Below are positions 1-64,000 of a stretch of 64,000 bases of DNA, one piece after another. A program made the position numbers and the translations under genes. The notes under the pieces are model-generated. The model was not told where the DNA came from and did no database searches. It saw only the letters and a program-made list of their open reading frames with translations. The stretch spans positions 23,185,198-23,249,197 of the forward strand of contig NC_056003.1 in the NCBI RefSeq assembly GCF_018446385.1. Direction: 5' to 3'. Every line of letters begins with the position of its first letter. Within the stretch, counting starts at the first letter, position 1. The stretch is from Zingiber officinale. Its lineage: Eukaryota; Streptophyta; Magnoliopsida; Zingiberales; Zingiberaceae.

Positions 1-2060
1 ACATATGTGCTAAGGACATCTTAAATCTGCCTGAACTAAGTTCAGCTGGGTCATACTGAGGCACAACTAACTTAGGTAGATACAACAACTTTTAGAAATC
101 ACTTTGCCTACCAATCGTTGGGATCTAGGACCAAGCCATCCCTAGAAATATTTAGAAACAGTTGATCTTAACTTCGTTCGACCTCAAATCCGCTTAGAGT
201 TATGTTATTTAGGCATGAATCCTGTCGGGTTTCTTGTCATTACCCCTTCCATTGCCTCAACATCCTGCTCAAGTTTAGGACGAGTCGAGCCTCACTTTTA
301 AAAAAGAGGGGCACAAAAAATAAGGCTTACTTTGGTAAACGCACTGATGCCTCGAGATGATTACCTATCGAATCAATTATTGATGCAAGCTTTCAGTTAG
401 TAACACGTGTGTGCATATTATTAAGGGTATACTCCTTGTCTTATACCCATCGCTTCATCTTATCATCTGATGACCCATAATTTAGCCCGTCTATTGGATG
501 TTATAATCCGACAGTTGTGCTAAAAAAGGAGCCCAAAAGGCAACCTTTAAAGGGTTTTCATAAGAAATCCTTATGAACCCTAGCATCCTTAGCCCTTCTT
601 TTTCTTCTTCGCTTCTTCTTCATTATTCCCACCTATTACTTCTTCTCCCTTACTTCCACACCTTCTGTTTCCCTCATTTTCCTTTTTTTCATTTTAAAAT
701 GGCAGAGAATAACGAGTGGTATATGCAATGCTCCTCTGACTTCACCATCATGGATGCCTATGACCTCAGCATCAATATAGACTTCCCTCTTACATAGTCA
801 AACCAACCAGTGAATATCGCCCTCATCTTCCCCTAGCAGAAAATATTGCTATCTTCAAAGAGCAGGTCGTAACAGGGCTCTGCTTCCCCTTCACCCTTTC
901 TTTGTCACTGTCAGCCATTATTTTCATCTATCAATCCATCAATTGCTCCCTAATTATCGTCTATTTCACCATTATTTTTATTCTCAACAAGTGATGGATG
1001 ACCTATTCCGTTTTCGCGCCTTTGTTTGATAGGATTCTAACCCAGGACGAATGGAGAGATAAATATTTCTTCATCCAACTCTAGGCCTCTTTACCTTGCC
1101 CTATAACCTGGCAGCAATATCTTCCTCCCATCCCAGACTTGGGCAATATCCGCGTCAATCCATCCTTGCGCTGGGCTTTGGAGAGACTGAGAGGTCTAAC
1201 ATTTAGCCTACCCGAGCTAACTATAGAAGGCTTGTTATACATCTTCGAGGTCACTCGGGTTAACCTTGGGTTAAGCGCCACTTTTGGTAAGAGCTTTTTA
1301 TCTCTTCATTGATTATTTGTAAAGGTGTTTCTCATCATATCACTCCAACTTTTCTTTTCCAAAGCACTCAGCTGAAGGGAGATGTTTTGAACCAACGGGG
1401 GGAAGCCCTGCTAAAGGACCGCGAAGCCAAGCAAGTGTCATCCTCCATGGGCTATTTACCCCCCCCCCCCCCCCCCCCCTAACCGACAAAAGAAGCCTCC
1501 TCTTCTAGCTCTTCAGACTCAAACACTCCCCTCACATTCAAGGGCAAAAGGCCCTGATCGGAGGCTTTGGGTCCGAATCTATCTAAGCAACGTATCACCG
1601 AGCGGACTTTCCTTGATATAACCAAGGTTTCTTTCGCTCGAGGTAAAGAGCTTGGATCTCAAAAATATAGTCGATCTCATTTTAGAATTGTTATAATGAG
1701 GTCTTATATCTGCATCTCGTGCGACTACCCCAGCTATCTGACCAATTGAGACAATACCAGACCTATTAGGGCATGAGTCAATGTCGAATTTGGTGGAAAA
1801 TTTATATTGGGCAACCTCAGTCTGCAGTATTCACATGTGAGAAAACATACTAGGAGTTTGCTTTTGCAAGCAAAGTACTTAGATGACCTTACAAGGATGA
1901 TGAAGATTGCAAAGATTAACTACCGACATATTACTGAGTGTTTTTGGATGAATATGATGGGCAAACTAAAGGGAGGGTTGCCCACCTTTAGAATTAGTTA
2001 CGCGAAGCTTGAGATTATAAAAAAATCAAAAGTAGATTGATTTTTTAATAAAATTTTCAT
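1..2060 (+). mobile_element. Retroelement-like fossil, leader/gag-type ORF remnant (tentative)
   Basis: No intact gene is seen here. Conceptual translation of about 700-1290 gives a stretch with the feel of the leader/gag-type ORF of large plant Ty3/gypsy-like elements (segments such as DEWRDKYFFIQL and NPSLRWALERLRGLTF). The reading frame is not maintained across the region. A poly-C run of about 20 bases lies near 1460-1480. No LTR, primer-binding site or pol domain could be assigned, so the borders are arbitrary and the element looks old and broken. It could instead be a decayed host gene. Confidence 0.35.
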
Positions 2061-2289
2061 TTCAGTTTATCCTCTTTGTAGAAAAATGATCTTACAAATT
2101 TAAACTTACTAAAATAACCCTCCTAAATTCAAAACTCTTCTATTTTTTCCAACTTACACTAATTAATTTTAGAATGACCGATTCAGCCCTATAAAATTTT
2201 TTCACTTCACACGGGATGATCCATCAATAGGGATGGTAATTTTCTCTGAATCTAATGGAAGATCCAATATTCAATCTAAATAGAGTAGG

Positions 2290-3258
2290 TGTTGTGCCCA
2301 AAAGATGTTCATATATCTCTATAATAATATAATATTATACACTTTGGGCCTAAGCTCTCATGACTTTACTATTGGACTCTACCCAAAAGGTCTCATGCAA
2401 TGGAGATATCTTATATCCTTTTAAACATATGATCTTTCCCAAATCTTTTCAACGTTAGACTTTGATTGAATCCCAACAATATGGTATCAAAGCCATGGTT
2501 CAGACCATATGTCATATGGGGTGGCCTTGAACGAATTTGAGGTAGGCCCAGAGCAGGTCAAATTGACCAGATGTTTGTGGGGAGGCCTAGAGCAGGTCAG
2601 GGTGATCGAAAACTCATGGGGAGACCCGGAGCAAGTCAAGGTGACTGATGCTCGCGGGGAAGGCTCGGAATAGGTCAGGATGATCAGATACTTGTAGGGA
2701 GACCCGGAACAGGTCAGGGATGACTGGATGCTCACGGGGAGACCTAGAGCAATTCAGGATGACTGTATGCTCGCGAGAAAGGTCTGGAGCAAGTTAAGAT
2801 GACCGAATGCTAACGGAGAAGGCCCGAAGCATGTCAAAATGATTGGATACTTACGGGGAGGCCAGGAATAGGTCAGGGTGATCGGATGCTCGCGGGGATG
2901 TTCAGAGCAAGTTAGGGTGACAGGATGTTGGCGGGGAGGCCCGGGGCAAATTCGGGTGATCGAATGTCCACGAGGAGGCCTGGAACAGGTCGAGAATGAT
3001 CAGATGCTCACGGGGAGCCCTAGACCATAAGAATAATGATTGTCCTTCGTTTAAGGGGAGGATTGTTAGGATTCAATTAAAGTCTCATATTGAAAAGATT
3101 TGGAAAAGATCATAAGTTTAAATTTAAAGAATGTAAGATATCTGCATTGACATGAGACCTTTTGAGTAGAGTCAAAGGGCAAAGTCATGAGGGCTTAAGT
3201 CTAAAGTGGATAATATCATACCATTGTGAAAATATATGAACATCTTTCAGGCACAACA
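2290..3258. mobile_element. Short LTR-like element with inverted arms around a minisatellite
   Basis: Two related arms of about 190 bp (2290-2478 and 3064-3258) bound the element in opposite orientation. Each arm starts TGTT and ends CAACA, as LTRs do. The left arm is followed by TGGTATCAAAGCC, which resembles the initiator-Met-tRNA primer-binding site of plant retroelements. The right arm is preceded by a purine-rich tract (AAGGGGAGGA). The core (about 2535-3020) is a degenerate tandem repeat of 39-40 bp, roughly 12 copies. No coding capacity is evident and no target-site duplication was found. The divergence between arms suggests an old, broken, non-autonomous element. Inverted arms are not normal for a TRIM, so rearrangement or a foldback-like origin is possible. 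Confidence 0.6.
2535..3020. repeat. 39-40 bp degenerate tandem repeat, about 12 copies
   Basis: The unit reads roughly GGGGAGGCCCGGAGCAGGTC followed by AGGGTGACCGGATGCTCGC, with many substitutions between copies. Because 39 is a multiple of three, a periodic 13-residue pattern appears in conceptual translation, but nothing suggests that it is expressed. It forms the core of the inverted-arm element. Confidence 0.8.
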
Positions 3259-4199
3259 ACAAAGTATGGAGGGACTACATCCATACCCGAATATCCGATT
3301 AAATAATTTATATATATATATATATAGCAAGGTATAGAGGGACTACATCCATACCCAGGGGTGGATCCAGCAGGGGGCGACATCAGCGATCGATATCCGA
3401 TCATTTAATAAGTATAAGGATGAATATATGATCCCCAATGGGTATGAAGATGGAGAATATGAAATCTAACTCATTACTATCCCTATTTATCAACCCAACG
3501 TTCTTAAGTTAACCATTCATTAAAAAAAATTATTCGTTAATTTATCGAAATTAGAACTTAATTCTTTTTTTTTTTTAAATAATCTAGGTATCTAACTGTA
3601 GAAATCGATTAATCTTGAAGATGACTCATCCGTATTAAAAAAAATTTCACTCATCATTAGAGTAAATTAGAAATCGCTTACATAGGCCTATCTACTTCAT
3701 TGTTAAATGTAGGTACTGTATTTCCCAGCTGCCAAAACTCTTGTACGTTTATACCTTAATTACGTTATTGATATACACATATGGCATCATTAGAAGAATT
3801 ATTAGAGCAATAGTAAAATTTTAGCATTTAATTTTTAAGAAAGAGACATATATAAAAAGGAAAAAACAAAAAAATTTAGCATGTTTGTTTAATATTTTTA
3901 ACTATAAATTAAAATCAATGAAAAAATAAATACAATAAATGTTCGTGTTATTTATTACCATGAGATTTAATTTCTATGGCTCTTAAAATTCTAGAATTTA
4001 TACTTTATAATTCTCAACTCAAGGCTTAGCCAGTTTTATATGTTCTTACTATTAAAAAATTTACCTATACTTTCCCATCATAATTTCAATTTTACATTAA
4101 CTCCTTGTATTTTAAAATTCTATTTCCATTTTCTAACCAAATATAATGAACATTAATTTACCTAATTATTCTTATATTTTTTAGGTAAAAAAAATTAAA
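3259..4199. other. AT-rich intergenic DNA
   Basis: No gene is seen. A 25-30 bp segment (GGGACTACATCCATACCC) occurs twice, at about 3270-3290 and 3338-3358, on either side of a short TA microsatellite at 3309-3327. The rest is AT-rich sequence with no recognised element. Confidence 0.6.
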
Positions 4200-4790
4200 A
4201 ATGAGTATACTTCATCTTACATTCACCGCATTAAAATAAAATCTAATATATTTTATATCTCATTAAATTATGTTCAATTGGATGAAAAATATATTAAATT
4301 TTCTTGTACTGAATTTAGGATGAATTATATTAGGTGGCAAAAAATCATACTCAATTTGATAAAAAATATACTTAATTCTAGTTTAAAGTGCTGAATTTAA
4401 CAATAATTATACTCATTTTTAGACTTTTATATCTAAAAAATATGAGGGGTAATTTTAATAGACAATATACTCAATTCTAATTTAAAGTGCTGAATTTAAC
4501 AAAAATTATACTTATTTTTAGATTTTTATATTTAAAAAATATAAGAGATAATTTGGATAGAAAGTATATTTAATTCTAATTTAAAATGTTGAATTTAAGA
4601 GGAATTTTATTTATATTAGACTTTTTGTATTATTTTTTACTTTTATACTTAAAAAATATAAAGGATAATTTAATAACAATGTTTACGAGAGAGTAAACTT
4701 TATAGGTAAGAATGAAAATAAAATTTTTTAAATATGAAAATTACATGTAAAATTAAAATTATGGTTGAAAATTTTTCTCTAATTAACCGT
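4200..4790. repeat. AT-rich dispersed repeat, copy 1 (internal subrepeats of about 110-120 bp)
   Basis: Subrepeats share a core such as TTCTAGTTTAAAGTGCTGAA, then an ATTATACTCATTTTTAGAC block, then AAAAAATATGAGGGGTAATT. The same family in the same orientation recurs at 9945-10725. The two copies lie on either side of the FHA2-like gene. No coding potential or terminal structure was identified, so the class (MITE cluster, satellite or retroelement part) is unknown. Confidence 0.65.
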
Positions 4791-5177
4791 CAGTCAATAT
4801 ACTCACTCACATGAAAATGTGAAATTTAAAATACAATATATAACAAATGAGTGTAGAGTGTTTACATGGCGATTTTAAAGTTCGTCACTTTGAAAGCTTT
4901 TTATTAATCTTAACAAAGAAGAAAAATTAAAATTTAACAAAAAAATAATGAAAACTTGAATTACAATTAAATAATTTCTTGATTCCAGGAAACAACTGAT
5001 TTTGGATATATCATGGGTCGGGTCGTGTAGCCTGAACCTCCCCTAATTTGAAATTGGGCCAATCCGAACCCTTTAGCCGGTCTAATCAGATCGAACAAGC
5101 GCCACTTCGCATCGATTAACACCCGTCTCGTTGTGGCTCAAGTCTGTCCACCACTCCTTTTGCACCTCCTCGCTGCC
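4791..5177 (+). other. Upstream region and 5' UTR of the FHA2-like gene
   Basis: This is AT-rich up to about 5000 and then GC-richer. No convincing TATA box lies near the gene. A TGGGCC motif (the site II type common in TATA-less housekeeping promoters) occurs at about 5056. An in-frame ATG at 5133 precedes the preferred start at 5178. Confidence 0.35.
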
Positions 5178-8100
5178 ATGGCCAAGGGACGAAGCGGCGG
5201 CTCTGCACGACGCGGAGGAAGCGGCGACGCCGACGAGGACGACGCCGTTGTGGGTTTCGCAAAGCTCCAGGGCGAGGACTTTGAGTACTACATGCAGACC
5301 TACTCGATCTTGTTGGGCCGCAGCAGTAAGACGTCGGAGGTGGATGTCGACCTCGCCTCCATGGGCAGCGGCTTGAGCATTTCCCGTTGCCATGCCCGCA
5401 TTTTCTATGACTTCCCTCGACGCTGCTTCTCCCTAGAGGTCCTGGGGAGGAACGGCTGCATCGTCGAGGGCGTACACCATCAGCCTGGGTCGCCGCCTAT
5501 CAAGCTCGACTCCCAGGACCTCATACAGATGGGAGAAAAGATGTTCTACTTTCTTCTTCCATCCCAATCCATCGTCGACGAGGCCTTCCCAGGAGACGCT
5601 GATGATGCGCATAATGATAAGGGGGGAGGGGAGGAAGAGGGGGAGGAAACAGAGGAGGAGGAGGACGAGGAGGGCGCTGCGTTTGCAGAAACTGGAAAGT
5701 TTTGGAAGAGGAAAAGGATCGATTTTGTCGATGAGCATGTTGGGGCTGTTGGTCATGGCAGGGCGGCTGCGCTGGGACATTCAGGTCAGCGACAAAGGTC
5801 TCTCTTATTTGGTTGTCTATAAATTAGAAAAGTTCACGCTTATCCCTAGTAGTCTGTTCTGTTCATGAGTGGCCGTGAGCAATAGAAATCGTATATTTGA
5901 AGATTATATATTGCAGGAGATTGCTGGAATAAGATGAAATTTCTTTGTTGATTGTCAGCATACCATTATATACAGCTTTACAAGATATGTGGAGACTCAA
6001 CATAGGAGAGATCATATTGAGTTTGGGGCATAACAATATTTGAAATTATTGATACAGCAATAGCTTGACAGGAGCCTAACATCTATTGTATGGACATAGA
6101 ATACATGATTAGCTGCATGATAAGTGGAAAAGGTCATAGGAGGAGATTAGTCTTGGGAGGAGATTAGTTATATTGGATGTTTTCGGAGAAGAAACAGATC
6201 TACCCCCATGCATCTTAGAACTGTCCAGTAGCCCAAGAATGTGTTTTGGTTAAACCACAACCATCAAGGTCTTGAATAAGCTTCATGCTGAGAAAGAGGT
6301 TGGCCACACCAATGTTACAAATGACAAACTCATGATCTAAACAGCGTGATAGAACATCTGTGGCCGTGGAGTAATTGCCAATGATGATTGTGTCAACAAA
6401 TAAATGAAAATAAAAATTCTAGCAGAAGATTTATATCAGTAAAATAGGGAGGCATTTGTCTTGGATCTTTTAAATGAAAGAAAAGTGTTGGAAGTGTCTA
6501 ATTGTCCTATTTTCCAGTTAGAGAAGATGACAAGGAAGGCAATGAAGACAATTGCATTGTTGTGATTTTACTTACCAGATTGAAGATCCAATAGAGTTTA
6601 TGATGGATGTTTTTGGCCACTAGACAAGCCTTAGGCTGCTGGATGAAGCCATCAATATATCATTTGAGTGCCATTTCAAAATAATGAATCAAACTCTGAA
6701 ATTATAGTTGTGTCATGTAGGGCCTTTGGATGTTTGACTGAAGCATATAGGTACTATTTGATAGGATGAGGCCATTATTGCACTTGTAATGGGATGGTGA
6801 GTTAGAGCAGAAGGTAGTTGGCTGCCTTTGAGTACAATTTTGCTAGAGATCATGCCTTTTTGCAGAGGAGTTATACCATTCATCAATACATTGTTTGGTG
6901 GAGCAAAACAAGATGCAACTTTGTTTGTTGGAGGTACGGAAGTTTGCTGTGTTCTTGATGATAGGCTTGATGGCATGCTGGAGGATGAAGTCACATAAGA
7001 TTTCTTATCTAGTGGAAGGAACAAGAACATTGACTTTGTCTGGCCTTAAAATATGAACACCTAAAGGAGTCATAGTAGACACTGCTAATGAGAAGACAAC
7101 CTCATTAAAAGTAGCATGTCTAGAAATATGAATAATTCTGGTGATATGTGTACAATAATAACCATTATACATATTTTTGAGACCAAGTAAAATGCTAAAT
7201 CTAAAACAAGGTTAAGTTTATAATTATTCTAAGGAAAAGAAAGGATAACATAACATACATAACTAAATATGCAAAGAAATTTATACTTGAGAATTTGACC
7301 ATAGGGTGTCGATATTGGTATCAAATACAAAGTATAGGATTATTATTTTAGAGTAATTAATCTTAGAATTTGGGAGGTAGAGAGATTGTTGTGGGAGTGT
7401 AATAGAAGACATAAGGAGTATCTTATAAACAAATAATGATTATTCTCAATTTATCCATTCTGTTCAGAGTTTTTTTTAAAAAAAAATTATTTACCAGAGA
7501 GAAGATTTAGTTTTATAATTAAATAAATGTGAAACATGTCCTCAAAAATAATGAAAAATTTCATCAAATTCATATTGATTTTTTGTTGAAATATAACTAA
7601 GTATATTACCTGAAATCATCTTTAAAACACAATATGATGTATAAGAGACTTGGAATAGGTCTGCTAACAATGATAAATGTTAATTAGATTTAGATGTAAG
7701 GAGGAATAACCCTGTCAAGCATCTTACAATAATGCTAGATTGTTCTCCTACAAAATCAATTGTATGGGTAGCTGAAAAGTGATAGGATTCACCCTCAGTT
7801 CCTTATGGAGAAAAACTTTTAGTTTTCGACCTCATAAAACATTCATGACTCATGAGGATAAAATTAAAATGAGATATTATATGATATGTAAATTAGAAGG
7901 TAAAAGTGGAATTTTCTTTACAGAAGGTAATTGTAGAATAGTTTGAAGGCAAATGCACTAGAGGAAGAGGATACAGCGTGTTTTCAAGGTGAGTTATTTT
8001 CCAAGTGTAGAATATTCTACAGCTGTTAATGCAAATTGTGTTAGACCCATGTTAATTAGGTTGTGATCCTCTGGTGTAATATGATGTGAAGAATGGAGAT

Positions 8101-9152
8101 TTCAATACACAATAATTTTAGTAGTGTTGTTTTCATACAGCCTGTGGAAGCTCCTGATTTTGATTAGGAGTAATAGACTTTTGAATTTAATATAGACCGG
8201 AAAGAAATACGTGAGATGATTCAAAGCTCTATTTTTGTGAACCAAACCTCCAAGGAGTTTGAGATCTTCAATGAATTAAATTTAACATCTTCCTCAACCT
8301 CATCCTCTACCATGGCCATATTCTTGTCTTCCACGTCAAACTACCAAACTGGCATTATTGATTGATAAAGATGTGGTATGGTACCAAAGGTTCCATGCTT
8401 TTGATTGTCATCGTATGTTAGGAACTTTACAGTTTATTTTTCTGGAAATTTATATTATCCCCTACTAAGTACTTTTTTCTCTGTTCATACAAATGATTTG
8501 ATATAACACGAGATTCAGGGATTGAATGGTTGATAAACTAACATATCATATAGTATTTCAGTCTCCCTTGGATCTGGTCAAAAGTTGATGATTAAATCTA
8601 GTTATTTTGCATGTTATACATTTCTGTTGCATAACATCTACATCTAGGAACTTGTAACTTATCCAACCAGTGTTTGGCACTGTAATGAATCTAATTACTT
8701 TATCTAATTGGATGAAGAAATGGTCAAGACGAGGTCAAGAGCTGACAGAGAAGCAGACAATCAACTACTGCTGCAGTTGGAAGAGAAAGAGGTCATCTCG
8801 TCTATAACTACTTTGCTGCCTAGTCTTTGTGGCCCTGGAGAACAGTTCCCCATTGAAAAACTTCATGCGAAGGTGCTTCTTTTTAGTATAAATCCATATT
8901 CCTGGAATTTCGGATGTTTAACAGTTGCATATATATTTTCCTTTGATGCAGTTATTCGAAATCTATGGCCATGTATGGCATCGTAGCCGGGTACGAAGAT
9001 ATTTAACATCTGAAGAGTGTCCTAAACGTGAAGCGAAGGGTAGGCCTTGGTTTGGCTTACTGATGCTGCTAAAGAAGTATCCGGAGCACTTTTCAATTCA
9101 TACAGAGTTTAAAGGAAGAGTTGTATCAGAACTTGTTTCCTTAGTTCATTAG
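5178..9152 (+). CDS. FHA2: FHA domain-containing protein, FHA2-like
   Basis: Model: join(5178..5784, 8718..8872, 8952..9152), 963 nt or 320 aa, with GT/AG borders and matching phases at every junction. The N-terminal half is a forkhead-associated domain (about residues 27-125), a phosphothreonine-binding fold. It shows the conserved GR (47-48), SRCH (69-72) and NG (92-93) positions and the segment GFAKLQGEDFEYYMQTYSI, strongly like Arabidopsis FHA2, a nuclear protein. An acidic Glu-rich linker follows, then a basic patch. Exons 2-3 encode the conserved C-terminal domain (DREADNQLLLQLEEKEV, CGPGEQFPIEKLH, WHRSRVRRYL, WFGLLMLLKKYPEHF). The end is a few residues shorter than I recall for the family. 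The start at 5178 removes 15 non-conserved residues encoded from the ATG at 5133. The exon 2 acceptor is chosen by phase and is the least certain border. Confidence 0.85.
6100..7130 (-). mobile_element. Ty1/copia pol fossil inside FHA2 intron 1, antisense
   Basis: Minus-strand conceptual translation shows scattered copia pol similarity: an integrase C-terminal-like stretch near 7100-7030, then reverse-transcriptase-like blocks (around KACLVAK near 6620 and QLDTSNTFL near 6500). The order is right for copia pol read on the minus strand. LTRs and gag were not found. The element is broken in many places and looks old. It lies within the 2.9-kb first intron and is spliced out with it. Confidence 0.55.
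7131..8700. other. Remainder of FHA2 intron 1
   Basis: This is AT-rich intronic sequence with no recognised gene or element. Some of it may be further eroded retroelement DNA continuous with the copia fossil, but no domain could be read. Confidence 0.5.
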
Positions 9153-9944
9153 TCTCAGGGTTTTATCTTTCATCTCTATTGGAATCGTCTTATATCCTTC
9201 ATAAAAACAGAAGGAACTGAAACTAAAGATGGACTTTTATGTTGCCATCTTGATTCCTTTTGCTAAATAGAATGATGATGCAAGATGGCGTCCAAATCCA
9301 AAATTTTTTTTTTTTTATATATTTTATTTTCAGATCTCAATCCATGTATTTTTTTTTTTGTGGCTCTTCAGGTAAGTAAGTTTCAAAAGTACTAAATATC
9401 CAATATTATTGAATATATTTTTGAATCGATTGAGCTTCTGTAGCAATTGATTCGGTAATATTTTATGACGACGAATAATTTTTTCACCGATTATGTTTTA
9501 GTCAATTTGAACATAAGAAATAATGATAATCGACACTACAAATGAGTGGATTCTTCTTTTTCTGAAAATATATTTTTTTAATTTTTTATTAGCTCATTTT
9601 AATTGATGGATCTTAGCCATTTTAAAAATTAAAAATTTTATATGTTTAAAATAGGGAGATTCCAAGGGTCTCATTTGTTGGGTCAGTGATTATCAATCGA
9701 TTGAGAAATTTGTTGATTGCTATATATAATTTCTGAATCATTTGCTACAGAAAGACAGTTTAGGGGAAAATTATTCGATTGCTACACTACTGTCTTAGAA
9801 ATCGGAAAAATTTACATGCAATCTCTAATTAGAATTAAAATTTTATATGCAACCATCATTGATAAAAATCTTTATTTCTACTCCTTAGTTAAATATAATA
9901 AATATTAATTTATCTAATTACTCCTGATATTTTTAAGTATAAAA
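9153..9944. other. 3' flank of the FHA2-like gene
   Basis: AT-rich sequence with two poly-T-rich tracts near 9305-9360. No coding region or recognised repeat is seen. Confidence 0.5.
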
Positions 9945-10725
9945 TCATGAGTATAATTCTTCTTAAATTCAGCATATTAAATTAGAATCTAGTATATTTT
10001 CTATTAAATTGAGCATGAATCTTTTTTCACCTCAATTGGATGGAAAATATACTACATTTTTTTTAAAATGATGCTCAATCGGATAGAAAATATACTAAAT
10101 TTTCTTTACATAATATTAAATTTAGGAGAAATTATATTCAGTAAGAAAAAATATGTACTTAATTTGATAGAAAATATACTTGATTCTAGTTTAAAGTGTT
10201 GAATTTAATAGGAATTATATTCATTTTAAGATTTTTTGTACCTAAAAAATATGAGGGGTAATTTTGATAGAAAACATACTCGATTATAGTTTAAAGTGTT
10301 GAATTTAAGAGTAATTATACTTATTTCTAGATTTTTTTATAGCTAAAAAATATGAGGGGTAATTAAAAAGTTGTGCTCAATTTTATAAAAAATATACTCA
10401 ATTCTAGTTTAAAGTATTGAATTTAACATGAATTATATTCTTTTTTAGACTTTTTGTACTAAAAAAATATGAGGAGTAATTTTGATAGAAAATATACTCG
10501 ATTCTAGTTTAAAGTGTCGAATTTAAGAAAAATTATACTTATTTTTAAACTTTTGTACCTAAAAAATTTGAAATGTAATTAGTTAGCAGTATTTGTATGA
10601 GAAAATTTAAGCAAATAAAATTTTACACGTAGAGAATGGAAATAAATATTTTTTTCTTGTTAATATGGAGATTATATGTAAAATTAAAATTGTGATCAAA
10701 GATTTCTCTATAATTTATTGTTAGA
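9945..10725. repeat. AT-rich dispersed repeat, copy 2
   Basis: Second copy of the family at 4200-4790, in the same orientation and with more subrepeats (about four rounds of the GTTTAAAGTGTTGAATTTAA core with an ATTATACTTATTT block). Even the tail segment (ATGTAAAATTAAAATT) is shared. The copies are clearly diverged, so the duplication or insertions are not recent. Confidence 0.65.
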
Positions 10726-11199
10726 AATATGTTCTAAGGAAATATGGAGGGTAAAATACATAGGGTAATGTTAAATGGTCAAAATCTGGCCAGCTAGAAT
10801 CAATACATGCAAGTGTACACATGGGTATTTTAGTAATATAATCTGTGTACATTAATTACATGCATGTACATGCATACATTTTAATTGGAGGATAAAAAAT
10901 TCTAACCAACAAGAATTACCGAAATACATATTGGGTACAGCGGCTATGTAACTCTGATTACATGTTTAGTAAATTTACCGAACTAATTTAGACAATCATT
11001 TAGTAGCATAAATAAAATATATTAGAGAGCATTTTGTTAGGGAGTATTTTAATAAAATACATATTAAAAAATTTAATAAACATCGATGGACATTTTGTCT
11101 GAACCCCTGGGCCGCTGCTTTCGATCTCACACCGGTTTTGCTCCGTCGGGCGATTCTGCCGCAGCTTGTCACCCGTTCGTCGACAGCTCACTGGCGCCG
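10726..11199. other. Upstream region of the glycosyltransferase gene
   Basis: AT-rich sequence that turns GC-rich about 110 bp before the start codon. No clear TATA box at a sensible distance. An upstream in-frame ATG at 11086 would add 38 residues without family similarity. Confidence 0.4.
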
Positions 11200-14100
11200 A
11201 TGGCTGGAAAGCCACTCGCAACCTCCTCTCCGATGTCCCTTTGCACTATCCAGCGTTCTCTCCTCCTCATTGCCGCTCTAACCTTGATCTGCTTCACCCT
11301 TATCTCCCTCAGATCTCTTCGCTCGTCGCCGCAACTCCCCTTGCATAAGGTATCGCGAAAACAGCCAAATGTTGCGTTTTTTCTCTAAATTTCCTGTTTT
11401 ATTCATTGACTTATTATGATGCTATGAATTTTGGGCGGTGAAGGTCTCTGTGGCTGAATATTCTGATGATCTTCCCAGCCGGGGACTGCTTTATTCCTCG
11501 ATCTATCACTCTCCTGATGTTTTTTTCAAGGATTACGCAGAGATGGAGAAGAAATTTAAGGTATATATCTACCCGGATGGGGATCCGAATACGTACTTCC
11601 AGACGCCGAGGAAGCTAACCGGGAAGTACTCTAGTGAGGGTTATTTCTTCCAGAACATCCGGGAAAGTCGGTTTCGTACGGAGGATCCTGATCAGGCAGA
11701 CCTGTTCTTCGTGCCCATATCTTGCCATAAGATGAGAGGAAAGGTTAGTGTGGTTGCGCTTTGTGTGTGGTGCTATATCCTTTTATGCTTTACTTTTTTC
11801 CTTTTCTTTTTTTAATGGAAATCAAGGTTTGCTATGCGATCAATATAAGGGCCTTTATTTTCTGGTTTGTGAATCTATTTCGGTGACAAAAATGTTGTTC
11901 ATAAGACAAATAACTGTAACTTCAATTTTACATCATGTGAAGATTTAGTGTACACAGACTCAGTGAATGCAAAACATGAAAAAAAAATCAAATAGTTGCA
12001 GAAAGAGTAGATCGTTATGAATTTTCTATTAGATCAATAATGTATCATCTAAGTGTTTTTCCATAATGCATTCTCTAGCTTTAGTTGAAAACTTATAGAC
12101 TTTCTGAAATTTGGTCTGTCACTTTTGTTTTGCATCTCATTTTTGCTGGCACTATATCTAACAATGGCTTTCCCATTTCATAATATTTGGCTATTTGCAT
12201 AAATGATCTATTGGTTTGTATATATTGTGTTATCGCTAACTCATTTATGCATTGTAAGTATCTAACAAAGTGAGATATCAGCACTACCTTCCCAACTGGA
12301 AGCTACTTTAATTCCCACGATCCGAGTAACTACCAAAATAGTGTTTTGTAAGAGAAACAAGAAAGCTTGATAGAATACAAAAGTGGGTGAATGAATAGCT
12401 AATATTGCGGTGGAACTTCAAAGATGCACAGACAGTTAAATCAACAACTTTCCCATTTAATGTGATAGTTTGAATACTTTGAGATGGGTTTCTAAATGTC
12501 AGCAGCCCCAAACTTACAGTTATTTTGCATGATCATATGCAACAATGAGTTCATCCCATGTAGGAGCAAAGATGTTGGAGTTTTGGTGGAGAAGTTCATT
12601 GAAATCACTTTGTTCGGGTACTTGGACAGCCATTGTTTTTATGTAGATACAGAAGGTCAGTTATGAAGTTCTATCTCAGAATTGGATTTCTGATGTGTAT
12701 AGTTGAGTAGTTAGGACATGGCTACCCTCAGTTTTGTAATATGGATGGTAGGAATATGAGCCCCATTTGAAAACACGAGTATGATTTGGCATTGCTTAAT
12801 TGTCTTATTTATTATATTTCTGACTTGCAAGCTGCTTGTTTGTCTTGGAAAAAAGTTATCTTATGCAAATAACATGTAGTTCTCAAGTCTAAACAAACTG
12901 TATTTTCACTTGCCCATTGACATTAGAACCTATGGTATAAATAGGTTATAGGAATTTGGCTCAGAGGAGGCCAACTTTAGTTTGATCCTCTCAGCCTCTC
13001 AGGTTCCAAGAGATTCTCAATTTATAAATGACTGATATCTTGATCAATATCCTAGGTATCTTAAGATGCTGATTCATGACCTAATTTTAAGGATGTAAAG
13101 TTTCAACACTTTGAATTTTGTCAAAAAACAGATCTATTAGGAGGTGGCCAATGAATTGAGTCCATGTGTTGCATGGATATGGCTTTGGGAATCCTTTTGA
13201 AATCTGTATTTTTAATCATCAAGAAGATTAGATGAGTGAGTATAGTACAATAGAAGCTTTACAAAATTCTCCACTGTTGTCACTTGTGTAGGGTAGAGTT
13301 AGAGAAGTGTCAATCTCCTAGGTGTATATATCCTATGATTGAGCGTATGATTTTGATGGGTGTATATCCACATGATTCTGTGCAAATAGTCTGGCCACTA
13401 CCGATTCTTGTGCAAAAATGATAGAAAGAAACTACAAGTGAGACCACACATGATTTCACGAGTAGCTTTATGAACTCAAACCAAATACTTGATGCTCCAT
13501 TTTTGACAGAGTGAAATAGCCTCTCATAATCTCTTTACCTTTTTTTTGTTGTATTGGGGGAATGAAATGTGGGATGTGTTCACCATTAATGAAATCTGTC
13601 CATAGATTGTTGTTGTGATCTGCAGTATTGTCATACTCAAATAGTTATCTATAGAAAGATTATCATAGTTCATTTGTTCTCGACTTTCATTTACGCATGA
13701 CATGTACTGGCATTCCTAGCTTCATTGATGGATTAATCATTAAAGAATAGATCCCAAGGATCAATCATATTTTTGATTGATGTTAGTTCTTTAGGAAGTG
13801 TGTTTGCATTTTGACAATGCTTTTTTTCTATTTTCCCTTTTCTTACCAATTAAGATTTGTACTATGATTTGAGTCATATATTTTCCTTTTATATGTAATG
13901 CATTTTAAACTTTGCAGGGAATATCTTATGAGAATATGACTATCATAGTTCAAAATTATGTTGAAAGTTTGATCAGTAAATATCCATATTGGAACAGAAC
14001 CCTGGGTGCTGATCACTTTTTCGTAACATGCCATGATGTCGGTGTGAGAGCATTTGAAGGAATTCCTATGGTTATAAAAAATTCAATCCGTGTTGTCTGT

Positions 14101-17100
14101 TCACCTAGCTATGACGTTGGGTATATCCCACACAAGGATGTTGCTCTTCCACAAATCCTACAGCCATTTGCTCTCCCATCAGGTGGACATGACATTGAAA
14201 ACAGGTTAAAGTCTAGCTAGTTTACCTTTCCTGATGACCATTGTAAATCCTAGCACATTCATATTCTTTGTTATTCAATTGGTGACCTGGATGCAATCCA
14301 AGTTTTGAGATATATCTAGATACAATTTTTCATAACAATGATGTGATATGTAACTAGGAATATCCATATGACATGAGTTGAGTGTTAATTCACATCATGA
14401 CATATAGTGGTATCATGTATGAAGATTGCAAAATGTCAGAAAGTTTTTTAGATCTATCATGCAAATCCCTGCATGTGCAATGAATATTTTCAGTAATATA
14501 TACAGACATTGGCACATGCTTCTTTCTTGGCATATAAAGTAGTATTATGGTATACTCTGGCTATTCATAACTCATATGACCTGATGATTAGGACCTTAAT
14601 GCTTTTCTTTTGATTATCTTGCATTCACCAAATGCCAGGATAATATAACATAATCTAGTTTGAATCAGAGAAATGAATTAATAACCACCAATAGGTAGTC
14701 CTGAAAATGAATTGATCTAATATTTGATAGTACATCATATAACGACTTTATTTTTTAGGAAATGCATGCAGATGACCTGGCTAGAAACTTTTCAATAGAT
14801 AACACCATTGTGATTATTCTAGATCGATTCCATTAGCTCTCACTGTGATGAGATATTATAGTGTCGCACATGTAAGATGACTAAAGCAACTAGGTAACCC
14901 ATGAGTTTCTACACACAATTACCAATTCCACATGGACCTTAGGAAAACATCAACATGGAATTTGTACATGGACTTTGTTGTAGGTTTATGCTGATCCAAC
15001 TAAAGTTTAGTAGTGGTAGATTGATATTCTAAAATGATACATTTTGTTCCTTATCTTTAGGGAGCTAGACTAGACAAGTTGCCCACATCTATAGCTATTT
15101 TTGGAAAACCCTATGAAAATTATTTAGGACCCAATTTATGTTCTTATTTGCCTTTCACTTAAAGATTTGTAGATAATCTAACATTGTTAATTGCAGATTA
15201 GGAAATTTTCTAAAATGCGTAGTGAGTGAAAATTTAGGTATTTGGATGCTGTATTTTGCTACATGGCGAATTTTCATACAATAATTTATGAAGCCGCTTC
15301 TTTAGTTATAGTCCATTCAAAGTTGTGTATGGATCCAAAATTCGTCAACCAAATTCCTTTACCTATCATTTCACATTTATCTGAGTTAATGAGAGGTTTA
15401 CTAAGCATACTCAAGAGGTTTATGATGGTATATGGAAGAAAATGTGTGTTTGTTAAGTTGATGCATACTGTAAAATCAAGGAGGAGCATAATATAGGGGA
15501 CTATGTGCATGGTCACATTCACCTTGAACGCCGCTTTCCTGATATCTCCTTCATAAATCTTTATACCTGCTCCATTTTTGATCCTTTAAAACAAAAATTG
15601 GTTCTTAATGCATATATTATTGACTTAACTACTAATTTAAATATTAGTCTGATTTTTAATGTGAAGCATTTACTGTCATACTTGGTACATTTGAGCCCTC
15701 CTTGTCTATTGATTTACCTACATATCACACCTCCCAATTGTCCTCCATAGTGTTAGTTCCTGCATTTCCATTCACAACCCAACTCACTCCTGAGATCGAG
15801 GGTAATATGAATGCTCAGATGGTGCTAGTTTCTCATGGAAATAGCTAAGGTACCTGGTTCATTGGAGAGGACTTCCAGACATTAATAACATCTAGGTTAA
15901 CTAAGGATAAGCTTCCACACCTTGCTCCTGATTTGTAAAAATGGAGCAATACTCAACTAATTTATCAATAGAGGTGCCCCCCACTTTGCACCTCTTTGAG
16001 GCATTGCAGATCTTAATCCCCCAATCAATAGAGTTGAGATCTTGGTGGGGGAGAATGACGTAGTATAACATTTTATTTTAATTCTGTTATTTAAATAAAA
16101 GGTTGTTTATAATTATTAGGGGAGCTGTTGAAATGTTTAAGAGAATCAAATCGTATTGTTACAGAGATTATGCCTTATATTTAGTATATAAAAAGGGCTT
16201 GGAACCCATGTATTAAAGGAGGCTAGAGGGTATACAAAGAAACCTTGCAAAATTCACAAGTTTATAACTAGTTTTAGGGAGGGTAAGTATTCTAGTTTTC
16301 TTATATAAGAATCAGGAAGACGGATAAAATTATGCAAACTATAGGGGTATTAAACTAATGAGTCATACCATGAAACTTTAGAAAAAGTAATAGAAAAAAG
16401 ATTAAGAAATGAGACCATGGTGATCCAAAATCAATTTGGGTTCATACCTAGAAGGACGATAATAGAAGCTATAAATCTTCTCAGACAACTAATTGAAAAG
16501 TATTGGGAGCAAAAGCAAGATCTACACATGGTATTTATTGACTTAAAAAAAAGTTTATGATGGAGATTCAAAAGAAATTATATAGAGAATTCTAAAAAAG
16601 AGAACTATTAGCGTAGCATATATTGAACTAATTAAGGATATGTACGAGCATGTAATGACTAGAATGAAGACTTCAAACGGATTAACTGAAGCATTTTCAA
16701 TAAAGATAGGGTTAAATCAAGGATCAACTCTAAGTCCATATTTTTGTACACTAATCATGAACGAATTCATTGGACACATTTAAGACAGAGTGTCGTGGTG
16801 CATGTGGTGCAGCATAGGATATTGTTTTGGTAGATGAGACATGTGAAGGAATAAATGCTAAACTAGAATATTGGTGGGAAACATTAGAAGCGGAAGGTTT
16901 TAGGCTTAGTAGAGTAAAGACAAAATATATGGAATTTAAATTTAACAATATTAGACATAATGAGACATTGTTAAGATAAGAGATGACGAGTTGTTTGGAA
17001 TTGAGAGCTTTAAATATTTAGGATCATTTTTGCAAAACGATGGAAGGAGATGTCTTTTATAGAATATAAGTAAGATGGTTGAAATAGAGGTTAGCGTTGG

Positions 17101-18992
17101 GTATTTTATGTGGTCGGAAGTTAGACTTGCTATGTTCTATGACGTTGAATGTTGGGCTATGACTCGAGCACATGAGCAGAAGATGCAAGTTGCAGAGATG
17201 AGGATGTTAAGGTGTATATGTGGGCATACGAGAACAGACAGAATAAGAAACCAGAGCATTAGAGAGAAAGCCAGAGTTGCATCTATTGAATAAAAACTTC
17301 GACAGACACGTTTAAGATGGTACGAATAGGTATTTAGACGACCAATAAATGACCCAGTTAGGCGATATGAAATTATGACAAATACTCACATCAAACGAAG
17401 AAGAGGAAGATAAAAAAAGACTTGGTTATTAATGATAAAATAAGATAAAATTTATTTAAATATAGATGATAATATAGTAGGGGATAAAGCCCAATGATCC
17501 ATATAGCTGACCTTATCTAGTGGGATAAGGTTTAGTTGTTGTTGTTGTTGTTGTATAACTAGGTTTAGTATTTTATGTGCACATATTAAATATATACTTG
17601 TTTATTTAATTTGACTTGCTTTAAAATTGTCAATGAATCTCTTTGAATTTAGCCTTAGTTGTTTCTTTGATGACTCTAAGATGCTCTGCAAAAGATTATA
17701 GTCATACTCTAACTGCTTGCTTTTCTTGAAACCTAATAAACACCAGGACTATACTAGGATTTTGGGCAGGTCATAGAAACTCAAAGATAAGAGTTATATT
17801 AGCCCGTGTATGGGAGAATGATACTGAGCTAGCCATTAGCAACAACCGTATAAACAGAGCTATTGGTGAGTTAGTCTATCAGAAGACATTCTACAGGACT
17901 AAGTTCTGTATTTGTCCAGGTGGTTCCCAAGTCAATAGTGCTCGAATAACTGACTCAATTCACTATGGATGTGTTCCAGGTCAGTGACCATTTAACTATG
18001 ATATGCCCATGTTTATTATTTTAACATATTTCAATAAGCCTCAGGTTGTAACTTTTTTTTTTCCCTTCATAATTGTCAGTTTTCTAATAAAATTTGTTTG
18101 TCTAATTTACAGTAATTTTATCCAATTACTATGACCTGCCATTTAATGACATTGTTGACTGGCAAAAGTTCTCTCTTGTGCTTAAGGAGAGTGATGTCTA
18201 CGGGCTAAAGTCTATCCTGAAGTCTGTGTCACATGAAAAGTTTGTTGATTTACATAACCGCTTAGTTGAGGTATTTTCTAATTCTTCATTTAACTAATGC
18301 AGAAAAAAAATACCTGTTGCTACTTAACCACTTTGAGATATAAAATACATTCCTACTCTTCTAAAGACAGTGCAAATTAATTATGAACAAACACTTTGAT
18401 TTTTGCAATTTTAGTCTGAACCTTGTTTAAGTTTGACAGTTCCAGTTGTCATATTCCTGCAATCAGTAATTGTGGAAAACTAACAGTTGTTACATGGTAA
18501 TGTTAGTTTTGGAATATAGAATAAATGTACTAATATTACTTCAGTAATCAAGGTTTAGAACCTTCATAGGCATGTTATCCGTTTTCTGGACATTAATGTT
18601 TGGTTAACCATCTAGGCCTGTTGTTATATTCAAAGCATTGTTTCGGATTTGGGTCAAATGGCAATTGGAATTAAAAAAGGATCCACTTAGTATTTTCTTG
18701 TAGTTCCAGAACCTGGTGCACAATACCACGAAGGTGACTTGTTAATGACATAGTTTTACTTTCGTGTTGTCTAAATGATGCTTGAGCGTCCAATCCCTAA
18801 GCATAAGAAATACTGGCTATGGTTAAGAGATAAGTAGAAATTTGTTTTGTCAGAGTAGACTTACATCTAATAACATTTTACATTTGCCAGGCCCAGAAAC
18901 ACTTTGAATGGCATTCACCTCCAATACCTTACGATGCATTTCACATGGTAATGTACGAGCTTTGGCTTAGGCACCATGTCATTAAGTACTGA
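11200..18992 (+). CDS. Exostosin-family (GT47) probable glycosyltransferase
   Basis: Model: join(11200..11349, 11444..11743, 13918..14204, 17747..17979, 18113..18270, 18891..18992), about 409 aa, with GT/AG borders and consistent phases. Residues about 20-37 form a single hydrophobic signal anchor, giving the type II topology of Golgi glycosyltransferases. The exostosin domain follows: KVYIYPDGDPNTYFQ, SRFRTEDPDQADLFFVP, NYVESLISKYPYWNRTLGADH, FFVTCHDVG, CSPSYDVGYIPHKDVALPQ, FWAGHRNSKIRVILARVW, FCICPGGSQVNSARITDSI and YGCVPVILSNYYDLPFND. GT47 enzymes transfer sugars in wall polysaccharide synthesis in plants; the donor and acceptor cannot be told from sequence. The length fits the shorter plant members (about 400-430 aa). 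The start at 11200 puts the anchor close to the N-terminus. Introns 2 and 3 are long (2.2 and 3.5 kb). Confidence 0.88.
14950..16262 (+). mobile_element. Ty3/gypsy (chromovirus-like) fossil in glycosyltransferase intron 3
   Basis: Conceptual translation shows an integrase-core-like stretch near 15010-15180, the GPY-type integrase end near 15290-15680 (AYIIDLTTNLNISLIFNV) and a chromodomain-like segment near 15780-15950. A purine-rich tract (GGTGGGGGAGAATGA) at about 16044-16058 would mark the start of a 3' LTR; a TATATAAAAAGGG motif lies about 130 bp further on. Only the 3' part of the element is visible. It is broken in many places and appears old. Confidence 0.65.
16278..17553 (+). mobile_element. 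5'-truncated RTE-clade LINE
   Basis: Non-LTR reverse transcriptase of the RTE clade, read on the plus strand. It has blocks resembling NYRGIKLMSH, QNQFGFIPRR, DLHMVFIDL and DIVLVDET, then the C-terminal AEMRMLRCICGHTRTDR segment, and a (GTT)n tail at about 17533-17553 as in plant RTE elements. A 15-bp target-site duplication with one mismatch (TATAACTAGTTTTAG at 16263-16277; TATAACTAGGTTTAG at 17554-17568) defines both borders. The endonuclease region is missing at the 5' end, and several frameshifts and stops interrupt the ORF, so it cannot move by itself. The insertion lies in or next to the LTR of the older gypsy fossil. Confidence 0.82.
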
Positions 18993-20100
18993 GACAAGGT
19001 TGATTGATGGACTATGCGTTTTATCCAACTTTTGATTGATGGACCATTCATTTGATCCAACTTTTGATGAAACTCTGAACTGGTTCAAGACCCAGGACAT
19101 CTGCATATAGAGATGCAATATTGTTAAAGTTTGTGAGTAAATTCAACCACAGAAGTATGGAAGGAGAAGAAGCCATGGAATGGGTTTGGAACTTTTTACT
19201 AGAGCATCTTTTCCAGTGTGTATCAACCATTTTCATATAGCAAGAAAAGGGTTCGCAAAATGGTAGAGAGTAGGCAGCAATTCGAACAGAGGTTGGTACC
19301 TCCCTTCTCATCTCGGTATTGCTTGGCAGTTTTAAAAAATGCACTATAGTTTCTTATTTGCAATTTTGTTTCATTCTGGAGAATTAATCGCACTAAATTG
19401 TGGCTTCTTTATGTGTTTTGTTATGCAATTTAGTGTTGTAATCATGAGAGGAGTAGATGTTAACTTGTGCTGTTTCACTTGCTATAGTTTGTAGTCTCTC
19501 CTGTGATCCACTGACATTCTCTTTCACAGCTCTGTGATCCTATGGACACAATTCGCGTACAATAATAATATAGAGAGTGTTTTGGATTATCTCATATCAG
19601 AAAATATAATTGTTGCAATTAGTTAGGGATAAGAGTTTGTTTATGTACTTCCATGGGAGTTAAAAAAAACTAGTTACAAAGAAAAATTTAAAAATTTATA
19701 CATAATTTTTTTTATTGATTGATACATTTTTATGTAGTATATCTAATTATCATCATTTTCATCATCATGTTTAATAAATTACCCACAAGCTACTAAATAA
19801 ATAGGGGAAAAAATAAACATTGTATCAATTTGTATTTTTTTTTTTAATTTATGGCTTCTAATAAATAAAGCAGCGAAGCCCATGCAAGTTGGGCCAAAAG
19901 GCCCATAACCCAATAGTGGAACTGCATGGTCACTTCCCCTACGGCATGGGACACTGTACTTTTGCGCGTATTTAAATTATTAAAGATATAAAAATTTAAA
20001 TAGGTTTAATCATATCTAAGGTTCATATAAAATATTTTTATAAGCCTATAAAAGATATTAATTAAAGAACATAAAAATATAAATGATATCTTTGACATGA
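18993..20100. other. 3' flank of the glycosyltransferase gene
   Basis: Just after the stop codon, a segment of about 36 bp (TTGATTGATGGAC, ending TTGATCCAACTTTTGATG) is repeated twice in tandem (about 19000-19070). The rest is AT-rich without recognised features. Short ORFs on the minus strand here have no family resemblance. Confidence 0.4.
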
Positions 20101-21315
20101 GTTGACAAGCACTCATGTGGAGGTGTCGGTTTGAGGGGGCGTGTCACGTTAGGAAAACGAAGGGCGTTGTCCAATTTCGAACTATATCGGCAGGTGGAAA
20201 ATGCACAGCCACTGAGCTGTGCCAATGTAATTGGTGGGGCCCGCCCCGCTCAATCATTGGTGGGCGGGTACGGCTTCACTGATTGAACACATGTGTTTGG
20301 TGTTCTGCCGCCGCGAGATTTTCCAGCCGTCGATTGTGAATCGGACGGCGAGGCGATGCCCCACCTCGATGGATGCTCATGCAGAAGAAAACAACTCCAC
20401 AGCGATCGTCGACGTGTGGATCAGCTCGAATGCTCATGCATGTTAACGTGCATGTCGATGATAATCGCCAAGGTACAAAAATCCAAGGAATCTTCCTAGA
20501 AAAATGATTTATTTTTAATTTTTTTTTAATGATGCATGAAAGGTTATATTAAAAAATTTATATTTATATAGCGATGGTTGAAGAGATCGAATAGTCAAGT
20601 GAATGATTGATGATCATTTCACAAAAAAGATGGATGAAAGAGGAGACAAAAGGTAATAGGAAATGAAAGTGTCTCCATTGCTAATGTAGATCAGTTGGAG
20701 AATTATAAATTGTGATTGTTGATTTGTTGTACCTTTAATCTATCAAACATTCCTTTGTACTAAGTGCTTCTATCTACATTTTGTGATTTTTATAGGCCTC
20801 TAATAACTACATATAGATCACAATGTATGAAAATTTGATTAATCCCTATTGTAATAGTAAATATATAATTTTGGAAATCAAGAGATGATGACGCTAGGCG
20901 CTAGCTATCGTTCGACCACCTAGAGTCGTTCGAATCACGAGATAGTAAACATCATGCAGTGTTTCTAAGTACGCACGAGAAATCAAAGTCTTTGGACTAT
21001 GGTGCTAATTGTTTGACATATTTAACATGCAGTTAACGATGGCATTTATTTCTCAGACAAATGACTAATTAATTAATTGCGTTTCTTGTTTGTATTTCAT
21101 AGTGTTCGTGTTTGATGGTCTTTTTCCACAGCTAGAGGGCCCTTTTCCACTCAACTTTATGTTTGTATCATAGCTAAGATGACCTAAAGGGACTACTTAA
21201 TGGCCCTCCTCCACTCAAAGTGTGAAATTGAGATAAAATCCCATGGGACCCTAGATTGAACCTATATGATTGAATAATTAGTAATAAATATAAAATTATT
21301 AATCATATTATGATA
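20101..21315. other. Intergenic region, partly GC-rich
   Basis: A GC-rich patch at about 20110-20430 has short overlapping ORFs (under 75 codons) that match no family I recognise. The patch could be a decayed exon or a promoter CpG island, but nothing decides this. The rest is unremarkable. Confidence 0.35.
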
Positions 21316-21332
21316 TTATTAATTGATAGTTA

Positions 21333-21491
21333 GAAGGGAAGTTTTGACGTAATAATAAAGTTATTGTCATGTCATCTATGGTCACGTATTCGAGTTACGG
21401 AAACAGTCTTTTACAATGTTGATTAAGACTTCGTATAATAACTCTTCTCGGATCAAGATCCTCATTGACGGAAGATTCATGCACTGCTCTG
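21333..21491 (+). mobile_element. Au-like SINE
   Basis: The 159-bp body matches the plant Au SINE pattern. It has a tRNA-derived 5' region with a box B-like GGTCACGTATTCGAGTTAC, then GGAAACAGTCTTTTACAATG, AAGACTTCGTATAATA and a final GCACTGCTCTG. Flanking direct repeats TTATTAATTGATAGTTA (21316-21332) and the same with one extra C (21492-21509) are the target-site duplication. The body has many substitutions relative to the Au consensus I remember, so the insertion is not recent. Confidence 0.78.
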
Positions 21492-21509
21492 TTATTAATT
21501 GATCAGTTA

Positions 21510-22860
21510 ATAAACATGCTAATAATAATAATAATACTTTCTTGATGTCATTAATTGATAGTTTATTTTTGAAAAATTATGACAAATGATAAAATCATCT
21601 CTAAATGAACATCAATTAATCATGATATATTTTTTTTTATCACAAATATTGTCAACACCTTTATGGTTAGAGAGAAGCTTCACCTGCAGTGCACAGTTAT
21701 TCCTTGGCCATTTAAAGAGCACCAAGGAACTAAGTACAGATACACGCAGCAAACATACAACAAAGTTGACACACCACCAAAACGTACACAGGGACGGCTC
21801 TCTCTCTCTATAGATATATATATATATATATATATATCCACATTCAAGGAATCATCATAAAAATTTAAACTAAAAGAAATGAAGAAGACCACAAAACATG
21901 CACAATCGAAAGATCTTTTCTAGAATGCCTGGAGCTGGCCACCAACCTAACTGGACCTGACCAGATGATCAATCAATGGAAGTGTCCTCCATGAATGAAC
22001 ATCAGGCAATTAGTCAGCCGATGACATCGCTTCAGCCGCCGGCCAGGGAGGCAGACTTAACGGTGCATATGTCTCCACTTCATGCCTTGGCTGATCACAA
22101 TTGCCTGGCTACATGCCAAGAACCAACCAGCGTGGCTTTGTGGTATCCCAGAGCTTTGAGCCTTCAAGCTGAGACACATCATGTGTGTGTGGTGGCATAA
22201 GCTAGCTGCTAGTAAAGCTCTTGGCAGGGGGCCACAGCATTATGACGAACACAGAAAGTGATTAGTTAATTATACGCTGAAACAATGTTTGGATAAGGAA
22301 GCACACAATTCATGCATGGGCCATGCAAGTGTTTTTTTTTTTTTTTTTTTTTTTCCATCATTGTAAATCAGAAAGCACTCATGCGATTCATCAGTCCAGG
22401 TAAAAGTTTACCCAGGCTGTAGCTCGGGGACCCAACCCGGGGGACTCACAACAAATTATATTAATTTTGGTTGTTTATTATATGGATTTTGAAATTTTCA
22501 ATTTAAACAAAGGATTTTTAGCCCGGGGACATTCGGGAGGTCAAATTCATGCTCCGTCATTGCTTGTCGTTGCACCATTGTATCGAGACTAAGATAGAGG
22601 GTTGTGTGTGGCTTCTTGGAAGGTCATGAACATGGACGTGGACGTGCACCTTTGGGCACTGCATTATTGCATGCACTCCATTTTGATTTATGTTTGTGTT
22701 GGCTTGGGACTGGCTGACGGAGGTACTGGGATATGCGAATCGCTACTTGCCATCATTTTGATCTGTCTTATTGAATATATGTGAATGGAAAAGAGGTAGA
22801 AGAAATATGAAACTCCATTGTAAATAGGACTTTAGTCTCATATTAGAAGTTGTAAGACAT
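21510..22860. other. Intergenic region without identified gene
   Basis: Contains a TA microsatellite (about 21811-21838), a poly-T run of more than 20 (about 22331-22354) and a 74-codon ORF at 21976-22200 of unknown meaning. I see no splice-linked exons or known domain. A non-coding transcript cannot be excluded. Confidence 0.4.
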
Positions 22861-23450
22861 ATTAGTCGGTTTATATTGATTCACATGCATTGATGATGTG
22901 AACAAATGCATAGGGAGAGACTCTCTCTCATGTATAGGTGTACTGACTCATGTACGAGCACAACCTGGGCGCGCCAAATGCCGAATCGGTCGGGGCAAAA
23001 TTTATTCAAGTGGAACAACCAATATTTTGTCACATAATTTTTGTTGTTGTTTATTTAAGTGTGTAATAGATGCATTAAATTAAAGATTAATGTAGAATGT
23101 AAATGGTCGAGTGACACATGGACATTTCACTACTCAGCGAATAATGATCATTAATCGATTATTAATATTGCCCATTGATCTGAGCTCCTACATAAGGAGA
23201 CTACGATCACACGTAAAAGTAAGATAAGCAGAAGCTCTATACCTCTGTTTCCCTCCTCCTTTGTCGTGCATCTCTTACTCGGCGGATTATTCGTAGCAGC
23301 AGTCGGGTACCTCTAGTTCGCCGTGAATACTAGTGCTTAGTACACATCATAGTTAACTATTGTATTCTGGGAAATAGACGATCCGATAAAACCTCGAAAC
23401 ACAACCGGAGGTGGGGCAAATCTGTTTTAAGGAAACTACGTCCATCATAG
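22860..23450 (+). mobile_element. Possible LTR and leader remnant (tentative)
   Basis: The sequence has LTR-like organisation: a core-promoter-like CTACATAAGGAGACTACG near 23190, a pyrimidine-rich stretch after it, and a GC-balanced leader. It runs directly into the degenerate CTCG-rich tract at 23450-23950. No second LTR, primer-binding site or coding domain was found, so the assignment rests on general appearance. If it is an element, it is partial and broken. Confidence 0.35.
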
Positions 23451-23950
23451 GCCTTGACCTCTTTGTCCACTCGACTGCACGCTTGCTCGACCGCTCATTC
23501 GCTCAGGACCTTCGTCCGCTCGGTCGTACGCTCGCTCGACCACTCACTCGTTCGGCCTCTTCGTTTGCTCAGCTATACGCCCGTCCGACCGCATGCTCAC
23601 TCGGTAGTTCACTCGCTCGGCCACTCACTTTCTCAGCCTCTTCATTCGTGGATGCACGCTCGTCCGGCGGCACACTCGCTCGGCCTCTTCATTTGCTTGG
23701 CTGCTCACTCGGTCGGTCTCTCTACCCGCTCGACTGATCTACTTGCTTGCTCAACTGCACTACCCGGTCGACGGTTCTGCTGGACGACCACTTAGCTTGA
23801 TCGATCTATTTTATTGCTCTGCTTGCTCGATCGCACTGTCCGATCAGCCACTTCGCCCATTTGGTCGTGTCTACCACTCGACCGATCTACCAGCTCTGCC
23901 ACGTGTCGGCTCTGCCTCACGACCCGCTCAATCGATTTGCCCACTCTATT
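23450..23950. repeat. Degenerate CTCGxTCGG-type tandem repeat tract
   Basis: A run of degenerate units of about 10-13 bp built around CTCGCTCGGCC and CGCTCGACCG. It keeps overlapping reading frames open (63-113 codons) rich in Ser, Arg, Leu and Ala. The same style of tract is found inside the LTR elements at 51500-51980 and 53870-54660, so this block is probably the interior of a related element. It is not a gene. Confidence 0.6.
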
Positions 23951-25963
23951 AATTTCGATCTGTGTTTAGCACTTGGTAGAAAATTAACTCTCATTAATAA
24001 TCTAAGATTATCAGATCCGATCATCTTAACATATAAAGAATTTAATACATTATAATGTAAATTCTTATTATATTTTCCTACCTGTCTATCAAATGAGTAG
24101 AGGTGAGACAAAGGAAATATAATTGTTCAAGTTAATTTATTTATTTAGTTTGTTTATTAAAAATCTTATCGAATTCTAAAGACTTGTTCATGAACATGTA
24201 TTATTTATGATATCGTTCAAACTTTTAATATAAAGCTAATTTTTTTAATCTATTTATGGAATTTATATTATTATTTTTTATTTTTAATATATTATAAATA
24301 GTAAATTTTAAAAGAACATTAAAAAATATTCACAAATATTTAATTGCATTTTGTTCATTGATGATGTGCGCGGTAAAACAATATTGGAGTTTTATTGTCA
24401 TTCTCATTTTTTTTTAGTAATCTAGATATCAATTCTTTAACTAATTTTAGAGGCGATTAATCTGATTCCATAAAATTTTTCCACTAACCACTAGAATAAA
24501 TTTGAAGGTGCAAATGCCGTGTCGATTTGCAACCAACATCCTAGCTAGAATTGTCTTACCATCGGAGAAAATTAATCCACAGTGTGAAAGCTCCTCACCG
24601 TTCTCAGTTCTCACACTTGTGTGCATATTAGAGAGTCATGCATCTTTCCCTTTTATTATCTTTTTATTTAGAGGTAGGAATGAAAGTGAAAAACTACTAG
24701 ATTCTTGCAAAAGTCTTATAGATATATGCAAATATCTTATAATTAACCTAAAGTCTAGTGCAAAACACATCATGCCTTCGTTGGTTGCCACTATAACAAA
24801 TATTCATTGAATCGTTTATGGTGAGATGTCAATTTTATTGTAGGTCACCGAAGAAGATGATGCAAACATCTCTCATGTGATGCTAGAGATATCCCCCATT
24901 GAATCCCTTCTTTGCTTTTGGTAGGAAGACATACTTTTATCGAATGAAGTCTTAAAGCACATCTTCAACCAAAATGAACAAAAAAGGGAGGGGTGGAGGA
25001 TGACTTTGATTAAGACATTTAATCATTGAATATATTTTTGAAGTTTTGTTAAGAATAATGGAAGATTTAGAATAGCTTAGAACTTAATTAATTATTCTAA
25101 TTAATTGAGAGAGATAGACTAACTAGCTAGTGAATAAAAAATAATATCCAAAAATAAACTATTCTAGTAATGGAGAAAACCATGTGCACATCGTTAGTTT
25201 ACTCCACATTGATTTGCAAGAGGATGAGAGCACAAGCTCACATACTATAGCTTATTCCATGAACCTAATAATATAAATGCTAAATCGAGTATGCCTTAGG
25301 CAACAAAAGTAAACCGAGTCAAAACTAATTGGGTTGACAACTAGTCCAATTGGGGCAATTAATGGCTCGGACATGTGCTAGAAGCCCATTGTTTGGGCGA
25401 GCCCAAATAGAGGTAGACATGCTAAATTTGAGGTTGCACTCTCGATATATTTCTTTTTAATCCTTTAGATCACCCCCCATCTTTGCAACAACATGTGATC
25501 CCTAGTGTATCATGACACTCAAGAGTCCCTTAGTTATTATCTTCTCATTTTCATGATGATAACATCTTCAAGATCATGGCACTTGAGAAAATCATGCCTA
25601 GAAGTCCCTAACTAGCAATCCAACCGTCATCTTTGTGGACTATGCTCGAGAATTTCCACGCAATGATGCCTTTGTCTTTGTGAGTATAAGATCATCTCTT
25701 CGTGAATTTTTTAGAGTTGGATAATCCTCATCAACACGTAACAAAAGTCTACAATCTAAAGTATGTGAGTTTTAAATTGGCTATTATAATGCACTCGACA
25801 TTAAAATCAAACTAATTGTACATCCCTCTAGCAATATTCATTAATGGAGGCACTAAATGAAAATTTTAAAATAATATCATTAATATCAACTTATTTTATG
25901 GAAAAACACTAAAGAAAATAATAAAAACAATCCATCAATTTTGACCGTTGATCACGCTTAACC
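23951..25963. other. AT-rich intergenic DNA upstream of the U-box gene
   Basis: No gene, RNA or complete repeat recognised. A 102-codon ORF at 24502-24810 has no family resemblance and no supporting splice or promoter structure. Confidence 0.45.
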
Positions 25964-25971
25964 TATAAAAG
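25964..25971 (+). promoter_or_regulatory. Candidate TATA box of the U-box gene
   Basis: TATAAAAG in a GC-balanced context lies 319 bp before the chosen ATG. It would imply a 5' UTR of nearly 300 bp. No closer candidate is visible in the GC-rich leader, but position alone does not prove use. Confidence 0.3.
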
Positions 25972-26289
25972 ACATGGGGGGAACATCGCCGACAGCTGTC
26001 GATCCACGACATCAGCGAATGACGATGAAGAATCCAGATGTGCTTTTCTTAAATCCACGTCATTAATTAGACTGGTCCGGCGGAGCATCATACCGGAATG
26101 GAAGATTTATATTTAAATGAATTTATAAATACGAGTTTTTGGGCTTCGCTGGGTCTTTCGGTTTCACTGCCTCTCGCCGCAGGGAGTCGATGGGGGCGGA
26201 AGGCACCGACGCACCGGCAGGAGGCGCGGTTCGAGATCCGTGATCCAGCGGTCGCGTCTGCGCACTCGGATCGAGAGCGGGCGGCGGCG

Positions 26290-28534
26290 ATGGCGAACTC
26301 TGAGGCGGCGGAGGCGCTGACTGGGTTCGTGTCGGCGGCGAGGGCGGAGGAGTTGAAGAAAGAGCTGCGGCGGAAGGTGAGGGAGATTTCGGAGTCGGAG
26401 GATTGCGGCGTGGGGACTTATGAGGATGCGGCCAGGGCGCTCGCGGCACTCAGGGAACTAAGGTCCGGCGGGAGCGTGAGTCCGAAGGAGGCCCTAGCGA
26501 GCCAGAGGAAGGCGGAGGAAGAGTTCGAGTCGGCGGCCGTCCCCAAGCATTTCTTGTGCCCGATCTCCTCGGAGCTGATGAGAGATCCCGTCATCCTGGC
26601 CTCCGGACAGGTACCGGCGGCTCTGCAGTCTCGATTTACCGAATTAATTGATTCTGGTTCCGCTGCTAACGAAATGCTTCTTGCTCGCCTCTTTCATACC
26701 TGTGTAATCGCCTTGTTCCTATTTCCCTTTCCTCTTCTTTCGCTAGCCGTGCTTTACCTGGATTTTAGGGTTGCGTTGCCGACTTACAGCTTATTTAGGG
26801 CGACGAATACCTTAAGATGTTCTGGTAGATGACTCATCCTACTTCCTCCTCCCTGATTTGCCTGTTTTCTTAGTCAATATTCCTCTAATGGAATTTCCGT
26901 GTGAAGTTTTGACAATCGACAAGCTGTTGCGATCAAGAACGTGTGTATAAAACGTAGGGTCCTGCTCATTTGCTAGCTCTAACAAGTTTGGTATTTGCCT
27001 AAGTTTCTTTAATCAAAGAAAAGTACAAAAAAAGAAAGAAAGAAAGATTGAAAACTTGCCAGTGAAGTCTCATCTCTTACCTTCCATGTCAAGACTGTCA
27101 AAATTTCAGACTTTAGGTAATTCTGCACCTACCCTGTCTTTTACTTTCATCCAAAGGACGATTCCTCTAATCCTTTACTGAAACATTTACCGAAACTTGG
27201 TAGACTGTTTGCAATATTTGTTTAGAATGGATTGAATTATAATAGTAAACCTTGGCTCTTTCTTGCAATTGAAATTTGTTGGGGTGTATGATGAGAATGG
27301 TTTGGTGTTCATTGTTTAAAATAGTGCTGCAAATGTTGTGCTTCCGTGCAATCAACATATGCTGCTTCTCTTTTGCACAGGTTGGATTCTTAGTGGTGCC
27401 TCTATTTGTATTGCTCATGGTTCTTGCCTTTTGCAGACCTATGACAGGCTTTTCATCCAGGAATGGTTCAGTTCTGGGAACAGGACATGCCCACAAACTC
27501 AGCAAGTCCTCTCGGACATCACCCTCACCCCTAATCACCTTGTCCGCAGCATGATCTCCCAATGGTGTATGGAACATGGCATCACTCTCTCTCTACTAGA
27601 TCATGAGCAAGAAGGAGGGTTGATCACTAGGAAGGAGCGGAATGCGCTGCGTGGGATCCTCGATAAGATATCGTTGTCCTCTATTCCTGAACAAAAACAA
27701 GCAGTTAGGGAGCTCCGTCTGCTCACCAAGCGAAATGGATCGTTTCGAGCATTGGTAGGGGAGAGCCCAAATGCAATACCACAGTTGTTGTCTGTTCTAT
27801 CTGTGCCGGGATTGAATTGCGACCTGGAGGTGCAGGAGGATACTGTGACCACAATACTTAACCTTTCAATCCATGAAAGCAATAAGAAGATCGTTGGTGA
27901 CGACCCCCAAGCCATTGTTTTGCTTATTGATGCATTGAAGACTGGAAGTATGGAGACCCGTAGTAATTCAGCTGCGGCACTGTTTAGTTTATCCGCCCTT
28001 GAGTCCAACAAGGCCAAGATAGGGGAAATGGGTGCGATGAAACCGCTGGTTGAACTGCTAGAACAAGGCAGTCCCAGTGCCAAGAAGGATGCTGGGTCTG
28101 CAATCTTCAACCTCTGCATGCTTCACGAGAACCGGGCCAGGGCACTGATGGAAGGGGTGGTTCGTGTGCTCCTGAAGTCCATAGCGGACCAGTCACTCGT
28201 CGACGAGTCACTGGCAATCCTCGCATTGTTATCAAGAGACCAAGAGGCAGTCGAGGGGATCACCGAGTCTGGCGGCGTGGCCTCCATGCTGAGCATAGTA
28301 AGGGACGGCGTTTGCCTCCGGAACAAACAGAACAACAAAGAGAACGCAGCGGTCGTTCTGTTTGCAATTTGCATGCATGACCGGACGAAGCTTGGGGAGA
28401 TCGCAGAGGAGGAGAAGTCGACTGGGAGCATCTCTCGTCTGGTTGAGAACGGCACCCCCAGGGCACGCAGGAAGGCTGCTGGAATGCTGGATAAATGGAA
28501 GAGGACCATGCGTAGCACGCATTACTCATGTTGA
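26290..28534 (+). CDS. PUB9: U-box/ARM-repeat E3 ubiquitin ligase, PUB9-like
   Basis: Model: join(26290..26610, 27437..28534), 472 aa, phase-0 intron with GT/AG borders. The U-box (about residues 84-157: FLCPISSELMRDPVILASGQ, TYDRLFIQEWF, NRTCPQTQQVL, TPNHLVRSMI) is split exactly after the SGQ codons by the single 826-bp intron. Armadillo-type repeats fill about residues 190-460 (QEDTVTTILNLSIHESNKK, TRSNSAAALFSLSALESNK, KKDAGSAIFNLCMLHENR). The U-box recruits E2-ubiquitin and the ARM repeats bind substrates. Order, intron position and the diagnostic GNRTCP(Q/K)TQQVL segment match Arabidopsis PUB8/PUB9; PUB9 is known as a receptor-kinase-linked ligase. The in-frame ATG at 26098 would add a 64-residue GC-rich leader with no similarity, so 26290 is preferred. 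Confidence 0.92.
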
Positions 28535-28639
28535 GAAATCACCAGGAGCAAGAAAGATGCACATATGTAAATAATACCCCTCTCCGGTCTTTTTGGTTGC
28601 TCTTCGGTACAAAAGATGTGGTAAATTTTTATTTGCTCC

Positions 28640-28645
28640 AATAAA
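28640..28645 (+). terminator. Candidate polyadenylation signal of the U-box gene
   Basis: AATAAA lies 106 bp after the stop codon in a T-rich 3' UTR, which is a normal distance for a plant near-upstream element. Confidence 0.45.
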
Positions 28646-29470
28646 TGTTTGCCTTTTCAACACATTTTTTTTCGTCTGCCGAGAGAATCAAGATTCGTCT
28701 GTTGCTATGTGCAAACATTGTGGAAATTCTTTTCATTTTATTATTACTCTTATTAATTAGTATTCATTTATAATGTGGATAGGGAAAAAAAGAAAGGAGA
28801 GCGGCGATTGCGGTGGCGGTGGCGGCGGCGGTGAACTGCACTCACCGGCTACGCTTCATTGGCAGCACCGCCGCGCACTGATTGCGGACCTCCGATTCAC
28901 GCGTTTTGCACTTCCTTTCTGTTCTGTCATATCACGGTCCTACTCAACCATTCATTTCATTCCATGGCACCATTCCTTGCCTGATCAATCATGATGCCAG
29001 CCAGCTTCGACAGCCCACTAACTTGGATGACTTCGTGTATTACTTTTTCATGTTTCCTCCGGAGTAAATTCTTGATTGTCCCTTCTTTAGAAAGCCATAG
29101 AATCTGTCGTCCAAACTCGACCATTTAAAGCTGCCATGTACATTGCTCAAACTCACCCTAGCCGATAGCCATAATGCGGCCAAAAAGGGTATGGCACAGA
29201 ACAGGTGGTGGCTGTCTTGCATGATGCCCTTGGGTGCAGTAAGTCAGAGAGATCTCTCTTTTCTTTTGTAGTTGCCGGTGAGTCACGCACCGCACGGCAC
29301 GGGACGGGTGTAGTAGCACTTTTGGTGGTGAAAAGCTCTTTGTAATTCTGATAACACCTCTAAACCTACTCGTAGAAATTAAGAATTTCTGTTTGTTGTA
29401 GCGATTGACTGTTGTATTTGGACTGTGACTTTGCATTTGTTGCCATGAGAATGCTGTCTTCCCTTCCAAA
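28646..29470. other. Intergenic region after the U-box gene
   Basis: Contains a short GGC/GGT-rich stretch at about 28813-28835. The ORFs (60-103 codons) show no family resemblance. No element recognised. Confidence 0.4.
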
Positions 29471-30500
29471 GTAAGTCGTGTTGGATGCGAGGATCGAACA
29501 ACTAATCAGTTCGGTTTGATCAAGTGGGTCAGATGGGTTGAATTGGGATGAGTAAGCTGACTGTGTGTTGGCTTAGACCATCTGATCAAGATGAATAAGT
29601 CGGTTGGGTTGGACGGTTTGACTATGCTAAATTGGCTAAGCCTTGCATAGTCTAGCAAAGTAGACAATTAAGCAAAGTTGAGTAGGTAGCTTATGTCGAG
29701 CGAGATGGGCGAGCAGATTGGATCAAGCGTTTGGCAACTTGAATGGGATGAGCAAGCCAAACATTCTTGCCAGTCCGAATGAGTAAGTCAGAGCAAATTG
29801 GGCAAGTCAAGTCAGTTTGAGCAATCTGAGCAGGCAAGTCATTTAGTCAATTTAAATCTGAGTTACGCCAACACAGACACAAAAATGCAAGCCCATGAGC
29901 GTCTCTCAACCAATGTACCCCTTTGGTGTTGTCTCGTGTTCCTTTCATTCAATTGGCAAGTAATCTTCCATCCTCTTCTATTTTAGAGTTCATGGCACTC
30001 GCCTTCTCCTTTAGGGCTGGTTTACTAATGGATGGTAGAGGAGATGGATTTTTAATATTTTTATCCTTCATGTAATTTACATAAGAAGGGAAGCATTGAC
30101 ACAACGGTAAAACAATCTGCCATTGTAATTTAGAGATCATGAGTGGGATCGTTTAGGCAAATTGGACAATCTAGTTGGATCAAGTGAGTAAAACAGTTTA
30201 GGTAGGCTGAGCAAGCTACATAATCTGATGGATCAAATAGGTTAGATAATCGAGAGAAATTGAGTGGATCTTGCAATACTAACAGGACGAGTTGGTCAAG
30301 CAGACCGATCAATCTTAGTGAGCTAATTGGGCTGATTTGACAGTCAAGTAGGCTGAGTGGGTTACACAATCCCTGAATCCGGTCAAGTTGGGTGGTCTAG
30401 ATGGGTTTAGGAGGGCTAATTCTGCTAGTTGAGTTGAGTGGTTCAGGATGGACAAGTGAGTCATATGGGTAAGACAAGTCGAGTGGGCACACCAATTTAG
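29470..30500. repeat. Degenerate short-unit repeat tract in two blocks
   Basis: Blocks at about 29480-29860 and 30150-30500 are built from degenerate variants of units like GAGTAAGTCGGTTGGGTTGGA and AAGTTGGGCAAGTCAAG. They are recognisably repetitive but without a fixed period. The second block begins right after a truncated SINE. The tract resembles the spoiled interiors of local LTR elements, but no LTR was found. Confidence 0.5.
30085..30152 (+). mobile_element. Au-like SINE, 5' fragment
   Basis: GAAGGGAAGCATTGACACAA, then CGGTAAAACAATCTGCCATTG and AGAGATCATGAGTGGGATCG, match the tRNA-derived 5' half (box A and a decayed box B) of the same SINE family as 21333-21491. The 3' half is absent. 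It sits between the two degenerate repeat blocks. Confidence 0.5.
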
Positions 30501-32501
30501 TCATGTCAAACTCATAGGAAAATTAAGTTCCCTACTCCACTCTTTTTTTTTGAAAAAAAAAACTTTTTCTCCATTTGAACTTTCTTTTCGCTCTCTCTTC
30601 TATCCCTTCCATCATTCCTTTAAGTTCCCATAAATTTGTTATTGCCATAAATAAATTTGTTGATCCTATAGAATTTGACTCATTTTATCATCAAACAAAG
30701 GATTCAAAAATAAATCAGATTGATATTTCAACCAAAAATAAAAAATGGTATGTGAAACCTTCTATTTTTTTTCTCAACTTCTATTCCTACCACTTAGCAT
30801 GTATCTCAAAGGTTTTCTTTTCTACAACTGCATCTTTAATATGTTGGAATAGTTATTCAATTCCTCGCAAATTTTATGGAATAACTATTTATAACTTTTG
30901 ATAGTAATATGAACATGAAATACTAATTTTTTGCAGAATTCTTTCTCAATCATTTTTTACTATTATCATATCAAGCATAAATACTTCTTCAATACATCAG
31001 ACTAAAAAAGATGTTTACTTTGACTATATTCTTCTGTATTATATTCCTCAAAGAATAATCATTTTATTTCTTATTACCAAACATTTTGTGAATATCACAA
31101 AATATGAAGGGAAAGAATGCTGTAAACATAAATAAACTATGCACAAATGAGTTATTTATAGTTTAGACAGATCCAAATTGACATACCAAATGCGCAAGCA
31201 TTACGGAAATGCAAGTGGTAGAGTGCCATTACCTTCCATGGCCACCAATACTTGAGCAGTAAAGATGGTGCAGCCGAGTGGAGTATATAACTCACCCATT
31301 CTTCGATAAGATCAACTTGTCCATTCTCTAGTGGTGCCCAACACACTATGTAGAATCTGCACTTATGAAGGTTTGTTTATAATCCATAAAGAAAAGGAAA
31401 AAAAAACAAGGCTGTACGATGGATCATTATAAAACTATATAAAATATTAATCATGTTTTATCTTTATTGATCATGGTTTAGATCATGTATCATAATGTCT
31501 AATATTCGTCAAACATATGTGGTAGGAATAAATAATCAAGGTTGATAAAATGATGCATGATGTTACATCATGGATGATGTATATTTGTCGTAGTAAAAAC
31601 TAAAATATTTGATTGGCCACATATAACAATAAGAATGATAATGATGCAAACTTTTTTCAATAAGTAGAATTGTTAAGAAAATTTGACTTGGTACAGCACT
31701 GCATCAAGGAATCTATTGTTGAACATAGCCATCTTTGAAGGAGACTAAAGAAAATTCTAGTCATACCATAGCCTTTCCAAGTTAGCCTTCCTAGGCAATA
31801 GAAAATACCAATTTTCAACTTCATAATCAAGCCATCTTCTAGTTGATAGTTTATTTGTTTATTTATCAACGACGTTTTTATGATGCATTAGCTAGTCATC
31901 CATTTACTACAGGTGCTAACTAGTTTATTTAACAAAAAGCAATGTAGGGCCTGCAAGAGATGCATTCCAGGGGCAAAAGATGCACTACGCATAAAGGAAA
32001 GGAGAAAAAGAATGGGATAAAAGGAAACAAAAACTGCGGATCCAAAAAAAACAAACATATTCTAATCTAAAGGATTTTCAGTATTTGTCTTGCATTGTTT
32101 TATTAATTTTTCGAGTACTGAAACCAATCCCACCATCACTATCACCAACTTTATCACTCTAGAAGTTGATATTTAAAGCTTTTCTTCCCCATCAAACTTT
32201 TTCTTTCCATTTGGGCATGTGGGAGAAGAAGTCAATGGGGGTTGCTCCCACATCATGTTCACGTAAGGATGACATGGAAAAGTGATAGCCATGGAAACAA
32301 TTATTTAATCCCTTCAAATATTTTAGTAAGACTTTGAATATTTTGCTTTTTGAGCACTCATTCTAATCCACCAGATGTCAAAAGAATTTTCTTGTGGGCA
32401 AAGGAAAACTCAAATTTAAATTCTCTCATCCACTTCATTGTCTTGTCTAAAAACTACAAAAATAGGCATCTATTTAGGAAAACATTCGTCTGCTCCAACA
32501 A
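30501..32501. other. AT-rich intergenic DNA upstream of the pirin gene
   Basis: No gene model could be supported. Minus-strand open stretches at 31152-31346 and 31657-31869 have a somewhat protein-like composition but no family I recognise, and I could not join them by splice sites. They may be remnants of an old element or gene. Confidence 0.4.
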
Positions 32502-32509
32502 TATAAATC
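32502..32509 (+). promoter_or_regulatory. Candidate upstream TATA box of the pirin gene
   Basis: TATAAATC lies 47 bp before the upstream in-frame ATG at 32549. If used, transcription would begin just before that ATG and the protein would have a 56-residue N-terminal extension. Confidence 0.3.
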
Positions 32510-32589
32510 AGCCAAAAAGTCTTAGCTAAAGAGCCCCTACAACTCCATTTGATCATGATGATGAGAATGATGAGGTCTTGTTGCTCCAC

Positions 32590-32597
32590 TATAAATA
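32590..32597 (+). promoter_or_regulatory. Candidate downstream TATA box of the pirin gene
   Basis: TATAAATA lies 127 bp before the conserved start at 32717 and downstream of the ATG at 32549. A transcript starting about 30 bp after it can only use the 32717 start. Confidence 0.4.
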
Positions 32598-32716
32598 ACG
32601 GTATTCTATTAAGATCCTCACCAATCAAACAAGCCTCCAACATAGTTTGTTTCCCTCCTCTCTTTTCTCATCCTAAAGACAAGTACTGGTTCATCAGAAG
32701 CCAGCACAAGAGTTCC

Positions 32717-34199
32717 ATGGGAGACAGTGAAACCCAAGGCTTTCAGAATCCTAGATATGTGGTCAAGAAGGTACTTGCCAGGCCGCAACACGAAGGTGAT
32801 GGAGCCATTGTTAGGAGGAGCATTGGAAGGTGATTTCCTATCAATCTCTATGTTCTAAATCCCTTATTCAACAGAGGATTTAGCTTAACATGATGCTCGT
32901 TCGGAAATTGATCTTGTGCAGGGGAGAACTAAGAAACTTGGATCCATTTCTGATGCTGGATGAGTTTTCTGGTAAGTATTTAACCTCTCTTCCCTAATAT
33001 AACTCCATTGAATGGTACTGGTGGCAGCTAATTCATTCTTTTCCTTATCAGTATCGGCTCCAGCTGGGTTTCCTGATCATCCTCATAGAGGTTTCCTTTT
33101 TGTTGATTCAGTTCCCAAATTTGTCCTAAATTCATTACTTTAAGCTTCTCAATCTATCCATTCAATGACAGGTTTTGAGACCGTCACTTATATGCTGGAG
33201 GTAATAAATTAATTTGCTAGTAGGAATGAGATAGAAATCAGATGAAATTTTAGCTAAGACGAAGTATAACATGGTACATAAATCATTGAATTCAGGGAGC
33301 CTTCACTCACCAAGATTTTGCAGGGCATAAGGGCACCATCAGAGCGGGAGATCTGCAGGTACTTTTGATGACCTTCACTCCTCAAGCTTTACGCTATCAA
33401 TTGAATTAGAATTAGATTCATCGGTTCACCTCCATACTACATTAATTTCTTCAGTGGATGACTGCTGGTAAAGGAATTATTCACTCAGAAATGCCTGCTG
33501 CGCCTGGAGAGAACAAAGGGTTGCAGCTCTGGATCAATCTCTCCTCCAAGGACAAAATGTAATTGCCAAAATTTTATCTTTTTAACAATCACAAATAATG
33601 TTCCTAATGGAATCGATCAAACCGATACCATGAGAAATATCGATTTTTTTTTCCTTCCAAACTTTGAGAATTTCACAATGAAAACCTAATTTTTGCGCCT
33701 ATTCGTTCCAAGGATGGAGCCGAGATACCAAGAGCTACAAAGCAAAGACATAAGCAAGGTGGAAAGGGATGGCGTTGCCGTCCGCATCATCGCCGGCGAA
33801 TCCTTCGGCGTCCAGTCACCCGTCTACACCCAGACTCCAACAATGTACCTAGACTTCACCTTAAGCCCCGGATCCCAAGTTCATCAGCGGATCCCGGAGT
33901 CATGGAACGCCTTCGTCTACATCGTGGACGGCGAGGGCGTGTTCGGGGACCCGAGCGCCGAGGCGGCGGCGAGCCACCACGCGCTGGTGCTGAGCGCCGG
34001 CGATGGGGTAGAGGTGTGGAACAGGGCGGCCAGGCCGCTGAGGTTCGTACTCATCGGCGGGCAGCCGCTGAAGGAGCCGGTGGTGCAGTACGGGCCGTTC
34101 GTGATGAACACGCAGGCGCAGATCCAGCAGGCGATTGAAGACTACAACTACTGCAAGAACGGGTTCGAGAAGGGGAAGCACTGGGCCTCGCAGCAGTGA
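32717..34199 (+). CDS. PRN: Pirin-like protein
   Basis: Model: join(32717..32829, 32922..32971, 33052..33090, 33172..33200, 33296..33358, 33455..33558, 33713..34199), 294 aa, all introns GT/AG with matching phases. It is a bicupin of the pirin family: nuclear/cytosolic iron-binding proteins with roles in transcription and, for some, quercetin oxidation. Arabidopsis PRN1 interacts with the G-protein alpha subunit. The N-terminal cupin has the four iron ligands at the expected spacing: His64 and His66 in PDHPHRGFETVTYMLEG, and His108 and Glu110 in GIIHSEMP. RNLDPFLMLDEF and LQLWINLSSKDKM are further family signatures. The length is typical. An in-frame ATG at 32549 would add 56 residues that look like a targeting peptide. 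Exon 7 is much richer in GC than the others. Confidence 0.92.
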
Positions 34200-35450
34200 A
34201 GCCGGAAGGCCCAAATAAATCCATGACTGGCCCAAATTGAACTCTCATCTCCATTTGATAGTTTCTAGAAGATTCGGATGGAGATGGTAGATATATATAT
34301 GAATTTTCTGTTATTTTATTTTCTTTCAAGAACCAATAATATTGAATTATATATAAAAAGATAGTGATATTTTTCGTTTGTGCAATCGTTCATCTCGCGC
34401 AATAGGGACTCAGTAGCTTGGTTGGGCTCGGCCGGCCGTCTGAACTATTCTTGAACTGCTAGGCGGAAAAATAGTTTAATATTTTTTAACTAAATTTTAT
34501 TAGAAATATTTAATTTTATTAATTAACAAAGTTAAAATTTGTCAATCTAACTGGCCAATACAATCTACCCTACGATCATCTATTAAGAGATAAATCGAAA
34601 AATTATAGTTGATCACTACGAAAAAAATATTTTTCTTGACTTTGATGAGATTCAACACTTTACCCATTATAACAATATCTATTCTATATTAGCCAACTCA
34701 ACCATGTCCCGGGGACAACATTGAATTTTATTAGTAAAATTTAAAAGGACAATTTCATATATTGTCAATGATTATTTATACAATTAGAAGTAGTGACCAA
34801 CTAGGCCGAATAACAATAACTTTATCTTATGTCAAACCTCATTATTAGTAAAAAAAATTTAAAAAACATTTTATATTAACTAATTTAACAACAAGTAGTA
34901 AATTATTATAATACTATTAATATATATTTTAATTATATATATATATATATTTTTTAAATTATCAATAATTTTAACTTCGAGTAAAGAAAGACTCGACACA
35001 ACAGTAAATTATTATGTGACCTAGAGGAAATAGATTCAAGTACTAGATATAGTCACTATATAATAGTCTCTTCCTCAAAATCACGCATTGACTGGGCTTA
35101 ACTCTTACAATGTTTTATCTAGATAAGAAAATAAAAAAAAATTAAATAGAAGTTAGTAACTAGAAATAGAATTTTCTAAAAATTTTATTGCAATTATCAT
35201 TAAATTTTTATTTATTCAAATTTAAAAATTAATATTAATGTAATTGTAATTAAGTAAAAAATTTATTTTATATTTTATAGAGTAATAAAATAATAATTTT
35301 ATTTTATGAAGTAATAATTAAGTAATATAGAGTCTTCTGACCTTTTTTTTGATACACTCCAAGATGTTCTATTTTTACATAAAAATGTATTCGCTTAAGG
35401 ACTTTAGAAGATATTAATACTAAAAAAGAGGATTGTTTACAAGGAACCAC
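34200..35450. other. AT-rich 3' flank of the pirin gene
   Basis: Apart from a decayed SINE at about 34986-35100, this is AT-rich DNA with a short TA tract at about 34931-34950 and no genes. Confidence 0.45.
34986..35100 (+). mobile_element. Decayed Au-like SINE (tentative)
   Basis: AGACTCGACACAACAGTAAA, then GTGACCTAGAGG and GATTCAAGT, and later CTCTTCCTCAAAAT, line up in order with the Au SINE 5' half. Many substitutions; no target-site duplication could be recognised. Confidence 0.4.
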
Positions 35451-35453
35451 TAA

Positions 35454-35770
35454 GGGTATTCACAGTTGTAAACCTTTTAAAAAGGTTTATGCTCTGTCAC
35501 ATCATTGTGATATCAAAAGTTAAAAACCTTACTTCTTTTAAAAAATCATTCTCTATTATCATAAAACCTCTCTCTTTTAAAAACTACACTTCTTTTAAAA
35601 TTCTCTCTCTATCCTCTCACCACTATTTTTTTTATAAACTCGATCCCAAGATTTTGATATAGGTTTATAAAAAAAAACCATAAACCCCACATATGTAGTG
35701 AGGTAGTGATTTATATTGAGAGATTTATAGTATACATTGTATGCTATAAACCTCTCACTGCAGATGCCCC
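35454..35770. mobile_element. Tourist-like (PIF/Harbinger) MITE
   Basis: A 317-bp non-coding segment flanked by TAA on both sides (35451-35453 and 35771-35773), as expected for PIF/Harbinger target sites. The ends form imperfect terminal inverted repeats of about 20-25 bp: GGGTATTCACAGTTGTAAACC on the left, and GGGGCATCTGCAGTGAGAGG reading inward from the right. No transposase. Confidence 0.6.
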
Positions 35771-35807
35771 TAATAGAAATTTGTATGATATATATATATA
35801 GAATATA

Positions 35808-36047
35808 GAATTATGATATGCTGCATAACTTTTTCATACGCTCCTTGCGCAACTGCCGCTGTGGCAATCCGAATCAGCATTTTTATTTTTTTATCATCTT
35901 TTTTATTTTTTATTTTTTACCATCTTTTTTTAGTTTTTTTCCCAAACAGCCTCTTCTCGTTTTCTTTCCTCTCTCGACGCAGCCGCCGCCATCCTTCTGG
36001 GTTGCCACCATCCTTCGGCGCTGCTTGCCCAGAAGCGACTCAGTGCC
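35808..36047 (+). repeat. Left terminal inverted repeat of MULE 1
   Basis: Matches the reverse complement of about 41872-42087. The first about 73 bp (through CCGAATCAGCA) are nearly identical at all four MULE ends in the window. Further in are T-rich blocks and a GC-rich segment (CTCTCGACGCAGCCGCCGCC). The left copy has a small internal duplication (CATCCTTCTGGGTTGCCACC) that the right one lacks. Confidence 0.85.
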
Positions 36048-36707
36048 AGACGCTGACCCACCCGCTAGACGCCTCTCGCCGCCTTCGTTGTTGCCTGCCG
36101 AGTGAGACCCCGCGCCAGACACCGACCCTCATCGTTACTGGGACTACCCCAGCCGCTAGACACCCCTCTCCGCAAACTAGGTTTTCAACGCCATCCTTCT
36201 TCGTTGCTGTCGCCGTCCTGGAGCAACTAGCGTACTAAGATTTCCTTAAGACGCCGTCCAACTCTGTCCCTGTGAGATCTTTCAAATTAAGGTACGAGAA
36301 AAGCTTGCTCATGGAAATTGGAATGAACACTTTATTGTAACCTATATATTTATATGTACACTTTATTTTAATCTAACGAAACAGCATGCTCATGTAAATT
36401 GGAATGGACCAAGAATAACAACAATACGACGAATTTTGTAGAGAATTTAGTAACGAAACAACGGCTATTGTTTGTGTTTTGAGGTATTACTAACTTATAC
36501 TAATGATTGACACTGTTTACTAGAATGAACAATAAGTCAATTATAACTATTTTGTTTCTTTGCTCATATTTTCCTTGAGACAACAGATTACTTATGTTTC
36601 ATACAATATAAATCATGAAGTATGTCAACCATTTTTGGGGTTCTGTAATTTGGATCATTCAGATAACAACCATAATCTCATCTATGGTGAACTTGAAGTT
36701 TGCCTAC

Positions 36708-36874
36708 CTCATCAAAGGTGAAACACCATCCTCTTTGTTAGCAATAATTTCATCCATTTGTGTTCCATCAATTCGTGGTTGGCTTAGTTGGAGGAGAATG
36801 CACATAAATTCTTTGTCGGTGACATTAAAACTGAAGCCTCTATCGATGTCATCCCCTTCCCTGGTTTCATAAAC
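36708..36874 (-). pseudogene. Exon-like segment antisense in MULE 1 (possible captured exon)
   Basis: On the minus strand, a 167-nt segment starts right after a good acceptor (CAATTTTAG) and ends at a donor (GAG followed by GTAGGC). It is open throughout in one frame and has protein-like composition (for example FSFNVTDKEFMCILLQLSQ). I do not recognise the family. It could be an exon of a host gene captured by the element, a remnant of a second element-encoded gene, or chance. No neighbouring exon was found on the same strand. Confidence 0.35.
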
Positions 36875-37415
36875 CTAAAATTGAAGGAATCATCCTTGTA
36901 CAAAGTTTGTAAATACTGTGTGCAAATGCACACGAGTGAAATAGAATAAGTTTAGTTTCTTCTATAGTTCCATATTTTCTTGGCAAATCAACTGTCCAAA
37001 AAAATTTATCTCACAAAAAGAATCATTTTGTAAACAGTGAAATGAAGGCGATTTCTAGTAAAATGATTCATGAGATATAATCATAGTTGTTGATATATAA
37101 AGTGATTTCTTTGACTTTATCTGATTAGTAAAATGCTTCATGAGATATAATCATAGTAAAATGTTGATATATGGTCTGACTAGTTCAATCCAATCACAGT
37201 CTTTTTTTATATTATTTTTTCCAAGAGTCTAGTGCAAGTACTAAAATTATCACCACTTCTCACTTTTTCAAAGATCATGTTTTAGTACTAAAACGATACA
37301 TTTTGATGTCACATTATTGTCACATGAGAATATTGTTTTATGCCTATTTGATTTAGTATACTTTTGTGGCTATACTGTTATATGCAGAGCTTCACTTCAT
37401 CTGGCATTTCCAGTA

Positions 37416-39845
37416 ATGGAAGAAAATGATGGTGAGGCCCAAATATATATTCCCCAAGTTGCAGATGATCGAAAGCCAAAAATTGGAATGAAATTCTCAT
37501 CATTAGAGGAGGCATTTTCATTCTATAACCAATATGCACGAGAAGCCGGATTTAGTGCTAGGCTAAATAATAGCAAGAAAAATAAGATGACAAATGAAGT
37601 TGTCTGGAAACAATTTGTATGTTTTAAAGAAGGGCATACAGATCAAATGCGGTGGAATAATCATGCAAAAGGTGATCAACAGACAAGGAAAAGAGCACGT
37701 GGCGAAGTTAGAACTGGTTGTCAGTCAAAGATTTCACTTGTCAAGGAACAAACTGGATCTAATTGGGTTGTCAAAAACATCATGGAAAGTCATAATCATC
37801 CACTCTCAACTCCTTCAAAGGTACATTTGCTACGCTCACATCGTAATGTTTCGGTAGCAAAGAAAGCATTGACTCAACAATTTTCAGAGGCCAATGTGCC
37901 AACTTGTCAACAAATGCGATTATTAGAGATAGAGTATGGAGGTCCTGAGAGGGTGGGTTGCACAGAAAGAGATATTAGAAATTTTGAGAAAGAACTAAGG
38001 GATGAACAAAAGGGTATCGATGCTGAAACACTAATTGAGTTATTTGCATCTGAGAAAGAGAAGAATCCAGCTTTTTTCTTTGAATATGAGACTGATTCAG
38101 ATAATAGATTTAGCAGGTGTTTTTGGGCAGATCATGTATCAAGGACGGCATATAATGTATTTGGTGATGTAGTTGTATTTGATACGACATATAACACCAA
38201 CAAATATGGGTTGATTTTTGCACCATTTGTAGGAGTTAACCATCATCATCAGACAATTGTTTTTGGTTGCGGCTTTATAAGTGATGAGAAAACTGAGTCT
38301 TTTGTTTGGCTGCTTAACAAGTTCATAGAAGCAATGTCTAAAGGTGCACCAAATGTGATCATCACTGATCAGGATCCTGCTATGACGAAAGCCATTGCCC
38401 AAGTTTTTCCTCAAACAATGCATCGATATTGTTTATGGCATATACTGAACAAATTCCCAGATAAATTACACCCTTTGACTTTTCGTGACTACTATCAAAG
38501 TATCAAAAATGTCATTGGAAATTCTACAACACCTGATGAATTTGAGAATTCATGGAAAGAGGTTATCAAATGTGCTAACTTAGAGAAAAATGATTGGTTA
38601 TCATTGATGTATGAATTACGACACAAGTGGGTGCCAACATATTTTAGTCATGTATTTTGTGCTGGAATGTCAAGTAGTCAGAGATCTGAAGGCTCACATG
38701 CATTTTTCAAGAGATATGTCTCAAATAAGAATTCATTGATGGATTTTATCACTCGTTTCAATAGGGCACTGAGACATCAAAGACACAATGAGTTAGTTGC
38801 TGACCATATTGATATGAATGAGCATCCCAGAATTAAGACAAACTGGCCAATGGAAACTCAAATGGTTAAGAAGTACACGAAAAAGAAATGGATGGAGTTT
38901 CAAAGTGAAATGACTGAAAGTCATGGTTATTATGTCCAACAAGAATCTATAGGAGTTGAGTCAGTGGTTTACCGTGTGATGAATTTTCAAAATTGTTCTT
39001 CCTCCAAACCAAGGGTCCTCACACATGACAAACAGAGGGACTACATATCTTGTAGCTGTAGGAAATTTGAGTTCGATGGCATTCCATGCAGGCATATGTT
39101 AGCTTTTTTTCGTATCAACCAAGTGTTTCATCTACCTGATAAGTATATACTCAAACGATGGACACGAGATGCAAAGGTTGGAGCAATATATTCATTGGGA
39201 GAGCAAAATTTCATCAATGATCCAGAAAGGATTTTAATGTCAAGACACTCGAGGTTATCCAATAAAGTTTCGATATTAATTGATGATGCATCTTTGACTG
39301 ATGAGGGGACAAACTTCTTGGATGAACAATTTGATTTTATTTACAGCAAAATTCAAGAGATAAATATTAGTAAAAAAATATGCGACAATAGAAGTCAAAG
39401 GAATAAATCCATGGATGAAACTCTTATTATTGATCCACCTTTAGTAAGAACAAAGGGATGTGGGAAGAGATTGAAATCATCAAAGGAGAAGTCAACCTCA
39501 AAGTCCCGGTTATGTCGTGGATGCGGGCATCGAGGTGTGTCACATGACAAGCGCAACTGTCCAATTTTACAGCAAGGGTATGTGTCGATTAATTTTGTAT
39601 TTGTATGATAATTTTATTTGCAAATAAATTCTCTAATACAATTTATAAATATGATGATATGTCTTGTCAGATCAACTATAGATAATCATCATAATAACGA
39701 TAACGATACATATGAAGAAGAATTGGCAGATATCGATGGTAATATCAAAGTTTTATTAAATTATAGTAATTGATTGATTGAGAAATTGAAGTTAATAATT
39801 ATCTTTATTATTACAGGTTCTAACAATATGCACCAGGATGAATGA
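37416..39845 (+). CDS. FAR1/Jittery-type MULE transposase
   Basis: Model: join(37416..39577, 39671..39738, 39817..39845), 2259 nt or 752 aa, phases consistent. Domains in order: FAR1-type zinc-binding DNA-binding region (about 30-130); MULE DDE catalytic domain, with first Asp in VVVFDTTYNTNKYG (about 255), second in VIITDQDPAM (about 315), the CLWHIL helix, and a candidate catalytic Glu in SQRSEGSHAFFKRY (about 424); SWIM zinc finger CSCRKFEFDGIPCRHML (about 546-562); and a C-terminal knuckle CRGCGHRGVSHDKRNC (about 700-715). The start at 37416 directly follows a splice-acceptor-like TATATGCAG and a short leader, so a 5' UTR intron is likely. Without the last two exons the reading frame runs to 39608. 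The same domain order occurs in domesticated FAR1/FHY3 factors, but the terminal repeats show this is an element gene. Confidence 0.88.
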
Positions 39846-41049
39846 AGGTTTTTAAAAACATCAACAAATCACCCTGTAAGTAATTTATCCTACAATTCTA
39901 CTTATGATTGTTAAACTACATAGTTGCTTATGCTTGGCATTTGAGTTGCTTTTATTCTGTATCAAGAAAGTGCTTGGATTATTACGTTTTTCAAAATTAC
40001 TTCACTTAGTGTTTTTCTGCCCTTTTATGTGAAGTCTCCAAGTTTCGAACTCTACTTATTATATAACATGATTGTTATATATATAAAGTTGAATATTATA
40101 TAATTATATGGCGTGTTCATCTCTATTCCACGAACCTCTTAATTGTGATTTTTTTATAAAAAAAAGTCTATTTCGTCTTATTTGTATGAATCATTTAACA
40201 ACTCTCAACAAGCCAGCTTGGTTGACTTTGTTGAATTATTTATATTGTATGGGGCATCTTTTAGTCTATTGAGGATAGAAATATGTTTCTTTTCCAGAAC
40301 ACTCGTTAGGATTATATAACATGATTTCTTTTATAAAACTAATGTTTCATGTTTCTTCTTAACTGTCATTTTATTTCATTTCACAGGAATCAAGATTTGC
40401 ATCTGGGTTGACGATTGCATCAACTTCACTTTCAGTTGTAATATGAAATTCCTTTGTGAACATGTTTGGTGCTTAGATTTGTCACTCAAATATAATAAAA
40501 AGCGACTCATGAATGCTGCGGTTTACATATTTGGACTAAACATTTTCTTCTATAGATGATGCATCGTGCTCTTTCATGTTATTTTTTTGTTGAAGTTTTA
40601 GATGACTTGTCATGCTTCTGAATTATATTTGCATAGTTTAAAAATCAAAGTATTGTTTTAGAAGTATATGAGTGTGATTCAAATTTATTTAGTAAATAAA
40701 TATTGTGTCATCCAAATTTATTCAGTAGATAAATATCAAATAATGTCTGGATATTTAAATCAAATTTATTATATAACGAACAACAATAACAAAAATTGTT
40801 TAAATGATTTACTATTATAATTTTATATGAACATACACCCGATATAATTTTTTTTTTACATAAAAACCATTTCATCGAAGGCTTAGATGAAATCATGTGG
40901 TGTGCTTTAGTGCCACCGATTAGGTCCTCAATTGCATGATTTTGTTGAAAAGTTACATCCTAAGGGTCTCGAGGGGCTCTGCCGAGTTTGTTGATCCAAG
41001 TTACCAAAAAATACATCTTTTTCAATCAATCTACTAAAGATCAGATAGC

Positions 41050-41600
41050 ATTTTCTAGGTTACCACTACTTGTGTACATGTCAACCATAGAATGAAAGAA
41101 TCACCAGCTAGATCATTCTTCAAAATATGAGCATGAACTTGGGATCCACAACCGCTATGTCTCAGGCTAGTGCAGGATTTTAACATACTGATGTATGTAT
41201 AATTGTAAGGAACCATATTCTTTGTTAACATGTGTCTGACAAAACAATGAACTGGCAGGACTCGTCTAACAACCCTGTGCCACTGCTGCCTGAAATCCAA
41301 GTCTCCACAAACTGAATAAGATTTCAGACAGGAGGTAAGAGCAAAAGCGTTCGGCGAGCTCCATCCGTCACCATCTTGTAGAACAATATCAAGGATTCTT
41401 TCGCGCGATCCATACATGCATACGCTGACATGAGGGTCGTCCACGAGACATCATCGCGCTGAGGCATTTCGTCGAACAACGATCGAGCGACTCCCAAGAA
41501 ATCGCATTGTGAATAGAGACGAAGCAATCATTTCCACAGATACGCATCGGCGTCGAATCCGGACCTCATCAAGCGTCCTGTATGGGCTTCCCATGGGTGA
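41050..41600 (-). pseudogene. Captured PPR (PLS-class) gene fragment in MULE 1
   Basis: Minus-strand translation gives pentatricopeptide-repeat blocks in order: RLYSQCDFLGVARSLFDEMP, RDDVSWTTLMSAYA, SPNAFALTSCLKS, then PYNYTYISMLKSCTSLR and SQVHAHILKNDLAGDSF. These are the PLS-type motifs of organelle RNA-editing and processing factors. The frame is broken by small indels and one in-frame stop (TGA after the DAYLWK-like segment), and both ends of the host gene are missing. Orientation is opposite to the transposase. The fragment shows that the MULE copied host gene sequence, as Pack-MULEs do. It is also present, mirrored, in the second element. Confidence 0.85.
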
Positions 41601-41808
41601 GGGATCTACTCGAGGTGAGGGTCGGCGTCTGATGGCGGTGGCGGCGGCAACGTCGATTTGTGAATAGAGACGAAGCAATCATTTCCACAGATACGCATCG
41701 GCGTCGAATCCGGACCTCATCAAGCGTCCTATGAGCTTCCCATGGGTGAGGGATCTACTCGAGGTGAGGGTCGGCGTCTGATGGCGGTGGCGGCGGCAAC
41801 GTCGAGAG
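41509..41808 (-). repeat. 151-bp tandem duplication in the captured segment
   Basis: Two direct copies with a period of 151 bp (GTGAATAGAGACGAAGCAAT at 41509 and again at 41660), nearly identical except for a 2-bp difference. It covers the 5' part of the captured PPR fragment and its GC-rich upstream sequence, and it also occurs in the inverted copy (42372-42671), so it preceded the duplication. Confidence 0.9.
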
Positions 41809-42579
41809 AGGAAAGAAAACCAAAAGACTCGACTTGTGAAAAAAATAAAAAATAATAAAAAAAGATGGCACTGGGTCACTTCTGGGCAAGCAGCGCCGAA
41901 GGATGGCGGCAGCTGCGTCGAGAGAGGAAAGAAAATGAGAAGAGGCTGTTTGGGGAAAAAATTAAAGAAAGATGGTAAAAAATAAAAAATAAAAAAGATG
42001 ATAAAAAAATAAAAATGCTGATTCGGATTGCCACAGCGGCAGTTGCGCAAGGAGCGTATGAAAAAGTTATGCAGCATATCATAATTCTATATATATATAG
42101 AATTATGATATGCTGCATAACTTTTTCATACGCTCCTTGCGCAACTGCCGCTGTGGCAATCCGAATCAGCATTTTTATTTTTTTATCATCTTTTTTATTT
42201 TTTACCATCTTTCTTTAATTTTTTCCCCAAACAGCCTCTTCTCATTTTCTTTCCTCTCTCGACGCAGCTGCCGCCATCCTTCGGCGCTGCTTGCCCAGAA
42301 GTGACCCAGTGCCATCTTTTTTTATTATTTTTTATTTTTTTCACAAGTCGAGTCTTTTGGTTTTCTTTCCTCTCTCGACGTTGCCGCCGCCACCGCCATC
42401 AGACGCCGACCCTCACCTCGAGTAGATCCCTCACCCATGGGAAGCTCATAGGACGCTTGATGAGGTCCGGATTCGACGCCGATGCGTATCTGTGGAAATG
42501 ATTGCTTCGTCTCTATTCACAAATCGACGTTGCCGCCGCCACCGCCATCAGACGCCGACCCTCACCTCGAGTAGATCCC

Positions 42580-43130
42580 TCACCCATGGGAAGCCCATAC
42601 AGGACGCTTGATGAGGTCCGGATTCGACGCCGATGCGTATCTGTGGAAATGATTGCTTCGTCTCTATTCACAATGCGATTTCTTGGGAGTCGCTCGATCG
42701 TTGTTCGACGAAATGCCTCAGCGCGATGATGTCTCGTGGACGACCCTCATGTCAGCGTATGCATGTATGGATCGCGCGAAAGAATCCTTGATATTGTTCT
42801 ACAAGATGGTGACGGATGGAGCTCGCCGAACGCTTTTGCTCTTACCTCCTGTCTGAAATCTTATTCAGTTTGTGGAGACTTGGATTTCAGGCAGCAGTGG
42901 CACAGGGTTGTTAGACGAGTCCTGCCAGTTCATTGTTTTGTCAGACACATGTTAACAAAGAATATGGTTCCTTACAATTATACATACATCAGTATGTTAA
43001 AATCCTGCACTAGCCTGAGACATAGCGGTTGTGGATCCCAAGTTCATGCTCATATTTTGAAGAATGATCTAGCTGGTGATTCTTTCATTCTATGGTTGAC
43101 ATGTACACAAGTAGTGGTAACCTAGAAAAT
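42580..43130 (+). pseudogene. Captured PPR gene fragment, second copy (MULE 2)
   Basis: Mirror copy of the fragment at 41050-41600, with identical conceptual products (SRERILDIVLQDGDG, YTYISMLKSCTSLRHSG). It carries the same frame breaks, so the capture and its decay predate formation of the inverted pair. Confidence 0.85.
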
Positions 43131-44333
43131 GCTATCTGATCTTTAGTAGATTGATTGAAAAAGATGTATTTTTTGGTAACTTGGATCAACAAACTCGGCA
43201 GAGCCCCTCGAGACCCTTAGGATGTAACTTTTCAACAAAATCATGCAATTGAGGACCTAATCGGTGGCACTAAAGCACACCACATGATTTCATCTAAGCC
43301 TTCGATGAAATGGTTTTTATGTAAAAAAAAAATTATATCGGGTGTATGTTCATATAAAATTATAATAGTAAATCATTTAAACAATTTTTGTTATTGTTGT
43401 TCGTTATATAATAAATTTGATTTAAATATCCAGACATTATTTGATATTTATCTACTGAATAAATTTGGATGACACAATATTTATTTACTAAATAAATTTA
43501 ATCACACTCATATACTTCTAAAACAATACTTTGATTTTTAAACTATGCAAATATAATTCAGAAGCATGACAAGTCATCTAAAACTTCAACAAAAAAATAA
43601 CATGAAAGAGCACGATGCATCATCTATAGAAGAAAATGTTTAGTCCAAATATGTAAACCGCAGCATTCATGAGTCGCTTTTTATTATATTTGAGTGACAA
43701 ATCTAAGCACCAAACATGTTCACAAAGGAATTTCATATTACAACTGAAAGTGAAGTTGATGCAATCGTCAACCCAGATGCAAATCTTGATTCCTGTGAAA
43801 TGAAATAAAATGACAGTTAAGAAGAAACATGAAACATTAGTTTTATAAAAGAAATCATGTTATATAATCCTAACGAGTGTTCTGGAAAAGAAACATATTT
43901 CTATCCTCAATAGACTAAAAGATGCCCCATACAATATAAATAATTCAACAAAGTCAACCAAGCTGGCTTGTTGAGAGTTGTTAAATGATTCATACAAATA
44001 AGACGAAATAGACTTTTTTTTATAAAAAAATCACAATTAAGAGGTTCGTGGAATAGAGATGAACACGCCATATAATTATATAATATTCAACTTTATATAT
44101 ATAACAATCATGTTATATAATAAGTAGAGTTCGAAACTTGGAGACTTCACATAAAAGGGCAGAAAAACACTAAGTGAAGTAATTTTGAAAAACGTAATAA
44201 TCCAAGCACTTTCTTGATACAGAATAAAAGCAACTCAAATGCCAAGCATAAGCAACTATGTAGTTTAACAATCATAAGTAGAATTGTAGGATAAATTACT
44301 TACAGGGTGATTTGTTGATGTTTTTAAAAACCT

Positions 44334-45258
44334 TCATTCATCCTGGTGCATATTGTTAGAACCTGTAATAATAAAGATAATTATTAACTTCAATTTCTCA
44401 ATCAATCAATTACTATAATTTAATAAAACTTTGATATTACCATCGATATCTGCCAATTCTTCTTCATATGTATCGTTATCGTTATTATGATGATTATCTA
44501 TAGTTGATCTGACAAGACATATCATCATATTTATAAATTGTATTAGAGAATTTATTTGCAAATAAAATTATCATACAAATACAAAATTAATCGACACATA
44601 CCCTTGCTGTAAAATTGGACAGTTGCGCTTGTCATGTGACACACCTCGATGCCCGCATCCACGACATAACCGGGACTTTGAGGTTGACTTCTCCTTTGAT
44701 GATTTCAATCTCTTCCCACATCCCTTTGTTCTTACTAAAGGTGGATCAATAATAAGAGTTTCATCCATGGATTTATTCCTTTGACTTCTATTGTCGCATA
44801 TTTTTTTACTAATATTTATCTCTTGAATTTTGCTGTAAATAAAATCAAATTGTTCATCCAAGAAGTTTGTCCCCTCATCAGTCAAAGATGCATCATCAAT
44901 TAATATCGAAACTTTATTGGATAACCTCGAGTGTCTTGACATTAAAATCCTTTCTGGATCATTGATGAAATTTTGCTCTCCCAATGAATATATTGCTCCA
45001 ACCTTTGCATCTCGTGTCCATCGTTTGAGTATATACTTATCAGGTAGATGAAACACTTGGTTGATACGAAAAAAAGCTAACATATGCCTGCATGGAATGC
45101 CATCGAACTCAAATTTCCTACAGCTACAAGATATGTAGTCCCTCTGTTTGTCATGTGTGAGGACCCTTGGTTTGGAGGAAGAACAATTTTGAAAATTCAT
45201 CACACGGTAAACCACTGACTCAATTCCTATAGATTCTTGTTGGACATGATGACCATGA
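44334..45258 (-). pseudogene. Truncated MULE transposase, C-terminal part (MULE 2)
   Basis: Encodes the SWIM zinc finger, the tail and the C-terminal knuckle of the transposase, identical in sequence to MULE 1 over 214 residues (44571-45215). All of the FAR1-type and DDE domains are deleted. It has no start of its own. Confidence 0.9.
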
Positions 45259-45349
45259 TAAAGATGGTTGAGGAAGAACAGTGCTGATTCGGATTGCCAC
45301 AGCGGCAGTTGCGCAAGGAGCGTATGAAAAAGTTATGCAGCATATCATA

Positions 45350-45383
<34 letters not shown>

Positions 45384-45386
<3 letters not shown>

Positions 45387-46017
45387 TCAAAATACGTAGA
45401 TAGATTTGTTCGGAATAATGAGGCTATTCCAACTATAAAATTCGTGGAGAAGGAACTGCCTCATGAATTAAACTATTTTTTTATCAATTTTAAATTTGAT
45501 AAATTATTAATAAAATTTATTTAGCCAAAAATATTTAGTTATAAAATATCGATGATGAATTATTAAAAAAAAATAAAAGAATAATAAAATATAAAAAAAT
45601 AATACTACAATATTAAATATGCTTTTGACTTTCAAATTCATTTATATAACAAAAATATTAATTAAGTATAATCAATAAATATTTTTAATTTATTAATAAA
45701 ATTTAATTTTGATTAATAAATTAATTTTTTTCAATAAAAATCTAAAATTACTAATTAAATTTTAATAAAAAAAAATTGCTAACCAAATCTAATTTTAAAA
45801 AATTAAAATTATCAATTAAATCCAACGACTAAAAAAATAAGATTTAATCTATAAAAAATTTAACTTTTTTTTCCCAAATATAATTTAGTTAGTAAAAATT
45901 AAAATTATCGATGAAAATAAATCTCGACTAAAATTTATTTTAACTATACTTTTAAATATTAAATATATAAATTCATATGTTTTTAAATTAATATTCATAT
46001 TTGATTTATATAGGTAT
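45384..46017. other. AT-rich flank; left part of an insertion site
   Basis: No gene. The last about 130 bp (45890-46017) are homologous to 56399-56540, where the sequence continues without interruption. This is the left side of the target site of the LTR element that begins at 46018. Confidence 0.65.
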
Positions 46018-46136
46018 TGATGCGGATGTAGCCTTTAGGATTTGGTAGGAATTAAGAATAAAGGGGAGGGGTGTTTTGGTCTTTTGAGGATTAGGGTTTG
46101 GAGTCTATAGGGGCACTGTTCTTCGTGTCCAGGAGG

Positions 46137-49048
46137 TAGACCCGACCCCGGGCCGGGTCTGGCCCGAACCCGAACCCGGCCCAGGCCCGTAACCGGGTCA
46201 ACGGGTCGGTTGCCCGTTGACCCGGTTCGCCGGGTCGAACCAGAACCGGCCCGGCAAGTTGCCGGGCCGGTTCCGGTTCATGGGCTGTAAACCCGGCGAA
46301 CCGCCGGTTAACCGGCGGGTTGAACCGGCGGTTCAGCCGCAAACAAATATATATATATTTTTAAACGGCTTGAACCGCCGGTTAACCGGCGGTTCATAGG
46401 CGTTGGGAGGGTTTTTTGGGTATTTTTTTTCAACGGTTAGGATCATTTGACCGTTTTTTGATCAATGGCTATGATTTAGTGTCTGTTACTATCAAAACTC
46501 TATAACTAGAGAGCTCATTTCATCATTTTTCACACACATCTTCTCTACTCTTAATCTCATTTTCGTATTCTCTAATCTCTGCACGCTTTCGTTTTCAATT
46601 TTCAATTACAATGGAAGGAGGCCGCGGAGGTGCATAATCTCGAGCTCGGAAGGGAAAGCAAATAATGAATCCGCGGGAGGAGGACCCCAACATTCAATCC
46701 ACCGATGATGAGATCGAGCATCTTCCGAATCCGACACATGAAATACAAGGAAGTACTGATGCAATTACTTCTAAGGTTCGGGAACTTCCTCCTCTAAAGT
46801 CTTCTATTTTTACTAAACATTTTGAGAAGGTCACTCTTCCGTCGGGAGAAATGCGTGCAAAATGTAAGCACTGTAATGCTTCCTACAAATTCCAAGCCAG
46901 CGGCGGCTATGGGTCGTTGAAACGACATGTAGAAACGAAGCACCCGACGGAATATGGACTCGACCGTTCTCAAACACAATTATCAAGATTTTCTTCAACT
47001 AGCGGTAGTACCGATTCCGGTTTATTTTTATATTCGGATAATAAATTAAGAGAATCATTAGCTAAATTTATTTCCGTAGAACATCTTTCTTTTAGTTTTG
47101 GATCTAAATGCACATTTGAAGATTTTTGTAAAGAATCTCTTAATCCATGTGCTAAACGTGTTCCTAGAACTACACTTACTCGTACAATTAAAAAATTAGT
47201 AAAACAAGGAAAAAAGAATTTAATTGATGAATTTAGTAAATTAGATAATAAAGTTTCTTTATGTTCCGATATTTGGAGTGATAATTGGCAAACACATTCG
47301 TATATGGGTGTGACTTGCCATTGGATCGATAACTCTTGAAACCTCCAAAAAAGATTATTAGCTTATAGAGTTTTTGATGAATCACATAATGCTCATAATA
47401 TCGCACAATTATTATGTTTAATTTTAGAAGAATATGATTTAACTCATAAAATATTTTCAATATCATTAGATAATGCTAGTTCTAATACCGCTTGTATAGA
47501 TGATCTAAATTTGTTTGTCAACCTATTATTGGAGGTTTATTTTTTCATATTCGTTGTGTATGCCATGTTTTAAATTTATGTGTTCAAGATGGTTTAAAAA
47601 TTTTAGAAAGTTATATTAAACCAATTAGAATTGTAATTTCTTATTTATGGTCTCATCCATCTATAATGAAACAATGGGGTATGTTTTATAAAATTAATGG
47701 AATGAGACCTAAAGAATTTCCACGTGATGTACCAACACGTTGGAATTCAACATACAAATTATTACAAGATTCATTTCAATATAAAAAATTATTATGTTCA
47801 TTTTTTGCACAAAACACTAATACTAATATATATTTATTTTCACAACAATGGAATATTTGTAGTAGTATTTGTGAAATTTTAAAAGTATTTAATGATGCAA
47901 CCGAACAACTTTCCGGTATTTATTATCCCACTGCTCAATTAGTTTTAGAAAAAATTTCTAATATAGTATTAGTTTTAAATGAACATATTAATAATGAATC
48001 TTTATCTCCTTGCATCTTAGCTATGAAAACTGAATGGGAAAAATATTTTTATTTAATTCCTGAAATTTATTTAATTGCATTTGCTTTAGATCCTATATTT
48101 AAATTAGAAGTTTTACAAGAAATGTTAACTTTATATTATGACGCTTTAATTCCAATTAAAGATTCTTCTTCCCCTGATCCAGTTAATATTATATATAATG
48201 TTAGAATTTATTTATATGATATTTATAATCAATATTATGCAAAATATGGAACACAAATTAATATTTCTGAAATTCAACAAACTACTAGTAGTAATTTAAA
48301 ACTTACAAAAGCACAACTCTTATTAAAAGAATGGACAAAAAGTCCACGAGGATCCTCAAGTTCCACACAGGAACTTGAGAATTATTTTACGACTTCTTTT
48401 GATTTTAATGAAGCAGATAGCGAAAACTTCGATATCTTAAAGTGGTGGTCACAGAAGGCTCAAAGCTTTCCCGTTCTCTCCGTGATCGCAAAAGAAATTT
48501 TAGCTTGTCCAGTGTCAACTGTTGCTGTGGAGCAGACGTTCAATGCCGGCGGCAACATATTAGATGAACGACGATCAACTTTGTCTCCTGACTCATTGGA
48601 AGCCCAAGCATTACTGGACGATTGGACCAGAGCGGAGAAAAGAATCCAAGGAATGCAACTTTCAGATGACGAAGTTGAAGATTTTGATACTGAAGGAACA
48701 AATACGACAGGAACAGGGAATGTAAGTGAATGAAAATGTAAAAGGATAAAAATGTAAAAGAACTACGTGGGCTTTAATTCCCCTAAAGGGATACGTAGGC
48801 AACTTAAATAAGTGCAAGCCCTTTTTTCAATAAATTTTAATTTCTAATTTTTAATGTTTAATTTTTAATTTTTAATTTTTTTTAACATATTAATCTTGAA
48901 CCGTGACGAACCGTGAACCGAACCGTGAACCGGCGGTTCTGAACCGTGAACCGTAACCGTCTTGGGCGGTTAAGGTTAAGGGTCGACCTGCCTGGAACCG
49001 TCGAACCGGCGGTTCCGAACCGTCGAACCGTCGGTTCCGAACCGTGGT
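46137..49048 (+). mobile_element. hAT DNA transposon nested in the 5' LTR
   Basis: A 2912-bp element flanked by an exact 8-bp target-site duplication CCAGGAGG (46129-46136 and 49049-49056). Short terminal inverted repeats start TAGACC. Subterminal regions (about 46190-46420 and 48895-49040) are packed with GAACCG / CGGTTC / AACCGGCGG motifs in both orientations, typical of transposase-binding subterminal repeats of hAT elements. It encodes a BED-finger, RICESLEEPER-like transposase with two visible lesions, so it is probably inactive but could have intact relatives. Confidence 0.92.
46665..48733 (+). pseudogene. hAT transposase (BED finger, RICESLEEPER-like), broken
   Basis: The N-terminal BED zinc finger is CKHCNASYKFQASGGYGSLK followed by RHVETKH (about codons 66-92). 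Then come the RNase H-like region (SDIWSDNWQTHSYMGVTCHW, SLDNASSNT) and, from 47666, RDVPTRWNSTYKLL. The hAT C-terminal dimerisation domain is at about 48430-48620 (FDILKWWSQKAQSFPVLS, CPVSTVAVEQTFNAGG, LDDW). An in-frame TGA at 47337-47339 replaces what is normally Trp in the family, and a frameshift lies near 47505. The rest reads through to 48733. The usual length of the family is about 650-700 aa, which this would match. The plant hAT family also gave rise to domesticated DAYSLEEPER genes, but the transposon termini show this is an element copy. Confidence 0.9.
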
Positions 49049-50463
49049 AAGGTCTACCAGGAGGAGGCCGCCGCCAGGTTTAGGTAAGGGGGGGGGGGGC
49101 TGAGTGCGCGTTTTTGGTCCGCGGCCGAGGGGACCTTCTTCCTCCTTCCTCGTCGGCGCCGACGTCGACCGCCTGCCGCTCCTCTCCTCTACCTCCTGTC
49201 CCCCGACCTTCCTTCCAGCGCCGACGCTAGGAGGAAGGGCTGATTTGTGCTTGGACTTTAGGCCGACGCCGTCCAGCCGGCGCTGCTGCCTCAACCTGGT
49301 GCGCCGACGTCTGCACCTTCGACGTCGCTCCTACTGAGCGTTCCCGGCACCGGCCATCTCTGGCTAGCAAGTTTTGCCTCCACCTCCAGCAACATCGTTG
49401 CCTCCTCCGGCGGCCGTCGGCGCCTTCCCCAGCATCCGTCGGCACCTCCCGCCATCGAGGAGCTATGCCTCAGCCTCCAGTAGCGTTGCTTCCGCCTCTG
49501 GTGGTCGCCGACGCCACCTCCAGCGTTCGCCAGCACCTCCGGCGACCGCCATCTCGCCACCTTTGGCGGCCATCGCTGTCGTCATCTCTAGGGATTGCCA
49601 CAGTCGCCTCCCGCGGTCGACCTCGCCGCCTTCAGCGGTAGTCGCCACACGCCGTCATCACCCTCCGGATAGCCGTCGCCTGAGTGCTTATGTTTCGTAC
49701 TATTTATTTGATGCGGCCTGCGAGCCGATAGAGTATTCGGCCTTCGAGGCCATTATTGTATTCCGGCCTTCGTGCCCCTAGTTCGCCCTGCGAACCAATG
49801 CTGTAACTAGACCGCGCGCCGTCTCGCGGATCCATATCACGCCCGGCTTCGAGCCACCGGATCCAGCTACTTAGTTGGTGGACATCTATCCACTCTCCAA
49901 GGTCATGACGACTCGATCCGCATCTCGACCAGCTCACCGATCCATCCGAGGGCGCCTCCCGGGGCCAGGGTACGTCATCGTACTCCTCTTATGTTTATTT
50001 TCTTGTTCTGCTATTATTCAACTGCTTATACATCTGGGGGATCCGCCTCGAGCATCGAGATACCAAGGACCGGGGTAACCCGGTCGTTGGATACAGGTAC
50101 CGTTGACTAGAGGACTTCGGGCGACTTAGTCAACGCAGAAGACAGCTCGCCACCGGGTCATGAGGATGCGGTTAACCATCCAGACACGTCACACCGGCAG
50201 GTCCGTCTTCTCAGCATCCCGACAGGATCAAATTGACATCGTCTGTGGGAACGCACCTGATCTGGACGTGAAGATGGACGACGCCGGAAAATTCTACCAT
50301 CCTCATGATCTCGGTAGGTTTCGATGAATGTGTCATTCTCCTCACTCCACGGGTATTCGAGAGTCGAGGAACTGAACCAGATCCTTTGCTGGTCGGCAGG
50401 TCAGTTTTTGCGTTATCTTTTCTCTTTCAGTTATATGATCTGCCCTAGTTCCTCGATCGAAGA

Positions 50464-50625
50464 CCCCCGTATCGATCGGCCGGGCGTATATTATCCGAGC
50501 CACGGGCTCGATGTCGAAGACCTCGTACCGATCGACCAAGCATATATTATCCGAGCCACGGGCTCGATGTCGAAGACCCCGTGCCGATCGACCGGGCGTA
50601 TATTATCCGAGCGATCGGCCCGGTT
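50464..50625. repeat. About 57-bp tandem repeat, 3 copies, in LTR element interior
   Basis: The unit contains CGGGCGTATATTATCCGAGC, then CACGGGCTCGATGTCGAAGAC. It is one of three consecutive minisatellites in the element's non-coding interior. Confidence 0.75.
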
Positions 50626-50640
50626 TGAGTTATGCTTGAA

Positions 50641-51045
50641 GACCGTCGAGCGGCGACGTTAAACGCCAGAGTCGAGCCGGCGACTATAAATACCCGACTT
50701 GAAAACCGTCGAGCGGCGACGTTAAATGCCAGAGTCGAACCGGCGACTATAAATACCCGGCTTGAAGACCGTCGAGCGGGGACGTTAAACGCTAGAGTCG
50801 AACCGACGACTATAAATACCCGGCTTGAAAACTGTCGAGCGACGACGTTAAACACTAGAGTCGAACCGGCGACTATAAATACCCGGCTTGAAGACCGTGT
50901 AGCGGCGACGTTAAACGCCAGAGTCGAACCGGCGACTATAAATACCTGGTTTGAAGACCGTTGAGTGACGACGTTAAACGCCAGAGTCGAACCGGCGACT
51001 ATAAATACCCGGTCTGAAGACCGTCGAGCGGCGAAGTTAAACCCC
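50641..51045. repeat. 63-bp tandem repeat, 6.5 copies, each with a TATAAATA motif
   Basis: The unit starts GACCGTCGAGCGGCGACGTT and includes GGCGACTATAAATACCCGG. TATAAATA recurs every 63 bp (about 50685, 50748, 50811, 50874, 50937, 51000). Since 63 is divisible by three, frames on both strands stay open (110 and 192 codons), with a 21-residue period. I regard these ORFs as a by-product of the period, not as genes. Confidence 0.9.
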
Positions 51046-51070
51046 CCGCCTTCACAGACCGGTCCGTCGG

Positions 51071-51490
51071 ATATTCTATCTCCCCCGTTCGGGGTCGAGC
51101 TTATCAGAGCATCTATCTCCCCCATTTGGGGTCGAGCTTATCATAACATCTATCTCCCCCGTTCGGGGTCGAGCATATTGGATCTCCTATCTCCCCCGTT
51201 CGGGGTCGAGCGATCGTCGATGTTCGCAAATCAGCACATCAGATTTCCTATTTTTCCCTGGTTGGGATCAAGGCGTCATTGCTAGCCTCGCACCAGCTTA
51301 TCAGACCTGCTATCTCCCCCGTTCGAGGTCGAGCAAACTTCATTCCCCCACTCGGGGTCGAGCGGCCTTCATTGGTCGTGGACCTGCTTATCAGATCTCT
51401 CATTTCTCCCGTTCAGTGTCGGGTGCTTCTCATTGGTCATAGATTAGCTTATAAGAGCATCTTATCTCCCCCGTTCGGGTCGAGCTATCT
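51071..51490. repeat. About 38-bp tandem repeat with CCCCGTTCGGGG palindromes
   Basis: Repeated CTATCTCCCCCGTTCGGGGTCGAGC units, regular at 51071-51215 and degenerate to 51490, each containing a five-base-pair inverted repeat around TT. The downstream tract (51500-51980) breaks down into degenerate CTCG-rich sequence. Confidence 0.8.
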
Positions 51491-53310
51491 CCGATGGTCG
51501 CAAACAAGAGTATCTCCACTGGTTTCGCACCAGAATATCTCAGAGGCTATGCGCCCGGTCGGCTCACTACTTGCGCATCCATGCGCCTTCGACTCACGGG
51601 TTACACTCCAGTTCATCTCACGTACGATACGCTCGTTCGGTCCACGACTTTCCTTTTTGCGCGCACTCGATTTCATGGGTGATGCTCCCGCTTAGTTTTC
51701 GGACCCCACTCCTACCCAGCACTGCTTCATCTCTCGCTCGGTATTTGTCCAAACGCTCACTGGCAGTTCGCCCGATAGCTTGCCTAGCAACCGCGCGGCA
51801 CCATTTTTCGTCGCTCGCGCGATACTACTTGAGTCACTTGCTCGGCATCGTTATGACTACTCGTTCGACGTGATAAGACTAGCTCAGTGATCTGATTTCG
51901 CGTTCGGTAGCGATTCTGTTTTGGGCTTGGTCTAGTCAGTCGGACTCGCACCTCCTTCGACTAGACTTGAAGGGGAGGCTTGTGATGCGGATGTAACCTT
52001 TAGGATTTGGTAGGAATTAAGAAGAAAGGGGAGGACATTTTGGTCTTTTAAGGATTAGGGTTTGGAGTTTATAGGGGACACTGTTCTTCGTGTCTAGGAG
52101 GAGACCGCCGCCAGGTTTAGGGTGGGGGGGGGGGTTGAGTGCGCATTTTTGGTTCGCGGCCGAGGGGACCTTCTTCCATCTTCCTCGTCGGCGTCGACGC
52201 CGACCGCCTGTCGCTCCTCTCCTCTACCTCCTGTCCTCCGGCCTTCCTTCCAACGCCGACGCTAGGAGGAAGGGGCTGGTTCGTGCTTGGACTTTAGGTC
52301 GTCGTCGTCGTCGTCCAGCTGGCGCTGCTGCCTCAGCCTGGTGCGTCGGCGTCTGCACCTTCAACGTCGCTCCTACTGAGCGTTCCAAGCACCGACCATC
52401 TCTGGATAGCAAGCTTTGCCTCCGCCTCCAGCAACATCGTTGCCGCCTCCGGCGGTCGTCGGCGCCTTCCCCAGCATCCGCGGGCACCTCCCGTCGTCGA
52501 GGAGCTCTGCTTCAACCTCCAGTAGCGTCGCTTCCGCCTCCGGTGGCCTCCGACGCCACCTCTAGCGTTCGCCAGCACCTCCCACCGCCATCGCCGCTCC
52601 CAGCGGCCACTGTAGCGACCTCCGACGACCTCCATCTCGCCGCCTTTGGCGGCCATCGCTGTCGTCATCTCTAGGGATTGCCACAGCCGCCTCCCGCGGT
52701 CGACCTCGCCGCTGAAGTCACCACATGCCGTCGTCACCCTCCGGATAGCTGTTGCCCGAGTGCTTATGTTTCGTACTATTTATTTGATGCGGCCTGTGAG
52801 CCGATAGAGTATTCGACCTTCGGGGCCATTATTGTATTCCGACCTTCGTGCCCCTAGTCCGGCCTGCGAGCCAATGTTGTAGCTAGACCGCGCGCCGTCT
52901 CGCGGATCCATATCGCGCCCAGCTTCGAGCCACCGGATCCAGCTACTCAGCTGGTGGACATCTATCCACTCTTCAGGGTCATGACGACTCGATCCGCATC
53001 TCGACCAGCTCACCGCTCCATCCGAGGGCGCCCCCCCTCCGAGGCCAGGATACGTCATCGTACTCCTCTTATGTTTATTTCATTGTTCTGTTATTATTCA
53101 ACTGCTTATACATCTGGGGGATCCATCTTGAGCATCGGGGTACCAGGGACCGGGATAACCCGGTCGTTGGATACAGGTACCATTGACCAGAGGACTTCGG
53201 GTGACTTGGTTAACGCAGAAGACAGCTCGCCACCGGGTCATAGGGATGCGGTCAACCTTCCAGACACGTCACACCGGCAGGTCCGTCTTCTCAGCATCCC
53301 GACAGGATCA

Positions 53311-53845
53311 AGTATATATATATAGATATATATATATAAAATTTGTGGATCCCAATATAATAAGGGTCCTAGGTATAGATCTTAATAGCCTATGTCTTAG
53401 TCGGCCCTGACCAAGAGTGACTTAGCAACTCATATTGGCTCAATCAAAAGTGACTCCACGGTTTGGAATGACTTGACTAGGAGTGATGACTCAGCTTCAA
53501 CTTAGCTCCAACTCGTCTCAAAATGACTCGGTTTTGGCTCAACTCGAAATGACTCAAGACTTTGGGTCTAGATACGTGTGGTGAAGATCTTCAAAGATAA
53601 TGGAGTCACCTTTGTTTCGATTAGTCTAATGCATTTATTCAATTTTTTTTCCTTTCATGTTTCTAGAAGATAATTAGATGTTTTTAACGGGACAGATTTA
53701 GAAATTAGAGAAAATTGTATTGATCACGAATTGAGTGAGTTCGCCAAAGACATTTCAGAAAAGGTCTAAATTCATTTTGTATCATTAAGTTACCGTCTCA
53801 TTTTTTTCCTATATTTTACTAAATTTTAAATTTTTATTATTTTTT
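53311..53845. other. Right part of the insertion site (homologous to 56530-57065)
   Basis: Starts with a TA tract and continues with non-coding DNA containing many short TGACTC / CAACTCG words (53410-53560). Its homology to 56530-57065 shows it is the genomic flank of the LTR element, not element interior. Confidence 0.7.
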
Positions 53846-56398
53846 ATTACCAGAGTATCCTACGGGTTCCATGCCCTTCGACCGCATGAGCCTCGCACCT
53901 ACTCGAGACACCAACGTCATGCTTTTCGCTCTCCCATTCGACATCATCCCACTCAGTACTCGATTGTCAGGTCAGCATTTTACGATCGCCCGGTCGGCAT
54001 TCTCTAGGCCGCTCGTTCAGCACTCTTGTAGTCGTCCTACCGGTATCGCTCAGCCGTCCGTTCGGCCACACACATGAACTAGGTCGAATGCTTGACATTC
54101 TCTAGATGGTCTGGTCAGTATTTTACGATCGATGGGTTGACACTTTCTCGGTCGCCCGCTCGGCATCACCCGCTCGTTCGCCCGGTCAGCATTTTATGGT
54201 CACTTGGTTGACATTGTTGGGTCGCCCGATCACATTTTACGACCATTCGATCGATATTTTTTGGTGGCCCGGTTGGCATTCTCCTGATCCCTCAGTTAGC
54301 CTTTTCGCGGTCACATGCTCTGCCTCGCTTACCCAGCGTCTCTCCGCCTGATCGACATTCTTCCAACTACCCCGGTCGACACTTTTTCGCTCGGTCTGCT
54401 CGGCATCCCACGTGTCACTCGGTCGATTATCATTTTACTCGTCGCTCACTTGACGTTTTTCCATTCGCTCTACATTGATCCGGTTGTTGACTCGGTATTA
54501 TTTCTCATGGTTCACTCGGCATCGCTACCATCTCTCGTACGACACCATTACTATAGTGACCACTTGCGAGGCATTATACAAGGGGTTTAGCAATTTGACC
54601 CTGATATCGAGAGCGATTCAGCTTTCGTGACGACTATCTAATCAGTTGGATTTGCGCCTCCTTCGACTAGACTTGAAGGGGATGCTTGTGATCCGGATGT
54701 AGCTGAGGGCATAGGAGTAATTAAGGAAAAGAAGAGAACATTTCAGTCTTTTGGCATGAGTAGGATTTTGTTTTTAAAAAGGTAGCACTGTTCATGGGCT
54801 CGAGGGAAAAAAGGGGGGTTGGTTCGTTTGTGGGAGGAGGCTGCCGCCACAGCCACAGGGAGCACGCCACCACCCCGTTCGACGTCCCCCCGTCGGAGGC
54901 TCCCACCACCAGCCTTCGTGGTTCCCAGCCATCACGACTCGCAATAGACGATGCTGCCGCCTACGTCGCCTCCCTTGTCACTGGCGAGCCGCGACCCTTC
55001 TCTATTTTCTCCTCTATTCCTTTCCCCAGCGGCCTTCTTCGACTCCTCATGCACAGGGGGAGAAGGGGCTGGTTTTGGGCGCCGCCACCACAGCAGGCGA
55101 GCCTTAACACCCTCACCACTGACCCGCCAGTGCCAGCGCCGCCCAGCCGCCAACACTGGAGCCTCCAGCCGCCGACGCCACTCCCGGTGAGCCACTTCGC
55201 TGTCTTCGTCGTTCATCGACGACTGCTGACACCAACCGATGCTGGTACGCCCTTTTTGCCCAGTTGCCGCGTCATCCTCTCCCTTCCCAGCGCCGCTGCA
55301 GGAGCATGCAGCCTCCTCACGCCGCCATCGCTGCCTCCACCGGCTGCGGATGCCGTAGCCGGTGCCTCCTGTCGGTGCCGCAGATGCCTCCAGTAGCTGC
55401 CGACACCGCCTCCAGCGGGTGTCGCCTCTAGCAACAACTGCAACCACCTCTAGCGGTCGCCACCACCCTCCGGCCAACCGTCGTTTGAGTACTCAGGTTT
55501 GTCTACTCTGGCCTTCGAGCTGAGATCGATCGGCGCTGGTACGCCCTTTTTGCCCAGCTGTCGCGTCATCCTCTCCCTTCCTAGCGCCGTTGCAGGAGCA
55601 TGCCGCCCCCTCACGCCGCCACCCCCGCCTCCAGTGGCTGCGGATGCCGCTGCCGCTGCCGATGCCTCCCGCCAGTTCCGCCGACGCCTCCATTAGCTGC
55701 TGACACCGCCTCCAGCGGGTGTCGCCTCCAGCAACAACTGCAGCCACCTCTAGCGGTCGCTGCCACCCTCCGAGCAGCCGCCATTTGAATACTTAGGTTT
55801 GTCTACTCCGACCTTTGAGTCGAGATGATCTTCGGCCTGCGAGCTGATGTGGTTCCGGTTATTGAGCCATTGTATTTCACTCTTCGCACCGCTATTATGA
55901 TTGTGAGTTACTGGTATTATCCGGCTTGCGTGCCGTGTGTCGGCCTGCGAGCCGCTGTCACCCTTCGGCCTACATGCCACATTTTGGATCCATGTTGCAC
56001 CGGATTCCATGTTGTCACCCCTAGATCCGGCTCCTCAACTGACTCACACTCATCTACCTTGCACGGTCACGATGACTTGATCAACATCCCGACTATCTCA
56101 CCGATCTATCCGAGGGCGCCCCCTCGGGGCCAGGGTATGTTACCGTATTCATCCTTTACTTTACTTTATTAGTCCACTATTCATTCAGCTGCTTATATAT
56201 TCGTGGGACCCGCCTCGAGCATGGGGATATCAGGGACCAAGGCAACCCGGTCGCTGGCAACAGGTACTGCTGACCAGAGGGCTGTTGACGACTTGGTTAA
56301 CACGAAAGACAGCTCACCATTTGGGTCATGGAGGTGCGGCCAACATTCAAGACACGTCATTCTGATAGTTTCGTCTTTCCAGATTCCCGACAGAATCA
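53846..56398 (+). mobile_element. Partial LTR element of the same family: 3' interior and 3' LTR
   Basis: The interior remnant at 53846-54688 is a degenerate CTCGxTCGG-type tract ending in a purine tract (TTGAAGGGGATGCT). The LTR is 54689-56398, beginning TGATCCGGATGTAGC and ending CGACAGAATCA, clearly related to but diverged from the LTRs at 46018 and 51983. Its greater length (1.71 kb) is partly due to a tandem duplication of about 294 bp (copies from 55241 and 55535). The 5' half of the element is absent. It looks older than the neighbouring complete element and is not functional. Confidence 0.75.
55241..55830. repeat. 294-bp tandem duplication inside the LTR
   Basis: Two adjacent copies beginning GCTGGTACGCCCTTTTTGCC (55241 and 55535), both GC-rich and ending with TTTGTCTACTC and a CCTTTGAG/CCTTCGAG motif. 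The copies are diverged by many substitutions. Confidence 0.85.
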
Positions 56399-57065
56399 TA
56401 TAGTTTAACTAATAAAAATTTAAAATTATTACTAAAAATAAATCTCAATTAAAATTTATTTTAACCATAATTTTAAATATTTAATATTCAAACTCATATG
56501 TTTTAAAATTAATATTAATATTTGATTTATATAGATATATAAATGTAAAATTTGTAGGCCCTAATATGATAGGACCCTAGTTATAAGCCTTAGTGGCCTA
56601 TACATTGAGCGATGCATGATTAAGAGTGACTTAGCAACTGGCTCGATCAAAAGTGACTCCATGGCTCAGAATGACTTCACTAATGATTCAGCTTCAACTT
56701 AGTTCCAACTCGTCTCAAAATGACTCGTTTTGGCTCAACTTCGACTCAACTCGAAATGACTCAAAACTTTGGGTCTAGATATGTGTGGTGCAGATCTTTA
56801 AAGATAATATAGTTACCTTTGTTTCGATTAGTCTAATGCATTTATTCAGTTTTTTTTTTCCTTTCATGTTTTTGGAAGATAATTGGATGTGTTTAGCTGT
56901 GACATATTTAGATATTAGAGAAAATTATATTGATCACAAATTGAGTGAGTCCGTCAAAAGATATTTTAGAAAATGTCTAAATTCATTTTGCATCATTGTC
57001 TCATTTTTTTTTTCTATATTTTACTAAATTTTAAATTTTTATTATTTATAAAATTATTAAATTAA
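56399..57065. repeat. Uninterrupted paralogue of the LTR element's insertion site
   Basis: The first part (56399-56540) matches 45890-46017 and the second (56530-57065) matches 53311-53845, joined without the 7.3-kb LTR element. It therefore acts as an internal empty-site reference. It begins exactly at the end of the neighbouring LTR (56398). Confidence 0.75.
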
Positions 57066-58459
57066 TTTATCGATATTAATTATTTTTTTATTATTAAGTT
57101 GTGCTAAGAAGTGGTCTGACTCTTTCTTAGTCATTGTTTAATTACGTAGATGGCCGATATAGACTTAGACTTAAGTCAGAGTCAAGTATTTATTTCACGT
57201 CTGAATTACGTATAGTCAGAAAATGGTTTAATTTGATCAAGCAAAATAGAAGGAAAAAACAAATGCAGTCGGACTCGTGGCTGTGTCAGAGTCATCGCAG
57301 AGGGCCAGCCGTGGCGCCACGGAGGGCCGTCGGATGACCGTGCTCATGTTTCGTCCTCTGATATGAAATTTCTAACCCGGTCTATGCGTGCGAGGCTGCC
57401 TCTCGCTGCTGGTCGCTGTTGGTTGGGTGTCAGAAAAAAAAATTAGGGAAAAAGGAAAATTCGTGTCCGTCAAATTTAGACAAATAAAAAATATTTAATA
57501 AAATATTCTGTGAAAAAAAAATAGTTCCGTCCTCGATACAGATGAACAACGAAAAGAATGAATAATTTATTCCTCTTTATAAAATAAAGGTGGAAAATTT
57601 TTCCACCTGAAAAACTTTCTTCAATTTTTATTTTTATTTATCTTTATCCTCCCACTTAAACAGAGGATTGTTAACGTACCAGATAACTCTATTATTTGAA
57701 TTTGCCAGCACTCATAACAATACATAAAAAAAAAATTTATTAAATATCCTAGATATATATCGAATCTGTCGTCTTAAATTCTAAAAATAAAATCTAATTA
57801 ATTTAATCTTAAAATTAAAAATAAATAAATAAATAAAAGTTAATGTATAGTTGCAGAGACTGGAAGCGAAGACTAGTAATTTCATCACCCTCTTAAAATT
57901 CAACTAAACAAGTCAAGAGGGCCTATTGATTATAAGCCGCCGCTAGAATCGAAATAAATGGCAACATATCGAGTCCCCCAGATGGACACAAATTGTAGGG
58001 TCAGCATCACTATGAAAGCATGCCCCAGCTTCACACCAATTTCCACCCCCTTTCTTTCCAAAGGAAACATGTAGATGGATGAAAGGCAAATTCAATGAAA
58101 ACACTTCAATTGCTAAACCTATGCTTTCCGCAACTACAGAGGTGACCGCTCCTTCAAGCCTAAGAAGTTCGTCTCTCGCGTTCGAATTATTAAGGATAGA
58201 AATTACTGCCTCTAAATTTAATCGGATAATGAAAATTGAATACATGAATAATTTTTTTTTTTTAAAAAAAAAGCCCCTCAGTGGGCTCACATTGTTTATA
58301 TGATAACTTAGTTTTATTTGGAGGCATATTCCACTCAGAAAATATTATAAAATTCCCCCAGCAGGCCTGGCCTGTTCAATATCTGCACTTCACTGGAACT
58401 TTCCTTCCCCTTGCTCCATCAAAGGCCAAACCCATCCTTTCTCTTAACTCCTTGATGAC
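57066..58459. other. Intergenic region upstream of the EF-hand gene
   Basis: AT-rich, with a small GC-richer patch at 57260-57430. No gene, RNA or complete element recognised. ORFs at 57134-57337 and 57943-58290 lack family resemblance. Confidence 0.45.
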
Positions 58460-58467
58460 TATAAAAC
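58460..58467 (+). promoter_or_regulatory. Candidate TATA box of the EF-hand gene
   Basis: TATAAAAC lies 114 bp before the start codon. The leader after it contains a (GAAA)n microsatellite at about 58492-58516, six copies. Confidence 0.5.
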
Positions 58468-58573
58468 TAAACCCCAGATCCTCAAAACCGAAAAGAAAGA
58501 AAGAAAGAAAGAAAGAGATCAGCGATCAGCCTTTCGGTTGCTTCCTTTGCTGCAGTTCGACAACAAAGTAGTA

Positions 58574-59146
58574 ATGGAGAAGATTCACTTCCCTGAGACG
58601 ATATTCACAATTCACCAAGTGCTCATCTTGGTCTCGATCCTAGTCAAGGACTTGTCTCTCAAGTCCATGTCCTTCCTCCAGGACTTCGTCGGATTCTGCA
58701 CTTGCATGTCCGTTTTGCATCATGATGATGATGATGAAGATCAGAAACAGCAGCAGCAGCAGCAGCTACAAGAGCCGCCTGTGCAAAATGCTGCCTCTGT
58801 TGAGGGTCTCCGAAGAGGGGACTTGGAGCTAATTCTATCAAGAATGGGCTTGGGTCCGAGCGAAGAAGATGAAGAGGAGGATCTATACGAGCTCCTCCCG
58901 AACTTGTTCGCGGAGGAGGAGCCGAGCTTGGAGGAGCTGAGGCAGGCCTTCTTCGTCTTCGACAAGAACGACGACGGCTTCATCGACGCCGGCGAGCTGC
59001 GGAGGGTTCTCTCGGAGCTCGGAGTCCGAGATCAGAGGTTGGATTTGGACGCCTGTGAAAGGATGATCCGAGTGCATGACCGGAACCGCGACGGGGTGAT
59101 GGATTTTGGGGAGTTCCTAAGGTTCATGGAGATCGGTTTTTGTTGA
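58574..59146 (+). CDS. EF-hand calcium-binding protein, CML45/46-like
   Basis: A single exon of 190 aa. Two canonical EF-hand loops are present: DKNDDGFIDAGE (130-141) and DRNRDGVMDFGE (169-180). Both have acidic residues at positions 1, 5 and 12 and Gly at 6, so both should bind calcium. The N-terminus (about 10-36) is a hydrophobic/amphipathic segment (TIFTIHQVLILVSILVKDL), followed by a His/Asp run, a poly-Gln tract and an acidic linker. This layout, with the EF-hand pair at the C-terminus, fits plant calmodulin-like proteins of the CML45/46 type, sensors whose targets are unknown. The start at 58574 places the family-like hydrophobic segment at the N-terminus; the upstream in-frame ATG at 58538 adds 12 residues. 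The poly-Gln and Asp runs are encoded by CAG and GAT repeats and may vary in length. Confidence 0.88.
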   Translation: MEKIHFPETIFTIHQVLILVSILVKDLSLKSMSFLQDFVGFCTCMSVLHHDDDDEDQKQQQQQQLQEPPVQNAASVEGLRRGDLELILSRMGLGPSEEDEEEDLYELLPNLFAEEEPSLEELRQAFFVFDKNDDGFIDAGELRRVLSELGVRDQRLDLDACERMIRVHDRNRDGVMDFGEFLRFMEIGFC

Positions 59147-60103
59147 TCATATATTTGAGAATATGATCGATCCGTCCGTTGGAATCGATCCATGTAGTGA
59201 TCGCCTTTTTATACGTAACGACTTAACGAGGGACTGATCTGCATGTTTTCTAATGCAATCGATCGCAGGCAGAGTTCTTGAAAGCTGCCATACGCTTCTT
59301 GATGAGGCAAGAACAGATGGGAATTGTTCATCTTCTTTGCTAAAATATAATATAATTGTCATTTTTTTTACATATTAAATAGAGATAATCAGATTAGTTG
59401 TGCGAGTTAGAAGGGATAGATTTTATGACCGTAAATGAGTCAAATAAAATAAATCAACCATTAAAATGGTCGTTCAAGATTAGTTTTTTTTTTAACGGGT
59501 TTGAGTTTGATTTATTTTAAATGTTTGTTTAATTATTTAAAAATATTACATTTTAAAAGTTATTTGATTAATTAATTAGTAAATTGGATATTATAATTTT
59601 ATTGAATGAATATAAGTAAATTTTCATCTAAAAGTGAAGTTGATTATTTTTTAAAAAAAAATAAAAATAAAACAAGAAAAACAAGAGAAGGAACATCTGT
59701 AATTAATTTTTTTTCCCCTCTTTTTGTCAATTAAACACAAGGATAAAAAAATGATAAAAACGAGTTTGAAACATCGACCATTGACCGTAAACAAACTGAA
59801 TAATTTTTCCACATTCAACTTTGTCTGTTATCCCTCAAGAAGTTTGAAAAAAAATGATAAAAACTGAAAGAGATTTGAAAATATTACCAAAAGAAAAAGT
59901 GTATCACATTGAAAGTTGTGCACAGTTTGCATCTCTATGTATATATTTTAATTTCAAGATAGTTTCTGGAGTTGTGGAAGAAATTGGCTTGGAGACCAAC
60001 ATAAACACAAGATGAATAAACATGTAGCAGATGAAATTACTCAAACGTTACAGAACATGTTTTGAGTTAAGATCTGTGGTTTCTTTTTCTATATTCACCC
60101 AAA
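59147..60103. other. Region between the EF-hand gene and the convergent ARID-HMG gene
   Basis: Contains both 3' flanks. It is AT-rich with several poly-A/T runs. No further gene or repeat recognised. Confidence 0.5.
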
Positions 60104-62578
60104 CTATGATGACCCTGCACCACTCAATTTTTCATCCTCTCTAGTAAGCAACTCGAACTTGTTTCCTTCCTTTGAAGGCTCGACCGAGCACATAGATCCT
60201 AGGATGGTTGTGACATCCGCCGAGCTCTCAATTTCTGGGTGGACTTGTGAACTTCCCCCACCAGAATCTATATCTTCAGAACTGCAGTGATCCTCATCAG
60301 ATGCTTTCATGTCGCCACCAGCCTTCTGTAATTTTACATCAGCTTCCTCCACTGGTTTGACAGGAAGCTGCTGCATCGGCAATGGGTCCCAAACAAGCGG
60401 ACCTGGTTTCGAACTTTCACACAATGTCATCTCACTTCCATGCCTCTCCTTGTCCTTCATGCCTCTCTCCTGGAAAACCTGCAATCGCAACAAGGCGGCA
60501 AGTGCATAATTTTTCATATGAGGCGGCAATGAGCAGCATCTTCTGTAGATTTAAAAGGATATTTCCAAATCTTACAGCTCTCTCAGTTTCAGTAAGCTCA
60601 TTCCACTGAACACTGATGATTCTACTGATTTCAGTGTCTTGCCCTGGATGAAGTGGCAAAAGCCTAGCATGCTGCTCGGCAAAGAAGGCATTGTACCCAC
60701 TGTTATCTTGCTTTAAAGGATTTGGATCTAGCAAGCTGAGCTTCGGCTGATGCTCGTGCTGGTGTGGGCTCCTTAAATTGCCATCATCAGCACTGATAGA
60801 AGCCAATGGATCCTGCTCTGCAGTTTGTTCCGGAATATGATAAAGGACACCTTTAAGCTTCTCTGAGCCAACAGTAACAGTCACAAAATATCCATGCTCA
60901 AATTTTCCGTCGATCACTCCAATGACTGGGGTATAAGTTGGCGAGGAAAGGCCTACAGTTGAAAAAGATACTCTATCAAAGAGTTGTTAACATGGTGCTT
61001 GCCCAATTATCATGCTACTGAACCCTTTTTTGCTTTCTATTTTTGGAAACTAGGAAGAAAGGTGCCAAACTAACTTATATAATTGCCCTTTATCGACTTA
61101 TCATTTTGATCCTTCTTTAACCTTGAGCTTCACAACCAAAGTAGTTAACAAACAGCTTCAGGGAAGACAATAAAACACATTCTCATACCAGATTATTACC
61201 TTAACTATTATTACAAAATAATGGCTTCCAACAAACTCACCACTATTTCTTCTCCGTTTGCCGGAAGCAGCCTGAGCTTCAGAATATATTTTCAAAGGTT
61301 CCAATGATCTTCGAGAAGCAACTGAAGATGCAGGAGTATTTGAAGGAGCTGTAACATAAGGTGCATATGATAAAGCAAAGACAAAAAGGGTAGAAAAAAA
61401 AAACTTGAGTAGTTAACAATTACACAAGCACAAACCATTGAGAGGGTTCCATCTTTCTGCACCAAATAGATATATCTGCTCATAATGATGCAACAAGGAC
61501 AAATAGTACTTGCGGAGAATAAAAGATGCATTTGTTGCTGTTGATGGAAAACTAAAAGCTGCAGTTACTTCTCTCCACCTCTTTTCTGAAACTACCTGCA
61601 ATTAGACTATTGAGTTCAAACATGACATCATCAAAGTGAATGCTTATATGCATAATATAGATGTGTGTGACCCCAAAATGATGTGTTTAAATGAGTGGGC
61701 AAGCACTGCCATCTAGATGATACTCAACCTGTTAGAAGTTTTATTGGTGTGGCCAAAAATGCTTAGAATAGCATAAACCAGATTGAAGGAAGAGCACAGC
61801 TTTTAATAAGATATTTTGCTACCTCTCCCATTTGGAGCAGAATCAGTCTTCTTTTGTTAAATTTTCTACAATGCAGAAGTTAAACGTATGATTTGGCCAA
61901 AGAATTTTATTTCCAGCCAGCATAGCACAGAACCAGACAGTATAATTAGTAAAAAAATGATCTGAGGCTTCAAATTGTAGAGTAGCAAATGAGGCAGGAG
62001 TTATTACTATAACAATATCATTGGTTACCATCTATTGGTTAAGCAGCAAATGTATAGTAAAATTTGGATTTCAGAGAAAAATACTGCAGCATAAAACACA
62101 ACCTCAGCACAATCAAAAGCCACTACAACATCAAAGTGTGTTTTAGGCCAAGGGAATATTTCAAAAATGAGTTGTGCTTTATATGCATTATAAGGTTCCT
62201 GACACTAAAAATAAAGTCAGGTAAGAAGAGTTTAATCATTTTAGAATATGTGACAGTACAAATAATACGAGGGTCACTTATTACTTCTTTTAGCCTCTTT
62301 TCCATTATAAATTGTTGTTAAGTCTGCTTATTTAATTATTTATTATTTGCTCAACAATGACAAGAGCCTCATGGATATATTTATGTTACAAAGGACAAAA
62401 ATAACATATTGAGAAATTAATGCTCCAATTTGAGGTAACCAGAAACTAGGCTTATATTGAAGTCAATATAATCTCTTGACTAAGTAATGTCATCCTTACT
62501 TTTTCAATACCACCTCGAGAAGTTACTTCAACAAATAGACGATGCAGATCAAGGCCCTTTCCTCCTATAATTGGAACC
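60104..62578 (-). CDS. ARID-HMG box DNA-binding protein (HMGB9/HMGB15-like), N-terminus not in view
   Basis: Model: complement of join(60104..60478, 60576..60952, 61241..61348, 61436..61595, 62500..62578), GT/AG borders and consistent phases, 365 residues including a partial first codon. From the N-terminal side: the second half of an ARID domain (VPIIGGKGLDLHRLFVEVTS, RGGIEK, then VVSEKRWREV, FSFPSTATNASFILRKYYL, HYEQIYLFG), a basic linker (SGKRRRNS), a conserved plant-specific segment (GVIDGKFEHGYFVTVTVGSE, LKGVLYHIP), an HMG box split between two exons (NPLKQDNSGYNAFFAEQHAR, then VFQERGMKDKERHGSEM), and an acidic Ser/Glu-rich tail. Plant ARID-HMG proteins are nuclear chromatin factors that bind AT-rich DNA; Arabidopsis HMGB15 acts in pollen development. 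The first exon must lie beyond the acceptor at 62579, most likely outside the window. Confidence 0.9.
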
Positions 62579-64000
62579 CTTGTAATAAACAAAGAGTCAT
62601 TAATCAAAATGTTAGAAAAATGGTAATGTTTTACACCTAATCATAGTAACTTTTTCTGTAATGAGTAATCATAAAGGCAAGTCGATATGTCAAGAAATTA
62701 GCCAAATAGCATTACTACACAAGATTACCAGAAGGTTCACATAAGCAAGAAAGGAAAAATATCTCTTTTCCTGTGTTTCTTAATGTGAAAGAATTAATAG
62801 GATCTACATTTGGTCCAGTAGAGTGGCAGGTTAAGCAAAAATGTTTCCTTCTACTCTTTCCTATTAATTATCTCCTCCCACCGTCTGCTTTTCCTTATTC
62901 CAATTCCCTTTGGTTGCAATTAAATAATTACAGATGACCATGAAAAGGAAAAATAATAATAATAAATTGGCTTCAAGGGCAAGGTTCCCTGACTTCATAT
63001 TGGATGGTAACCTCATACCATAAATTGTGGAGAGTATCCAAATATTCTTATACTTAATAATTCACATGCGGTTGCATTTAGCAAGTTGCAACTTGTTTCT
63101 CTCTTCCAGCATATGGTAATTTCATATATACTTATTTGTTTTAGTTGTGGCTTGACGTGTCCATCATTATGGCTGAAACATTCTTTTTGGCTCACCAAGC
63201 AATACTAATATTATGTTAGCATGTGTATATGTCTATGTGCCACTCTTGCTAGCACAGTTTCAATGGTACCGTCTAATATAGAGAATGTCTTGACTGATAC
63301 CATCCAAAATCAACCAGTAATGTTGTGGAGATGAAACACCAAGGAAAGAGGGGAGGGGAAGAGAAGTACCACCAATGGTATCAGCCAAGGTAAGAAAACT
63401 CTCCTATAACCTTTCATTTGGTTCCAACTGTTGGTTACAAGGAGATGCAACACCAAGAAGTGATCACAAGGGAAGAAGAAATGCACCAATCAAAGCACCA
63501 GCAGTAGTAAAGAAAGTGGCACCAGAGTCAGAGAAAGTGAAATGGTATCCTTATCTTGTACATATACATATTGAAGTTTTAAAAGAGCCAATCCAAGTCA
63601 GCCTCCCAGTAGTTAATCCAAATACAATTGTGATTGTGAAGAAATCAATTCAAATACCAATGCTACTATTTGATGCATGACACTTCATTCTGGGATTAAG
63701 AAAATAACCATTATTCAAGATGCTGATTATGTTTTTGTAACTTGTTGCTCTAAAATATTAGTTCAATTGTCTTTATAATTTCCATAGATGTATATTTAAG
63801 GTAAATAAGTTTAATAGAAGGGAATTTTTGGACTATAATTTATTTGAGTTGACCTCAAAATTATACAATTCTTATTGGAGATTTATTTTAACCCATAGTT
63901 CTAATTCAAATAATTTTTATATGTATATTGGAAATTTCCAGATTTTATTTATTTATTTTTTAACTCATTAGAGACTGCAGTGCAATAAAGTAAGATGTCA
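62579..64000. other. Probable long first intron or upstream region of the ARID-HMG gene
   Basis: No N-terminal ARID exon was found on the minus strand here. A plus-strand ORF of 101 codons at 63375-63680 has no recognisable family and no supporting structure. AT-rich otherwise. Confidence 0.45.

Follow-up and report, generated by a model that had tools for sequence, protein, structure and literature searches.

A window of 64,000 nucleotides of the ginger genome (Zingiber officinale, C18:23185198-23249197) carries two MULEs, here called E1 and E2, joined by their right ends and forming a palindrome. Its features, in window positions, are as follows:

35788-35807, no strand: TA-rich tract flanking E1, with GAATATA at its end
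35808-42087, + strand: E1, full-length MULE of 6,280 bp with the tip GAATTATG at both ends (sequence; full-length relative L040 on C11)
35808-36005, + strand: E1 left terminal inverted repeat (TIR), about 198 bp (203-nt inverted pair, 96% alike)
37416-39608, + strand: transposase frame, 730 codons, intact, with FAR1, MULE and SWIM domains
38921-42093, + strand: left arm of the palindrome (inverted-repeat comparison)
41890-42087, - strand: E1 right TIR (inverted pair)
42088-42099, no strand: (TA)6 linker TATATATATATA, 12 nt, with the palindrome centre at 42093/42094
42094-45258, - strand: right arm of the palindrome (inverted-repeat comparison)
42100-45353, - strand: E2, deleted MULE copy of 3,254 bp in the orientation opposite to E1 (sequence)
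44571-45200, - strand: truncated transposase frame of E2, 209 codons from the first ATG, SWIM end only
45259-45281, - strand: 23-nt filler at the E2 deletion breakpoint
45282-45353, - strand: outer TIR remnant of E2, 72 bp, identical to both E1 TIR tips
45354-45383, no strand: (TA)15 microsatellite flanking E2

A first-pass annotation of this DNA had placed and sized both elements correctly (35808-42087, 6,280 bp, and 42100-45353, 3,254 bp, with a 12-nt TA linker), and its picture of two elements joined tail-to-tail through TA, making a giant palindrome with few arm differences, agrees with the (TA)6 found between the two right ends and with the pairwise comparison of the arms, where 3,162 of 3,173 columns are identical. 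The three substitutions (38928, 38931 and 38955) all lie within 35 nt of the outer edge, at the deletion breakpoint; beyond these 35 nt, the arms differ only by a 1-nt gap (40680) and a 7-nt gap (41976-41982), the latter being one unit of a short A-rich tandem repeat, as read from the sequence. The innermost 111+111 bp form a perfect palindrome without spacer, and the length and identity of the arms go far beyond chance expectation. The left arm contains the last 688 nt of the transposase frame, the 3' non-coding part, possibly a captured gene fragment, and the right TIR of E1. As a separate observation, the GAATATA closing the left TA tract (35801-35807) is similar to the start of the TIR tip, and may have been left behind by an element that once occupied this site.

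Regarding the element class, the frame of E1 has Pfam matches to MULE (PF10551, 1e-31), FAR1 (1.1e-19) and SWIM (1.7e-7), and its 730 codons hold no internal stop, bearing out the earlier proposal of a FAR1-type MULE with an intact transposase frame. The long terminal inverted repeats by which MULEs are recognised are present as the 203-nt pair, and the target-site duplication (TSD) of about 9 nt is unreadable at E1 and E2 because the flanks are TA repeats. With an intact transposase frame and both ends, E1 has the sequence characters of an autonomous element. Adjoining its right TIR are two tandem copies of a unit of about 150 bp (41502-41805), the second of which is gapped in the relatives at two sites (5/5 and 4/5). 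The segment 40950-41450, mirrored in E2, resembles by eye a plant PPR gene and has no Pfam match even at E 10. Similar DNA, split into two parts, occurs at C3:1.043-1.044 Mb and C4:1.121-1.122 Mb (88-91%); C193 and C147 have it too (75-91%). These matches are possibly the parent gene or its kin, and the segment itself is possibly a host gene fragment captured by the element, as suggested by sequence similarity.

The family was searched in 3.09 Gb of genome (211 contigs). A 1-kb probe gave 1,215 first-look candidates, 40 of which were scored, at 86-100% identity and including E1 and E2; 13 of the other 38 scored copies were fetched for comparison. Among these 13, only the copy L041 on C20 has a full-length transposase frame (L052 matched in part). 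The nearest copy among those compared, L040 on C11 (C11:7230001-7240000), is full length and 99.6% identical over 6,274 nt, and its transposase frame is broken. By eye, TA-rich tracts adjoin all 14 element ends seen in 8 of the 13 other fetched copies, two further printed stretches being left out of this count, as they are not element ends. The family thus sits in TA microsatellites, the character by which MuTAnT-like elements are told. Its tips read GAATTATG or AATAATG, and the 10 exact tip matches in the genome divide into six of the AATT type (the four E1/E2 ends and the two L040 ends) and four of the AATA type.

The same habit is described for MuTAnT/AutoMuTAnT of Medicago truncatula, a MULE with a Jittery-like transposase that inserts in TA microsatellites, where 10/10 amplified sites were polymorphic and the 9-nt TSD was readable only in a minority because of the TA repeats (PMC4486113). 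The likeness to E1 is one of description, as the TIR tips are GGGG in MuTAnT and GAATTATG or AATAATG here, and a back-to-back pair is unmentioned in the accessible part of that report. Hvu_Abermu of barley also shares with E1 the MULE class, together with a preference for TA-rich sites and recent transposition; it has a 9-bp TSD and differs in having three ORFs, and no palindrome is mentioned in what was available of its description (PMC9168764). Searching the ginger genome by exact pattern, no other back-to-back pair was found; such patterns detect only elements with well-kept tips, of which there are 10 exact matches, so that older pairs may be missed. Moreover, when the 198-bp palindrome centre was used as a probe, only the window covered it in full (20/20 candidates scored). 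By these searches, local jumps of this kind are no habit of the family.

E2 consists of a 72 bp TIR tip, 23 nt of filler and the sequence of E1 from about 38921 to the right end, and compared with E1 it lacks about 3.04 kb between the outer TIR and about codon 502. The second element had been called a deleted copy, and this composition of a TIR remnant, filler and the 3' half of E1 is in accordance. In the E2 frame, the SWIM match is given by Pfam as 44574-45215. The changes at 38928 and 38931 are found in E2 only, compared with E1, L040 and five further copies, and cluster with the filler at the breakpoint, a pattern that fits interrupted repair synthesis. An 11-nt stretch of the filler matches the E1 sequence, and the same was reached by 55 of 1,000 shuffles; being only weakly above chance, this counts against a templated filler. 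E2 was also considered as a member of a dispersed deletion subfamily, which was rejected: out of 40 scored hits from 524 candidates, a single one, the window itself, covered the deletion junction in full. Internal-deletion derivatives of Mutator arise from interrupted gap repair, keeping both ends, losing the middle and bearing filler at the junction. Compared with those, E2 lies inverted beside an intact element.

The 'Zhangliang' ginger genome is a haplotype-resolved Nanopore assembly of 3.09 Gb before scaffolding, with 3.05 Gb in 22 pseudochromosomes (PMC8342452), and a second haplotype-resolved ginger genome was built from PacBio reads (PMC8342499). C17 and C18 form a chromosome pair, as do C11 and C12. 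On the allelic stretch of C17, E1 and E2 are both absent, with a TA tract in their place. Three blocks (88-98%) pair window positions 31982-35800 with this stretch as far as allele position 3788, and 45356-46136 matches it from position 3775 onwards at 92%. The whole 9.55 kb is consequently missing from that allele, as window 35800 corresponds to 3788 and 45356 to 3775. This absence could, in principle, reflect a loss instead of a recent arrival. L040 also seems absent from the partner of its own chromosome, its flank matches on C12 being about 60 bp apart: the left-flank matches end at 8805076 (the last piece weak, at 66%) and the right-flank match starts at 8805136 (90%), with a further right-flank piece 12 kb on and other differences there.

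The empty allele, the proper element ends and the differences between the arms served as an indirect test of the assembly. Fold-back chimeras are known in Nanopore reads, and an inverted chimera of this type, arising in a read or in the assembly, would imitate a palindrome. The ginger assembly that this genome resembles was built from such reads (PMC8342452), and a sequencing error could account for the 1-nt difference between the arms. In a fold-back chimera, however, the mirror image runs on to the last base and there is no separate TIR, whereas here it stops at the filler breakpoint and is followed by a second TIR, a TA tract and the right flank as in the empty allele. In addition, two indels and three substitutions distinguish the arms. 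An artefact is therefore regarded as highly improbable, and the palindrome is very probably a real and young structure.

The relationship between the two elements could be read from the arms. Beyond the breakpoint zone, no substitution separates E1 from E2 in 3,124 compared columns (3,132 E1 positions less 8 in gaps), and at seven substitution sites the two agree with each other where L040 differs. With 0 versus 7 substitutions, the distance between E1 and E2 is smaller than that from either to L040 on C11; if E2 were as old as the L040 split, about seven substitutions would be expected, and the Poisson chance of observing none is about 0.001. When five further copies were taken as outgroups, E1 and E2 shared a state against a unanimous rest at none of 3,015 columns, because the five sites listed vary within the family. 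A T at 40179 is seen only in E1 and E2, as is a T at 41856, where two of the five outgroups (three copies with L040) have bases. The absence of substitutions gives a 95% upper bound of 0.00096 per site over 3,132 positions, the same to two figures with 3,124. Rates of 1.3e-8 or 6.5e-9 substitutions per site and year are used for dating, and they set the upper age at about 37,000-74,000 years. The supposed youth of the palindrome thus holds, in view of zero substitutions in 3,124 columns and an allele that lacks both elements, with the reservation that gene conversion from arm to arm could have made E2 seem younger and closer to E1 than it is.

Such conversion is the core of one other account, where two related elements inserted independently into one TA tract and their arms were equalised later. 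TA tracts are the targets of the family, conversion would explain the 0 substitutions in 3,124 columns, and the lack of any E1+E2 state against a unanimous family is in line with it. On the other hand, the E2 junction occurs nowhere else among the 40 scored hits of the 524 candidates, the AATT-type tips of E1 and E2 recur among the exact matches only in L040, and chance would be unlikely to bring a second element within 12 bp of the first in 3.09 Gb. Two independent arrivals are considered distinctly improbable.

The explanation regarded as probable, albeit with appreciable doubt, is that E1 was copied locally into its own TA flank in the opposite orientation, and that this copy was then shortened by incomplete gap repair. 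From the observed structure, the empty allele, the uniqueness of the junction among the scored hits and the closeness of E1 and E2, we infer the following order of events. E1, a FAR1/Jittery-like MULE targeting TA microsatellites, would have entered one haplotype. As the family prefers TA repeats, the TA flank of E1 is itself a landing site, and a copy of E1 would have jumped a few bases into the tract at its right end, in reverse, probably between sister chromatids after replication. This copy, E2, would then have lost about 3.04 kb, most likely when the gap left by its excision was incompletely repaired, with the 23-nt filler and the two E2-only substitutions beside the breakpoint as traces. 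The 2 x 3.17-kb palindrome would be a by-product of target preference and local transposition. Two insertions are unproven, because TSDs are unreadable in TA repeats.

A single insertion would suffice if a break at the right end of E1 had been followed by fold-back repair, in which the (TA)n 3' end snaps back and primes synthesis along E1. About 3.17 kb would be copied in mirror image before the strand switches to a TIR tip and joins the right flank, without a second transposition. Inverted duplications have been proposed to arise through fold-back priming (PMC3907307, PMC10622511), and here it would account for the exact, spacer-free centre in a self-complementary TA tract, as well as for the filler and substitutions at the presumed switch point. 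Against it stands the outer end of E2, where a clean TA tract adjoins a precise TIR tip. A strand running outward through the left TIR of E1 should have copied the GAATATA of the left flank, which is absent there. A switch to a TIR elsewhere would still be compatible with the data, as both E1 TIRs contain the same 72 bp. Overall, fold-back repair seems unlikely, though it deserves to be taken seriously beside the local copy of E1.

With this structure, the palindrome joins two known kinds, the TA-targeting MULE and the natural inverted transposon pair, and what makes it interesting is that it might silence the family to which it belongs. A sense transcript of E1 running past its tail (42087), or an E2 transcript crossing the centre, would form a hairpin of up to 3.17 kb. 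This hairpin would match E1 as well as related copies and might supply siRNAs for silencing; the arms match E1, the transposase 3' ends of the family and, via the inner TIRs, both ends of a member. By analogy, it is possible that the palindrome silences its family in trans.

Among natural cases of a transposon turned by rearrangement into its own silencer, Mu killer of maize is the best known; its description is attributed to Slotkin et al. (2005). The earlier comparison of the ginger locus with it stands as far as inverted transposase DNA is concerned, with 3.17-kb arms that hold the last 688 nt of the frame, and fails in asserting the same layout: the centre lies here between two element tails, and there inside mudrA with the TIRs outside. 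According to the available portion of the report (PMC3440606), Mu killer is a single MuDR that has lost internal sequence and been duplicated in part; TIRA forms its two outer ends, each half reaches 1.298 kb into mudrA, and the centre is unsequenced. Its arms are the 5' end of the gene, because each half extends into mudrA from TIRA. Both loci share inverted MULE DNA with part of the transposase gene and TIRs, whereas the ginger locus has two elements, a centre at the tails, arms drawn from the 3' part of the gene, and one arm formed by an intact element. Moreover, silencing by Mu killer is demonstrated, while the role of the palindrome is a candidate drawn from sequence. The same report argues for silencing via short antisense transcripts, which were found in silencing plants, with a long hairpin as a possible contributor only (PMC3440606). 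In geometry, PAI1-PAI4 of Arabidopsis appears to be the closer analogy, with tail-to-tail inverted copies whose presence is accompanied by methylation of unlinked homologues, as far as that source describes it; it differs in consisting of host genes, not a transposon (PMC3431836). In the literature searched, mostly titles and abstracts with few subscription journals, no back-to-back MULE palindrome was found, Mu killer being the nearest.

A stronger proposal sees in the palindrome a recently born locus of the Mu killer kind with a novel layout, where the read-through hairpin of an intact master element would start siRNA silencing of the family both in cis and in trans; this is quite improbable. 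If true, the locus could persist in ginger, a sterile and clonally propagated crop (PMC8342452), without facing meiosis. The palindrome bears on how plants first recognise a new active transposon, and it offers a further natural silencer candidate, having the intact source element as one arm and the empty allele as a built-in control, in a family where, of 13 other copies tested, a single one has an intact frame. The preference for TA repeats, making the flank of an element its own target, would provide a simple route to such loci.

Beside the palindrome lie two frames (46665-48733), which by eye resemble a hAT transposase (BED finger and C-terminal part); the surrounding 46137-49092 has no match longer than 100 nt on the allelic stretch of C17. 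Further on, a tandem-repeat region (50452-51125) gives about a dozen matches staggered along the allelic stretch, and its copy number may differ between the haplotypes.
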